Assembly: GCA_039908345.1 (NCBI GenBank)
Contig: JAMOBD010000012.1
Location: 1 to 52,995 of the forward strand
Origin: Magnetospirillum sp. WYHS-4
GTDB lineage: Bacteria; Pseudomonadota; Alphaproteobacteria; Rhodospirillales; GLO-3
Reading direction: 5' to 3'
Length of the DNA: 52,995 nucleotides
Positions 1 to 52,995 of the stretch are shown in pieces (position 1 is the first letter of the stretch; every line of letters begins with the position of its first letter). Under the pieces are notes generated by a model, which was given only the letters and a program-made list of their open reading frames with translations, did not search any database and was not told where the DNA came from. A program made the position numbers and the translations under genes.

Positions 1-1
1 G

Positions 2-1276
2 CCGGGGGCGCTGGCCCTGCTGGCCGGCAAGCTGCTGGCGCCCCGTGCCACCGGCCGCTTGGTCGAAATCGTGAAGTCGGCGGCAGACCTGGAAGTGGCG
101 ACCGATCTGGCCCTCGACGCCCCCGAGGACGGACGCACGCCCACCCCCGCCGAACCGCGTCTGGGCTTCACCGACGGCGAGCAGGCCGGCCGGGTGGAGG
201 CCTTCCTGCGCATGGTCGGCCTGACCTACGGCTTCGCGCCCCTGGTGGTCATGGTCGGCCATGGTTCCTTCAGCCAGAACAATCCCCACTTGGCGGCCTA
301 CGACTGCGGCGCCTGCAGCGGTCGCCACGGCGGTCCCAACGCCCGCATCTTCGCCACCATGGCCAACCGGCCGGAGGTCAGGGGCCTGCTGGCGGAACGG
401 GGCATCGCCATTCCGGACGATACCTGGTTTCTGGGCGTCGAGCACAATACCGGCGACGAGGGCCTGGAGTGGTACGACCTGGACCGCATGCCCCCCGCTT
501 TCGCCCCCGCCCTCGCCGCCTTCCAGGCCGATCTGGAGGACGCGCGCCGAAAGTCGGCCCATGAACGCTGTCGGCGCCTGGCCTCGGCGCCCCGCCGCCC
601 CAGCCTGGAGCGGGCCCTCGCCCATATGGAAGGCCGCGCCCGCGACTTCAGCCAGGCGCGGCCCGAACTGGGGCACGCCACCAACGCCTGCGCCCTGATC
701 GGCCGGCGCTCGGTGGCGCAGGGCGTCTTCTTCGACCGCCGCATGTTCCTGATTTCTTACGACCCCACCCAGGATGCGGAAGGGCGCATCGTCGAAGGCA
801 TCCTGCTGGCCGCCGGGCCGGTGGGGGCGGGCATCAGCCTGGAGTACTACTTCTCGACGGTGAACAACGACCGCTTCGGCTGCGGCACCAAGGTGGTGCA
901 CAACGTCACCGGCTTCCTGGGGGTGATGGAAGGCACGGCGTCCGACCTGCGCACCGGCCTGCCACGCCAGATGATCGAGATCCACGAGGCCATGCGGCTG
1001 CTGGTGATCGTCGAGCAGAAACCGGAAATCCTGACCGCCATCTACGAACGCCAGCCGGCGATCCGCGAACTGGTGGGGGGGGCCTGGATCCATCTGGCGG
1101 CCATCGAACCCGGTAGCGGGGCCCTGCACGTCTTCCGGCCGAACGTCGGTTGGGAGGCCTGGGCCCCGAACCTGAAGGCGCCGCCCCTGGTCGGCCGTTC
1201 GGCCGACTGGTACGCCGGCCACGAGGGCCCCCTGCCGCCGGCCCTGATCCGCCAGCCGGGAGAGGACGCGCGATGA
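2..1276 (+). CDS. dabA: DabA-type inorganic carbon transporter subunit (DUF2309/UPF0753), 5'-truncated
   Basis: C-terminal half of a DabA protein. In known DAB complexes DabA is a cytoplasmic, carbonic-anhydrase-like zinc protein that works with an antiporter-like membrane subunit to convert CO2 to bicarbonate vectorially. The frame is open from the first bases of the window, so the start lies upstream; complete family members are usually 800 residues or more, about 425 codons are visible here. The zinc-ligand region typical of the family is present: the His of VMVGHGS followed 15 residues later by the Cys of YDCGACSG. The upstream Cys and Asp ligands would lie outside the window. The stop overlaps the next start (ATGA at 1273-1276), so it is translationally coupled to three complex-I-like genes. 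Family call is firm; transport function here is inferred. Confidence 0.88.
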   Translation, partial: PGALALLAGKLLAPRATGRLVEIVKSAADLEVATDLALDAPEDGRTPTPAEPRLGFTDGEQAGRVEAFLRMVGLTYGFAPLVVMVGHGSFSQNNPHLAAYDCGACSGRHGGPNARIFATMANRPEVRGLLAERGIAIPDDTWFLGVEHNTGDEGLEWYDLDRMPPAFAPALAAFQADLEDARRKSAHERCRRLASAPRRPSLERALAHMEGRARDFSQARPELGHATNACALIGRRSVAQGVFFDRRMFLISYDPTQDAEGRIVEGILLAAGPVGAGISLEYYFSTVNNDRFGCGTKVVHNVTGFLGVMEGTASDLRTGLPRQMIEIHEAMRLLVIVEQKPEILTAIYERQPAIRELVGGAWIHLAAIEPGSGALHVFRPNVGWEAWAPNLKAPPLVGRSADWYAGHEGPLPPALIRQPGEDAR

Positions 1277-2829
1277 CCAAGGCCTTGGTTCTGTCGGTTC
1301 CCCTGCTGCCCTGGCTGGCCGCCGCCTGGATCGGGCTCGGCTACATGGGCGGCGGCAACCGGGGAGAACCCGGCGAACGCCCCACCGCCTGGGCCGCCCA
1401 GGGGGCGGCCCTGCTCTCGCTGTTCATCCTGCTGGCCCTTGACGGCCAGGCCCTGCTGCGCGGCGCGCCCGGCTACCTGGCCCTTTTCCCCTGGCTGGAG
1501 AGCGGTTCCTATCGGGTGATGGTCAGCTTCCTGGTCGATCCCCTGGCCCTGTCGATGGCCAGCATGGTGGCGCTGGTGTCCTTCCTGACCTTGCGGTTTT
1601 CCGTCAACTACATGCACCGGGAAGCCGGGTTCCAGCGCTTCTTCGCCATCCTCTGCCTGTTCGAGGGCGCCATGCTAATGATCGTGCTGGCCGGCAACGC
1701 CGTGCTGGCCTTCGTCGGCTGGGAGGTGGCGGGCATCGCCTCCTACCTGCTGATCGGCTATGCCTTCGACCGTCCCAACGCCACCGCCAACGCGGCCCGC
1801 GCCTTCATCGCCAACCGTTTCGGCGACGCCGGCTTCGTGGTGTCCATCGCCTTGTCATACTACTGGGTGCAGGGGCCGGAATGGCCGGCTCTGTTCCGTG
1901 GCGCGCCCAACCTGGGGACCCTGACCGCCGGGGTGGCGGCCGGCGGATTCGCCCTGGCGGCGCTCGCCAAGTCGGCCCAGATGCCCTTTGCCGCCTGGAT
2001 CGCCCGCGCCCTGGAAGGGCCGACGCCGTCCAGCGCCGTGTTCTACGGCTCCCTCATGGTCCATGCCGGGGTCTTCCTGCTGATCCGGCTGGAACCTTTG
2101 GTCTCGCGCTCGCCCGCCCTGATGCTGGCGCTGGTGGTGCTGGGTCTTCTGACCGCGGTTTACGGCTTGTTGGTGGGGCTGGTGCAGACCGATGTGAAAA
2201 GCGCCCTGATCTTTTCCACCCAGGCGCAGGTGGGGTTGATGTTCGCCGAATGCGGCCTGGGCCTGTTCGACCTGGCGGCATGGCACATGGCGGCCCATGC
2301 CGCCTGGCGGGCCTACCAGTTCCTGGGCGCGCCGGCCTACATGCACCTGACCGGCAAGCCGGCCCGGCCGGTGCCCGCCTGGCTGGCGCGGCGGCGCGGC
2401 CTGTTCGCCGCGGCGCTGGGGCGCTTCTGGCTCGATCCGCTGGCCGAGGCGCTTCTAGCCCGGCCGACCCAGGCCCTGGGCCGGGATGTGCAGACCTTCG
2501 ACGAACAGATGGTCAACCGTATCGTCGGCCGCCCGGACACCGCCGGCATGGTCTCCTCTTTGGCCGAATGGGAGGCGCGCCAAGCCGGCCTTGGAGGCGG
2601 CGACCTGGACGAGGTTGCCCACGGGCGCGGCATGCTGGGGCGGCTGCTCGAACGCATCGCCGGAGCCCTGCACTGGTTCGAGGACCGCCTGGTGCTCAGC
2701 AGCGGCGGCGAAGGCATGACGCGGGCGCTCCGCTACCTGGGGGCCTATCTGATGCTGGCCGACCGGTTGCTCGCCCAGCCGCGCTATCTGCTCTTGCTGA
2801 TCGTCATCACCTTCATCGTGATCCTGTAG
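1273..2829 (+). CDS. NuoL/MrpA-like antiporter subunit (DabB-like)
   Basis: 518-residue polytopic membrane protein of the proton-translocating antiporter family (NuoL/MrpA/DabB). The ATG overlaps the dabA stop, which picks this start rather than an earlier in-frame one. Hallmark charged residues are kept: the Glu in FVGWEVAGIASY, matching the TM5 Glu, the Lys in LAKSAQMPFAAW, matching TM7, and a His in SLMVHAGVFL. The C-terminus is shorter than NuoL and lacks the long lateral helix extension. Next to dabA it most likely is the membrane partner that uses the ion gradient to drive CO2 hydration. A respiratory complex I role is unlikely because no other nuo genes are nearby. Confidence 0.87.
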   Translation: MTKALVLSVPLLPWLAAAWIGLGYMGGGNRGEPGERPTAWAAQGAALLSLFILLALDGQALLRGAPGYLALFPWLESGSYRVMVSFLVDPLALSMASMVALVSFLTLRFSVNYMHREAGFQRFFAILCLFEGAMLMIVLAGNAVLAFVGWEVAGIASYLLIGYAFDRPNATANAARAFIANRFGDAGFVVSIALSYYWVQGPEWPALFRGAPNLGTLTAGVAAGGFALAALAKSAQMPFAAWIARALEGPTPSSAVFYGSLMVHAGVFLLIRLEPLVSRSPALMLALVVLGLLTAVYGLLVGLVQTDVKSALIFSTQAQVGLMFAECGLGLFDLAAWHMAAHAAWRAYQFLGAPAYMHLTGKPARPVPAWLARRRGLFAAALGRFWLDPLAEALLARPTQALGRDVQTFDEQMVNRIVGRPDTAGMVSSLAEWEARQAGLGGGDLDEVAHGRGMLGRLLERIAGALHWFEDRLVLSSGGEGMTRALRYLGAYLMLADRLLAQPRYLLLLIVITFIVIL

Positions 2830-2836
2830 GCCGCCC

Positions 2837-4366
2837 ATGACGCTCACCGAAATTCCCTGGACGGCGCAAGCGACCCTTCCGATCCTCGGACTGCTGCAAC
2901 TGGTCCCCTTGGCCGGGGCGTTGGTGCTGTCCGGCATACGGCGCGAGAACGCCGCCTTCGTCTTCGGCTTGGCGCTGGGCGCCCTGGAACTGGGATTGGC
3001 GGTCTATTTGTATCTGCGTTTCGACGAAGCCAATCCAGCCCTGCAGTTCGCCGAGCGTCTATCCATCCTGGGACCCCTGGCCTACCATGCGGCGGCCGAC
3101 GGCATCACGGTGCTGTTCGTGCTGCTGACCGCCTTCCTGACGCTGATGGTTGCCCTTTATGGCAAGGTGCGGCCCTTCTCGCCGCAGTCGCGCTTCCTGG
3201 CCGTGGTCTTCATCGGCGAGGCGGCCCTGATGAGCCAGTTCGCGACGGTGGATTTGCTGTGGTTCACCTTGCTTTCGATCGTCCAGGTGGCGGCGGCGGG
3301 CTACCTGCTGAAGGCCTGGGCGACCTCGTCCGAGGAAGGCACGGCGCTGGCCCGCTTTTACGAGTTCATGGGTTTCGGTCTACTGCTCCTGCTGGCTGCC
3401 GCCCTGATGCTGGGCTGGAACCATGCCGACACGGCCGGCGGCCGGTGGAGCTTCGACCTTCTGGCCTTGTCGGGCACGCCGGTTCCGGGGCCGCTGCGTT
3501 CGGTGATCTTCTACCTGCTGTTCTACGGGCTGGCGATCCGCATCCCGCTGTTTCCTCTGCACGGATGGCTGCCCTTGGCCGCCGAGCACGGGACCGTGGC
3601 TCCCGGCCTGGTCTTCCTGCTGGGCCTCAAGACCGGGGTTTACGGCCTGCTGCGCTTTCTCTTCCCGCTGCTGCCAGAGGCGGTGCTGCAATGGCATCCC
3701 TACGTGGTCGCCTTCGCCACCGCCGGCATCTTCTACGCCGCCCTGCTGGCGCTCATGCAGCAGAACCTCCGGCGTCTCCTGGCCTATGCGGTGGTCAGCC
3801 ACACCAGCGTCCTGGTCATCGGCCTGTTCAGCCTTCATCCCCAGGCCTTCCAGGGCAGCGTCCTCCTGGCCGTGAACTTCGGCCTGGCGGTATCCGGCCT
3901 GCTGTTCATGGCCGGGTTGGTCTACCGGCGCACCCAGACCATGCTGCTGTCCCGCCTAGGGGGCCTGTTCGATCGCCTGCCGTTGATCGGCATCGCCTTC
4001 CTGGTGGCGGGTCTCGCCATCGTCGGCATGCCGGGCACGCCCGGTTTCGATGCCGCCCACCTGATGCTGGAAGCGGCCATCGACCGCTTCGGCGCCCTGG
4101 TCACCATCGCGGCGGCGCTGGGCAACGTGACGGCTGCCGCCTTCCTGCTTTGGGCCTTCCAACGCGCCTTCCTGGCTCCACCGGCGAGCGACGCGGCGGG
4201 CGCCAAGGCCGTGCGTCGCGCCAGTCCCATCGAACTGGCCCTGGCCGCCACCGTGATCGTGGTCCAGTTGGCGGCGGGATTCTTCTCGGAACCCTGGCTA
4301 AAGCTGGTGGAGACCACCAGCCATTCCCTCGCGGCGCCCTACGCGGCCAAGGAGGCTCGGCGATGA
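2837..4366 (+). CDS. NuoM/NuoN-like antiporter subunit, degenerate key residues
   Basis: 509-residue polytopic membrane protein of the NuoM/NuoN/MrpD family, starting 7 bases after the previous gene. The second half is recognisable (PLFPLHGWLP near 237-246, LKTGVYGLLRF near 264-274, and NLRRLLAYAVVSHTS further on). The position expected to carry the TM5 Glu (compare LFFLFWELT in the next gene) is aliphatic here (LLWFTLLSIVQ, about residue 148), and the TM7 Lys of AVKTPVFP is Arg in AIRIPLFP (about residue 235). Lys 265 is kept. So this subunit may be a structural or altered-function paralogue rather than a full ion pump. It overlaps the next gene by ATGA. Family is sure; specific role unknown. 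Confidence 0.84.
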   Translation: MTLTEIPWTAQATLPILGLLQLVPLAGALVLSGIRRENAAFVFGLALGALELGLAVYLYLRFDEANPALQFAERLSILGPLAYHAAADGITVLFVLLTAFLTLMVALYGKVRPFSPQSRFLAVVFIGEAALMSQFATVDLLWFTLLSIVQVAAAGYLLKAWATSSEEGTALARFYEFMGFGLLLLLAAALMLGWNHADTAGGRWSFDLLALSGTPVPGPLRSVIFYLLFYGLAIRIPLFPLHGWLPLAAEHGTVAPGLVFLLGLKTGVYGLLRFLFPLLPEAVLQWHPYVVAFATAGIFYAALLALMQQNLRRLLAYAVVSHTSVLVIGLFSLHPQAFQGSVLLAVNFGLAVSGLLFMAGLVYRRTQTMLLSRLGGLFDRLPLIGIAFLVAGLAIVGMPGTPGFDAAHLMLEAAIDRFGALVTIAAALGNVTAAAFLLWAFQRAFLAPPASDAAGAKAVRRASPIELALAATVIVVQLAAGFFSEPWLKLVETTSHSLAAPYAAKEARR

Positions 4367-5826
4367 ACGGCCTTCCCTTGCTGTCCGCTCTGATCGGCCT
4401 GCCTCTCCTGGGGGCGCTGCTGCTGGTCCTGCTGCCGGCCGACCGCCATGCGCGCGGGGCGGCCCTGGGCTTGGCCATTGCCGAACTCGGCTTGGCTCTG
4501 GCGGTGGCGGGTGGCGTCGACTCCCATGCCGCCGGTTTCCAGTTGGTCGAGAAGATGGTCTGGATTCCCAGTCTCAACGCCCATTACCACCTGGGCATCG
4601 ATGGCCTGTCGGCCCTGTTCCTGCCGCTCACGGCGTTGCTCTTCGTGGCGACGACTCTTGCTTCGTGGACCGGGGTGCGGACCATGCCCCGGCTCTATTT
4701 CGCCCTGCTTTTGCTGCTCGAAGGGGTGACGATGGGCATCTTCTGCGCCCTCGACACCCTGCTGTTCTTCCTGTTCTGGGAACTGACCTTGGTGCCAGTT
4801 TACTTCCTGGTCAGCCTGTGGGGCGTGGGGCCCCATCGGCGCTATGCGGCGGTCAAGTACACCTTGATGATGCTGGGCGGTGGCGTGCCGCTGCTGTTCG
4901 GCTTCCTGCTAGCCGCCTTCCGCCATGCCGAGCCGGTCTTCGACCTGCCGACCCTGCTCGCCCAGCCGCTGCCGGCCGAGGCGCAACTGGCGGTGTTCCT
5001 GCTGCTGCTGGTCGGATTCGCGGTCAAGACGCCGGTTTTCCCTCTGCATACCTGGTTGCCGACCATCGCCATGGAAGGCCCTGCCGCCGTCGCGGCCGTG
5101 ATGACCGGGCTGAAGCTGGGAGCCTACGGCATGATCCGTTTCGCCATCCCGCTCGCGCCCCAGGCGGCGCAGGACTTGCACTGGCTGCTGGCCGGCATGG
5201 GGGTGGTGGGCATCCTCTACGGCGCCCTGGCCGCCCTGGCCCAGACGAACCTGCGCCGGCTGCTGGCCTTTTCCAGCATCAGCCATGTGGGCATGGTGCT
5301 GCTGGGCCTGTCGACCTTCACCATCCAAGGTCTGCAGGGGGCGGTGTTCCAGCTTCTCAACTTCACCATCGCTGCCGGCGGCGCCTTCCTGATCGCGGGC
5401 TTCGTGCATCACCGCATCGGCTCCACCGACCTGGCGCATCTGGGCGGCGTGGCAAGCCGCATGCCCATGGCGGCCACCTTCTTCCTTCTGTTGGGCCTGG
5501 CGGGGATGGGCGTGCCGCTGACCTCGGGCTTCGCCGCCGAACATCTGATTCTTCTGGGGACACTGGCCTCCCACAAGGGGGCGGCCCTGGCCGCTCTGGG
5601 CGGGGCGATCCTCGGAGCCGCCTATTTCCTGGGATTCTACCGCCAGGCCTTCCTTGGGCCGGTGCGCAACGTGGCCGTGGACGACTGCCTGGATTTGCAG
5701 CCGCGCGAACTGGTTATTGCCGTGGTGCTGGGACTTCTGGTCCTGGCAGTGGGGCTTTATCCGGCGGCGGTGTTGGACTTCACTCGCGGCGCGGCGGAAG
5801 GCTGGATGAGCGGCCTAGGCCGTTAG
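4363..5826 (+). CDS. NuoM-like antiporter subunit
   Basis: 487-residue polytopic membrane protein closely resembling NuoM. The ATG overlaps the previous stop (ATGA at 4363-4366). All hallmark residues are present: Glu in LFFLFWELTLVPVYF, Lys in GFAVKTPVFPLHTWLP, Lys in TGLKLGAYGMIRF, and the loop motif TNLRRLLAFSSISHVG. It therefore looks competent for proton transfer. It ends the dabA operon, and together with the two preceding genes gives three antiporter-like subunits for one DabA, more than the usual dabA-dabB pair. Alternative: part of a hydrogenase-linked or Mrp-like complex, but dabA as the first visible gene argues for carbon uptake. Confidence 0.86.
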   Translation: MNGLPLLSALIGLPLLGALLLVLLPADRHARGAALGLAIAELGLALAVAGGVDSHAAGFQLVEKMVWIPSLNAHYHLGIDGLSALFLPLTALLFVATTLASWTGVRTMPRLYFALLLLLEGVTMGIFCALDTLLFFLFWELTLVPVYFLVSLWGVGPHRRYAAVKYTLMMLGGGVPLLFGFLLAAFRHAEPVFDLPTLLAQPLPAEAQLAVFLLLLVGFAVKTPVFPLHTWLPTIAMEGPAAVAAVMTGLKLGAYGMIRFAIPLAPQAAQDLHWLLAGMGVVGILYGALAALAQTNLRRLLAFSSISHVGMVLLGLSTFTIQGLQGAVFQLLNFTIAAGGAFLIAGFVHHRIGSTDLAHLGGVASRMPMAATFFLLLGLAGMGVPLTSGFAAEHLILLGTLASHKGAALAALGGAILGAAYFLGFYRQAFLGPVRNVAVDDCLDLQPRELVIAVVLGLLVLAVGLYPAAVLDFTRGAAEGWMSGLGR

Positions 5827-5842
5827 ACGGGCCGTTAGCGGG

Positions 5843-5871
5843 TTGCCCGACGGCCTCCATGCTGGTAGCCT
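5843..5871 (+). promoter_or_regulatory. sigma70-type promoter candidate
   Basis: TTGCCC (5843-5848), 17-base spacer, TAGCCT (5866-5871), lying between the end of the antiporter operon and the next gene. Similar TTGCss-17-TAxxxT pairs occur elsewhere in this window. Predicted start of transcription is near 5878, giving a leader of about 24-30 bases with a purine-rich ribosome site (GGGAGG and GGGAAGGGGG). Confidence 0.45.
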
Positions 5872-5901
5872 CTTTCCCCTCGCCAGGGAGGCGGGAAGGG
5901 G

Positions 5902-7560
5902 GTGGCTGTGAGCAAACGCGGACTTTTCGTCGCGCTGGTCGTGCTGGGAGCCGTTGCGCTCGCTGGATTCAGTCTTTACTACGCCTTGTCCCCGGCCTTG
6001 CGGACGCAGCCGGCCGAGACGTCCCCGCCGCCGCCCGAACTGTCTCCCGAGGCGGCCCGCCGCTTGTTCGCCGAACGGGGCCGCATTCTCGCCGACGACG
6101 AAGTCCGTCCCGCCTTGGCGCCCGAAGGCTACGCGTTTCTCGTGGGCGGGGCGCAGGCCGGCGTCGATGCCGCGCCTTTCTTTCGGGAGTTGTTCGCCAG
6201 CTTCTCCGGCCAAGTGGGAGTTGCGGTTCTGAGCGCCTCTACGGCGCTGGACGACGGTCGGCGACTGCCGCCGGTTCCGGTTGCGGTCCTGGCGTCGTCG
6301 CCTGAATTCCGGGCCGCCTTTTTGCTGGGCGATGGCGGGGTGCGGATGACACCACTGTTCGCCGCCAACGGCGCCGCCAAGGCCATCGTGTCGTTGGCCG
6401 TTTCCTACGTTCCCGGGGCCGACGCCGCCCTGGTGGGCGGCTTGGCGGGCGAGGCGGAAAGCCTGTATTCCTTCCTGTCGGCCGAGCCGGCGCCCCTCTG
6501 GACCAGTCCGGGCGGCGTGCAGTTGCGCGCCCAGGCCTTCGCCGACCGTTTGAATGGCCTGGGAGCCAAGACCGTCGATGGCTTGCTGTCCTTCGACATC
6601 CTGCTCAAGGATGGTGCGGATTCGCGTGGCCGGATCGTGGAACTCGTGGACACCAACGGCCATGCGCTGATGCGCCTGTCCTTCCGCCTGGGGTCTCATG
6701 CACCTCTTTTTCCCGTGGGCGCCGTGCCCCAGCTTTCCCTGGCCACACTCTCGGCTCTGCCGGCGGACGGCGGCCGGACGGTAGGCGATTACCTGGCGGC
6801 GCGCGCCGGTCAGGCCATGGGGGCCGCGTTGACCGCCGGTCCGGCCGAACTGGCCGAAGCCTGCGGAGCCCTGCGGACGAGGCTTGGCAACGCAGCCGGT
6901 CTCAGTCTTCAGGATAGCGCGGCGGTCTTGCGAACCGTCTTCCAGGTCCGTTCGCTTTTCGCGACCGGCGGGGACCTTGGGTCCTGCCTGGGGCCGGAAG
7001 GGCTGGCGATGATCGAGAAGGGCGGTTTCCCGCCGACCGACAAGCCCACTCCGGTGAATGCGAGCCGCACCCGGCGGATGGACGCCGTGGCCAGCCAAGT
7101 GACCACGGCCCTCAACCCCAAGGTTCCGCCCGCCCTCAGGGAAAGCCTCGCTTCCCGCTTCGCTCCCGGTGTGGCGCTATTCGACCAAGCAGGGTTCTGG
7201 CTGACCCAGGCGTCCTCGCGCGCCGTTCCGTCAGCCTCGTCCACCATCGTTCCGGCCGTGGCGCCTGCCGAGGCCATGGAGATTCTCTCCTCCCTGCCGG
7301 TGGCGCAATTGGGCTGCGCCGCGCCGGGGGCCGACAAGGCGTCGGCCCGGCGTACCGTCCTGGTCGAACTGGACCAGGACGCCGGACTCTGGCATCTTGA
7401 CTTGGCCTTCGACGATGCCGACCGGGTGGCGGGAATCGTGTTGGGCGAGGCTTCGCAGGCCGACTTCTGCCGCGCCATGGCGGCCCGCCGGGAAGGTTCG
7501 ATCTGCCCCTTCGCCAAGCCCGGCCGCGCTTTCCGCGGCATCGCGCCCGGAAAATGTTGA
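5902..7560 (+). CDS. Hypothetical membrane-anchored protein, 552 aa
   Basis: Not recognised. One N-terminal membrane segment (about residues 7-28) follows a short positively charged start, then a Pro-rich linker (about 35-46) and a large probably periplasmic part of roughly 500 residues. Cysteines are sparse and mostly in the last third, including a Cys at the very C-terminus, which could allow disulfides. Start is GTG at 5902; a second in-frame GTG at 5908 is equally possible. It stands alone behind its own promoter candidate, ahead of the glycosyltransferase genes; whether it works with them is unknown. No catalytic motif was seen. Confidence 0.7.
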   Translation: MAVSKRGLFVALVVLGAVALAGFSLYYALSPALRTQPAETSPPPPELSPEAARRLFAERGRILADDEVRPALAPEGYAFLVGGAQAGVDAAPFFRELFASFSGQVGVAVLSASTALDDGRRLPPVPVAVLASSPEFRAAFLLGDGGVRMTPLFAANGAAKAIVSLAVSYVPGADAALVGGLAGEAESLYSFLSAEPAPLWTSPGGVQLRAQAFADRLNGLGAKTVDGLLSFDILLKDGADSRGRIVELVDTNGHALMRLSFRLGSHAPLFPVGAVPQLSLATLSALPADGGRTVGDYLAARAGQAMGAALTAGPAELAEACGALRTRLGNAAGLSLQDSAAVLRTVFQVRSLFATGGDLGSCLGPEGLAMIEKGGFPPTDKPTPVNASRTRRMDAVASQVTTALNPKVPPALRESLASRFAPGVALFDQAGFWLTQASSRAVPSASSTIVPAVAPAEAMEILSSLPVAQLGCAAPGADKASARRTVLVELDQDAGLWHLDLAFDDADRVAGIVLGEASQADFCRAMAARREGSICPFAKPGRAFRGIAPGKC

Positions 7561-7585
7561 AGCCGGCGTAAGCATCTGCGATAAG
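7557..7585 (+). promoter_or_regulatory. sigma70-type promoter candidate for glycosyltransferase operon
   Basis: TTGAAG (7557-7562), 17-base spacer, GATAAG (7580-7585), overlapping the 3' end of the preceding gene. Transcription would begin near 7592, about 20 bases before the GT2 start, leaving room for an AGGA ribosome site. Confidence 0.4.
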
Positions 7586-7610
7586 CGGGCGCCCAGCTAG
7601 GATTCAGCGA

Positions 7611-8351
7611 ATGACCGCCGCTTCCGACCGGATTCCGCCGCAGCTTGCCGTCGTGGTGCCGGTCCACGACGAAGCCGACAACCTGGCCCCCTTGATCGCC
7701 GAGATCCGCGCAGCCCTGGCGGACGTCGGACCGTTCGAGATCGTCTATGTGGACGACGGCAGTTCCGACGCCACCTGGGAGCGGCTGCGGACCCTCAAGG
7801 CCCAGATCCCCGAACTGCGCTGCCTTCGCCATCGCGCCTGCTGCGGCCAGAGCGCTGCCGTGGCCACCGGCGTCAAGGCCGCAAGCGCTCCGATCGTGGC
7901 CACCCTGGACGGCGATGGCCAAAACGATCCCGCGGACATTCCCCGCCTCCTGGAGGTGCTGCGCCTGGCTCCCGATCCGGACCTGCTTCTGGTCGCCGGC
8001 CATCGGACGCAACGCAAGGACACGCCGTACAAACGCCTGCAGTCGCGCGTCGCGAACCGCGTGCGCGGCGGCCTTCTGGGCGACGCGACGCCGGATACCG
8101 GCTGCGGGCTGAAGGTCTTCACCCGTACCGCCTTCCTGGACATGCCGCGTTTCGACCACATGCACCGCTACCTGCCCGCCCTGATGCTTCGCCGGGGCGG
8201 CCGGGTGCAGTCGGTGCCGGTCAATCACCGCCCGCGCGCCCGCGGGGTTTCCAAGTACGGCATGCTCGACCGCCTGATGGTGGGCCTCGTCGACCTGCTA
8301 GGCGTCATGTGGCTGCAAAGGCGGGGCAGCAAGCCCCAGGTCGAAGAATGA
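7611..8351 (+). CDS. GT2 glycosyltransferase (dolichol-phosphate mannosyltransferase-like)
   Basis: 246-residue family 2 glycosyltransferase, GT-A fold. Seen: VVVPVHDEADNL at the N-terminus, YVDDGSSDATW (nucleotide-binding Asp pair), and DGDGQNDPADIP containing the DxD-like metal site. It resembles the DPM1/ArnC group, which moves a sugar from a nucleotide carrier to polyprenyl phosphate. There is no C-terminal membrane pair, unlike ArnC or GtrB. The next gene starts inside its stop (ATGA), and the third gene encodes an ArnT-like transferase that would use a lipid-linked sugar, so the three probably form one lipid or surface glycosylation pathway. Exact sugar unknown. Confidence 0.88.
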   Translation: MTAASDRIPPQLAVVVPVHDEADNLAPLIAEIRAALADVGPFEIVYVDDGSSDATWERLRTLKAQIPELRCLRHRACCGQSAAVATGVKAASAPIVATLDGDGQNDPADIPRLLEVLRLAPDPDLLLVAGHRTQRKDTPYKRLQSRVANRVRGGLLGDATPDTGCGLKVFTRTAFLDMPRFDHMHRYLPALMLRRGGRVQSVPVNHRPRARGVSKYGMLDRLMVGLVDLLGVMWLQRRGSKPQVEE

Positions 8352-9043
8352 ACTTTCGCGTCTTCCTGCGCGGCTTGGCCTTCATCGTCTCGCTGGTGGC
8401 CCTGGGGTTCCTCGCCAAGGCCCTGCACCTGGACGCGGTCTTCGATACCGCCTGGATCGACGCCGACGTCAAGGGCAGGGGCCTGGAAGGCGAGATGCTC
8501 TACCTGGGCGCCGGCGCGCTTTTGACCGGCGTCGGCTTTCCCCGCCAAGCGGTGGCCTTCCTGGGCGGCTACGCCTTCGGCGTAGTCGAAGGAACGGCCT
8601 GGTCCCTGGCGGCGACGGGCCTCGGCTGCGTGGGGTCCTTCTTCTACGCCCGCTTCCTGGGACGCCGGCTGGTCGCCAGCCGCTTTCCCGGCAAGGTCAA
8701 GCGGATCGACGACTTTCTGCACGACAATCCGTTCTCGATGACGTTGCTGATCCGCCTTCTGCCGGTGGGCAGCAACGTGGCGACCAACCTGCTGGCCGGG
8801 GTGAGCCGCGTGCGGCCTTTGCCCTTCCTGGCCGGCTCGCTGGTCGGCTACATGCCGCAGAACTTGGTTTTCGCCTTGAGCGGCAGCGGCGTCACGGTGG
8901 ATTCCCAAGGACGCATCGCCGTGGGCGTGGTGCTGTTCGTGCTGTCGGGGCTGCTGGGGGTCTATCTTTATCACCGCTACCGCCACGGCAAGAGCCTGGA
9001 CGCCGACATCGACCGCCAGATCGGCGAGGAGACTTTGCCGTGA
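8348..9043 (+). CDS. VTT-domain (TVP38/TMEM64/DedA-like) membrane protein
   Basis: 231-residue integral membrane protein of the VTT superfamily. Features: N-terminal TM, then the re-entrant-loop type sequence TGVGFPRQAVAFLGGYAFG, an Arg-containing LLIRLLPVGSNVATNLLAGVS segment typical of the family, and a C-terminal TM with a basic tail. Members of this group are linked to polyprenyl-phosphate or phospholipid flipping. ATG at 8348 overlaps the GT2 stop, and its own stop overlaps the GTG of the next gene. In this context it could recycle or flip the lipid sugar carrier; this is inference. Confidence 0.82.
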   Translation: MNFRVFLRGLAFIVSLVALGFLAKALHLDAVFDTAWIDADVKGRGLEGEMLYLGAGALLTGVGFPRQAVAFLGGYAFGVVEGTAWSLAATGLGCVGSFFYARFLGRRLVASRFPGKVKRIDDFLHDNPFSMTLLIRLLPVGSNVATNLLAGVSRVRPLPFLAGSLVGYMPQNLVFALSGSGVTVDSQGRIAVGVVLFVLSGLLGVYLYHRYRHGKSLDADIDRQIGEETLP

Positions 9044-10638
9044 GGCCGTCCGTCCTCTGGACCCTTCTGTGGCTGGGCTTGGTGGCCGTCGTGCTGGCGA
9101 CGCGCCCGCTGCTGCCCATGGACGAGACCCGCTACCTGTCGGTAGCCTGGGAGATGATGCAGGGCGGCGATTTCCTGGTACCGCATCTGAACGGCGAAAC
9201 CTACAGCCACAAGCCGCCGCTGATGTTCTGGCTGATCGATCTCGGCTGGGCCGCCTTCGGCGTGAACGAGACCTGGGCCCGCCTGGTGGTGCCCCTGATG
9301 GGGCTGGCCAACCTGTTCCTTACCGCCGCCATCGGTGGCCGTCTCTGGCCCCAGGCTCCGGAACGGGGCCAGGCGGCCGCCTTCGTCCTTTGCGGCGCCT
9401 TGTTCTTCACCCTGTTCGGCACCCTGACCTTCTTCGACCTGATGCTGGGCTTCTGCGCCCTGGTGGGGCTGCTGGGGTTGCTGATGGCCTGGCGGGAAGG
9501 GGGGTGGAAGGGCTTCGGTCTGGTGGCGCTGGGCATCGGGCTCGGCATCCTCGCCAAGGGCCCGGCCATTCTCCTGCACATTCTGCCCGTCGCCCTGGCC
9601 GCGCCCTGGTGGGCGCCCCGCTTGGCCGGGCCCGGCCGGCCCTGGAAGGCCTGGTACCAGGGCCTGGGGCTGGCGGTCCTGGCCGGGGCCGCCATCGGCC
9701 TGGCCTGGGCCGTTCCGGCCGGCATCGCGGGCGGCGAGGATTACCGCCGCGCCATCTTCTGGGGCCAATCGGCGGGCAGGGTGGTGGATTCCTTCGCCCA
9801 CAAGCGCGGCTGGTGGTGGTACCTGGCGGTCCTGCCGGGCCTTTTGCTGCCCTGGACGCTGTGGCCGCCGCTTTGGCGGGCGCAAAGGCGCTGGCCGGAC
9901 CTGCTGTCCGACGGCGCGGTACGCTTTTGCCTGGTCTGGTTCTTGTCGGCGCTTGTGGTCTTTTCCCTAATTAGCGGCAAGCAGCTTCATTACCTGCTGC
10001 CGGAATTCCCCGCCATCGCCCTTCTGGCGGCTCGCCTGATCGATGGCCAGGACAGCCGGCGGCTGGACCGGATCGCGGTGGGCGGCTTCGGTATCCTGGT
10101 GGGCGTCGCCATGCTGCTGGAGCCCGTGGCGGAGAGGTTCGTCAGGGTTCCCGACTGGCTGGAAGGCATGGACGCCGGCTGGGGACTGCTGCCCGTGGCG
10201 GCCGGGCTGGCGCTGATCCTGCGACCGATGGCCAGCCCGCTGGCCCGGGCGGCGGGACCCGCGGCCCTGTCGGTGCTGCTGGTTGCTTCCGCCCATCTGG
10301 CAGCCATGCCCGAGCTGCGCGAGACCTTCGACCTGGAACCCCTGGCCCGCCGCTTGGCCCAATGGGAGAAGGAAGGGTACGTCCTGGCCCATTACGGCAA
10401 GTACCACGGACAATTCCATTTCCTGGGCCGGCTGGAAAAGCCGATGGCTGCGGTCGGCGATGGCGAGATCGCCGACTGGCTGGCCGCGACATCCAAGGGC
10501 AAGGTCGTCACCTATCACCGGGTGCGGCCGACCGAAGGCAACCCCGACTTGGTGCGCCAGTTCCGCCGATCCTGGATCGCCGTCTGGGACATTGAGGAAG
10601 TGCGCCGCGATCCGAACCGCATCAAGCGTCTAAGCTGA
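9040..10638 (+). CDS. ArnT/PMT-family lipid-linked sugar glycosyltransferase (GT83-like)
   Basis: 532-residue GT-C membrane glycosyltransferase. The first periplasmic loop has the family signature LLPMDETRYLSVAWEM (Asp-Glu catalytic pair) followed by LNGETYSHKPPLMFW, as in ArnT-type transferases that move an aminosugar or mannose from undecaprenyl phosphate to lipid A or protein. Around a dozen hydrophobic helices follow, then a soluble C-terminal part. Start is GTG in a GTGA overlap with the VTT gene. Third gene of the operon; the GT2 enzyme presumably makes its donor. Substrate not assignable. It converges on the next gene with a 17-base overlap. Confidence 0.88.
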   Translation: MRPSVLWTLLWLGLVAVVLATRPLLPMDETRYLSVAWEMMQGGDFLVPHLNGETYSHKPPLMFWLIDLGWAAFGVNETWARLVVPLMGLANLFLTAAIGGRLWPQAPERGQAAAFVLCGALFFTLFGTLTFFDLMLGFCALVGLLGLLMAWREGGWKGFGLVALGIGLGILAKGPAILLHILPVALAAPWWAPRLAGPGRPWKAWYQGLGLAVLAGAAIGLAWAVPAGIAGGEDYRRAIFWGQSAGRVVDSFAHKRGWWWYLAVLPGLLLPWTLWPPLWRAQRRWPDLLSDGAVRFCLVWFLSALVVFSLISGKQLHYLLPEFPAIALLAARLIDGQDSRRLDRIAVGGFGILVGVAMLLEPVAERFVRVPDWLEGMDAGWGLLPVAAGLALILRPMASPLARAAGPAALSVLLVASAHLAAMPELRETFDLEPLARRLAQWEKEGYVLAHYGKYHGQFHFLGRLEKPMAAVGDGEIADWLAATSKGKVVTYHRVRPTEGNPDLVRQFRRSWIAVWDIEEVRRDPNRIKRLS

Positions 10639-11269
10639 TCTTCGACAGCAGGGCGAGCGCCGTCTCGGGAGTGTCGGCGGGCGGGTCGAAGGCCAGCCGG
10701 CGGATCGTCTCGCCGCGGGCCAGGTGGCAACCATCGGGATCGACGGCCACCGGCTTCCAGGCGCCCTCGGGGAAACAGGTGAGAATTTCCTCCTCCGCCG
10801 CCGCGAAAGCCGCCGCCCGATTGAGGCCGAAAGGTGCCGGAAACCAGACTGCCCGGCCGAAGCCGCCGACGAAGTGGGCCTTTTCCGGATGCATCTTCCA
10901 GAAGCCGAAATCGCCGAATCCGGCATAGAGCGCCGCCCCGGGGTGGCAGGCGAGAAACCGGCGCCGCAGCCGCTCGTCGGCCGTCGGCACGGCGACGCCC
11001 GACAGGGTAACCCGCGGGCCGGCCTGGGGATTGGCCAGACCCTCGGTGCCGTCGAGCAGCAGGGAGGCGCGCCCATCCGCCTTCAGGTTGCGGGTGTGGT
11101 CCGACAGCCCCGAAAGCAGCAGGATGGGCGACAGGTCGTGGTCGAAGGCGACGGTCACGAGGGAGGCATAAGGTGCACCGCCTTCCGCCATCAGGCTCGC
11201 CAGGGCTCCTTTGCGGCAGGCCCGTGCCACGCGCCGCAGCGCTAAGCGGTTGTCCTTGGGCAAATCCAT
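10622..11269 (-). CDS. HugZ-like FMN-binding split-barrel protein
   Basis: 215-residue protein of the HugZ / pyridoxamine-phosphate-oxidase-like group. The N-terminal FMN split barrel (about 15-140) shows GAPYASLVTVAFDHD, LLLSGLSDHTRN and HPEKAHFVGGFGRAVWF; the C-terminal part (about 145-215) is DUF2470-like. Characterised HugZ enzymes degrade heme or bind heme and flavin. The ATG shares one base with the stop of the upstream PLA2-like gene (TGATG), so this start is preferred and the two are coupled. Heme oxygenase activity is possible, not shown. Confidence 0.82.
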   Translation of the reverse strand: MDLPKDNRLALRRVARACRKGALASLMAEGGAPYASLVTVAFDHDLSPILLLSGLSDHTRNLKADGRASLLLDGTEGLANPQAGPRVTLSGVAVPTADERLRRRFLACHPGAALYAGFGDFGFWKMHPEKAHFVGGFGRAVWFPAPFGLNRAAAFAAAEEEILTCFPEGAWKPVAVDPDGCHLARGETIRRLAFDPPADTPETALALLSKISLDA

Positions 11270-11664
11270 CAGTAGCCGCAGTCGGCGGTCATCATGTCCA
11301 TGACCCCGAACATGTCGCCGGGCGCCGGGAAGGGCATGTCCCAGGGCATGGGCATGCCGCCCGAACGCATGCGCAGCAGGCTTTCCGCCCACTGGAGGGG
11401 ACGGGGCAGGTACCCGTATTGCCACGCCACCCCCCGCAGTTCCTGGACGAAGGCGATGTCGCAGCCGGTGCCGCCGCCGGTCATCGCCCAGCAGATGTCG
11501 TGATTGCGGCAGGCATTGTCGAAGGCATCGACGGGAGGCGGGTTGGTGGCCGGATGGGGATGGTTGACGCCGCACCAGTTGCCGTAGACGGGAAAGCACT
11601 TGGCCTCCGCCCGAAGGATGGTGGCGAGCATCAGCAGGGCGGCGAACAAGGCGATACGGACCAT
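11269..11664 (-). CDS. Small secreted phospholipase A2-like protein
   Basis: 131 residues with a clear signal peptide (ALFAALLMLATILRAEA, cleavage near residue 20). The mature part has six or so cysteines and the segment VDAFDNACRNHDICW, which matches the PLA2 catalytic pattern with a His-Asp pair flanked by cysteines. This suggests a calcium-type secreted phospholipase A2, acting in the periplasm or outside. The Met/Pro-rich C-terminus (MRSGGMPMPWDMPFPAPGD) is unusual. A start at 11664 is chosen for the signal peptide; an upstream extension lacks sense. Coupled to the HugZ-like gene. Activity unproven. Confidence 0.75.
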   Translation of the reverse strand: MVRIALFAALLMLATILRAEAKCFPVYGNWCGVNHPHPATNPPPVDAFDNACRNHDICWAMTGGGTGCDIAFVQELRGVAWQYGYLPRPLQWAESLLRMRSGGMPMPWDMPFPAPGDMFGVMDMMTADCGY

Positions 11665-11671
11665 GGCCCTA

Positions 11672-11700
11672 GAATTTCCCCGGAAGGGCCCCGCCGTCAA
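11672..11700 (-). promoter_or_regulatory. Promoter candidate for PLA2-like/HugZ pair, possibly leaderless
   Basis: On the minus strand TTGACG (11700-11695), 17 bases, AAATTC (11677-11672). The expected transcription start falls at or next to the ATG (11664), so the mRNA may be leaderless; no good ribosome site precedes the ATG. Confidence 0.4.
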
Positions 11701-11724
11701 CCCGGAAAATCGCACGGTTTAGCC

Positions 11725-12076
11725 GACGAGTTCGCTTATCTTGCTGTGGTGATCGACGCCTTCACCCGCCGGGTGGTGGGCTGGGCGCTGGCAACCCACC
11801 TGCAGGCCAGCCTTGCCATCGCAGCCCTGGAAATGGCCATAACGGCCCGCGATCCGCGGCCCGGCAACCCTGGTCCACCATTCCGACCGAGGCGTCCAGT
11901 ACGCCTGCGGCGACTATACCGCCGTGCTGCAACGCCGGGGCATCCTCCCCAGCATGAGCCGGTTCGGAAATCCCTACGACACCGCCGCCTGCCTGCTCGC
12001 CGAAGGCCATGGGTGCCGACCGCTGCCGGCAAGCATCCTGCCAAAGCTTGGGAGCGCCTACGGGGCGGACGGGTAG
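11725..12076 (+). pseudogene. IS3-type transposase (OrfB) remnant, frameshifted
   Basis: Piece of an IS3-family integrase-core transposase. The first frame reads DEFAYLAVVIDAFTRRVVGW, the strand around the first catalytic Asp. Near 11870 the match jumps frame to HHSDRGVQYACGDYTAVLQR, the region of the second Asp, then SRFGNPYDTAA, after which similarity stops before the catalytic Glu; the frame ends at TAG 12074-12076. No N-terminal HTH part and no inverted repeats were found. A dead fragment lying just upstream of the PLA2-like gene. Confidence 0.8.
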
Positions 12077-12150
12077 GTTCATTTCCCTTTGCGCTTTTCA
12101 CCCAATATCCCTGAAATTGGGTTCTTCACCACTCGTCAAGGACTCAGGGC

Positions 12151-12156
12151 TATAAT
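12151..12156 (+). promoter_or_regulatory. Consensus -10 box (TATAAT)
   Basis: A perfect TATAAT ends 6 bases before the ATG of the 81-codon gene. A -35 partner is unclear (TTCACC at 12125 would give 20 bases). If used, the transcript would begin at or beside the ATG. Confidence 0.35.
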
Positions 12157-12162
12157 TGACGG

Positions 12163-12408
12163 ATGAACGATCGCAAGGGTCCTCCCGTCCCGTCCGCCTA
12201 TGTCCTCGCCGACGACCCGGACGAGGTGCTGCGCCGTGAACGGAAGCGCGAACAGGCAGCCAGCCGGCTGGGCAACCGCCACCTGGACATGGACCGCATT
12301 GAGGCCGGGATGGAAAATTCGGTGGCGCGCCAGATGCTGAAGCTGCTGCGAGACAATCCGGAACTGGCCGCACAGATGGTCAAGGGCCTGACGCGGGGCG
12401 GTAAATAA
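12163..12408 (+). CDS. Small hypothetical protein, 81 aa
   Basis: Not recognised. Highly charged N-terminal two-thirds (Arg/Lys/Glu helix DEVLRRERKREQAASRLG) and an amphipathic C-terminal helix (VARQMLKLLRDNPELAAQM). No membrane segment, no cysteine. Likely a small helical cytoplasmic protein. It is followed tail to tail by a small TM gene, and the nearby PilZ and fliN genes raise the possibility of a motility role, which is only contextual. Start ATG follows a TATAAT box closely, so it may be translated from a leaderless mRNA. Confidence 0.6.
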   Translation: MNDRKGPPVPSAYVLADDPDEVLRRERKREQAASRLGNRHLDMDRIEAGMENSVARQMLKLLRDNPELAAQMVKGLTRGGK

Positions 12409-12411
12409 GGT

Positions 12412-12627
12412 TCAGGCGGCTTCGCGGAATTCGTAGGGAATGAAGTCGTTGCGACTGTAGTCGGTGCGCGGGGCGCGGGCCAGCCGGACTACGGTGCTGC
12501 GGCGCTGGGCGGCGTCCCGGGCAGCCTGGGCGGCGTTCTTGGCGGCCATCGTCTTCAGGTCGCCGACCAGATAGAGAATGCCCATGATCGCGGTGAACAG
12601 GAAAACTGCGAGACTCATGTCGGCCAT
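12412..12627 (-). CDS. Small single-TM hypothetical protein, 71 aa
   Basis: Not recognised. One hydrophobic helix at residues about 5-22 (AVFLFTAIMGILYLVGDL) followed by an Ala/Arg-rich amphipathic helix and a polar tail ending in YEFREAA. A good ribosome site (AAAGGGAG) precedes the ATG at 12627; an internal Met at 12618 is less well placed. Downstream of the PilZ and fliN genes on the same strand, with a 75-base gap, so possibly co-transcribed. Confidence 0.6.
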   Translation of the reverse strand: MADMSLAVFLFTAIMGILYLVGDLKTMAAKNAAQAARDAAQRRSTVVRLARAPRTDYSRNDFIPYEFREAA

Positions 12628-12702
12628 GACGAACTCCCTTTCTGGGTGCCGGCGTTGGTGAGCCCAGGGTAGAAAGAATTCGTCAAGGAACCGTAAACGG
12701 CC

Positions 12703-13047
12703 CTATTTGGTCTTGATGTCCAGCACCCGCAGGACCTGCGGCCAGGTGCGGTTGGGGGTGCCGTAGTGGATGGCCAAGCCGCGTGCCGACTGGCGGATCA
12801 CCACGCCTTCGATGACCATGGGCGAGACCTTGTTCATCAAGGGTACCTTCAGTGTCATCTCGATGGGGGCGCCGTCGGGCCAGGTGCCCTCGACGCCGGC
12901 CACGAACACGCCTTCCGAGGAAACGTCGACCAGATCGTATTCCTTGTCCTTGACCAGGACCCGGATGACCGGCAGCTCGTAGCGCGGATGCTGGCGCTTG
13001 TCGCTGGCGTTGCCGGTGGTGACGACGGTAACTTTGCGCTTGGTCAT
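12703..13047 (-). CDS. PilZ-domain protein (c-di-GMP receptor)
   Basis: 114 residues, a single PilZ domain. The c-di-GMP binding elements are visible: an Arg-rich start KRQHPRYELP (RxxxR) and, about 25 residues later, DVSSEGVFV matching the (D/N)xSxxG motif. Such stand-alone PilZ proteins pass c-di-GMP signals to flagella, polysaccharide or regulators. It sits 104 bases downstream of fliN on the same strand, which favours motility control. ATG at 13047 was chosen because longer versions only extend into the intergenic DNA. Confidence 0.85.
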   Translation of the reverse strand: MTKRKVTVVTTGNASDKRQHPRYELPVIRVLVKDKEYDLVDVSSEGVFVAGVEGTWPDGAPIEMTLKVPLMNKVSPMVIEGVVIRQSARGLAIHYGTPNRTWPQVLRVLDIKTK

Positions 13048-13151
13048 CCGCAGGCCCTCCCCAGTCGCTTTTCTCTGGTCCGACCATACCTCCGCGGATG
13101 GTCTTCCAGCAACAGGAAGTGCCATGGCCGCAAGGCCTGGCGGGAATTCCG

Positions 13152-13430
13152 CTAGCTCTTCTTGACTTCGGTGCGGATGATTTCGGTCATGGTGACGCCC
13201 AGGCGGCCGTCGACCACCACCAGTTCCCCCCGCGCTACCAAGCGCTTGTTGGCGTATATTTCCACCGGCTCGCCCACCTTCTTGTCCAGTTCCACCACCG
13301 CGCCGCGCCCCAGGCGCAGCAGCTGGTTGACCTGGATCGAGCACTTGCCGAGCACGGTATGCACCTCGACGGGGACGTCGTAGATGGCTTCCATCCCCTT
13401 CTTGCCCTTGCTCTTGCCGTCGTCCGCCAT
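13152..13430 (-). CDS. fliN: Flagellar motor switch protein FliN
   Basis: 92 residues, the SpoA/FliN fold. Sequence shows the family core IYDVPVEVHTVLGKCSIQV, LLRLGRGAVVELDKKVGEPV and IYANKRLVARGELVVVDGRLGV ending in TEIIRTE, as in the C-ring subunit that binds FliM and controls rotation direction. N-terminal charged tail (KSKGKKG) is short, as in other alphaproteobacterial FliN. AAGGAG lies just before the ATG. It is separated from the main flagellar genes and placed between a GH17 gene and a PilZ gene. Confidence 0.9.
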   Translation of the reverse strand: MADDGKSKGKKGMEAIYDVPVEVHTVLGKCSIQVNQLLRLGRGAVVELDKKVGEPVEIYANKRLVARGELVVVDGRLGVTMTEIIRTEVKKS

Positions 13431-13477
13431 GTGTGACTCCTTGAAGCCTCCAGGGTAGTCGCGCCCGGCCGGCATGT

Positions 13478-15130
13478 CTACAGCAGGGCCGCCTTCAGCC
13501 GGGCCAGTTCGTGGCGGGCGGCGCTTAGCCAGGGGGCGGCGAGGACCAGGCAGGTGGCGCACCAAGCCATTGCCTCGACGTTGCGCAACCCGTCCAGGCC
13601 GCCGAATCCGGCAACCACCAGGACGATGGCCATCCAGCCTTCCTCGCGGTGGTCGGCGCCCGGCCCTTCCTCGGGCCCCAGCCAGTGGCGCGCCGCCAGC
13701 ACCAATGCGGGCAGCCAGAAGATCGGAATGGGAAAGTCGCGATGGCGGCCGTCGACGGCGATGATGAGAGCGATGGCGGCCCCCGCCACCAGCATGAGCG
13801 AGGTCAGAATGCCCATGGCCATGGCCGGGGTGCAGGCCAGGCGGCTGGGCCGGCGCAGGCAGGCGACGACCTCCGACAGCGGAGCCGGAACGGCCCGGGT
13901 CCAGGGGCTGCCGCTCGCGCGGATCAAAGGCAGGGCCAGCAGGGCGGCGGCGACGATCAGGCCTAGGCCGCCGATGCCCAGCGCCCAGTCCCAAAGGCCC
14001 AGCGCCGTGACCCGGATGTGATCGGCGGCGATGGCAAGCCCGCCGCCCGCGGCTTGGCCCAGCGCGGCCAGGACCAGCCAGCGGCCCCAGGACAAGATCC
14101 AGCCGCCTACCAGTCCGAATCCGAGCAGGAGCAGAGAGGCGGCAGTCGAGAAACCGAAGGCGGCGCGCCACTGGGGCCACTCGGTCACCGGGCCAGCCAG
14201 GGGGAACTTGGGCTTCAGATCCTTGTCCAGCAGGCCCCAGTAGCCGCCCACCGTGCCTTCCGGCCACTTCTTCCAGGGCTGGTCGATGGCCTCGATGATG
14301 TTGTAGCCGACGCCGATGGAATCGGCTTGGCGCACGAATTCGCGGATGAAGCGGGCCTCGTTGACCAGGGTGGGTGCGGCGGCGCCGCGGGTGCGACCGG
14401 CGCTGGGCCAGCCGATCTCGCCAATGGTCAGGCGCTTGTGGGGGAACAGGGCCCGCGCCTTGTCGACGATGCCCCGCACGTGGGACTGCACCTCGTCGAT
14501 GCTCACCGGCTCCGGATCGTCCCAATGGGGCAGGATGTGGATGGTGACGAAGTCGACGGCGTCCGCCAGTTGAGGATTGCGGCGCCAGAACTCGAAGATG
14601 TCGGCGTAGGTCACCGGCAGATTGGTCTGCGCCTTGACCGAGCGGATGATGCCGGCCAGGCGGTCGCCGCTCATTTCCCGGCGCAGCATCACTTCGTTGC
14701 CGACCACGATGGCGCGGATGGCCTCGGGGTTGGCCTTGGCGGCGGCGACGGCGGCGGCGATTTCCTTGTCGTCGGATTCCTTGGTGCCGCTGATCCAGAT
14801 GCCGGCCAGAACCTTCATGCCCAGTTTGGCGGCGGCAGCCGGAACGTAGCCCTGGGTACGCATGGACGAATAGGTGCGCACGCAGTCCGTATGATCCTTC
14901 AACACCCTGAGGTCGCGATCCACCGTGGCCGGCGAGACGTCGTAGTCCTTGTCGAGCGGCGATAGCCCGCCTTCGAAGGGGGTGTAGGACATGCATTGCA
15001 GGCGGGCCCCTGGCACGTCGGGCAGGGGTACCGGACGGCCCATCCAGCCCCAGAAGGCGAAAGAGGCGGCAGCCATGCAGGCAAACGCGACGACGAAAGC
15101 GGCGAGGCGGGGTGCGGGACGACTGCCCAT
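13478..15130 (-). CDS. GH17 beta-1,3-glucan hydrolase/transglycosylase with C-terminal membrane domain
   Basis: 550 residues. N-terminal TM or signal anchor (about 8-30), GH17 domain (about 40-310), then five or six hydrophobic helices (about 325-530). GH17 catalytic residues are present: acid/base Glu 146 in VVGNEV and nucleophile Glu 238 in IGEIGWPSAG. Bacterial membrane GH17 proteins act as transglycosylases on periplasmic beta-glucans, often next to GT2 synthases; no synthase gene is adjacent here. Probable role: trimming or branching an exported beta-1,3-glucan. Domain call firm; substrate inferred. Confidence 0.84.
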   Translation of the reverse strand: MGSRPAPRLAAFVVAFACMAAASFAFWGWMGRPVPLPDVPGARLQCMSYTPFEGGLSPLDKDYDVSPATVDRDLRVLKDHTDCVRTYSSMRTQGYVPAAAAKLGMKVLAGIWISGTKESDDKEIAAAVAAAKANPEAIRAIVVGNEVMLRREMSGDRLAGIIRSVKAQTNLPVTYADIFEFWRRNPQLADAVDFVTIHILPHWDDPEPVSIDEVQSHVRGIVDKARALFPHKRLTIGEIGWPSAGRTRGAAAPTLVNEARFIREFVRQADSIGVGYNIIEAIDQPWKKWPEGTVGGYWGLLDKDLKPKFPLAGPVTEWPQWRAAFGFSTAASLLLLGFGLVGGWILSWGRWLVLAALGQAAGGGLAIAADHIRVTALGLWDWALGIGGLGLIVAAALLALPLIRASGSPWTRAVPAPLSEVVACLRRPSRLACTPAMAMGILTSLMLVAGAAIALIIAVDGRHRDFPIPIFWLPALVLAARHWLGPEEGPGADHREEGWMAIVLVVAGFGGLDGLRNVEAMAWCATCLVLAAPWLSAARHELARLKAALL

Positions 15131-15193
15131 GGTTCTACCCTCCGGAGCGACCTGACCGGCGAAGTATCACCTTTACCGTCCGCCCGCAAATGG

Positions 15194-15220
15194 AAAGGCC
15201 GCCGGAAACCGGCGGCCCTT
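15194..15220 (-). terminator. Rho-independent terminator after phasin gene
   Basis: Perfect 9-bp stem GGCCGCCGG (15197-15205) / CCGGCGGCC (15209-15217) with a 3-base loop; on the minus strand it is followed by TTTCCATTT. It lies 27 bases past the phasin stop. Confidence 0.75.
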
Positions 15221-15246
15221 GCCATCTTCCCCCGTTCGGGAACGGG

Positions 15247-15732
15247 TTACTTCTTCTTCTTGATGTCGAGCGCGGCCTTCTTGATCTCGTCCAGGCTTTC
15301 GGCGATGCGCTTGTTGATCGTCTCGCCGGCCTCGGCATTGGACTTGGCGACCAGCTCCGCCAGTTCCTTCATGTTCGCGAGCGCCTTCTCGTAGGCGGTC
15401 TTGACCAGGTCGGCCTGCTTGGCGGTGGCTTCCTGGGGGGTGCCGGAACCGGTCAGGGATTCGACGGCGGCGACCGTCTCGCCCAGGGTCTGCTGGAGGA
15501 TTTCGGCTTGGCGCTTGGCGAAGGCCTGCATGCCCTCCAGAGCCACGCGGTTGGCTTGGGTGACGGCCTCCAGATTCTTTCGCTGGCTGTCGATCACGGC
15601 ATTCATGTCGACGCCGGGCACCTGGTATTGCCCCGCCATCTTGGTGAATTCCTCGGTCATCTTGGCGGGATCGAACTCGGCCGCGAACTTGGTCATGTCG
15701 ATTCCGAAGAAGGGGTTGCTAGCCTTGGCCAT
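15247..15732 (-). CDS. Phasin family protein (PHB granule-associated)
   Basis: 161 residues, helical, with the phasin pattern: SNPFFGIDMTKF start, VDMNAVIDSQRKNLEAVTQANRVALEGMQAFAKRQAEI core, and a Lys-rich end (DIKKKK). Phasins coat polyhydroxyalkanoate granules. GGGAGG stands 8 bases before the ATG at 15732, choosing this start over the longer frame. The promoter region carries a palindrome matching PhaR sites, as expected for phasin control, and a strong terminator closes the unit. Reliable call; the exact phasin class is not. Confidence 0.88.
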   Translation of the reverse strand: MAKASNPFFGIDMTKFAAEFDPAKMTEEFTKMAGQYQVPGVDMNAVIDSQRKNLEAVTQANRVALEGMQAFAKRQAEILQQTLGETVAAVESLTGSGTPQEATAKQADLVKTAYEKALANMKELAELVAKSNAEAGETINKRIAESLDEIKKAALDIKKKK

Positions 15733-15763
15733 GTTTCGATCCTCCCGAAAGCACAATGCATGT

Positions 15764-15778
15764 TGCTGCAATGCAGCA
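15764..15778. promoter_or_regulatory. PhaR-type operator of phasin gene
   Basis: Perfect 15-bp palindrome TGCTGCA-A-TGCAGCA, containing CTGC-N3-GCAG, the form reported for alphaproteobacterial PhaR repressor sites. It begins at the predicted transcription start of the phasin promoter. A weaker copy, TGCTGCACTGCACA, lies at 15822-15835 just upstream of the -35 box, so a two-site arrangement is likely. Confidence 0.7.
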
Positions 15779-15785
15779 TAGGTCC

Positions 15786-15814
15786 AATATCCTCCAGATG
15801 GGGCCCCGAGTCAA
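15786..15814 (-). promoter_or_regulatory. Phasin gene promoter
   Basis: Minus strand TTGACT (15814-15809), 17-base spacer, GATATT (15791-15786). Transcription would start near 15779, directly at the PhaR-type palindrome (15764-15778), a layout suited to repression. Confidence 0.6.
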
Positions 15815-15849
15815 TGAAAAATGCTGCACTGCACAATGACCGGAAAAAT

Positions 15850-16461
15850 TCAACCGGAAACCGGGCCCGACGCAGGGGTGCGAGGGCGCCCGCCAAGATT
15901 GCCGCAAAGGCCCGCCAAGGCCTCGCCCCGCCGGAGCGCCCGGTCGAGGACGGCCATGGTGCCGTTCAGGTCGGGGCTGTCGTCGCGCATCCAGGCGGCA
16001 AAGGCCGTAGCGTAGATGACAGCCAGTCCATGGACCCGTGCCAGTCCGCAAAGCCCTCCCGCCGACAGGCCGGCCGCTTCCAGCATCCAGGCCAGGGAAA
16101 GCCCGAAACGGGGCAACAGCAGCAGGGCGACCACGGGATCGAAGGGGGCGTCGCGCAGGATGGCGCCCAGGGCCTTCTTGTAAGGGGCGAGGGCGTCGAA
16201 GCGGCGCATCACCACGTCGAACAGGCGGTCGCGCGGGCTGTCGGCGGCGTCGGGGACGGTGGCCAGGACCTGACGATCGATGCGATCCAGGAAGGCCTTC
16301 AGGATGCCGGCCCGGTCGCCGAACAGGCTGTGGATCTCGGCTAGGCTGGTCTCGGCCTTGGCGGCCACGGTGGCGAGCCCCAGGGACTTCCAGCCTTGCT
16401 GGGCGGCCAGATCGAGGGTTGCGGCGATGATGTGGTCGGCGGGCGTGGCCTTGCGGGGCAT
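15850..16461 (-). CDS. TetR-family transcriptional regulator
   Basis: 203 residues. N-terminal HTH about 8-55 (IIAATLDLAAQQGWKSLGLATVAAKAETSLAEIHSLFGDRAGILKAF, quoted in part only: helix-turn-helix with LATVAAKAETSLAEIHSLF), then a helical ligand domain with an unusual LLLLPRFGLSLAWMLEAAG stretch, resembling the COQ9/TetR-like proteins of alphaproteobacteria. It lies upstream of the phasin gene on the same strand and divergent from the sigma factor gene. A GGGCAAC palindrome in the divergent region is a candidate operator. Ligand and targets unknown. Confidence 0.78.
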   Translation of the reverse strand: MPRKATPADHIIAATLDLAAQQGWKSLGLATVAAKAETSLAEIHSLFGDRAGILKAFLDRIDRQVLATVPDAADSPRDRLFDVVMRRFDALAPYKKALGAILRDAPFDPVVALLLLPRFGLSLAWMLEAAGLSAGGLCGLARVHGLAVIYATAFAAWMRDDSPDLNGTMAVLDRALRRGEALAGLCGNLGGRPRTPASGPVSG

Positions 16462-16489
16462 GGCGGTATCCTTCCGGGTCGGAGACTTC

Positions 16490-16506
16490 GGGCAACCCTG
16501 TTGCCC
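16490..16506. promoter_or_regulatory. Inverted repeat in TetR/sigma-factor divergent region
   Basis: Perfect repeat GGGCAAC-CCT-GTTGCCC. Its right arm overlaps the -35 box of the predicted sigma-factor promoter and it lies 29 bases upstream of the TetR start, as expected for a TetR-type operator. A second perfect palindrome TCTAG-G-CTAGA is at 16517-16527. Confidence 0.45.
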
Positions 16507-16529
16507 CTACCCTATATCTAGGCTAGACC
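16501..16529 (+). promoter_or_regulatory. Promoter candidate for rpoH-like gene
   Basis: TTGCCC (16501-16506), 17-base spacer, TAGACC (16524-16529); transcription start near 16536, 28 bases ahead of the ATG. Same style as the 6S RNA promoter in this window. Confidence 0.45.
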
Positions 16530-16563
16530 GCGTCAGGTTAAAGTCCTTTCGCACAGGCACGCC

Positions 16564-17355
16564 ATGCCGCCGACCTCGCCTGCCGCCGCCATCGCCGATC
16601 TGCTTCGGGCCGCGCGATTCCATCCCTTGCTGGGAGCCGCCGAGGAACGCCGGCTGCTGATCCGGGCCGGAGCCGGCGATCGGGAGGCGGAACGGCGGCT
16701 TGTGCTGTCGCATCTGCGCTTCGTCATCCGCATCGCCCGGCGCTACCGCAATGCCGGTCTACCCCTGGCCGACTTGGTCCAGGAAGGGGTGGGCGGGCTG
16801 TTGAAGGCGGCGCGGCGCTACGATCCCGCCCAGGGGACCCGCTTCTCGACCTATGCCGCATGGTGGGTGCGCTCGGCGATCCAGGACCATGCCATCGAGT
16901 CTTGGTCCCTGGTGCGCATCGGCACCACCAACGCGCAGCGGGCGCTGTTCCTGCATCTTCGCCGTCTGGCCGGCGGGGCGGGGGAACTGAGCGACGAAAT
17001 CGCCGCCGCCTTGGCCCGTCGCTTCGACACCACCGTCGCCGAGGTGCGCGCCCTGGCGAGGCGGGTGGCGCGTGCCGACCGGGCCTCCGAGGTCGAACTG
17101 GCGGCGGTCGCGGCCCCCGATCCGGGGCCCGAGGAGATGGCGGAGCGCGGCCAGATCAAGCGCCTGATCGAGAAGGGGCTGGCCCTGCTTTCGCCGCGCG
17201 AGCGCCTGGTCATCGAGCGACGCTACCTGGACGAGGCCAAGGCCACCTTCGAGGCCATCGGCCGCGAACTGGGCCTGTCCAAGGACCGCGCCCGGCAACT
17301 GGAAGCCAAGGCCCTGGCCACCCTCCGCGCGACGTTGGGGCCGGTGGTCGCCTAG
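16564..17355 (+). CDS. RpoH-like alternative sigma factor
   Basis: 263 residues with sigma70-family regions: region 2 (LVLSHLRFVIRIARRYRNAGLPLADLVQEG to RFSTYAAWWVRSAIQD), an RpoH-box-like stretch SWSLVRIGTTNAQRALF, region 3, and region 4 (LSPRERLVIERRYLDE to LSKDRARQLEAKAL). The SWSLVRIGTT motif marks it as a heat-shock type (sigma32 family) factor; it is divergent and somewhat short of region 1, so probably a second RpoH, as in other alphaproteobacteria that use RpoH2 for oxidative stress. Divergent from the TetR gene with a palindrome between. It ends convergent with the next gene (4-base overlap). Confidence 0.85.
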   Translation: MPPTSPAAAIADLLRAARFHPLLGAAEERRLLIRAGAGDREAERRLVLSHLRFVIRIARRYRNAGLPLADLVQEGVGGLLKAARRYDPAQGTRFSTYAAWWVRSAIQDHAIESWSLVRIGTTNAQRALFLHLRRLAGGAGELSDEIAAALARRFDTTVAEVRALARRVARADRASEVELAAVAAPDPGPEEMAERGQIKRLIEKGLALLSPRERLVIERRYLDEAKATFEAIGRELGLSKDRARQLEAKALATLRATLGPVVA

Positions 17356-18164
17356 ATCGGCCAAGCCTCCGCCAGGCGACCGCCTAAGCGGACGGGGGCG
17401 ATGCGGCGGGCCAGGCCGGTGGCGTCGTCGGTCTCGACATAGACGGCGCAGAAGGTCGCCTCGCCTTCCGCCGGTTCCAGGCGCTCCGTGGGCAGCTTCT
17501 TCGTGAAGCGGGCGGTGGCGGTCTTCTTCTGCATGCCGATCACGGAATCGTAGTCGCCGCACATGCCCAGGTCGGTGATATAGGCGGTTCCCCGCGCCAT
17601 CACGTGGGCGTCCGCGGTGGGCACGTGGCTATGGGTGCCCGCCACCAAAGAGACGCGGCCATCCAGTACGTGGCCCATGGACATCTTCTCGCTGGTGGCT
17701 TCCGCATGCATGTCGACGAGAATGGCATCGACGCCCCGCTTCAGGGAATGTTCGGCCAGTACCCTTTCGACCGCCGCGAAGGGGTCGTCGATGGCGTCCA
17801 TGAACAGCCGGCCCATGGGATTGATGACCAGAACCCGTCCCCCGTCGCGGGACGGAAAGACACCGAAACCTTTGCCGGGGGTGCCGGGTGGGTAGTTGAT
17901 GGGGCGCAGCAGGCGGGGCTCGCCGTCGATGTAGTTCATGACCTCGCGCTTGTCCCAGACGTGGTTGCCGGTGGTCAGCACGTCCACGTCGGCGGCCAGA
18001 AGGACGGTCACCATGTCGGGGGTGATGCCGAAGCCGTGCGCCGCGTTCTCGGCGTTCACCGCCACGAAGTCGAGGTCGAGCTTGCGGCGCAGTTCGGGCA
18101 CCCGCTCCAGGACCGCCTTGCGTCCGGTCTTGCCCATCACGTCGCCGCAGAACAGGATCTTCAT
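17352..18164 (-). CDS. YmdB-family metallophosphoesterase (TIGR00282)
   Basis: 270 residues. Metal-binding motifs of the calcineurin-like fold are visible: LFCGDVMGKTGR at the N-terminus, AVNAENAAHG, TTGNHVWDKRE, DMHAEATSEKM and GTHSHVPTADA. Members hydrolyse 2',3'-cyclic nucleotides and influence RNA turnover or cell-state switches. The start overlaps the stop of the 5-FCL gene (TCAT on the plus strand at 18161-18164), so both are in one operon read through from the 6S RNA region. Length and motifs are complete. Confidence 0.88.
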   Translation of the reverse strand: MKILFCGDVMGKTGRKAVLERVPELRRKLDLDFVAVNAENAAHGFGITPDMVTVLLAADVDVLTTGNHVWDKREVMNYIDGEPRLLRPINYPPGTPGKGFGVFPSRDGGRVLVINPMGRLFMDAIDDPFAAVERVLAEHSLKRGVDAILVDMHAEATSEKMSMGHVLDGRVSLVAGTHSHVPTADAHVMARGTAYITDLGMCGDYDSVIGMQKKTATARFTKKLPTERLEPAEGEATFCAVYVETDDATGLARRIAPVRLGGRLAEAWPI

Positions 18165-18736
18165 GGCGTCTTTTCCAGCCCTTCCTCGGTCAGGACCCAA
18201 TCGAGGGGCTGATCGTGCCTGTCGCAAGGCAGCCTGTCCACTCTTTGCCGTCCGTGACCAACCCCCACCGCGACCACCCTCCGGCGGGCCCTGAGGGCAG
18301 CCAGGGTGCGGTCGTAATAGCCCCCGCCCATGCCCAGGCGGAAGCCCAGGCCGTCGAAGGCCACCAGGGGCAGGAGGATCAGGGTCGGCTCGACCTCCGG
18401 GGCGTCCTCCAGGGGCTCGGACGCCCCGTGGGGGCCGCGCCGCAAGGCCTCGCTTGGCCGCCAGGCGCGAAAGAGCAGGGGGCTGCCTGGCTTCGCCACC
18501 ACCGGCAGGGCGGTGGCGAAGCCCTTTGCGGCCAGAAGCTCCATGGCGGGGCGGATGTCGGCCTCGCCGTCCATCGGCCAATAGCCGGCCGCGGCATCGC
18601 GGCCCGGTTCCAGTTCCAGAAGCGTCAGTCCGGCGACAAGATAGCCGGCCAATGCCGGTCCGCCGTCGGCCGTCAGGTCGCGGCGCAAGGAACGGAACCG
18701 CGCCCTCAGCCGCCGCTTCTCGTCGTCGATGTCCAT
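18161..18736 (-). CDS. 5-formyltetrahydrofolate cyclo-ligase
   Basis: 191 residues. The family has an N-terminal Lys/Arg phosphate-binding region (KRRLRARFRSLRRDL here) and the signature GFRLGMGGGYYDRTLAAL near residue 130, both present. It converts 5-formyl-THF to 5,10-methenyl-THF with ATP. The start is placed at 18736, 29 bases after the 3' end of the predicted 6S RNA; in many bacteria ssrS lies directly upstream of this gene (ygfA) and reads into it. Confidence 0.9.
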   Translation of the reverse strand: MDIDDEKRRLRARFRSLRRDLTADGGPALAGYLVAGLTLLELEPGRDAAAGYWPMDGEADIRPAMELLAAKGFATALPVVAKPGSPLLFRAWRPSEALRRGPHGASEPLEDAPEVEPTLILLPLVAFDGLGFRLGMGGGYYDRTLAALRARRRVVAVGVGHGRQRVDRLPCDRHDQPLDWVLTEEGLEKTP

Positions 18737-18765
18737 GGAAAAAGCCGACCGGGCAGGAAAGAAAT

Positions 18766-18928
18766 GGACGGCGCCGCGGAGGCCGTTGGCCCTGCGAATC
18801 CTCCGTGGCCTGCATGAGCAGGTGGGCGCCATATACCGAGCCCACGGGCTCGGCAGGGACAGCTCCCGAGGAGTTCAACTATGGCCCCAGGGATTGACGC
18901 AGCCTGACGTGACCCGCAGCCACCGTCC
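18766..18928 (-). ncRNA. ssrS: 6S RNA
   Basis: 163-nt candidate on the minus strand. The ends can pair (GGACGG at 18928-18923 with CCGTCC at 18771-18766); the middle has a strong terminal hairpin (CCGAGCCC with GGGCTCGG, around 18835-18852) flanked by unpaired-looking stretches that could form the central bubble that mimics an open promoter. The place, between zapA and the 5-FCL gene, is the conserved ssrS position in proteobacteria. 6S RNA binds and inhibits the housekeeping RNA polymerase holoenzyme. A covariance search would settle it; exact ends are estimated. Confidence 0.75.
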
Positions 18929-18935
18929 AAACGAG

Positions 18936-18964
18936 AGTCTAGGCTTGTTCGAGGCGCGCCGCAA
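18936..18964 (-). promoter_or_regulatory. 6S RNA promoter
   Basis: Minus strand TTGCGG (18964-18959), 17-base spacer, TAGACT (18941-18936), with transcription starting about 7 bases on, matching the proposed 6S 5' end. The promoter overlaps the zapA 3' end. Confidence 0.6.
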
Positions 18965-19274
18965 TACCTTCGATGCGCGAAGCCAGGGCTTCCAGGCCGT
19001 CGCCCAGGGCGTCTTCCGCGTCCATGCGGGCGGCGGCGCCCTTGTTGGTGACCTTCAGCTTTTCCATTTCGGAATAGATGTCGGCCAATTCGTCGGCCAG
19101 CAGCAGGCTGACCATGACCAGGAGCCGGGCGTCGCCCACCTGGCCCACGGCGGCGATCAGTTCGCTGACCCGCTTGTCCACGTAGGCGCCCAGGCGCATC
19201 AGGTGGGCTTCCTGGCCATCGTCGCAGGCAATCTCGTAACGGCGGCCGTTGACGGTGACGATGACCTGGGCCAT
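18939..19274 (-). CDS. zapA: Cell division protein ZapA
   Basis: 111 residues. N-terminal globular part with VIVTVNGRRYEIACDDGQEAHLMRLGAYVDKRV, the ZapA dimer head, then a coiled coil (LLVMVSLLLADELADIYSEMEKLK and on). ZapA crosslinks FtsZ filaments at the division ring. It is downstream of a small coiled-coil gene and upstream of 6S RNA, the usual alphaproteobacterial order. Notably an FtsZ paralogue lies about 1.7 kb away across the GAPDH gene. Confidence 0.9.
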   Translation of the reverse strand: MAQVIVTVNGRRYEIACDDGQEAHLMRLGAYVDKRVSELIAAVGQVGDARLLVMVSLLLADELADIYSEMEKLKVTNKGAAARMDAEDALGDGLEALASRIEGIAARLEQA

Positions 19275-19286
19275 GGGACGCTGCTC

Positions 19287-19532
19287 CTACTCGGCGATGG
19301 CGTCGCGCAGACGCGTCATGACCATGTCCAGGCGACGCGAGATGGTTCCCGCCGCGTCGCGCAGGGCCAAATTCTCCGTCCTGGCCCCGTCGAGAGCCTG
19401 GCGCATTCCGGATTCCGTGCTTTCGGCGCGCTTGAGTTGCGCGGCCAGGGCGGCGTCCAAGCGATTCACCGCCCGGTCCAGCCGTTCCCAGGCCCGGGTC
19501 ACGCGGGTCGGCCTTTGCAGTTGTGCGTTCAT
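19287..19532 (-). CDS. Coiled-coil protein (DUF4164-like), 81 aa
   Basis: Small, mostly helical heptad protein (RAWERLDRAVNRLDAALAAQL; RRLDMVMTRLRDAI), matching the small protein usually found just before zapA in alphaproteobacteria. Start set at 19532 because the strong promoter upstream would start transcription near 19553, downstream of the alternative ATG at 19559, and GGGGTGGA precedes this ATG. Function unknown, presumably cell-division related by position. Confidence 0.7.
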   Translation of the reverse strand: MNAQLQRPTRVTRAWERLDRAVNRLDAALAAQLKRAESTESGMRQALDGARTENLALRDAAGTISRRLDMVMTRLRDAIAE

Positions 19533-19559
19533 CCCAGTATCCACCCCGACATTGTCCAC

Positions 19560-19588
19560 AGATTAGGCGGCGCCCGCGAATCCGTCAA
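19560..19588 (-). promoter_or_regulatory. Promoter of coiled-coil/zapA operon
   Basis: Minus strand TTGACG (19588-19583), 17-base spacer, TAATCT (19565-19560). Near-consensus; transcription start near 19553. Confidence 0.6.
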
Positions 19589-20859
<1,271 letters not shown>

Positions 20860-20882
20860 GCCGACTCCACCGATGGGTTAAA

Positions 20883-20917
20883 GGGGGCGGGTCCCGCGGG
20901 GCCCGCCCCTTTCGTTT
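20883..20917 (+). terminator. Rho-independent terminator after gap
   Basis: Stem GGGGCGGG (20884-20891) with CCCGCCCC (20902-20909), then TTTCGTTT. Located 24 bases beyond the gap stop. Confidence 0.8.
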
Positions 20918-20925
20918 GGAAGAAG

Positions 20926-20937
20926 GCTCCCGGGAGC
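20926..20937. repeat. 12-bp palindrome upstream of ftsZ-like gene
   Basis: GCTCCCGGGAGC, fully symmetric, between the gap terminator and the ftsZ-like gene. Possible regulator site; no clear promoter was found beside it. Confidence 0.3.
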
Positions 20938-21029
20938 AGGCGGGAAGGGAGCCTCTCCCGTCGGGCTTTCCGCTTCCCGAGGAAACATGGTATCTCTCCG
21001 GAAGTCCGGCCAAGGTGGACGGACGATGG

Positions 21030-22532
21030 GTGGACGAAACCTTGCCTTCGAACCTGGACAGCAGGCCTCACGATGTTCCGGCCGTTCCCAAGCCGCGGAT
21101 CTTGGTGATCGGAGTCGGCGGCGCGGGCTGCAATGCTGTCGACAACATGGTGCGTTCCGGCCTTGAAGGCGTGGAGTTCATCGCCGCCAACACCGATGCT
21201 CAATCCCTGAGCCGGTCGTTGGCGGGAAATCGGATCGTGCTCGGCCAGAAGAGCACCCGGGGCCTGGGCTCCGGGTCTCGGGTCGAGATCGGGCGTGCCG
21301 CCGCCGAGGAAGCCATCGAGACCATTCGGGAATTACTGTCCGGCTGCGACATGGTTTTCGTTGCCGCCGGGATGGGCGGCGGTACGGGAACGGGCGGAGC
21401 ACCGGTCATCGCCCAGGCCGCCCGGGAAATCGGCGCGCTCACGGTGGGAGTCGTGACCATGCCCTTCGGCTTCGAGGGAGCCCAGCGCATGCGTGTGGCC
21501 GAAGCCGGCGTGAAGGAGATGGCCAAGGTTGTCGATACCCTGATTGTCATTCCCAACCAGAATCTGTTTCAGATCGCCAAGAAGGATACGTCATTCGTCG
21601 ATGCCTTCATCCTGGCCGACGACGTTCTCTATTCGGCGGTTCGCGGGGTGACCGACCTGGTGACCCTGCCCGGCCTGATCAACCTCGATTTCTCCGATAT
21701 TCGTACAGTCATGCTCGGCGCGGGAAAGGCCATGATGGGCACGGGGGAAGTCGAGGGGCCCGACCGGGCGACGTTGGCGGCCCGGAAGGCGATCGCCAAT
21801 CCCCTGCTCGACAGCCCGTCGATCCGGGGGGCGACCAAGCTCTTGATCAACGTCACCGGTGGCCGGGATATGACCTTGTCCGAATTGGATCAAGTGGCCA
21901 GCCTCATCCGCGCCGAGGCGGGCGACGACTGCTTCACGATCTTCGGCAGCGTGCTTGACGAAGAACTCGAGGGCAGGCTGCGTGTTTCCGTGGTGGCGAC
22001 GGGGATCAACCGGGCCGTCCCCTTCGTGATGACCGCCATGGCACGGGAAGCGCCGTCAGAAGCGGCCCCCGAAGCGGACGTTCCGGCGCCGGAGAATGCG
22101 CCTTCTCCGGAAACGGACGTCGCCAAGGTCTCGTCGCCATCGCCGCTCGCCGTTGGGGCGGCTCGGCCGACGCATGCCGCCCAGGCGTCGTTGTTTCCAG
22201 AGATCGCCGCCCCGCTCGACTCATCCCGCCCCGCCGTGGTGGCTCCCCAGGCTCTATCGGTACCGGCCCCTCCCGAGAAGCGGCCGCCCGCCGTCTTCGC
22301 GCCACCTTCCGATTCTCATGATGAAAAAGGGGGCGGCGTCGGGGCTCGAAAGGCACGACCCGGCGGTGCGCCCGCCCGGGCCCATCCTGGGGACGGCGAT
22401 CCTTTCCTGGCCGCGGTGATGGCCGGATGTGGCCGCGGGGCCGTCCCCGGACGAGAATCAGGGGGCGATGCCCCTTTGTTCGATCGGCTCATCAAGCTGG
22501 TCCGCATATCGCACCTGTTTACCCGCGGCTAG
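21030..22532 (+). CDS. FtsZ-family GTPase, orphan paralogue without canonical C-terminal peptide
   Basis: About 500 residues from the GTG at 21030 (another GTG at 21015; the frame is open further upstream). Tubulin-type GTPase: [15 protein letters not shown] near 26-40, [12 protein letters not shown] near 115-124 (the tubulin signature), and T7 loop NLDFSDIR near 218-225 with the catalytic acidic residues intact. After the FtsZ fold (to about 335) comes a long Ala/Pro/Glu linker (about 335-470). The end, [18 protein letters not shown], does not match the conserved D-I-P-x-F-L tail that binds FtsA and others. The usual dcw neighbours (ftsQ, ftsA, lpxC) are absent, so this is likely a second FtsZ. 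A two-TM coiled-coil gene follows 97 bases on. Known precedent: FtsZm of magnetotactic bacteria, but no mam genes are here. Confidence 0.87.
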
Positions 22533-22629
22533 GAAAATGGCAGGAAGAGCAGATGGAGCCGGAGATCGGCGTTGATCGTTTCGCCATGGTCCCCTTGGCG
22601 CCAGAGAGTGCATGGAGAGGAATCCCGAC

Positions 22630-23469
22630 ATGAAGCGCCTGATCGTCTTGTCCGCAGCCTGGCTAAGCCTGTGCGTTATCTATATCTGGGTCTTCATCGG
22701 GTGGGGCAATCTGTTTTCCCTCCTACCGCACGAGGCCCTCATGGTGTTCGTGGCACTCCTTGTTCCCATACCGGTTTCGGCCTTCTTTCTGTGGTTCTCC
22801 AGGGTTGCGCGAAGTGTGGAGGCCATTTCGTCCCAGGTCGGGGCGCACGCCCGGCAGATCGATCTCGTCGCCCGGAACCTCAACACCATGGTTGAAATTG
22901 CGCGCGAAAGCCGCGATGCCGCTCTGGCCGATATGAAGGCGCAGCAGCTTCTGTCGGCGAATATGGTCCGCGAACTCGCGGTGATCGCCGAAATGCGATC
23001 CGCTCCGCCCCCCGTACCCGTTCCTTCGACGTCGGGCAGCCTTGAGCAGATGCGTGCCCTGGTCGAAATCATCAACGTGGCGCTTAACGACCTGAGTATG
23101 ACGGTTACCCAGGTCCTGGTCCAATTGCTGAATGCGGTTCACGGAGACAAGGACAAGATTCAGGAATTCATGGCTGGCTTGGTGGAAGCCTACTCGGTCG
23201 GCGACAAGAATGCCTTCTTCCGCAGCTTCGCGAAGCATCTCGCCGAATATCCTGACACCCTGGTAACGGTTGCCCGCGGTTCGCCCGAGGTTCGGCGCGA
23301 CCTGTCGAAAATTCTCCGGGAAGTCGAGGAAATCATGTCTCTTGTCGCGGGGTGCGAACAAAACAATCTTATCCGGATTGTTTTCGAAGAAGGAGAGCTT
23401 TGGAAGTTGCACAAGTCGCTTGATGTCCACTTCGACCGCGATGGATCTCCGAAAGCCCCGGAAGAGTGA
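22630..23469 (+). CDS. Two-TM coiled-coil membrane protein, unknown
   Basis: 279 residues, not recognised. Two N-terminal membrane helices (about 4-24 and 36-57) joined by a short periplasmic loop, then a cytoplasmic coiled coil (about 60-125) with regular heptads (VARSVEAISSQVGAHARQI and on), a Pro-rich break (PPPVPVP), and a C-terminal helical domain (about 135-279) rich in acidic residues. Start at 22630 has GAGAGG nine bases upstream. It follows the FtsZ paralogue on the same strand and could be a membrane anchor or partner for it; this is inference from adjacency and topology only. Confidence 0.72.
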   Translation: MKRLIVLSAAWLSLCVIYIWVFIGWGNLFSLLPHEALMVFVALLVPIPVSAFFLWFSRVARSVEAISSQVGAHARQIDLVARNLNTMVEIARESRDAALADMKAQQLLSANMVRELAVIAEMRSAPPPVPVPSTSGSLEQMRALVEIINVALNDLSMTVTQVLVQLLNAVHGDKDKIQEFMAGLVEAYSVGDKNAFFRSFAKHLAEYPDTLVTVARGSPEVRRDLSKILREVEEIMSLVAGCEQNNLIRIVFEEGELWKLHKSLDVHFDRDGSPKAPEE

Positions 23470-23498
23470 GCCATCCCGACAGGCCCGGTCGGCCCCTA

Positions 23499-24230
23499 TC
23501 AGTCGGAACCGGGAAGGCTTTCCGGACTTTTCACGACGTTGCCGTCGACGAACCGAATTCCGGTTTCCCGGGCGAGATCGACGATTTCGGGGGTGGCGAT
23601 ATCGTGCAGGTAGGCCTTGAGCCGGCATCTTTCCGTGCGTTCCGCGAAATCCCTGAGGAACGGGCGGATCTTTTCGACGTCCATGGGCCGATTGCCCATG
23701 GTGAGCGCCACGCCGGAGTAATTGCATGTGGAGTAGATCTTAAGGTCCCGGCAAGTGGGAAGAATGCGGGCTCCGAAGGTCAAGCAGAATGAATAGAGAA
23801 TAACGGCGATATCGTCGAGGAACGACATGCGTTCCACGTTGTTCACATTGGTGACCTCGAAGATGGTGCTCGACCAGACCCGTTCCGGCACGGACTTGCA
23901 AAGCCGGACGAACTCGGACGCGATCGGTTTGTAGGTCAGGGCGACGCCGTTTATGGGCACGATGACCTTGATATCGCTTCCCTGATTCAGCAACTCCTCC
24001 GCTTTCTTGATGCCGTGATACGTGGTCCAGGACATGTCGGAGAGCAGAAGGGCCGAGTTTACCCGATCCCCATTCAAGCCATCGCCGAGAACCGCGTCGT
24101 CCGACAGCAAGTTCCCCTCGGGCCTTCTTTTCCATGGCCTGCAATAGAGCGTATTGACGACCTGATTCCGGGTGTCGAGGATCGGGAGGAAGTCTACGCC
24201 GCGCTCGGCAGTTTGGGCCTTGTTATTCAT
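23499..24230 (-). CDS. Degenerate EAL-domain-like protein, 243 aa
   Basis: The N-terminus (VDFLPILDTRNQVVNTLYC) and C-terminus (CRLKAYLHDIATPEIVDLARETGIRFVDG) follow the shape of an EAL phosphodiesterase domain, where one expects YQPIVD, an EAL motif, and GVET...LGxxxxQGY. The Glu-Ala-Leu triad is replaced (TLYC) and the metal and catalytic acidic residues I would expect are not evident, so it is probably inactive and may act as a c-di-GMP sensor or protein partner. It converges on the two-TM gene with 29 bases between. Call is from weak similarity. Confidence 0.5.
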   Translation of the reverse strand: MNNKAQTAERGVDFLPILDTRNQVVNTLYCRPWKRRPEGNLLSDDAVLGDGLNGDRVNSALLLSDMSWTTYHGIKKAEELLNQGSDIKVIVPINGVALTYKPIASEFVRLCKSVPERVWSSTIFEVTNVNNVERMSFLDDIAVILYSFCLTFGARILPTCRDLKIYSTCNYSGVALTMGNRPMDVEKIRPFLRDFAERTERCRLKAYLHDIATPEIVDLARETGIRFVDGNVVKSPESLPGSD

Positions 24231-24632
24231 ATTCGGAGCCTGTTGTCGAAGACGATGCGACGAGAAAATCCGAGGTCAGATCCGGCCGGAATCGTTTGGA
24301 CAGTTTCAGGCGGCGAAATCATGCTGCCGTCGCCTGGGGACGAGTGTCGAAGTAGGCCCGATCCGGCGTCTGCCGGTCAAGGCTCGAATGCGGTCTCTTG
24401 GCCGCGCTTCGCCGACACTGTCGCGGACGCGCAGGTAGACATCCTTGTACTTTATCGTGCGCCACAGGCGTTCGACGAAGACATCGTCCCGCCCCAATCC
24501 GCCGCCGCCCTTCCCGTCAACCCCACGCACGATCTCGAAACGCCATCATTTCAATTTGCTATCGACAGGGCGGGCGCTTGGCCCTGGCTTAGACCGGCCG
24601 GCATGATTAGGATGCCAGGCAGGAGGACGCCA
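24231..24632. other. Gene-poor stretch with IS remnant
   Basis: Holds the decayed transposase piece at 24319-24530 and otherwise nothing recognised. The last 100 bases lead into the 323-aa gene, with AGGAGG at 24622-24627. Confidence 0.6.
24319..24530 (-). pseudogene. IS3-type transposase C-terminal remnant
   Basis: Minus-strand reading gives DDVFVERLWRTIKYKDVYL, the segment containing the catalytic Glu of IS3-family OrfB, then after a deletion/frameshift SSLDRQTPDRAYFDTRP and a stop (24319-24321). The N-terminal two-thirds are missing. It resembles the missing end of the fragment at 11725-12076, but nothing shows they come from one element. Confidence 0.75.
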
Positions 24633-25604
24633 ATGAACGAGCCCGACCGGAGCGACATCGTTGACATGCTGCGGCACTGGGTTCGCCAGCAGCAGGACCG
24701 TCCGGTGCCCGAGCGCATCGTGGTTTTTCTGGCCGCCGACGATCTTGCGGAATTCGTTCGGCAAAACGTGGTTGCCGCCGCCATCCTGAAAAGCGTTCCC
24801 GGAGCTTATGCCGCGGCCGTCTTCAAGGCCGCGCCTGCCTGGCGGCAATTCGTCGTCGAAAGCAACCCGCATATCGATTCGGCCATGCGTACCGATCCGG
24901 AATCGCCGATCACCATTCCGGTCGACTGGTTCGACATGGGGCTTTCGGCGCCGGTCCGATGCCCGGAGCCTTCCTGGTACGAGCGCAAGCTGCATGAAGC
25001 GGATCTGGTCTTGCTGCCCGGCATGCTCGGCCAGGACGCGGCCCGGTTCCCCGGCTTGGCCGCTGCCCCTCCGGTTTTCCGCCTGCCCGCCGACCGGAAG
25101 GCCGCCTTGGCCAAGGAACTGGCGGAACGGGGGGTGGCGGGAGATCGATGGTTCGCCTGCGTGGAAGGCGACGATACCTTCGTCGACTTGGCCCGCCAAG
25201 CGGTGGAGCGTCAGGGCGGCCAAGCGGTTCGGGTTGGGGAAGCTGCCGGGCAGGCGGGCGGCCTCGATCTTTCCGGGGCCGGAATCGAGGTCCAGGCGGC
25301 GGCCGTGCGTTTCGCCCGTTATCTGATCGGTGGCGTGGGCGGCTATACGGGTCTGGCTTCGGCCTTCCTTACTCCGGTGGCCGCCCTGGGGGCGGACAGC
25401 CTGGGATGGACGGTCTGGAATCGGGATGACGCGATCCTGGAGAACCCTACCGTCCTTTCCGCGGTGGCCGACCATCTTCTGGAGCGGACGGCCGGTTGTG
25501 ACGGATGGAGGCCGGCGGCCAAGGAGACTCCGAGCCCGGCCAGAAAGTCGGTCACCTTTCCGCTGGTAGCCGATGCGGAGCCTTTAGTCAGTTTCTGGCG
25601 CTGA
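24633..25604 (+). CDS. Hypothetical protein, 323 aa
   Basis: Not recognised with confidence. Soluble alpha/beta-looking protein with no signal or TM. The part from about 200 (FVDLARQAVERQGGQAVRV...GADSLGWTVWNRDD) faintly recalls GT-B glycosyltransferase tails, and the genes just downstream form a glycosylation operon on the other strand, with a 17-base convergent overlap. ATG is supported by AGGAGG six bases away. An IS remnant lies upstream, hinting that the region has been rearranged. Confidence 0.6.
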   Translation: MNEPDRSDIVDMLRHWVRQQQDRPVPERIVVFLAADDLAEFVRQNVVAAAILKSVPGAYAAAVFKAAPAWRQFVVESNPHIDSAMRTDPESPITIPVDWFDMGLSAPVRCPEPSWYERKLHEADLVLLPGMLGQDAARFPGLAAAPPVFRLPADRKAALAKELAERGVAGDRWFACVEGDDTFVDLARQAVERQGGQAVRVGEAAGQAGGLDLSGAGIEVQAAAVRFARYLIGGVGGYTGLASAFLTPVAALGADSLGWTVWNRDDAILENPTVLSAVADHLLERTAGCDGWRPAAKETPSPARKSVTFPLVADAEPLVSFWR

Positions 25605-27585
25605 CCGCCCTTTCCAGGAAATCGGCGAGGCCCGCCACGGCCGCGTCATCTTCGAACAGAAGGGCGGCTCGGTCCCGGATGCGGGCCGAGAGCGTGTTCC
25701 GCCATTCCCGATCCCTCGCCGCGCGCAAGGCCAGATCCACATAGTGAGCCGGGCTTCTGGCCACCAGATCTCCGATCCCCATGCGGCGATAGAAGGCCGC
25801 GGTGACCCGGCCGCGCATCAGGCCGGTGGGCAGCGTCACCACCGGGGTGCCCGTGGCGAAGGCCTCCAGACTGGTGTTGCCGCCACAGAATGGAAAGGTA
25901 TCGAGCAGCACGTCGGCCCATCGGCAAAGCCCCAGGAAGCGTGGCGGCTCCAGGCCAGGCAGGAAGCGGACCCTCGCCAAGCCGTCCGGCAGAACCGCGG
26001 CGAGGCGTTGCCGCAAGAGCGTTGCGATTCCGGTCAGGCCTCCTTCGATGAAGACCAGATCGCCGTCCGGGTCGCCCCGCAGGATTTCCGCGAGGACGCC
26101 ATCGAAGTCGGGATGGACCTTGAAGAGGGTCTGCGTACAGACGTAGAGCCGGCGATCCTCGGGCAGGTTCAGGGCGGCCCGGTCGGGAAGGTTGGCGACG
26201 GATGGCGGTGCGACGAAGGCGGGGAAGGCCGGCAGCCGGGCCAGGGTTTCGCTGTAGGCCGCTTCCGATCCGGGCGGGTCCAGGTCCGCCGTGCTCAGGA
26301 ACCAGTCCATGTTGGGAATGCCGGTGGTCACCGGGTGGCCCCAGGTGACGCACTGCACCGGCGCCAATCGGGAGAAGGCAAGGAAGTAGGTGAAGGAGTC
26401 CATGCCGATGTCGGGATAGATCAGCACATCCAGTTCCTCGGCCGCCACCCGGCGGCGCGCCGCCGTGAGGTCGAGGGAATAGCCCACCGTCCGTTCCACC
26501 GCTTCTTCCAGGCCGCGGGTGCCGTGGGGGCGCAGCAGCACGGTTTCGAAGCGGTCGCGGGGCAGGCGCTCGATCAGGCCGGCCGTCAGTTTGCCGATGG
26601 TATGACCGGCGATCAGATGCGACGAAAGGAATCCGACCTTGATCCGCTCCGCCCGGCGAGGACCGGCGGTGCAATGGGGGGCTTCCCATCCCAGGGCAGG
26701 GCAGGACTTGAGGTAGAGCGCGGCCAGCTTCTGGCGGATCGGGCGATCGTCTTCCCCCTGGTAGGCCAGGTAGAAGTCGGTGGTGCCCACTTCGGTGTGG
26801 GGATCGGTGAGGACGAGGCCCGGCCGTTCCAGGAGATCGTCCAGCCGCTCCGTCATCTGGCGGCGGGCCGCGGCGATCTCGGCCCGGTCCCGGGGCACCA
26901 GGGGAAGCAGCAAGGCACGGCGGATGGCGAGGCCGGCATTGTCCGGGGCAAGATCGAGGGCACGGTCGTAGACGGCTTCCGCTTCCCGCCAGCGCCCGCC
27001 CTGGTAGAGGGCATGGCCCATCACCTGATAGGGCACGAGATTGTCCGGATCGAGGGAGATGGCTCGTTCGCAGGCGGCCACGGCATCGTCGGTACGGCGC
27101 CGGTCGCGGCAAAGAACGCCCAGGTCGATCCAGGCTCCCAGGAATTTGGGATCCAGCTCCACGGCTCGGTTCAAGGCGGTCCAGGCCTCGTCGTAGCGGC
27201 CCGCCAATCGCAAGGCGGTCGCCAGGTTGCGGTGCTGTACCGGCGAGTCCGCGTCCAGGGCCACCGCCTGGACACAGGCCTCGGTGCCCTCGGGGAAGCG
27301 GCCCTGCTCGCAAAGCACGATTCCCAGGTTGGCCCAGGCCTCGGCATGGGCGGGGCGTATTTCGACGGCCCGCCTGAGCGCGGCCTCGGCCTCGGCGATC
27401 CGGTTCAGGCCGCGTAGCGCCAGCCCGAGGGAGTTGTGGGCAGGCGCCAAAAGAGGTTGCAGATGAAGCGCACGTTCGAACAGCGCGATGGCCTCATGAT
27501 AGCGTCCCGCCGTCCGGAAGCCTTCCCCCCGCATCAGAAGTTCCGCCAGCACCCCGGCGGAAACGGCGGGGCGGTCCTCGCTCAC
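25588..27585 (-). CDS. TPR-GT41 glycosyltransferase (SPY/OGT-like)
   Basis: About 665 residues. N-terminal tetratricopeptide repeats (about 5-235; for example AWANLGIVLCEQGRFPEGTEA and AWIDLGVLCRDRRRTDDAVAA), then a GT41 catalytic region: KVGFLSSHLIAGHTIG, IYPDIGMDSFTYFLAFSRLAPVQCVTWGHP, and DVLLDTFPFCGGNTSLEA. Such proteins O-glycosylate other proteins; TPR-bearing ones (FlmG type) act on flagellin in alphaproteobacteria. Start GTG at 27585 overlaps the SDR stop (GTGA); GTG at 27588 is equally open. It closes an operon with sugar-activation genes, supporting a flagellin glycosylation role. Confidence 0.85.
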   Translation of the reverse strand: MSEDRPAVSAGVLAELLMRGEGFRTAGRYHEAIALFERALHLQPLLAPAHNSLGLALRGLNRIAEAEAALRRAVEIRPAHAEAWANLGIVLCEQGRFPEGTEACVQAVALDADSPVQHRNLATALRLAGRYDEAWTALNRAVELDPKFLGAWIDLGVLCRDRRRTDDAVAACERAISLDPDNLVPYQVMGHALYQGGRWREAEAVYDRALDLAPDNAGLAIRRALLLPLVPRDRAEIAAARRQMTERLDDLLERPGLVLTDPHTEVGTTDFYLAYQGEDDRPIRQKLAALYLKSCPALGWEAPHCTAGPRRAERIKVGFLSSHLIAGHTIGKLTAGLIERLPRDRFETVLLRPHGTRGLEEAVERTVGYSLDLTAARRRVAAEELDVLIYPDIGMDSFTYFLAFSRLAPVQCVTWGHPVTTGIPNMDWFLSTADLDPPGSEAAYSETLARLPAFPAFVAPPSVANLPDRAALNLPEDRRLYVCTQTLFKVHPDFDGVLAEILRGDPDGDLVFIEGGLTGIATLLRQRLAAVLPDGLARVRFLPGLEPPRFLGLCRWADVLLDTFPFCGGNTSLEAFATGTPVVTLPTGLMRGRVTAAFYRRMGIGDLVARSPAHYVDLALRAARDREWRNTLSARIRDRAALLFEDDAAVAGLADFLERAVSARN

Positions 27586-28376
27586 CACGCCGTCCAGCCT
27601 CCGTCCACCACCAGATTCTGGCCGGTAACGTAGGAAGACAGATCGCTGGCCAGGTAGGCTACCGCGCCCTTCAATTCCTCTTCGCGCCCGAGGCGTCGCA
27701 AGGGTGTGCGCTCCTCGTAGCGGCGGACGAAGGCTTCGGGCTGGCCACGCCGGATTCCGCCGGGGGTGACGGCGTTGACCCGTACCTCGGGCGCCACCAC
27801 GGTGGACAGCCAGCGCACCAGTTGCAGCAGACCACCTTTGCCGGCGGCATAGGCGGCCGGATTGCCCATGGGGGTGTCGTCATAGAGCCGCATGTCGGGG
27901 CCGACCATGCCGTAGATCGAGGAGACAGCGACGATGGCTCCCTTGCCCCCCGATTTCAGATGGGGAAGGGCGGCCTGGGCAAGGACGAAGACCGAGGTCA
28001 GGTTGACTTCCATCGCCTGGCGCCACGTGTCGGCCGTCTGCTCCTCGAAGGGCGTCACCCAACCCTCGAGGCCCGAGGTGCCGACGAATCCGGCCGCCGC
28101 AACCAGGATATCCAGCCGCCCGAGAGACGCGACCGTCTGTCCGGGCAGGGCCCGAACGGCGGCCTCGTCGGCCAAGTCGCAGGCGAAGCCCAGGGCGTCC
28201 GGCAGTTCGGCCGCCGCCGCCTCGGCGTCCTTGAGGTCGACGAGAACCACCCGCGCCCCCAGTTCGGCCAGCGCCGCCGCCGCCTGGAACCCGATGTGGC
28301 CAGCTCCGCCGGTCACCAGGGCGACCCTTCCGGTCAGGTCCATCATCGTCTTGAGTGGCTGTCCCGCTCCCCTCAT
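27582..28376 (-). CDS. Short-chain dehydrogenase/reductase (PtmA-like)
   Basis: 264 residues. Rossmann motif VALVTGGAGHIGFQAA, catalytic Ser in AVSSIYG and the YAAGK catalytic pair are present, so an active NAD(P)-dependent oxidoreductase. It follows a CMP-sugar synthetase gene (ATGA overlap), the same pairing as ptmA-ptmB in Campylobacter legionaminate synthesis. Likely acts on a nonulosonate or precursor; substrate unproven. The overlap start (28376) is chosen over the Met ten codons later. Confidence 0.84.
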   Translation of the reverse strand: MRGAGQPLKTMMDLTGRVALVTGGAGHIGFQAAAALAELGARVVLVDLKDAEAAAAELPDALGFACDLADEAAVRALPGQTVASLGRLDILVAAAGFVGTSGLEGWVTPFEEQTADTWRQAMEVNLTSVFVLAQAALPHLKSGGKGAIVAVSSIYGMVGPDMRLYDDTPMGNPAAYAAGKGGLLQLVRWLSTVVAPEVRVNAVTPGGIRRGQPEAFVRRYEERTPLRRLGREEELKGAVAYLASDLSSYVTGQNLVVDGGWTAW

Positions 28377-29077
28377 GGGGCGTCCTTTGCGACCAGGGGA
28401 TAGAGGGCATCGGCGACCCGCAGGTCGTATTCGGTATCGATGTCCACCGCCCGTTCGGGCGGCACCTCGACGGTACCGACCCGGCCGTCGAACAGCCCAC
28501 CCGCCTTCAGCACGAAGGCGGGATCGGCCACGTAGCAGATGGTGGTCATGTCGAAGACCGGCGGCGCGTCCTGGCGCCGGTGCAAGGTGCCGGTGGCGGG
28601 CGGGATGACCAGCCCGGCATGGCCGGCCGCGTCCAGCTTCACCATGTTGAAGTAGGGGCTCCGATGGGCCGGGGCCACGGCGCAGACCACATCCACGTCA
28701 CCCATGCGGAAGCGTTCGATGCAGGCGTCGATGTCGGCCGGCCGGCGTAGCGGCGCGGTGGCGGGGACGCTGACGAACAGCCCCACCGTCTCGCCCAGCG
28801 TCTCGATGGCGTGGCGCCAGGCCAGCCATTCCGGGGTTTCGTCGCGGGCCAGATGGGCGGGGCGCAGGAAGGGCATCTCGGCGCCGTAAGCCTTGGCCGC
28901 CTCGGCGATGGAGGGATCGTCGCTGGACACCATGACCCGTTCCACCAGGCGGGCAGCCTTGGCCTGCTCGACGGCGTGCTGGATCAGCGGCTTGCCGGCG
29001 ACCAGGCGGTGATGCTTGCCGGGCAGGCCCTTCGATCCGCCCCGCGCGAAGATGAAAGCGACGACTTGGCCGTTCAC
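28373..29077 (-). CDS. CMP-nonulosonate (acylneuraminate) cytidylyltransferase
   Basis: 234 residues. The CTP-binding start FIFARGGSKGLPGKH is the family signature; also VMVSSDDPSIAEAAKAYGAE, SVPATAPLRRPADID and the C-terminal VDIDTEYDL. It couples CTP to a sialic-, legionaminic- or pseudaminic-type sugar, as PtmB/NeuA/LegF do. GTG start at 29077 in a GTGA overlap with the oxidoreductase gene. No nonulosonate synthase (NeuB-like) is in this window, so the sugar is made elsewhere. Confidence 0.88.
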   Translation of the reverse strand: MNGQVVAFIFARGGSKGLPGKHHRLVAGKPLIQHAVEQAKAARLVERVMVSSDDPSIAEAAKAYGAEMPFLRPAHLARDETPEWLAWRHAIETLGETVGLFVSVPATAPLRRPADIDACIERFRMGDVDVVCAVAPAHRSPYFNMVKLDAAGHAGLVIPPATGTLHRRQDAPPVFDMTTICYVADPAFVLKAGGLFDGRVGTVEVPPERAVDIDTEYDLRVADALYPLVAKDAP

Positions 29078-30063
29078 GGACTCACCTTTGTTCCTTCCTT
29101 GGCCGACCGCCGGGCCGCCATGACGATCTCCAGGACCCGGAGACCGTCCTCGCCGGACACCAGCGGCCGTCCCCCCGACCCGATGCAGGCCAGGAAGTGT
29201 TTCAATTGCTCCAGATAGCGGGTATCGGGCGAGGAATCCTTGCCCGAATAGAGAACCTCCCACGCGCCCTTGCCATCCCTGACCCGGTAGGTGCGGGTTT
29301 CGCGGGTCATACCGTCCCACAACAAGGTGCCCGCGGTGCCGACCGCCTTGCAAGTCCGCACCGGGGTCCGCTGCAGCATGTCCATATGGAGAGTGCCCGA
29401 GACATTGCCGGGGAAGTCGAGCAGCAGATCGGCCGAATCCTCGACGTCGATTTCCAGGTCGCCGACCGCGGTCAGCCGGGCGATCACGCCTGCTGCCGGC
29501 CCGGCCAGCCAGCAAAGGGTGTCGATTTCGTGGGACAGCTCCAGCAAGGCGCCGCCCCCCAGGTCGGCCCTTGCGCTCACCCCCTGGCGGTAGTCGGTGT
29601 CCGGTCGCCAGTCGGGCAGGTACTGCCCGACTTCGGCCTTGAGGTGCTGGAGGCGGCCGATGGTGCCGGCCGCCAGGGCCTGCTTGAGGGCGGCAAGGGA
29701 CGGGTCGAAGCGCAGGCAATAACCGACCTGCAGCACCAAGCGGCGCTTGCGGCACTCCTCGATCAGTTCCGCAACACCGTCCAGGCGGTCCGATAGGGGC
29801 TTCTCGACCAGAAGATGGACCCCGGCGCGGGCCAGGGCCAAGGCGGCTTCCACGTGGAAGGGGGCTGGATTGGACACGATGGCGGCCTGAGGGCAGGTCG
29901 CCAGGGCTTCGGACATGTTATGGACGGTAGCTACCCCCGCTTCCGCCGTACCGCCCGGGCGACGCAGCACCGTGACCGCGATGTCCGGCGCCAGCCGTTG
30001 CAGGCAGGCCAAGTGCCTCCGTCCGATACTGCCCAGGCCGACGATGAGAAGCCGTTCCACCAT
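29074..30063 (-). CDS. Gfo/Idh/MocA-family sugar oxidoreductase
   Basis: 329 residues. N-terminal Rossmann fold LLIVGLGSIGRRHLACL, the VEKPLSDR motif (with the family Lys) near residue 94, and the C-terminal beta-sheet domain typical of the family (GYCLRFDPSLAALKQ). NAD(P)-dependent dehydrogenase of a sugar or cyclitol. First gene of the four-gene operon (overlapping stops and starts), so probably makes or modifies the nonulosonate precursor. Confidence 0.87.
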   Translation of the reverse strand: MVERLLIVGLGSIGRRHLACLQRLAPDIAVTVLRRPGGTAEAGVATVHNMSEALATCPQAAIVSNPAPFHVEAALALARAGVHLLVEKPLSDRLDGVAELIEECRKRRLVLQVGYCLRFDPSLAALKQALAAGTIGRLQHLKAEVGQYLPDWRPDTDYRQGVSARADLGGGALLELSHEIDTLCWLAGPAAGVIARLTAVGDLEIDVEDSADLLLDFPGNVSGTLHMDMLQRTPVRTCKAVGTAGTLLWDGMTRETRTYRVRDGKGAWEVLYSGKDSSPDTRYLEQLKHFLACIGSGGRPLVSGEDGLRVLEIVMAARRSAKEGTKVSP

Positions 30064-30178
30064 GAGACTCCAGCCTTCACCAAGCTGCCGCGCAAGTCAA
30101 ATCCCCTCGGCACGAACTTCCGGACAGGGTGGGAATTTTTTTCCGCGCCGGTCGCCGTTTGCCCGGCTGGACGGCCCG

Positions 30179-30207
30179 GTTATCGCAGAGGAAGCGTTGA
30201 AAATCAA
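30179..30207 (-). promoter_or_regulatory. Promoter of nonulosonate operon
   Basis: Minus strand TTGATT (30207-30202), 17-base spacer, GATAAC (30184-30179). Transcription would start near 30172, 109 bases before the oxidoreductase gene. An alternative TTGACT-17-AAGGCT is nearer the gene. Confidence 0.4.
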
Positions 30208-30219
30208 TGCCATGTCGAC

Positions 30220-30235
30220 TTGGCCCGTGGCTTGC
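30220..30235 (+). promoter_or_regulatory. sigma54 promoter of fliK-flgD-flgE
   Basis: TTGGCCCG-TGGC-TTGC matches the -24/-12 consensus (TTGGCACG-N4-TTGC) with one mismatch and exact GG-to-GC spacing of 10 bases. Start of transcription is expected near 30247, 29 bases before the fliK ATG. Hook genes are sigma54-dependent in many alphaproteobacteria. Confidence 0.72.
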
Positions 30236-30275
30236 TGAGGAAAGGCCGGCACAATCCAATGCCTAGGAGCGATCC

Positions 30276-32078
30276 ATGTACACGGAAAACCAATACGGCC
30301 TGCGCGCACTCGGAGTGACGGAGTCCTCCGCCATCGGCCAGACGGTCGGCGACGGCAAGGCCACCGGCGGTTCCGGCGCGGCCTTCCTGGAAATCCTCTC
30401 CCAGGCGCAGGCCGATGCGGAAAACGGCGCCAACCTGATGACCGCCTCGGCCAGCGTGGGGCGCCTGCCCGGCAAAACCGAGATTCGCGCCGAACGCCCG
30501 GCTCAGCAGGCCGAACGGAACGAGCCGGCCCGCCCAGCGAAGGACAAGACGGTCCGTGCGGCTGATCGTTCCGACAAGCCCGAGGCGCCACGTGCCGAGC
30601 CCCGCGAGGAACTGGTGGAACAGGCCGCCGAGCGTCCGGACCAGGCCGCCGATGGGCAGGCCGACGACCCGGTGGCGCGCACCGACAGCGCCGATGCTGG
30701 CCGCCAGGCCCGCGATGATCGCCGTGATCGCACTGCCGACGACAGTCCGGCGGTCGAACATGCCGTCCAGGCCGATGGACAGATCCCCGCCGACCAGCAG
30801 AATCGGCAGGCCCAGGTCGACGCCGTCGCCGAACGGCAGGCGGTGGTCGATGCCGGTCCTGCCGTCGTGACCGGCGCGGTCGCTCGCCAAGGCCAGGACA
30901 CCGTTCTGGCGGCCCTGGCTGCGGCTCAGCAGGCTCAGGCCCGCCAGCAGAATCAGTCGGCCGGTCCGGCGACTCCGGCCGCGACTGTCGAGGACGGTGA
31001 TGTCTCCGTCGACCCGCAGGCCGGCCGGCCAGGGCATCTGGGCGAGCAGTGGCAGGCAGCGGCAAAGGCCGCAGGCGATGCCCAGGATGCGGCCAACGGC
31101 CAGCAGAGCCAATTACATAACCAAGCCAACGCCGCGCTTCAGGCCCAGGCCCGGGCGGCCGAGGCCCATGCGGCCAAGGGCGCCGACAAGGCGGCCCAGC
31201 AGGCGGCCCAGTTGTCCCAGGCCATCGGCGCCGGCGACGACGTGCAGGTCCAGGTCCAGGTCGAGGACGAGGCGGCGGTGCTGTTCTCCAAGCCCGCTTC
31301 CGGCATGGGCGGCGCCCTGCTCAACCCCGAGCCTTCCGAACAAGCCCGCCTGCCGGGCCAGCAGACCCCGCAGGTTCTCGGCAATCCCAATCCGCAGCTT
31401 CTCGCCCAGCAGGCGGCCTCCGGTCCGGTACAGCCGCAGCAGGCGGCCGCCCAGGCGGCCAACCAGGTGCTGGCCGCCGGCGGCGTCGAGGGCAAGGGCG
31501 CGGCCCAGGGCACGGCCCAGGCGGGCATGCCCGCCCCGAACATGCCGGCTTCCGGCGAATCGGCCCCTCTGCCCGGCCAGGCCAACCAGACCCAGCAGAG
31601 CCAGCAGACCGCCCAGACCCAGGCGGTGCGCCAGCCCCGCTTCACCCTGCCCGGCCAGGGCGTCGCCGATCAGGTGTCGGTGCAGATCACCAAGGCCCTG
31701 CAGGACGGTAACGACAGGATTTCCATCTCGCTCAAGCCCGCCAGCCTGGGACGCATCGAGGTCAGCATGGAACTGGCCCAGGACGGCCGCCTGACCGCAG
31801 TGGTGACCGCCGACAACAAGGACACCCTGGACCTCTTGCAGCGCGACGCGCGCAATCTCCAGCAAGCCCTGGAGGACGCCGGCCTGCACCTGGATTCGGG
31901 AAGCCTGAGCTTCAATCTCCGGGAACAGAACCAGCGCCAGGCCGAGGGGGAGGGGAACCTCCGCAATCCCTATGGCACCGGCGCCCGCGACGAGGAGCCG
32001 GATGTCCCGGCTCCCCCCACCATCGCGCTCGGCCAGGGCGGCATGACCGCCGATGGCCGCGTCGATATCCGGGCGTAA
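30276..32078 (+). CDS. fliK: Flagellar hook-length control protein FliK
   Basis: 600 residues: very Ala/Gln/Asp-rich, low-complexity central part (about 60-450) acting as the ruler, and a compact C-terminal domain (about 465-570) with ISISLKPASLGRIEVSMELAQDGRLTAV and the following Leu/Gln-rich helix, the FliK signature that switches export specificity. TAGGAG precedes the ATG. First gene of a hook operon; flgD follows after 12 bases. Confidence 0.9.
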   Translation: MYTENQYGLRALGVTESSAIGQTVGDGKATGGSGAAFLEILSQAQADAENGANLMTASASVGRLPGKTEIRAERPAQQAERNEPARPAKDKTVRAADRSDKPEAPRAEPREELVEQAAERPDQAADGQADDPVARTDSADAGRQARDDRRDRTADDSPAVEHAVQADGQIPADQQNRQAQVDAVAERQAVVDAGPAVVTGAVARQGQDTVLAALAAAQQAQARQQNQSAGPATPAATVEDGDVSVDPQAGRPGHLGEQWQAAAKAAGDAQDAANGQQSQLHNQANAALQAQARAAEAHAAKGADKAAQQAAQLSQAIGAGDDVQVQVQVEDEAAVLFSKPASGMGGALLNPEPSEQARLPGQQTPQVLGNPNPQLLAQQAASGPVQPQQAAAQAANQVLAAGGVEGKGAAQGTAQAGMPAPNMPASGESAPLPGQANQTQQSQQTAQTQAVRQPRFTLPGQGVADQVSVQITKALQDGNDRISISLKPASLGRIEVSMELAQDGRLTAVVTADNKDTLDLLQRDARNLQQALEDAGLHLDSGSLSFNLREQNQRQAEGEGNLRNPYGTGARDEEPDVPAPPTIALGQGGMTADGRVDIRA

Positions 32079-32090
32079 GGAAACGCAGTC

Positions 32091-32780
32091 ATGTCGCTTA
32101 TCGGTTCGACCGCAGCAGCCGCATCGACCTCCGACTCCTCGGGTACGGCGGCGGCCAGCAAGCAGAAGCTGGACGAGGACCTGAACCAGTTCCTCAACCT
32201 CCTGGTCACCCAGTTGAAGAATCAGGACCCCCTGAGCCCCATGGACGCCAACGAGTTCACCACCCAGCTCGTGCAGTTCGCCAGTGTGGAACAGCAGATC
32301 TACCAGAACTCCAACCTGGAGAAGCTCTACACCCTGCAGCAGTCGAACCAGGTGGCCTCGCTGGTCAACTATATGAACACGACCATCGAGTATGAGGGCA
32401 AGGACGTGAATATCGAGGACGGCGGCGGCGCCAAGATCAAGTACCAGCTCGGCAGCAACGCCAAGAACGCCTACATCACCATCAAGGACGAGAACGGCGA
32501 CACCGTCTTCACCCAGGGCGCCGAGACCGATACCGACCTCCATACCTTCGAATGGGACGGCAAGGACAGCCAGAACAACCAGGTTCCCGCCGGTGTCTAT
32601 GAAGTCTGGGTAACCGGCTTCGACGGGACGGGCGAACTGGTCGAGGTGACCCAGACGGCCTTCGGCCGGGTGACCGGCGTCAGCACGGTCGACGACAGTC
32701 CCTACCTGATCGTCGGCGACATATCCGTCAAGCAGGACACGGTGCTTTCGGTCCGCGAGACCGAAAAGACGGTGAACTGA
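32091..32780 (+). CDS. flgD: Flagellar hook-capping protein FlgD
   Basis: 229 residues. N-terminal motif LNQFLNLLVTQLKNQDPLSPMD and NEFTTQLVQFASVEQQ are the FlgD export and cap-assembly signature; the C-terminal part is the FlgD Ig-like and tudor-like region (FEWDGKDSQNNQVPAGVYEV). Caps the growing hook and lets FlgE subunits add on. Between fliK and flgE. Confidence 0.93.
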   Translation: MSLIGSTAAAASTSDSSGTAAASKQKLDEDLNQFLNLLVTQLKNQDPLSPMDANEFTTQLVQFASVEQQIYQNSNLEKLYTLQQSNQVASLVNYMNTTIEYEGKDVNIEDGGGAKIKYQLGSNAKNAYITIKDENGDTVFTQGAETDTDLHTFEWDGKDSQNNQVPAGVYEVWVTGFDGTGELVEVTQTAFGRVTGVSTVDDSPYLIVGDISVKQDTVLSVRETEKTVN

Positions 32781-32850
32781 GCCGCGCCCGGCGGCGAGAC
32801 AGAACCCCACCCGGCCCATGAGAGGCCGGAAGAGACGAAGGAGACCGAAG

Positions 32851-34953
32851 ATGAGCTTGTACGGTGCATTGTTCTCTGGCGTATCCGGCCTAACGGCGCA
32901 GTCCAGCGCCATGGGCGCCATCTCGGACAATATCACGAACGTCTCGACGATCGGCTACAAGAACACCAGGGTCAACTTCCAGACCCTGGTCACCAAGCAG
33001 ACGTCGTCGACCTTCTATTCCGCGGGCGGTGTGCAGTCCAAGCCGCGCCAAGCCACGGACGTGCAGGGGCTGCTGCAGGCCTCCACCTCGCAGACCGACA
33101 TCTCGATCTCCGGCCAGGGCTTCTTCGTGGTCAACGAGGTGGGCGAACCGGGCATCAGCAACCAGTATATGTACACCCGGTCCGGATCGTTCAAGATGGA
33201 CAACGAAGGGTACCTGCGCAACACCTCGGGATACTACCTGCAGGGCTGGCCGACCAACGCCGCCGGCACGGTGGTTCCGGCCAACGATTCGCTGACCATC
33301 GCCAACCAGAACATCATCTCCACCGACTACCTGGAGACGGTCAACCTCAACCGGGTGGGCGGCACGGCGGCGGCGACCAGTACCATCGCCATCGGCGCCA
33401 ACCTCCCGGCCACCGATACCGAGAACACCACCCACAAGACCGACGTGCAGTTCTTCGATACCCTGGGCAACGCGAATTCCATGAGCTTCGTCTATACCCG
33501 TTCGGGGCGCGAGAATCAGTGGGATATGTCGGTCCAGCCGCCGCAACGCACCGCCGCCCTGACCATCGAGGACGAGGACGGCAACGCCTACCAGAGCGTC
33601 GGCCAGCTCGAATTCACCGCCCGTCCCGCCGATGGCGCCACGGTGGTGATCGAGGGCCAGACCTACGAATTCGACAGCGACGCCGCCACCACCGCCGGCA
33701 ACGTCCAGGTCGACATTTCCGCCACCACCACGGTCGCGCAGGATGTCGCCGCCCTGGTCGCCGCGGTCAAGGCCAACGACTCCGACTTCGCCGACTACGG
33801 CGGCTACACCAATACCCGCATCGCCGTGAGCAGCGGGTCTTCGACCACCGTGGTCTTTACCGAAGACGGCACCCGCGCCATCACCGTGAACCCGGCGGCC
33901 TTGCTGGACACCAGCGGCGATCCGGTGACCAACCAGACGTCGTCCTTCACCGTCCGCAAGACCTATTCGGCGGACGACGGCGATCCCTGCTACCGCGACT
34001 TCCAGCAGTTCACCTTCGCCGCGGTGCCGGCCAACGCCTCGACCATGACGATCAACGGCATCGTCTACACCTTCTCGGCGGCGGAAGTGGCCAGCGACAA
34101 CGATGCGACGATCCGCATCGACTCCGTGGCCAACATGCTGGCCGATCTCGAAGCTTCCATCGAGGCCCTGGACCCGGACTTCGCCGGTACCCGCGTCCGC
34201 GTTCGCGAAAATAACGACGTGGGCTCCAACAACACGCTGGTGCTCGCCTCTCTCAACAAGGGTACCTACGATGTCGTCTTCGGCGCCACCATGGGTGCCG
34301 GCGTGCCGACCGAACCGGACGGCACCGCGACCTATGCGGCGGGCGACACGGTGGCTGTCAACAAGACCCAGGCCATCGTCTTCGACAGCGACGGCCTGCC
34401 GTTGGAACCGGGCGGTTTCAACGTGGCGGAAATCGAAATCCTGGGCTTCGCGTCGGGCGCGGCCGACATGGACGACGACGCGGCGCACGCCAACCAGATC
34501 ACCGTCGACTTCGGCCAGGAAGGCGAAGCCAACGGGATGACCCAGTTCGGCGAGGAATTCACGCCCAGCTTCATCACCCAGAACGGATCGCGCTTCGGCA
34601 CCTTCGCCGGGGTGACCGTCGATACCAACGGCTTGGTGACCGCCCTGTTCGACAACGGCGAAATCCGCAACATCTACCAGTTGCCCATCGCCACCTTCGT
34701 CAATCCCAACAGCCTGGAAGGCCGGTCCGGCAACGTCTGGAACGCCACCCAGGATTCGGGCGACTACACGCTGCGCGTCGCCGACAACGGCCCCGCCGGA
34801 CAGGTGATCCAGGGCGCCCTGGAAGCCTCCACGGTGGATATCGGCGAAGAATTCACCAACATGATCGTGGTCCAGCGTGCCTATTCGGCCTCGGCCAAGA
34901 TCATCTCCACCGCCGACGAGATGCTTTCCGAATTGATGCAGGTGAAACGCTAG
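32851..34953 (+). CDS. flgE: Flagellar hook protein FlgE
   Basis: 700 residues. N-terminal SLYGALFSGVSGLTAQSSAMGAISDNITN and C-terminal EEFTNMIVVQRAYSASAKIISTADEMLSEL form the D0 coiled coils; the hook protein domain with SGQGFFVV is intact. It is longer than the enterobacterial FlgE (about 400) because of inserted surface domains around 240-560, a common form in alphaproteobacteria. Start set at 32851, after GGAGACCGAAG; upstream in-frame codons are poor. Confidence 0.93.
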   Translation: MSLYGALFSGVSGLTAQSSAMGAISDNITNVSTIGYKNTRVNFQTLVTKQTSSTFYSAGGVQSKPRQATDVQGLLQASTSQTDISISGQGFFVVNEVGEPGISNQYMYTRSGSFKMDNEGYLRNTSGYYLQGWPTNAAGTVVPANDSLTIANQNIISTDYLETVNLNRVGGTAAATSTIAIGANLPATDTENTTHKTDVQFFDTLGNANSMSFVYTRSGRENQWDMSVQPPQRTAALTIEDEDGNAYQSVGQLEFTARPADGATVVIEGQTYEFDSDAATTAGNVQVDISATTTVAQDVAALVAAVKANDSDFADYGGYTNTRIAVSSGSSTTVVFTEDGTRAITVNPAALLDTSGDPVTNQTSSFTVRKTYSADDGDPCYRDFQQFTFAAVPANASTMTINGIVYTFSAAEVASDNDATIRIDSVANMLADLEASIEALDPDFAGTRVRVRENNDVGSNNTLVLASLNKGTYDVVFGATMGAGVPTEPDGTATYAAGDTVAVNKTQAIVFDSDGLPLEPGGFNVAEIEILGFASGAADMDDDAAHANQITVDFGQEGEANGMTQFGEEFTPSFITQNGSRFGTFAGVTVDTNGLVTALFDNGEIRNIYQLPIATFVNPNSLEGRSGNVWNATQDSGDYTLRVADNGPAGQVIQGALEASTVDIGEEFTNMIVVQRAYSASAKIISTADEMLSELMQVKR

Positions 34954-34987
34954 AGGTGAACCGACAAGCAACCCGCGTTCCAAGCCA

Positions 34988-35030
34988 GGGCCCCCGTTCC
35001 GCTTCGGCGGCGGGGGCCCGTCCCGTTTCA
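34988..35030 (+). terminator. Terminator after flgE
   Basis: Stem GGGCCCCCG (34988-34996) with CGGGGGCCC (35011-35019), inner small hairpin in the loop, followed by GTCCCGTTT. Closes the hook operon; the rest of the 170-base gap to the next gene shows nothing. Confidence 0.7.
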
Positions 35031-35123
35031 TACCGATCGGCCAATGCCCGGTTGGTATCTTCATCTTTGCCCTCGCCGGGCGCGCGCAACCGCCCAGCCG
35101 ATCCGTTCGAGTGTTGGCCGGTA

Positions 35124-36239
35124 TCAAACGGCCGCTTGGCGCAGCACCGCCAGGGTGGCATCGGCCGTGCGGTCCCAGGAATAGCGGACGGCCTGGGCCA
35201 GGGACTTGGCGGACAGTTCGGCGCGCAGGGATTCCGATCCCAGAATCCGGTTCAGGACCTCGGCCATGGCGGCGGCGTCGTGGGGATCGAAATAAAGGGC
35301 GGCCTCGCCCGCCACCTCGGGCATGGCAGCCGTGTTCGAACAGGCGACGGGGGCGCCGCAGGCCAGGGCCTCGGCCAAGGGATTGCCGAAGCTTTCCACC
35401 GTCGAGGGAAAGACGAAGGCCCGGCAGCGCCGGTACAGGTCGACCAGCCTTTCCGCCGGCTGGTGGCCCAGGAACTCGACCCGCGACTCCAGGCCCAAAG
35501 CGGCGATCCGGCCTTGCAGCCGGGCGAAGTATTGCGCATCCAAAGGCTTTCCGGCGATGAACAGGCCGATCTCGGGATGGGCGGGGGCGATGCGGGCGAA
35601 GGCCTCCAGCAGAGTGTGGAGATTCTTCTGTATATAGAGGTCGGAAACCGCCAGCAGGAAGGAATCTCGGGCCTGGTCCGGCGGCGGCGGGGCGAACAGC
35701 GGATCGACGCCGTGGGGAACGATGGAAATCTTGCCCCCCACCAGATGGTCCATGAAGGGCCCGGCGGCGGCCCGGCGGGCATAGCCGGAAACGGCGATGG
35801 CCCGTCGGCAGGCCAGCAGCGAGGCCGCCGTCGCCAGATAGACCAGCAGCCAGTAGAGCAGCTTGGCCGGCCGCTTATCGACGTTGGCGACCGTAAGCGC
35901 GTTGCGCAGCAGGACCACGCTCCGGCGCACCAGCAAGGGCCCGTAGTTGGCCGGTGCGAAGGTGACGCCGGCCCGAATCCGGCGGGCCAGCCGGGGCACC
36001 TGGATCTGCTCGTGCCAATGCTGCCCCCAGAAACTCATGGGATAGTCCAGCCAGTGGTGGACGACGGGGCCCAGGCTGCCTTCCGGGAACAGGGGCCGCT
36101 GGCTTTCGTGCAGGCACAGGTGGACGGAAACGCCGGGTTGGGCCGCGAGGCGGGGCACCATGGCACGCAGATAGGTAATGCCGCCGCCGCTCTTGGCGTG
36201 CAGGCCGTCGATCAGCAGGACGAGGGGGGCGGGGCTCAC
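35124..36239 (-). CDS. Family 1 glycosyltransferase (GT-B)
   Basis: 371 residues. N-terminal domain VLLIDGLHAKSGGGITYLRAMVPRL, C-terminal nucleotide-sugar domain with SDLYIQKNLHTLLEAF, VEFLGHQPAERLVDLYRRC and VFPSTVESFGNPLAEALACG (the GT4 E-x7-E region). A surface-polysaccharide mannosyl- or glucosyltransferase-type enzyme. GTG start at 36239 sits in a GTGA overlap with the O-antigen-ligase-like gene, so the pair is coupled. Confidence 0.85.
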   Translation of the reverse strand: MSPAPLVLLIDGLHAKSGGGITYLRAMVPRLAAQPGVSVHLCLHESQRPLFPEGSLGPVVHHWLDYPMSFWGQHWHEQIQVPRLARRIRAGVTFAPANYGPLLVRRSVVLLRNALTVANVDKRPAKLLYWLLVYLATAASLLACRRAIAVSGYARRAAAGPFMDHLVGGKISIVPHGVDPLFAPPPPDQARDSFLLAVSDLYIQKNLHTLLEAFARIAPAHPEIGLFIAGKPLDAQYFARLQGRIAALGLESRVEFLGHQPAERLVDLYRRCRAFVFPSTVESFGNPLAEALACGAPVACSNTAAMPEVAGEAALYFDPHDAAAMAEVLNRILGSESLRAELSAKSLAQAVRYSWDRTADATLAVLRQAAV

Positions 36240-38275
36240 CGAAGCAATTCTTCCTTGATGCTCGGGTCGACGGGGATGACCCGTTCGATGCCCATTTCCA
36301 TGGCTTGGCGCATGCGCCGCAGGCCTTCTTCCGCCCGTGCGGGGTCTTCCAGAAGGGCGATGCCGGCGAACCAGATGGCGACCTTGTCGTTGGGATTTCG
36401 TTCGAACAGCAGGTTCGCCCAGGCGGCGAACTCGCCGGCCCGATTCTCCTTCAGCAGCCAAAGCAGATACGGCGCGGCCAGATCGTGTCGTCGGGGGGCG
36501 ATTCGCAGGGCTTGCGTGAGTCGTGTCTCCCAGTTGACCAGATATTCCGCGGTCAGGCGATCGAGCAGCGGATGCGGCGGGGCGAAAGCCAAGTCGGCCC
36601 GCGCCAGCAGGGTCGCCACCAGAAGGCGGAAAGAGGTTCCGCGCTCCACATGCGCCTCGGCGGCGCAGGCCAGACCCCGCAGGCCTTGCACGACGTCCTC
36701 GGAAAGGTTCTGACCCTTCTTCACCGCTCCTACCGCGGCCGATGCAACGGTGCGCAGCCGATGCATCAGGTGAAGCCCGCCGCGTCCCCCGTCGTCGAAC
36801 ACATCCGGGCAGGCCGCGCCGGAAGATCCGGCGGACAAGGGGAGGGACATCGTGGGCATGAAGGAAAAGGCATGTCCCGCGAAGAGGATGTTCCGCGCTC
36901 CGGTGAAGCCCAGGAACAGACCCAAGGCCAGAAGGAGGGCTGCCGGGACCACCGGAATCCGCATTCGGAACGGGATCAGGCGAGGGCGCGGAGACGCGAT
37001 GGCGGCCATGGCCAGAGCGACATAGGGCATGGTCCCTGCAAGCTGGAACCAATAGGCGGCCGTGCCGCCAAGGACCACGGCGAAAAATCCCGCCAGATGA
37101 AGATGTTTCCGCCGCGCCCAGAACGGTATCGACGCCGTCAGGAGAAGGGCGAGAATCACCGCCGGCAGGCCTCCGCCGATGAAGGCGTCCAGAAGATAGT
37201 TGTGGCTATGGAAGTCCACCCGATGGACCGCATCCCATAACTTGTGACGCCATTCATATCTGTTTTCGAGGGTGTCGTTCAAGACGGCCCATTCGACCGG
37301 AAGATGAATGGCCAGTAGATCGGAATATCGGCCCCAGCCGAACCCGTGGAGCGCCATGGCAGGGTCGGCCTGGGAGGCCGTGACGACCACATTGGATAGA
37401 TAATGGCGGGACAAGGCCGAATTGGCCAGCCGCCCAACGAAGTTCTGTTGGGTGGATAGGGGCTCGAGAAAGGGAAGGGACACCGTGACCGATACAGCCA
37501 ACGGCACGAGAATCGCAAAGATGGCGAACCCTCGCCGCGCCCCCGCCACCGTGGCGAGGACCCGCGGCGCCAGCAATACCGAGGCGGGGGCCATCACCAG
37601 AAACAGTCCGATGGTCGCATAGTTGGTCGACACCCAAACGACGCCCCCTCCCATCGCCAGGATCGGCCACAGCCAACGGGACCGGTCTCCAACCTGGAGA
37701 AGGCCTGCCAGGAGAGCGATCAGGGCGATCCCCATGAAGGCGAGGTAATCGGGAAAAAAGAAGGGGATCAGCTGGAACGAGCCGTCCTTGGCGTTATACC
37801 AGGTCGCCGCCGTGACTAAGCCGATGACCGCGGTGGCGCCGAGGGCCAGCGCGAGGCGAAGCCACCGCGTCCGGGCCAGAATCATGCCGCTGGCGACGAA
37901 GATTCCCAGTTCCAGGTACCAATAGACGCCCTCGCCGATCTCGGGGCTGCCGTACCATCCCGCCCAGGGCAGCGACTGGAAAGCCCCGGCGACGACGGAC
38001 CAGGCGGCCAATCCGAACGCGAGAAGAGGCGCGGGGTGGACCAGCACCAACCGGACCCAGGCCCGGGTCAGGCCCATGAGCGCGATCCCCAGGGCCGCGA
38101 CGCCCGCGGCGACCGCAAGAAAGGCCGACATGGATTCGGACTGGTACCAAATGCCGATCGGCAAGAAGACCGGGATCGGCAGGAGAACCGCGAGCAACGC
38201 CGCCAAGCCGCCGATCGCGACCAAGGCGAGTCCGCCCTTGTCCGCGGCCGCCAGGAGCCCCTTCTCGTTCGCCAT
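36236..38275 (-). CDS. O-antigen ligase/polymerase-like membrane protein with C-terminal soluble domain
   Basis: 679 residues. About a dozen hydrophobic helices to residue about 460 with a large periplasmic loop before HRVDFHSHNYLLDAFIGGGLPA, a pattern of WaaL/Wzy-type proteins (the conserved His-Asn-x-x-L part). After the last helix comes a roughly 200-residue helical TPR-like cytoplasmic or periplasmic tail (SSGAACPDVFDDGG to the end), unusual for WaaL. ATG chosen for the AAGGAGCG site. Probably ligates or polymerises a surface glycan; substrate unknown. Confidence 0.78.
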   Translation of the reverse strand: MANEKGLLAAADKGGLALVAIGGLAALLAVLLPIPVFLPIGIWYQSESMSAFLAVAAGVAALGIALMGLTRAWVRLVLVHPAPLLAFGLAAWSVVAGAFQSLPWAGWYGSPEIGEGVYWYLELGIFVASGMILARTRWLRLALALGATAVIGLVTAATWYNAKDGSFQLIPFFFPDYLAFMGIALIALLAGLLQVGDRSRWLWPILAMGGGVVWVSTNYATIGLFLVMAPASVLLAPRVLATVAGARRGFAIFAILVPLAVSVTVSLPFLEPLSTQQNFVGRLANSALSRHYLSNVVVTASQADPAMALHGFGWGRYSDLLAIHLPVEWAVLNDTLENRYEWRHKLWDAVHRVDFHSHNYLLDAFIGGGLPAVILALLLTASIPFWARRKHLHLAGFFAVVLGGTAAYWFQLAGTMPYVALAMAAIASPRPRLIPFRMRIPVVPAALLLALGLFLGFTGARNILFAGHAFSFMPTMSLPLSAGSSGAACPDVFDDGGRGGLHLMHRLRTVASAAVGAVKKGQNLSEDVVQGLRGLACAAEAHVERGTSFRLLVATLLARADLAFAPPHPLLDRLTAEYLVNWETRLTQALRIAPRRHDLAAPYLLWLLKENRAGEFAAWANLLFERNPNDKVAIWFAGIALLEDPARAEEGLRRMRQAMEMGIERVIPVDPSIKEELLR

Positions 38276-38307
38276 CGCCCGCTCCTTGCATCCGCCGCTC
38301 CGATGCG

Positions 38308-38336
38308 ATACTAGGAGGCGGCCGGGGGCCCGGCAA
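38308..38336 (-). promoter_or_regulatory. Promoter of O-antigen-ligase-like/GT operon
   Basis: Minus strand TTGCCG (38336-38331), 17-base spacer, TAGTAT (38313-38308); transcription start near 38301, 26 bases before the ATG. Confidence 0.5.
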
Positions 38337-38579
38337 GGCAAAACCCCTGGCGCTCCAGCCGCCTGATCCTCTCCGCGATCCTGAACGACCCCAAGGGTTG
38401 TGGTAAAAATGTCACGGGGGAGGAGGCGATTGGAGGCTGAAGACGGTTAACGACCACAATTCGCTTGAAACCCACACTCGATCTGTGGCCCAAATACTGA
38501 AGATCAACGGCTCCCGCCGTGCGCCAGTAGTCGCTTGCGGAGGGGGGAAGAGACACAAGCCTGAAAGGGGACAGAGAAA
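38337..38579. other. Intergenic leader upstream of autotransporter-barrel gene
   Basis: No gene seen. A small inverted repeat CCACA-CTCGATC-TGTGG lies at 38472-38488 and AAAGGGGA precedes the ATG. I found no convincing -35/-10 pair for the downstream gene. Confidence 0.4.
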
Positions 38580-39830
38580 ATGAAGCAGTATTTCTCGATG
38601 CGCCGGGCACTGGTCGCTGTGGTGGGCATTGCCGCCGTGGCGGGCCTCGGTGGCCGTGACGTCATGGCGGGATCCGCCGACGAAACCTTGAATTTTAAGT
38701 CGCTCGCTGTCTTCAGCGCGACCTACTCGTGCCAAGACTCGACCTACGGCACCAACAGCACCTACCTGACCACCAAGTCGGCCTCCAGCACCTATGGCGG
38801 CGGTCGCTCGACCTATTCCAGCTCCTGCGTGGCGAACCACACGTCGAACTCGGCTTCGTCGGTCGTGACCTCGACCGAGACGCTGCGGGCCGCGACGGTG
38901 CAGACCATGTCGCTGATCAGCAACCGCATTTCGCAGCGCATGGCCGCCGTGAAGGATCCCGGCAATCCGGTGACCTACTCGATGGACGAGAATTCCGGCC
39001 AGATCGGTATCGCCGGCGGTAACGCCAAGAAGGGCATCGGCGTGTGGGTGCAGGGCGCCTACACCTCCGTCGACAACGACAACGTCGCCACGGCCTTCGA
39101 CGGCAACATTCTCACCGGCTTGGTGGGTGTCGACTACCTGATCAAGGATCGCTTCCTGATTGGCCTCAGCGCCGGTTACGAATCCTCCAACATCGACACC
39201 ACCTTCAACCGCGGCAGCATCGACGGCTCCGGCTGGATGGTCGCCCCCTACGCGTCCCTCAAGCTGACCAACATGTTCAGCATCGACGCCACCGGCGGCT
39301 ATGCCTGGCTGAACTACGACCTGAGCCGCAAGGAATACCTGACCACGAACGAGACCTGGACGGGCGAGACCGATGCGACCCGTTGGTTCGCGGCCGGCAC
39401 CATCAACGCCGACCACACCATCAAGGCCTGGAAGCTCCATGCTCACGCCGGTGTCCTCTACACCGAAGAGACCAAGGACTCCTTCCTCGAGAAGAGCACC
39501 AACGCTCTGTCGCCTAAGGTTCGGATCGCCGAGCAGGATACCACCCTGGGTCAGGGCATCCTCGGCGCCCGCGTCGGCTACGGCTTCTTCGGCGGCAAGT
39601 TCACCCCCTATGTTCTGATCCAGGGCGAGTGGGACTTCTCCAAGGATGCGATCGTGGTCGCCGCCGGCCAGACCAAGCCTGAAGACGACGACTTCGGTCT
39701 GCGCACCGGCCTCGGCTTCAACCTGGCCCTGGGTGGCTACGTGACGGCCCAGCTGCAGGGTGAGACGGTTCTGCTCCGCGAGGACTACACCGAGTACAAG
39801 GGCCTTGCCAAGCTCCGGGTGGACTTCTAA
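38580..39830 (+). CDS. Autotransporter beta-barrel outer-membrane protein
   Basis: 416 residues. Signal peptide (about 1-30), a short Ser/Thr-rich passenger-like stretch with two Cys (about 45-105), then a beta-barrel domain (about 145-416) with alternating aromatic strands (GVWVQGAYTSV, LIGLSAGYESS, VAPYASLKL, WLNYDLSRKEYL) ending in the outer-membrane sorting pattern KLRVDF with a C-terminal Phe. The absence of a long passenger means it may be a barrel-only surface protein. Adhesion or transport role not known. A hairpin terminator follows. Confidence 0.82.
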   Translation: MKQYFSMRRALVAVVGIAAVAGLGGRDVMAGSADETLNFKSLAVFSATYSCQDSTYGTNSTYLTTKSASSTYGGGRSTYSSSCVANHTSNSASSVVTSTETLRAATVQTMSLISNRISQRMAAVKDPGNPVTYSMDENSGQIGIAGGNAKKGIGVWVQGAYTSVDNDNVATAFDGNILTGLVGVDYLIKDRFLIGLSAGYESSNIDTTFNRGSIDGSGWMVAPYASLKLTNMFSIDATGGYAWLNYDLSRKEYLTTNETWTGETDATRWFAAGTINADHTIKAWKLHAHAGVLYTEETKDSFLEKSTNALSPKVRIAEQDTTLGQGILGARVGYGFFGGKFTPYVLIQGEWDFSKDAIVVAAGQTKPEDDDFGLRTGLGFNLALGGYVTAQLQGETVLLREDYTEYKGLAKLRVDF

Positions 39831-39855
39831 GACCATTCGCGACTGCGTCCCCAAG

Positions 39856-40722
39856 ATGGCTAAGTGGAGAGCCCGGCTTAACAGCCGGGCTCTCTGCCTG
39901 TCTTTCTTCTGCCTACTGGCGGCCGGCGGTTGCCGGGAGTACTTCGATCCCACCGGCGTCGTGCTGGACCAGGTCAAGGCCAGTGGCTGGAAGGAAAGCC
40001 CGATCGATGTCGGGCCCTTCGTCCTCACGTCCTTTCAGAAGGCCTCGTCTTCCCCGGCCCGCGAACTCCGGGTCTATATCGAGGGGGACGGCAACGCCTT
40101 CTCGCCCCGCGGGCTGCCGACCGGGGACCCGACTCCGCTGCGCCCCATCGCCCTCGATCTTGCCCTGGCCGATTCCTCTCCCGCCGTGGCCTATCTCGGC
40201 CGTCCCTGCCAATACACGATGGAACGGTGGGGCAAGGGCTGCGATGTCCGGATGTGGACCAGCCATCGGTTCTCCGAGGAGGCGATCGCCGGGACCGACC
40301 GGGCCATCGGCCACCTGAAGAAGAAGAGCGGCGCCGATCAAGTCGTCCTGATCGGCTTTTCCGGGGGCGGCGCCCTGGCCGCGCTGGTGGCGGCTCGCCG
40401 CGACGACGTGGCGGTCCTGGCGACCGTGGCGGGAACGCTGGATCACGAAATTTGGACCCGCCACCACGGCGTCCAGCCCATGCAGGGTTCCAAGAATCCG
40501 GCCGGCGCCGCGACCCGGATCAAAGGCCTGCCCCAGGTGCACTTCGTCGGTGCCGACGACCGAATCATGCCGCGTCTGGTGGCCGATTCCTATATGCGCT
40601 CCCTGGGCGCCGATCATGCCGCGCGGCTGGTGGTGGTTCCTGACCAGGAACACGAGTGCTGCTGGGCCAAGGTCTGGCCGGCCTTACTGCGCCAACTCCC
40701 GTCTCCCCGCCCCCAGTCCTGA
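39856..40722 (+). CDS. Alpha/beta-hydrolase lipoprotein
   Basis: 288 residues. Lipoprotein signal: Arg-rich start, hydrophobic LCLSFFCLLAAGGC lipobox with Cys about residue 26. Hydrolase fold: nucleophile elbow GFSGGG near residue 160, acid loop VHFVGADDRIM, and His in DQEHECCW. So a periplasmic serine esterase or lipase-like lipoprotein. Its 5' end is overlapped by the terminator hairpin of the preceding gene. Converges with the ABC gene, 4 bases apart. Confidence 0.8.
   Translation: MAKWRARLNSRALCLSFFCLLAAGGCREYFDPTGVVLDQVKASGWKESPIDVGPFVLTSFQKASSSPARELRVYIEGDGNAFSPRGLPTGDPTPLRPIALDLALADSSPAVAYLGRPCQYTMERWGKGCDVRMWTSHRFSEEAIAGTDRAIGHLKKKSGADQVVLIGFSGGGALAALVAARRDDVAVLATVAGTLDHEIWTRHHGVQPMQGSKNPAGAATRIKGLPQVHFVGADDRIMPRLVADSYMRSLGADHAARLVVVPDQEHECCWAKVWPALLRQLPSPRPQS
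39867..39904 (+). terminator. Terminator hairpin after the autotransporter gene, inside the next gene
   Basis: Perfect 12-bp stem GAGAGCCCGGCT (39867-39878) / AGCCGGGCTCTC (39883-39894), TAAC loop, followed by a moderately T-rich TGCCTGTCTTTCTT. It lies inside the coding start of the lipoprotein hydrolase, so transcription of that gene would be attenuated at this point. Confidence 0.55.
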
Positions 40723-40726
40723 CCGG

Positions 40727-42589
40727 TCAGCCGGCCTCCGGCGCCGCCGCTTGCTGGCGCGCCCACATCTCGGCGTAGCGGCCGCCGGCCAGCAACAATT
40801 CCAGGTGGGTTCCCCGTTCGGCGATCCGACCTTCCTCCAGCACCAGAATCTCGTGCGCCCCCACGACGGTCGACAAGCGGTGGGCAATGACCAGGGTGGT
40901 ATGCCCGGCCGCGACTTCCTCCAGGTTTCCCTGAATCTCCCGTTCGGTGCGGGAATCGAGGGCGGAGGTGGCTTCGTCGAAGACCAGGATGCGGGGTCGC
41001 TTCAGGATGGTGCGGGCGATGGCGACCCGCTGCTTCTCGCCCCCCGACAGCTTCAGGCCCCGTTCACCGACCACCGTGGCATAGCCGTCGGGCAGCGAGC
41101 CCACGAAACCGTCGATATGGGCGAGGCGGGCGGCCGCTTCGATATCGTCCTGGGCCGCCGCCGGGTCGCCGTAGCCGATATTGTAGCGGATGCTGTCGTT
41201 GAACAGCACCGTGTCCTGGGGCACGATGCCGATGGCGGCCCGCAGCGATGCCTGGGTCACCTCCCGGAGATCCTGGCCGTCGACGAGAATCCGGCCGCCG
41301 GTGACGTCGTAGAAGCGGAAAAGCAGCTTGGCGACGGTCGACTTGCCGCCGCCGCTGGGGCCCACCAATGCCACGGTCTTACCCGCCGGGACGGTGAAGG
41401 ACAGTCCCGCCAGGATCGGCCGCCGGGAATCGTAGTGGAAGCCCACGTCGTCGAAAACGATTTCCGCGCCGTCCAGGACAAGGGCCGGCGCCTCCGGCCG
41501 GTCCGGCACCTCCACCTCACGCGTCAACAGGCGGAACATGGATTCCATGTCCACCAGGGCGTGCTTGATCTCCCTGTAGACGGTTCCAAGGAAGTTCAGC
41601 GGCAGGTAGAGCTGAAGCAGGTAGGTATTGACCAGCACGAAGTCGCCCACGGTCATGCGCCCGTCCGCCACGCCGTCGGCGGCCATGGCCATCACCAGCG
41701 TCACGCCGGCCGCGATGATAAGGCCCTGCCCGGAATTCAACAAAGCCAGCGATGTCCGGGTACGGACCGCCGCGGATTCGTAGGCCGCGAGGGACTGATC
41801 GAACCGCCGGGCCTCGTGCTCCTCGTTGCCGAAATACTTGACCGTCTCGTAGTTGAGCAGGGAATCGATGGCCTTGGAATGAGCCAGACTGTCGCTTTCG
41901 TTCATCCGCCGCCGGATGCGGTTGCGCCATTCGGTCAGCGTCAGGGTCCAGGCGCCATAGAGCGCCACCGTACCCAGGGTCGCAAGGGCGAAGCGGGCGT
42001 CGAACAACGACCAAAGCACGGCCGCCACCAGACCGATTTCCAGGATCACCGGCCCGATGCTGAACAGCATCAACCGCAGAACGATCTCGATTCCCCGGGT
42101 GCCGCGTTCGATGGCCCGACTGAGGCCGCCGGTCTGCCGTTCCAGGTGGAACCGCAGACTGAGCCGGTGCAGGTGCCGAAAGGTCGCCAAGGCCGAGGCC
42201 CGCATGGCCCGTTGAGATACCTTGGCGAACAAGGCGTCCTGGAGTTCGCGAAACAACTGCGCGCCGGCGCGAACGGCCCCGTAGGCGAGGATCAGGCCAA
42301 GAGGCACAGCCACCATCGCCCCGACGCCCCGCGTCGCCAAGGCGTCGACGGCCTGCTTGAGCAGCAGCGGCACTCCCACGGTACCAACCTTTGCCGCCAC
42401 CAGCAGCACGAGTGCGGCGACGACACGGACGCGCAGTTCGACCTCCCCCGGCGGCCACAGATAAGGAAGCAGCGCCTTCAGCGTCCAAAGATCGTCGCGC
42501 GGCCCGGACGGATCGGCGGGCGGCGGCATGCGGCGGGTGGTGCGTTCCAAGCGGCTTGGGTCCTTCCTCGGTTCTGCCAGTCTGGCCAT
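40727..42589 (-). CDS. ABC exporter, Atm1/HMT1-like (half-transporter, fused TMD-NBD)
   Basis: 620 residues. TM domain (about 50-350) starting LKALLPYLWPPGEVELRVRV, typical of Atm1-type exporters, and an ATPase domain with Walker A GPSGGGKST, signature LSGGEKQRVAIA and Walker B ILVFDEATSALD. Bacterial Atm1 homologues export glutathione- or persulfide-linked sulfur or metals from the cytoplasm. ATG at 42589 chosen; an upstream TTG (42607) would add six residues. Confidence 0.88.
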   Translation of the reverse strand: MARLAEPRKDPSRLERTTRRMPPPADPSGPRDDLWTLKALLPYLWPPGEVELRVRVVAALVLLVAAKVGTVGVPLLLKQAVDALATRGVGAMVAVPLGLILAYGAVRAGAQLFRELQDALFAKVSQRAMRASALATFRHLHRLSLRFHLERQTGGLSRAIERGTRGIEIVLRLMLFSIGPVILEIGLVAAVLWSLFDARFALATLGTVALYGAWTLTLTEWRNRIRRRMNESDSLAHSKAIDSLLNYETVKYFGNEEHEARRFDQSLAAYESAAVRTRTSLALLNSGQGLIIAAGVTLVMAMAADGVADGRMTVGDFVLVNTYLLQLYLPLNFLGTVYREIKHALVDMESMFRLLTREVEVPDRPEAPALVLDGAEIVFDDVGFHYDSRRPILAGLSFTVPAGKTVALVGPSGGGKSTVAKLLFRFYDVTGGRILVDGQDLREVTQASLRAAIGIVPQDTVLFNDSIRYNIGYGDPAAAQDDIEAAARLAHIDGFVGSLPDGYATVVGERGLKLSGGEKQRVAIARTILKRPRILVFDEATSALDSRTEREIQGNLEEVAAGHTTLVIAHRLSTVVGAHEILVLEEGRIAERGTHLELLLAGGRYAEMWARQQAAAPEAG

Positions 42590-42611
42590 TGAAGCAAGCT
42601 GACGCAATCGG

Positions 42612-42640
42612 TTGCGCGACCGCGCCCTTTTTCATACCCT
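42612..42640 (+). promoter_or_regulatory. Promoter candidate for HD-GYP gene
   Basis: TTGCGC (42612-42617), 17-base spacer, TACCCT (42635-42640); transcription start near 42647, about 44 bases ahead of the GTG start. Confidence 0.35.
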
Positions 42641-42690
42641 GGCGAGGGCGGCTTGGCAGCCTGGGCATTTTCCCGTGGCAAGGATCTGAC

Positions 42691-43758
42691 GTGAACGGAC
42701 TCGAGGACCGCATCCTGAAAGCGAAGATCCTGGTTGTCGACGACAATCCGGTGAACGTGGCGCTGTTGTGCGCGATCCTGGAGAACGCCGGCTACGTCCG
42801 CGTGGATGCAACCTCCGATCCCCGCAAGGTGGAGGGATTGTTCAGGGAACGCCACCACGACCTGATCCTGCTCGATATCCGCATGCCGTATCTGGACGGC
42901 ATCCAAGTGATGGAAATCCTCAAACGCGACCTGGGCGACGACTATCTGCCGGTTCTGGTGCTCACCGCCCAAACCGACCAGGAAACCCGCCGCCGCGCCC
43001 TCGACATGGGCGCCAAGGACTTCCTGACCAAGCCCTTCGAGCAGTGGGAAGTCCTGCTGCGCATCCGCAACATGCTGGAAGCTCGCATTTATTACAGCAA
43101 TCAACGCCTGCGGGCGGAGGAGTTGGAGGCGGTCGTGCGGGAACGGACCCAGGAAGTCCGCCAAACCCAGTTGGAGATCGTGCGCCGCCTGGGCCGCGCC
43201 GGGGAATTCCGCGACAACGAGACCGGGGCCCACGTCATCCGCATGAGTCGCGCCTCCCAGATGCTGGCGCTGGCCGCCGGCTGGACCGAAGCCCAGGCGG
43301 AGACCATCCTCTATGCCAGTCCGATGCACGACGTCGGCAAGATCGGCATTCCCGACGCGGTGCTGCTGAAGCCCGGACGCCTCGATCCCGAAGAGCGCCG
43401 GATCATGGAACGTCATGTCACCATCGGTGCCGATATCCTGGAAGGGCACGATTCCGAACTGATGCGCATGGCCCGGTCCATCGCTCTCACCCACCACGAG
43501 AAATGGGACGGCAGCGGCTATCCCAATGGACTTAAGGGCGAGGACATCCCCTTCGAAGGGCGCATTGGCGCGGTTTGCGACGTTTTCGACGCCCTGACTT
43601 CGGCCCGGCCCTACAAGCAGCCTTGGCCCCTCGAACAGGCCGTCCTGTTCCTGAAGGAGAATGCGGGGATTCACTTCGACCCGTTGCTGGTCGACCTGTT
43701 CGAGCGGATCGCCGAGGATGTCTTCAGGCTCCGCGAGCAATTCCCGGACGGGGAATGA
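42691..43758 (+). CDS. Response regulator with HD-GYP c-di-GMP phosphodiesterase domain
   Basis: 355 residues: N-terminal REC (about 10-130) with VVDDN, phospho-acceptor Asp in LLDIRMP and conserved Lys in TKPF; a linker coiled coil; HD-GYP (about 165-345) with NETGAHVIRM, HDVGKIGIPD and GSGYPNGLKGEDIP. Hydrolyses c-di-GMP when phosphorylated, as RpfG. No histidine kinase lies next to it. GTG start with AAGGA upstream. Overlaps the CbiM-like gene by 35 bases at the 3' end. Confidence 0.93.
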   Translation: MNGLEDRILKAKILVVDDNPVNVALLCAILENAGYVRVDATSDPRKVEGLFRERHHDLILLDIRMPYLDGIQVMEILKRDLGDDYLPVLVLTAQTDQETRRRALDMGAKDFLTKPFEQWEVLLRIRNMLEARIYYSNQRLRAEELEAVVRERTQEVRQTQLEIVRRLGRAGEFRDNETGAHVIRMSRASQMLALAAGWTEAQAETILYASPMHDVGKIGIPDAVLLKPGRLDPEERRIMERHVTIGADILEGHDSELMRMARSIALTHHEKWDGSGYPNGLKGEDIPFEGRIGAVCDVFDALTSARPYKQPWPLEQAVLFLKENAGIHFDPLLVDLFERIAEDVFRLREQFPDGE

Positions 43759-44350
43759 TCAAGTCGGGCCGCACGGTTCCCAACAGTTGCAGCACGGCGC
43801 CCGCCAGCAGGGCTTCGACTACCATGATCGGCAGATGGGCAAGGAAGACCGCGCCGGCGGCCGGCAGGAACTCTCGTCCACTCAGTGCCAAGGCCAGCCC
43901 CACCGAGGCTGCCGTCAGCGCGATGCCGCCCGCTCCGGCGAGCCCGCCGAGCAGCGCGTAGGAGGGAGGCGGCGCACGGCGCACCCAGGGACAGAGCAGA
44001 AGATGCACGGCGACCGCCGGTCCGGCCATGACCAGGGTGTTGACCCCGGCCACGGTCAGGCCGCCATACCCGAACAGCACGGCTTGCAGCAAAATCCCCA
44101 CCAGGATCACCGGAAAAGCCCGCCAGCCGAGCAAAAGCCCGATGGTCCCGTTGAGCAACAGATGGGCGCTGGACGGCCCGATGGGCACATGAACGAGCGA
44201 GGCGACGAAAAAGGCCGATCCGAGCAGGGCGGCCTTCGGAAGGTGGTCGGCCTCCAGCCGCCGCAGCCCCATCGCCACGCCGCCCGCCGTCAGCAGGGTC
44301 GCGCCGACGATTACCGGAGCGGTCAGGATGCCGTCCACGAGATGGGCCAT
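43724..44350 (-). CDS. CbiM/NikM-family cobalt/nickel ECF transport membrane protein
   Basis: 208 residues, six to seven hydrophobic helices. The conserved N-terminal stretch begins MAHLVDGIL, where the metal-binding His after the initial Met-Ala is kept, with HVPIGPSSAHLLLNG, a known metal site of this family. It imports nickel or cobalt together with an ATPase and CbiQ-type subunit; those are not visible here. Preceded by a DUF4198 gene under a NikR-type operator and next to hypE, so nickel is the likely metal. Confidence 0.87.
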   Translation of the reverse strand: MAHLVDGILTAPVIVGATLLTAGGVAMGLRRLEADHLPKAALLGSAFFVASLVHVPIGPSSAHLLLNGTIGLLLGWRAFPVILVGILLQAVLFGYGGLTVAGVNTLVMAGPAVAVHLLLCPWVRRAPPPSYALLGGLAGAGGIALTAASVGLALALSGREFLPAAGAVFLAHLPIMVVEALLAGAVLQLLGTVRPDLIIPRPGIARGA

Positions 44351-44366
44351 GGCAGTTTCCCTTGCC

Positions 44367-45131
44367 CTACTTCATGTCCGTGGCGCGGACCCAGATAAGC
44401 CCCCCCAGTTCGACGTCGGCAGGCTTGCCGTCGGGACCGGGAATTTTCGCGTCGCCATCCACCAGGACAGCGAATCCCCACCAGCCGGCCCGCGGCAGGG
44501 CATAGGCGAAAACGCCGTTGGCGTCGGCCTTGACCACCTGGGTGACGAAGGGATCGGCCGGCGCCTTCACTTTCCCCTCGCTGCGGTATTCCACCTCGAC
44601 CGTCGCCCCCGGCACCGGCTTGCCGTCGCGCCTGACCACGCCCCGAAACAAGTTGCCGGTCCACAGGCCGTAGGGCCGGGCCAAGGGCTCGATCTCCACC
44701 GGCAGCCCGACCAGGGCGTCCCAGCCTTCCTCGGTGCCGAAGGCGTTCACCACCACCTTGGTGTAATGGACGATCCATTTGCCTTCGCCCTTTTCCCAAT
44801 AGGGCGCGGGCTCGACGAAAAACAAGTGATCGCCGGGCGCGGCCAAGCCGTAGCTGGCCTCGTAGGCCGACTTGCCCTGGAGTTTGCGTGGCTTCAGGCT
44901 GGCCGACAGGTCCTGCGTCTTGCCGCTGGCCACCACGCCGAAACGCTTGGGAAACGCCATTTCCATCGCCGGTCTGTTGGCCATGGGATGGGTGAAGGCC
45001 AGGCCGAGGCGGACCGCCTTGCCATCCTCGGCCGCGACGATGTCGCGATCGGGAATCAACTCCTGGAAATGGGCCTGGGCGGTACCGGCCGCCAACACGA
45101 TCACCGATCCCATCACCGTCGCGATCCGCAT
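44367..45131 (-). CDS. DUF4198 periplasmic protein (NikK-like), nickel uptake
   Basis: 254 residues. Signal peptide ([14 protein letters not shown], about 1-20) with a His just after it (AHFQELIPD), DUF4198 body with [16 protein letters not shown] and the C-terminal [12 protein letters not shown]. Proteins of this type work with CbiM/NikM-type permeases in nickel or cobalt uptake. SD GGAGGC at 45142-45137. Start of the nickel operon, controlled by the operator at 45144-45170. Confidence 0.85.
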
Positions 45132-45143
45132 GGACTGCCTCCA

Positions 45144-45170
45144 GTATGACGAAATATTTTTCGTTCATAC
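45144..45170. promoter_or_regulatory. NikR-type operator
   Basis: Half-sites GTATGA (45144-45149) and TCATAC (45165-45170), perfectly inverted, with 15 bases between. Escherichia coli NikR recognises GTATGA-N16-TCATAC, so this differs by one base in spacing. The inner part CGAAA.../...TTTCG extends the symmetry. It overlaps the -10 box and start of the promoter. Confidence 0.75.
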
Positions 45171-45192
45171 AGCATGGCGGCGATGCTGGCAA
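45164..45192 (-). promoter_or_regulatory. Promoter of DUF4198-cbiM operon
   Basis: Minus strand TTGCCA (45192-45187), 17-base spacer, TATGAA (45169-45164). The -10 lies inside the right NikR half-site, so bound NikR would block it. Confidence 0.65.
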
Positions 45193-45200
45193 GTCCCGCG

Positions 45201-46241
45201 TCAGCAGATGCGTGGTAGTTGCTCGCCGGCCAGCCAATCGACGATGCGGGTGCCGCCGAAGCAGGTTTCCATTTCCACGAAGCGGTGGTCGTCAGCCACC
45301 GCCTGGCCGATGACGGCGGCCTCGCGCCCCAAGGGATGGGCCCGCATGGCGGCCAGGACGGCGGGGGCGTCGACGGCCGGGCAGATGCAGATCAGCTTGC
45401 CCTCGTTGGCGACGTTGAGGGGATCGAGCCCCAGCAGCTCGCAGGCGCCCTGCACCGCCGGAAGGATCGGGATCGCGGCTTCCTTCAGGCGCATGCCGAC
45501 TCCCGACTGGTGGGCGATCTCATTCAGGGTGGCCGCAAGCCCCCCACGGGTAGGATCGCGCAGCACATGGATGCCGGGCGCCGCCGCCAGCATGTCGGCC
45601 ACCAGGCCATGCAGGGCCGCGGAATCGGAGAGGATCTCGGTCTCGAAGGTCAGGTTCTCGCGCTTGGACATGATGGCGACCCCGTGGTCGCCGATGGTTC
45701 CCGAAACAAGCACCGCATCGCCCGGCCGGGCGCGATCACCGGAAATCTGGACGCCGTCGGGCACCAGGCCGATGCCGGTGGTGGTGATGAAAACCCCGTC
45801 GCCCTTGCCCCTTTGCACCACCTTGGTGTCGCCGGTGACTACCTGCACGCCGGCCTCGCGGGCGGCGCGGGCCATGGATTCGGCGATGCGCTTCAGGTCG
45901 CCTAGCGGGAAACCTTCCTCGATGACGAAGCCGGCCGACAGGTAGAGCGGCCGCGCCCCGCCCATGGCCAGGTCGTTGACCGTGCCGTGCACGGCCAGCG
46001 AGCCGATGTCGCCGCCGGGGAAGAACAAGGGCGAGATGACGTAGCCGTCGGTGGTCATGGCCATGCGGCCGCCGGGCACCGGGAAAAGGGCTTGGTCGTT
46101 CTGCTGGCGCAGGAACTCGTTGTCCAGCGCGGCGGCGAAAATCTCGGCGATCAACTGGGCCATGGCCCGCCCGCCCGCCCCGTGGGACAGGTCGATGCGG
46201 CCGTTCTTGAAATCGAGGGGCGTGACATGAGCCTTGCGCAT
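45201..46241 (-). CDS. hypE: Hydrogenase maturation protein HypE
   Basis: 346 residues. PurM-like fold: [15 protein letters not shown] near 15-30, [30 protein letters not shown] and [16 protein letters not shown]; it ends in LPRIC, whose last Cys is carbamoylated by HypF and dehydrated to thiocyanate as the source of the CN ligands of [NiFe]-hydrogenase. The rest of the hyp genes are not in the window downstream of this strand's gene. Next to a nickel uptake pair. Confidence 0.94.
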
Positions 46242-46247
46242 GCCGAC

Positions 46248-46276
46248 ATCCTAGCCGGATCGCCGGGACCTGTCAT
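46248..46276 (-). promoter_or_regulatory. Promoter candidate of hypE, possibly leaderless
   Basis: Minus strand ATGACA (46276-46271), 17-base spacer, TAGGAT (46253-46248), six bases before the hypE ATG; the mRNA would start at or next to the ATG. hypE could also be read from upstream hyp genes if present, but the divergent gene here is proA. Confidence 0.4.
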
Positions 46277-46289
46277 GCGTCCTTCCCCC

Positions 46290-46317
46290 TTGGCGACGGA
46301 CTGGGGGTTGCTATGAT
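46290..46317 (+). promoter_or_regulatory. Promoter of proA operon
   Basis: TTGGCG (46290-46295), 16-base spacer, TATGAT (46312-46317); transcription start near 46324 and GAAAGGA before the ATG at 46346. Confidence 0.5.
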
Positions 46318-46345
46318 GGGCGCTCGTGACCGAAAGGATTCGCCG

Positions 46346-47617
46346 ATGACCGCCACCGACGACATTCCCGCCATCATGCGGGGCCTGGGGGAGGCCGCCC
46401 GGACCGCCGCCCGCCAACTGGGGCTTGCCTCCTCCGCCCGGAAGGATGCGGCCCTCCGCGCCATGGCGGACGGCATGCGTGCGCGCCGGGACGCCATCTT
46501 GGCAGCAAACGCCAAGGACTTGGCGGACGGCGAGGCCAAGGGCCTTACGAAGGCCTTGCTGGATCGCCTGATGCTCAACGAGGCGCGCATCGAGGCGATG
46601 GCCAAAGGACTGGAGGACATCGCCGCCCTGCCCGACCCGGTGGGCCAGGAAATGGCCCGCTGGACCCGGCCCAACGGGCTCGACATCGCCCGCGTGCGGG
46701 TGCCGCTGGGCGTCATCGGGGTGATCTACGAATCCCGGCCCAACGTGACGGCCGATGCCGGCGGGCTTTGCCTGAAGGCGGGCAACGCGGCGATTCTGCG
46801 CGGCGGGTCGGAAAGCTTCCATTCCTCGGTCGCCATCGTCGAATGCCTGGAAGCGGGCCTGCGGTCCGCGGGCCTGCCCGAGGCGGCGATCCAACTGGTT
46901 CCCACTCGCGACCGGGCGGCGGTGGGCGAGATGCTGAAAATGGTGGGGGTCATCGACGTCATCGTGCCGCGCGGCGGCAAGTCGCTGGTGGAACGGGTGA
47001 TGACGGAAAGCCGCATTCCCTTGTTCATGCACCTGGAAGGCATCTGCCATACCTATCTGCACGAAAAGGCCGATCCTGAACTGGCCCGCAAGGTGGTGCT
47101 GAACGCCAAGATGCGCCGCACCGGCATCTGCGGCGCCACCGAGACCTTGCTGGTCGACCGCGCCGTGGCAGCCCGCCTGTTGCCGCCCATCCTGGACGAC
47201 CTGATCGCCAAGGGTTGCGAGATCCGGGGCGACGCCGAAACCTGCGCCATCGAGGCCCGGGCCAAGGCGGCGACACCCGAGGACTGGGACACCGAATACC
47301 TGGACGCCATCTTGTCGGTGAAGGTGGTGGGCGGCCTGGACGAGGCTATCTCCCATATCGCCGCCCACGGGTCCCAGCATACCGAATCCATCCTGACGGA
47401 AGACGAGGAAGCGGCCGAGAAGTTCCTGGCCGAAGTGGACAGCGCCATCGTCATGGTCAACGCCTCCACCCAGTTCGCCGACGGCGGCGAGTTCGGCATG
47501 GGGGCGGAAATCGGCATCTCCACCGGCCGCATGCATGCCCGGGGTCCCGTGGGCGTGGAACAGCTCACCACCTTCAAGTACAAGGTGCGCGGCTCGGGCC
47601 AGTGCCGGCCGGGATGA
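46346..47617 (+). CDS. proA: Gamma-glutamyl phosphate reductase ProA
   Basis: 423 residues, aldehyde-dehydrogenase fold. Clear family segments: [51 protein letters not shown] with catalytic Cys, and [22 protein letters not shown]. Second step of proline synthesis, reducing glutamyl-5-phosphate with NADPH. It overlaps nadD by ATGA; the proB gene is not adjacent downstream. Confidence 0.95.
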
Positions 47618-48207
47618 CGCGGCGCGTCGGCCTTCTGGGCGGTTCGTTCAACCCGGCCCATGCCGGGCACCGCCACGTCAGCCTGCATGCCCTGCGGCGC
47701 CTGCGCCTGGACGAAGTCTGGTGGCTGGTCTCGCCGCAGAATCCCCTGAAGCCGGCGGACGGCATGGCGCCCCTCGGCGAGCGGCTGGCGGAAGCGGCGC
47801 GCATCGCCGCCCACCCCCGCATCCGTCCCACCGCCATCGAGACCGAACTGGGCACCCGCTACACGGCCGATACCCTGAAGGCCCTGCGGAACCGCTTTCC
47901 CGGCCTACGCTTCATCTGGCTGATGGGGGCAGACAATCTGGTGCAGATGCCCCGCTGGCGGCGCTGGATGGCGATCTTCCATACCGTGCCGGTTGCGGTC
48001 TTCGCCCGGCCATCCTATTCTCTAAGAGCGCTGTCGGGAACGGCGGCGCGGCATTTCGCCGGATTCCGCATCGACGGGCCGGGAAGGGGCGCCCTGGCGG
48101 ATCGCATACCGCCCGCCTGGGCGTTCCTGGGGATTCCCCCGCATCCCGAGTCCTCGACGCGTATCCGGGCGGCCGGGACCGCTGGAAAAGAAAGGAAAAG
48201 ACGATAA
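47614..48207 (+). CDS. nadD: Nicotinate-nucleotide adenylyltransferase NadD
   Basis: 197 residues. Nucleotidyltransferase motif [17 protein letters not shown], substrate-recognition [12 protein letters not shown], and the ISSTxxR-type end (ESSTRIRAA) are present. Makes nicotinate adenine dinucleotide from NaMN and ATP. ATG overlaps the proA stop. Stop TAA at 48205-48207 overlaps the proposed rsfS start. Confidence 0.93.
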
Positions 48208-48635
48208 CACCTCGAACGCGCAAGGCATCGGCTCCGGCGACCCTGCTGAAGCTGGTGCAGAAATCCCTGGATGACGACAAGGCCCAGGACATGGTCGTCA
48301 TCGATCTCGCAGGCAAGTCGTCCCTTGCCGACTATCTGGTCATCGTGACCGGTACCTCGCAGCGCCACGTCTGCGCCATGGCCGAACGTCTCCAGGAAAA
48401 GATCAAGGAAGCCGGGGTGAGGAACCCGTCGCTGGAAGGCGTGCCCCAGGGCGATTGGGCTCTGTTGGATGCGGGCGACGTGATCGTCCATCTGTTCCGC
48501 GCCGAGGTGCGCGAGTTCTACGGCCTGGAGAAGATGTGGGCGACCTTGCCCGACGCCAAGGAAAAGCCCGTCCGCAAGACGGTCCGCAAGCCCAAGGCCG
48601 GGGCCGCCGAGGAAGCCCCGGGCGCGACGGCCTGA
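48204..48635 (+). CDS. rsfS: Ribosomal silencing factor RsfS
   Basis: About 143 residues if begun at ATA 48204. Core: SLDDDKAQDMVVIDLAGKSSLADYLVIVTGTSQRHV and later EGVPQGDWALLDAGDVIVHLF, EVREFYGLEKMW, the RsfS/DUF143 pattern, with a basic C-terminal tail. It blocks subunit joining by binding L14. There is no ATG, GTG or TTG in frame near the expected N-terminus. An AAAGGA site at 48191-48196 stands seven bases before ATA, and ATAA overlaps the nadD stop. The alternative GTG at 48255 would remove the first helix. Usual order nadD-rsfS-rlmH is kept. Confidence 0.85.
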   Translation: MTPRTRKASAPATLLKLVQKSLDDDKAQDMVVIDLAGKSSLADYLVIVTGTSQRHVCAMAERLQEKIKEAGVRNPSLEGVPQGDWALLDAGDVIVHLFRAEVREFYGLEKMWATLPDAKEKPVRKTVRKPKAGAAEEAPGATA

Positions 48636-48640
48636 CGCCC

Positions 48641-49099
48641 TTGCGCCTGCTGATCGCCGCCGTGGGACGGGCCAAGTCCGGCCCGGAGAAGGCGCTCTAC
48701 GAGCATTATGCCGGGCGCGTCGCGTTCCCGCTCACGCTCCGCGAGGTGGAGGAAAAGCGCCGCCTTCCCGCCCCCGAACTCAAAAAGCGCGAGGCTGACC
48801 TGCTGCTGGGCGCGGTACCCGAAGGCGCGGCCCTGGTGGTGCTGGATTCCCGCGGCAAGCCGCTGTCGAGCGACGGCTTCGCCGACCGGTTGCGCGTCTG
48901 GCGGGACGAAGGCCGGCGCGACGTCGCTTTCCTGATCGGCGGCGCCGAAGGCCTGGACGAGACGGTCCGCCGCCAAGGCGACCTGGTGCTGTCCTTCGGC
49001 CCCCAGACTTGGCCGCACATGCTGGTGCGCGGCCTGCTGGCGGAACAGATATTCCGCGCCCAGTGTATCCTGGCGGGGCATCCCTATCACCGGGATTGA
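48641..49099 (+). CDS. rlmH: 23S rRNA pseudouridine1915 N3-methyltransferase RlmH
   Basis: 152 residues, SPOUT fold: RLLIAAVGRAKSGPEKALYEHY start, LVVLDSRGKPLSS, FLIGGAEGLDE (knot SAM site), FGPQTWPHMLVRGLLAEQIFRAQCILAGHPYHRD end are typical. Methylates pseudouridine 1915 in helix 69. TTG start at 48641, five bases after the rsfS stop; it fits the family N-terminus. Confidence 0.93.
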   Translation: MRLLIAAVGRAKSGPEKALYEHYAGRVAFPLTLREVEEKRRLPAPELKKREADLLLGAVPEGAALVVLDSRGKPLSSDGFADRLRVWRDEGRRDVAFLIGGAEGLDETVRRQGDLVLSFGPQTWPHMLVRGLLAEQIFRAQCILAGHPYHRD

Positions 49100-49101
49100 G
49101 A

Positions 49102-49356
49102 TCAGACGGTCCGTGCGATGGCGAAGACCAAGCCGGTGAGGCCCATGGCGACGCCGACGAACCATGTCAGCATCTGGAATGTCGTCGGCAGGTTGGCGAG
49201 CCGGCCCTCGATATTGGCCAGTCTTTCCTTGATGCCCGCCAAATCGCCGCGCACAAGCTTCACCTCGGCTTCCAAGGCGCCGACGCGGGCGACGATATCC
49301 CCGCCGCCACCGCCCCCATCGGGCGGCGGGCTGCTATGGACCAAGTTAAGGCTCAT
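49102..49356 (-). CDS. Small coiled-coil protein with C-terminal TM, 84 aa
   Basis: Not recognised by name. Gly-rich N-terminal part (PPPDGGGGGGD), a short coiled coil (VARVGALEAEVKLVRGDLAGIKERLANIEGRLANL, heptad), and a C-terminal hydrophobic helix (MLTWFVGVAMGLTGLVFAIA). Resembles small tail-anchored holin-associated or XhlA-like proteins in shape; no phage genes near. It overlaps the upstream 98-aa gene by 11 bases. Confidence 0.6.
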   Translation of the reverse strand: MSLNLVHSSPPPDGGGGGGDIVARVGALEAEVKLVRGDLAGIKERLANIEGRLANLPTTFQMLTWFVGVAMGLTGLVFAIARTV

Positions 49357-49642
49357 GAGGCTCTTGCCTTGCCAGGATGGCGCTGTCGAACATCATGACG
49401 TAACCGCAACGCAGGCAGGTGATCGGCACCAGCCAAGGTCCGACGTTGCGCTGACTTAGATCTGCCGGGAAGCACAATGTCCCCTGGGCAGCCATGTCCG
49501 TCGCGTCGCGAGGATCGTAGGCCGGCCTTACGAAGGCCTGCATGTCCTCGCCTTTGCATACGAGGCACCGCAGGTCTTTCAAAGGCCCTTTATCCATGGC
49601 CTCCCTGAGTTGATCGGCTGTGATTCCGATGAGCCTTTCCAT
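49346..49642 (-). CDS. Small zinc-ribbon-like hypothetical protein, 98 aa
   Basis: Not recognised. Two Cys pairs, LRCLVCKGEDM (CxxC) and ITCLRCGYVM (CxxC), spaced about 50 residues apart, suggest a zinc ribbon. Short loops rich in Pro and Asp. Coupled by overlap to the 84-aa coiled-coil TM gene, so the two may work together. Function unknown. Confidence 0.65.
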   Translation of the reverse strand: MERLIGITADQLREAMDKGPLKDLRCLVCKGEDMQAFVRPAYDPRDATDMAAQGTLCFPADLSQRNVGPWLVPITCLRCGYVMMFDSAILARQEPHEP

Positions 49643-49782
49643 GGAGTATCCGAATAATGCCCAGGCCGACTTCCAGGGTTAAAGGTGCCTTGAAGCCGGT
49701 GCCAATGCAAGGCGCCTCTTGATCCCTCGTGTTCGTCATGCCATGTTAGTCAATGCTCACTAAAGATTAACGGCAGGGTGCG
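49643..49782. other. Divergent intergenic region
   Basis: No gene. An imperfect inverted repeat GGTGCCTTG (49684-49692) / CAAGGCGCC (49708-49716) is present, one mismatch. A TTGATC-17-CATGTT pair downstream is a weak promoter candidate for the export operon. Confidence 0.3.
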
Positions 49783-50928
49783 ATGGCGATTTCCAGGGTT
49801 TTCCGGTCGCGGGGTTTTCTCGTCGTTGTGGCCGTGCTGGCCGTCGGCGGGGGCGGAGTCTGGTTCAGGACGGGGCAGCCGCTCGAAGTCGAAATCCTCC
49901 ATCCCGCCACCGACGCGCCGGTGACCGTCTATGGCCTGGGCACCGTCGAGGCGCGCATCCTGTCCAAGTTGGGCTTCGAGGTGACAGGGACCCTTATCGA
50001 ACTGGCTGCCGACCACGGCCAGAGCGTCAAGGCCGGGCAGTTACTCGCCCGGCTCGACGACCGTGAACAGCGGGCCAAGCTGGCCCAGGCGGAGGCACAG
50101 TTCCGCCAGGGCCAGGCCGGCCTCGCCCAGGCCCAGGCGCGGCTAGACCGGGCGCGCGCCACCCTGGGCCAGAAGCGCAACGTCAACCAGCGGCGTCAGA
50201 GCTTGGTGCGCGACGGCGCCGTTTCCAAGGAAGCGGCCGAGGACGCCAATTCGGCGGCCGATGTGGCGGTGGCCGACGTAGCGGTCTCCGCCGCCGACCT
50301 GGAAGTGGCGCGAGGTGCCCTGGAGGCCGCCCGCGCGCAAATGCAGCGCGAGGAGGCTCTGCTCGCCAAGTACATCCTGGCGGCGCCCTACGACGGCCTG
50401 GTGGTCGAACGGTCCAAGGAGTTGGGCGCGGCGGTGGCGCCGGGGACCTCGGTCTTCACCGTCATCGATCCGGCCACGGTTTGGGCACGGGCTTATGTGG
50501 ACGAAGCGCTCGCCGGCAGCCTGGCGGAAGGGCAGGGGGCGGAAATCCGCCTGCGTTCGCTGCCCGGCCAGGTTTTCGCCGGCCGCGTCGCCCGCATCGA
50601 CATCGAGAGCGATCGTATCGCCGAGGAACGACGCGTCCATGCGGCTTTCGACACCATTCCCGCCCGCTTCCATCTGGGAGAGCAGGCCGAGGTACTGGTC
50701 GCCGTCGGTCGCGCTGCCGAGGGAACGGTGATTCCAGCCGTCGCGGTTGCCGAGGGCGCCGTCTGGTTGATTCAGGACGGCATGCTGCGCCGCCGGCCGG
50801 TCCGCGTCCTCAAACGCCTGAGCGACGGACGTCTCGAGGTCGAGGGCTTGGCCATCCGGGATGCCGTCGTCGCCCGCCCGCAGCCAGGCTTCGCCGAGGG
50901 CCGGAAGGCGCGGGAGAAGACGTCGTGA
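49783..50928 (+). CDS. HlyD-type membrane fusion (periplasmic adaptor) protein
   Basis: 381 residues. N-terminal TM (about 9-27), beta-barrel and lipoyl halves (TGTLIELAADHGQSVKAGQLLARLDD; ILAAPYDGLVVERSKELGAAVAPG), a helical hairpin coiled coil (about 90-190) between them. Joins an inner-membrane transporter to an outer channel. First gene of an export operon with an FtsX-type permease and ATPase; the last codons overlap the next start (GTGA). Confidence 0.88.
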   Translation: MAISRVFRSRGFLVVVAVLAVGGGGVWFRTGQPLEVEILHPATDAPVTVYGLGTVEARILSKLGFEVTGTLIELAADHGQSVKAGQLLARLDDREQRAKLAQAEAQFRQGQAGLAQAQARLDRARATLGQKRNVNQRRQSLVRDGAVSKEAAEDANSAADVAVADVAVSAADLEVARGALEAARAQMQREEALLAKYILAAPYDGLVVERSKELGAAVAPGTSVFTVIDPATVWARAYVDEALAGSLAEGQGAEIRLRSLPGQVFAGRVARIDIESDRIAEERRVHAAFDTIPARFHLGEQAEVLVAVGRAAEGTVIPAVAVAEGAVWLIQDGMLRRRPVRVLKRLSDGRLEVEGLAIRDAVVARPQPGFAEGRKAREKTS

Positions 50929-52055
50929 ACTTGGCGCTCCGCGATATCCGCCACCATCGCGGCCGCTTCCTGCTGACGTGCCTGGGCCTTGCCCTGCTGC
51001 TGGGCGTGGTGATGTCCATGGTCGGCATCTTCCGCGGCCTGGAGAGCGACGCGCTGACCCTGGCGCGGGCGGCGGGCACAGATCTCTGGGTGGTGGAGCC
51101 GGGCCGGCGCGGGCCCTTCGCCGAGACATCGCGCATTCCCCGCGATGCCCGCGACACGGTCGCTCGCCTGGCCGGGGTGGCCGAGGCCGGGGTCATCACC
51201 TATCAGGTGGTCGAGGCGCCGGTCGACGCCCGCAAGGTGCGGATGTTCGTCATCGGCTACGAACCGGGCCATCCGGGCGGCCCGTTGGCGGTGATCGCCG
51301 GGCGGCCGATCGGGCGTAGCCACTTCGAGATGGTCATCGACCGCCGCGCCGGCATTCCCCTGGGGGCCGAGATCAAGCTGGGCAAGGACGTCTTCACCGT
51401 GGTCGGCCATACGGCCGGACAGGTGGATTCCGTGGGCAATCCGGTCGCCTATCTCACCCTCAAGGATGCCCAGACCCTGCAATTCACCTTGGACGGGGCG
51501 GCGGCGCGCAACCAGGCGGCGCGGGGCGAGACCGCCAATTCCAATCAGGTCAATGCGGTGATCGCCCGCGTCAAGCCCGGCGTTTCGCCCAGGGAAGTGG
51601 CGGCGGGCGTGTCGCGCTGGAAGCACCTGACGGCGCTGACCCAGGCGGAACAGGAGGAACTTCTGCTGTCCTCCCTGGTCGACAAGGCGCGCAAGCAGAT
51701 CGGCCTGTTCACCATCCTGCTGCTGATCGTCTCGGCGGTGGTGATCGCCCTCATCGTCTATACCATGACCCTGGACAAGACCCGCGAGATCGCCACCCTG
51801 AAGCTGATCGGCGCCCCCGACCGCGCCATCGTCGGCCTGATCCTGCAGCAGGCGCTCGCCATGGGGGTCATCGGCTTTTCCACCGGGGCCGCTCTGGTCT
51901 ATTCGGTACACGAACACTTCCCCCGCCGCATCGTGCTGCTGGTTGGCGACGATTTGATCCTGGCCGGGATCGTGCTGGCGGTCTGCGTGCTGGCCAGTCT
52001 GGCCGGGGTGCGCTACGCGTTGCGCATCGACCCGGCCCAGGCGCTGGGAGGGTGA
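50925..52055 (+). CDS. ABC transporter permease (FtsX/MacB/DevC-like)
   Basis: 376 residues, four TM FtsX-type layout: TM1 near 13-33 after NLALRDIRHHRGRFLLTC, a large periplasmic domain (about 45-250), then three C-terminal helices (about 270-375) with KTREIATLKLIGAPDRAIVGLILQQ, the coupling loop typical of the family. MacB/DevC-type exporters are mechanotransmitters rather than channels. GTG start in a GTGA overlap. Confidence 0.88.
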   Translation: MNLALRDIRHHRGRFLLTCLGLALLLGVVMSMVGIFRGLESDALTLARAAGTDLWVVEPGRRGPFAETSRIPRDARDTVARLAGVAEAGVITYQVVEAPVDARKVRMFVIGYEPGHPGGPLAVIAGRPIGRSHFEMVIDRRAGIPLGAEIKLGKDVFTVVGHTAGQVDSVGNPVAYLTLKDAQTLQFTLDGAAARNQAARGETANSNQVNAVIARVKPGVSPREVAAGVSRWKHLTALTQAEQEELLLSSLVDKARKQIGLFTILLLIVSAVVIALIVYTMTLDKTREIATLKLIGAPDRAIVGLILQQALAMGVIGFSTGAALVYSVHEHFPRRIVLLVGDDLILAGIVLAVCVLASLAGVRYALRIDPAQALGG

Positions 52056-52057
52056 CC

Positions 52058-52759
52058 ATGTCCGGCTGTCCCCTGATCGAACTGCGCGGGATCGCCAAGC
52101 ATTACGGCGAAGGCTCGACCCGCGTCGATGCGTTGCGCGACCTGGACCTCGATATCCACGCCGGCACGGTGGTGGGATTGTTGGGGCCCAGCGGGTCGGG
52201 CAAGAGCACCCTGCTCAACGTCATCGGCGCCATCGTGGAACCCAGCGCCGGAAGCATTCGTCTGGACGGCGATCCGGTCTACGACGGACGGTGGCTGCGC
52301 AAGGATTTGCGCCGCCTGCGTCTGGAAAAGATCGGTTTCATCTTCCAGTTCCATAATCTCATTCCCTTTCTGACGGCGCTGGAGAACGTGCTGGTGGTAT
52401 TGGACCTGGCAGGATGGGACAAGCCGGCGGCGCGTCGCCGTGCCCAGGAACTGCTGGATTACCTGGAGATCGGGGAACGCGGCCACAGCTACCCCTCCCA
52501 GCTTTCCGGCGGCCAGGCGCAACGGGTCGCCATCGCCCGCGCCTTGGCCAACCGACCACGGGTCATCCTGGCCGACGAGCCGACGGCGGCGTTGGATTCG
52601 GTCCGGGCAGGCATCGCCATGGACTTGTTCCGCCGGGTGGCGGTGGAGCAGGACGCGGCCGTGGTGGTGGTCACTCACGACGAGAAGATATTCGGGCGCT
52701 TCGACGCCATTCACGCGCTGCGCGAAGGTGTCCTGGAGACTGGCCATGCGCCGGCGTAA
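52058..52759 (+). CDS. ABC transporter ATP-binding protein (MacB/LolD-like)
   Basis: 233 residues. Walker [11 protein letters not shown]-loop [12 protein letters not shown], signature [16 protein letters not shown], Walker [13 protein letters not shown], and H-loop [11 protein letters not shown] are all intact. Powers the FtsX-type permease. ATG at 52058 with GGGAGG upstream preferred over the GTG two codons earlier. The last 14 bases overlap the TetR gene. Confidence 0.92.
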
Positions 52760-52995
52760 GAGCGCGGAAGAGCGCCGGGACGAGATCGTCGCCGCCACCC
52801 TTCGCCTGGCTTCCGAGGAGAGCCCCGAGCGGGTCACCACCGAAGCCATCGCCCGCGCCGTCGGAATTACCCAGGCGGCCGTCTTTCGCCACTTCTCCTC
52901 CAAGTCGGGGATATGGGTGGCGGTCGCGGCGTGGCTGGCGGAGACGGCGCCCTGTCGCTGGCGCGAAGCGGCGGCCGGCCCCGCGTCGCCGCCGG
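52746..52995 (+). CDS. TetR-family regulator, 3'-truncated by window
   Basis: First 83 codons only. Typical TetR HTH: RRDEIVAATLRLASEESPERVTTEAIARAVGITQAAVFRHFSSKSGIW, cited in part as TTEAIARAVGITQAAVFRHF with the recognition helix. It starts inside the ABC ATPase gene (14-base overlap), so it is translated with the exporter it probably controls. The ligand domain is outside the window. Confidence 0.85.
   Translation, partial: MRRRKSAEERRDEIVAATLRLASEESPERVTTEAIARAVGITQAAVFRHFSSKSGIWVAVAAWLAETAPCRWREAAAGPASPP

Follow-up and report, generated by a model that had tools for sequence, protein, structure and literature searches.

The hypE-DUF4198 gap and its inverted repeat

The window analysed here, a stretch of 52,995 nucleotides on contig C12 of Magnetospirillum sp. 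WYHS-4, carries a run of three neighbouring genes on the minus strand. The [NiFe]-hydrogenase maturation gene hypE (45201..46241; 471.5 bits for TIGR02124, whose cut-off is 251.6) lies directly upstream of a DUF4198 gene (44367..45131; PF10670, 200.9 bits), which is followed by cbiM (43724..44350; PF01891, 166.8 bits). The DUF4198 gene is proposed to be nikK, coding for a periplasmic nickel-binding component, and cbiM to be nikM, coding for the membrane substrate-binding component. The DUF4198 protein has a likely signal peptide and, as judged by eye, a His after the likely cleavage site (TAQA/HFQE). Searches among solved structures returned nothing under E 0.64 for this protein and none at E 0.001 for CbiM. 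An N-terminal His has a presumed role; the window CbiM begins with MAHLVDG and not with MH (44348-44350 to 44320, minus strand), and with the first Met removed its His would still be residue 2. The window additionally holds a 6S RNA at 18767-18925 on the minus strand (50.7 bits; gathering score 46.4).

The intergenic gap between hypE and the DUF4198 gene measures 69 bp (45132-45200) and contains a predicted NikR-type operator, GTATGA-N15-TCATAC, at 45144-45170 (GTATGACGAAATATTTTTCGTTCATAC). The site is assigned to neither strand and consists of perfect inverted 6-bp arms around a 15-base spacer, as an earlier note on this DNA had described. It stands 12 nt ahead of the ATG of DUF4198 (45131), and the bases adjoining its arms are C and T. 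A NikR operator is expected to have the half-sites GTATGA/TCATAC and a total length of 27-28 bp; the site has these half-sites exactly and is 27 bp long. At up to two mismatches the motif occurs once in the window, as this operator and nowhere else, while dinucleotide shuffles of the window gave 0.25 matches on average and one or more in 23 of 100 cases.

A putative promoter (45164..45192, minus strand) overlaps the operator. It was read from the sequence as TTGCCA (45192-45187), 17 bases and TATGAA (45169-45164), with the -10 element within the operator. The earlier note's placement of the repeat over this -10 element, ahead of DUF4198-cbiM and beside hypE, is correct as a statement about the sequence. 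By our own count the two hexamers agree with the sigma-70 consensus at 9 of 12 positions, the last T of the -10 element being missing, and a stricter promoter scanner listed nothing in 45050-45300, so that a promoter over one operator half-site is plausible at most and would be weak.

Substrate of the pair and its partners in the genome

Both nickel and cobalt were considered as the substrate of the window pair. That it imports cobalt, with the site serving another metal regulator, is very improbable. The product of the window cbiM matches NF004905 at 238 bits, a family that NCBIfam names cobalt transporter CbiM, and this counts against the nickel reading; moreover, some NikKMLQO systems are described as having seemingly turned to cobalt (PMC2667541). 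However, a cobalamin riboswitch (103.9 bits; L192:1225-1437, G000:C17) precedes the second CbiM of the genome, on contig C17, and none occurs in the window, which points to cobalt there and to nickel for the window pair; cobalt transport was rejected as the main reading on this ground. Furthermore, the half-sites are those of NikR, a nikR gene is present, and PMC12537917 gives a Kd of 18 nM for the binding of nickel by a DUF4198 protein from Ideonella and also places NikR_C genes among DUF4198 neighbours. The DUF4198-CbiM pair of the window is thus most likely the nickel one, nikK-nikM.

NikKMLQO is described as a single system (PMC2667541, PMC2868824). The likeness holds if the DUF4198 protein is read as NikK and CbiM as NikM, with CbiQ and a NikL-like ORF encoded at another place; the difference is that the components would be split here over two loci, the C12 window with K and M and contig C5 with the others, instead of forming one cluster. 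The only CbiQ match in the genome lies at C5:78277-78885 and adjoins an ORF of 185 aa that has no Pfam match and a signal-like start followed by His. This ORF is called NikL-like by eye and by its likeness to an ORF after cbiM in a related genome (G057). Beside CbiQ, the piece scanned showed the ABC_tran ATPase only as a fragment.

The start region of the NikL-like ORF is overlapped by a candidate 28-bp N16 site with one mismatch (C5:79456-79483); the end of the contig is 18 bases away. About one hit of this kind would arise in the genome by chance, as estimated from the two-mismatch counts, so it is the location that gives this site its weight. At up to two mismatches, the genome holds 18 N15 matches against 12 for a reversed control and 12 N16 matches against 14. 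As these counts are at background, further sites from this search were rejected and only the C5 site was retained.

Exact sites are far fewer. GTATGA-N13..18-TCATAC occurs at two places in the whole genome, with none for the reversed control. A scan for the N15 and N16 forms, as proposed in the earlier note, accordingly yields one exact site of each: the window operator as the single N15, and an N16 site, GTATGACGA-N10-TCGTCATAC, at C100:4530-4557 (L003:1501-1528). The latter lies between a CbiX-type chelatase gene (minus strand, His-rich tail) and a cupin gene (plus strand), the cupin having a 60% paralogue on contig C1. Neither spacing was found at up to two mismatches before the cupin gene in any of 11 relatives' loci scanned, from 20 with a cupin match and with the genome's own second cupin on C1 set aside; a cupin target therefore lacks support from relatives. 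As for the possible use of nickel, the [NiFe]-hydrogenase large-subunit family has nine matches in the genome, eight of them over the cut-off and several being pieces.

NikR and the spacing of its operators in the order

A NikR, on which the earlier note had made its proposal depend, is encoded in this genome, with a single match to the NikR_C profile (C9:36420-36647, 109.6 bits). The protein has 157 aa with the domains RHH_1 and NikR_C. It reaches 198.1 bits against NF002815 and 166.4 against TIGR02793, under the cut-off of 175.45, which counts against it, as does the lack of a site upstream of its own gene against the operator reading. It aligns with the E. coli NikR chain 1q5v over residues 1-132. 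Its metal residues are E. coli-like, with H77, H88, H90 and C96 at the E. coli ligand positions; R3 and T5 are conserved as well, whereas the T of E. coli at position 7 is replaced by S. The roles of H77, H88, H90, C96, R3 and T5, as metal ligands and otherwise, are presumed.

The E. coli nikABCDE operator is GTATGA-N16-TCATAC (PMC7055735). Its half-sites are identical to those of the window; its spacer is one base longer, and its target is NikABCDE and not a DUF4198-CbiM pair. From this difference in spacing the earlier note had suggested that the local NikR may differ, so that N15 would mark a divergent regulator with a geometry unlike that of E. coli. The S at position 7 would suit such a divergence. 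However, the exact N16 site in the same genome and the E. coli-like metal residues speak against it. Besides, a 27-28 bp inverted repeat was already given as a single NikR signal of enterobacteria and deltaproteobacteria in 2004 by Rodionov et al. (PMC545781), where the enterobacterial form is GTATGAT-[N13/14]-ATCATAC; 7-bp half-sites with N13/14 are equal to N15/16 between 6-bp arms. The window site resembles that signal in its length and in lying upstream of nikK and nikMQO-type genes, and is unlike it in the bases adjoining the arms, which are T and A in the published signal and C and T in the window.

The spacing was further compared in 150 genomes from this bacterium's order, an even sample of a larger group. 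NikR is present in 50 of them, and an exact N13-18 site in 39. Exact N15 sites occur in 18/50 genomes with nikR and 7/100 without (Fisher 1.7e-5), exact N16 sites in 6/50 and 2/100 (P 0.017) and exact N14 sites in 4/50 and 2/100 (P 0.096), the genomes in all three comparisons being related and not independent. N13, N17 and N18 showed no excess in the 50 nikR genomes over the other 100. In the 400 bp preceding nikR, 12/50 genomes carry an exact site, which is N15 every time. With up to one mismatch, N15 occurs there in 24/50 genomes, N14 in one and N16 in one, and no genome has any of the remaining spacings in the range 8-22; with up to two mismatches, N15 occurs in 25/50 and each other spacing in 0 to 3. 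As a control, 60 permuted half-sites with up to one mismatch gave at most three genomes at any of the spacings N14-17. By hand count, the 25 N15 genomes at two mismatches are spread over 10 of the 23 nikR-bearing genera. One nikR (G092) aligned from residue 66 only, so its upstream stretch is unsure. N15 is, then, the usual form upstream of nikR in the sampled order.

A NikR tree of 50 rows was labelled by hand, with G092 dropped and Maritimibacter added to 49 genomes of the order; 27 rows were set as N15, 5 as N16, 1 as both and 17 as none. N15 requires 8 changes on this tree and N16 requires 3, and the spacing switches several times. With N15 common upstream of nikR and the spacing changing repeatedly along the tree, a divergent local NikR is very improbable. 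On the other side of the account, the hand labels leave 17/49 nikR genomes of the tree without a site, which counts against the operator reading. The NikR of the window's genome is sister to that of G001, its nearest relative, where nikR is present and both the exact site and DUF4198 are absent; this too counts against the reading.

Among DUF4198 relatives, 87 loci were scanned over 400 bp upstream, a redundant set with several loci per genome. GTATGA-type sites with up to one mismatch precede DUF4198 as N15 in the window's own genome, G031 and G047, and as N16 in G122, G148, G129 and Maritimibacter (L017), so the spacing varies among relatives of one gene. A GTGTTAC form with up to two mismatches precedes six DUF4198 loci, with N13 (27 bp in total) at L006, L009, L033, L046 and L054 and with N12 at L037. 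Most of the 87 loci have neither form in the 400 bp upstream. The location upstream of nickel genes is therefore found in relatives as well, without being universal in this redundant set. G057 carries the closest DUF4198 protein (67%) yet has no NikR match, a further point on the opposing side.

Elsewhere in nikR genomes, HupE/UreJ follows an N15 site in L117 and an N16 site in L096, and CbiM follows an N15 site in L099. The N15 site of L163 falls early within an SBP_bac_5 ORF and also where an SDR ORF starts on the opposite strand. Less fitting are the sites of L109, ahead of a methyltransferase gene, and of L108, which overlaps ORFs, one of them for a periplasmic binding protein. In genomes without nikR, exact N15 sites lie inside ORFs of 209-572 aa (L089, L098, L101 and L104) or within a 96-aa ORF (L091) and are probably due to chance; the inspection covered the N15 loci of the seven such genomes other than that of G055. 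G057, which is without a NikR match, bears an exact and strongly palindromic N15 site (L161:1452-1478) that overlaps a cupredoxin-like ORF; an Iron_transport gene lies 220 bp away from the site.

That the window repeat is itself a chance match, or a leader RNA hairpin formed through its inner ACGAAA/TTTCGT, which could pair in RNA, is hardly credible, since an exact match is expected only 1.3e-4 times per window and about 0.009 times per 3.65-Mb genome (Markov expectation, computed with the window's composition), and since the leader fold is ordinary (z -1.14) and an Rfam search gave nothing at or near the operator, for which reasons RNA-level control was rejected.

Proposed working of the operator and its meaning

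The site is, with high probability, a NikR operator of the ordinary kind and of the 27-bp (N15) length, which would shut off nikK-nikM with nickel. From the site and its location, the NikR gene, the transporter genes and the spacing common in relatives, we infer binding, repression, the promoter, the cooperation of two loci and the substrate. The earlier note's reading of a NikR-type operator before a nickel uptake pair is borne out at the level of sequence by the half-sites, by nikR and by the riboswitch at the other CbiM, and its view of N15 as a departure has to be given up.

When nickel is sufficient, the one NikR that the genome encodes would, once loaded with nickel, bind both half-sites and cover the -10 element and the start region, so that nikK (DUF4198) and nikM (cbiM) would be shut off. 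When nickel is scarce, NikR would be released and the nikK-nikM pair would be made. In the periplasm, nickel would then be held by NikK, and NikM would carry it across the membrane, probably acting with the NikL-like and CbiQ proteins from C5, which stand behind the candidate 28-bp site. The imported nickel would supply the [NiFe]-hydrogenases. A further idea, which we consider rather unlikely, is that one NikR reads both 27- and 28-bp operators in one cell and that spacing sets the order of shut-off, as nickel rises, among nikKM (N15) and nikL-like/cbiQ (N16), as the two halves of a split nickel transporter, and the cupin paralogue (exact N16).

Since a 27-28 bp signal was already known, what is new here is another case of a NikR operator together with spacing counts for one order; among the matches listed, no title or beginning of an abstract presents itself as a survey of operator lengths for this group. 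The counts correct the impression that 16 bases are the rule, N15 being the form upstream of nikR in the sampled order. A genome with both spacings and a single NikR would moreover be convenient for measuring the effect of spacing on affinity. Finally, the predicted control by NikR supports the reading of the DUF4198 protein of the window as a nickel protein.
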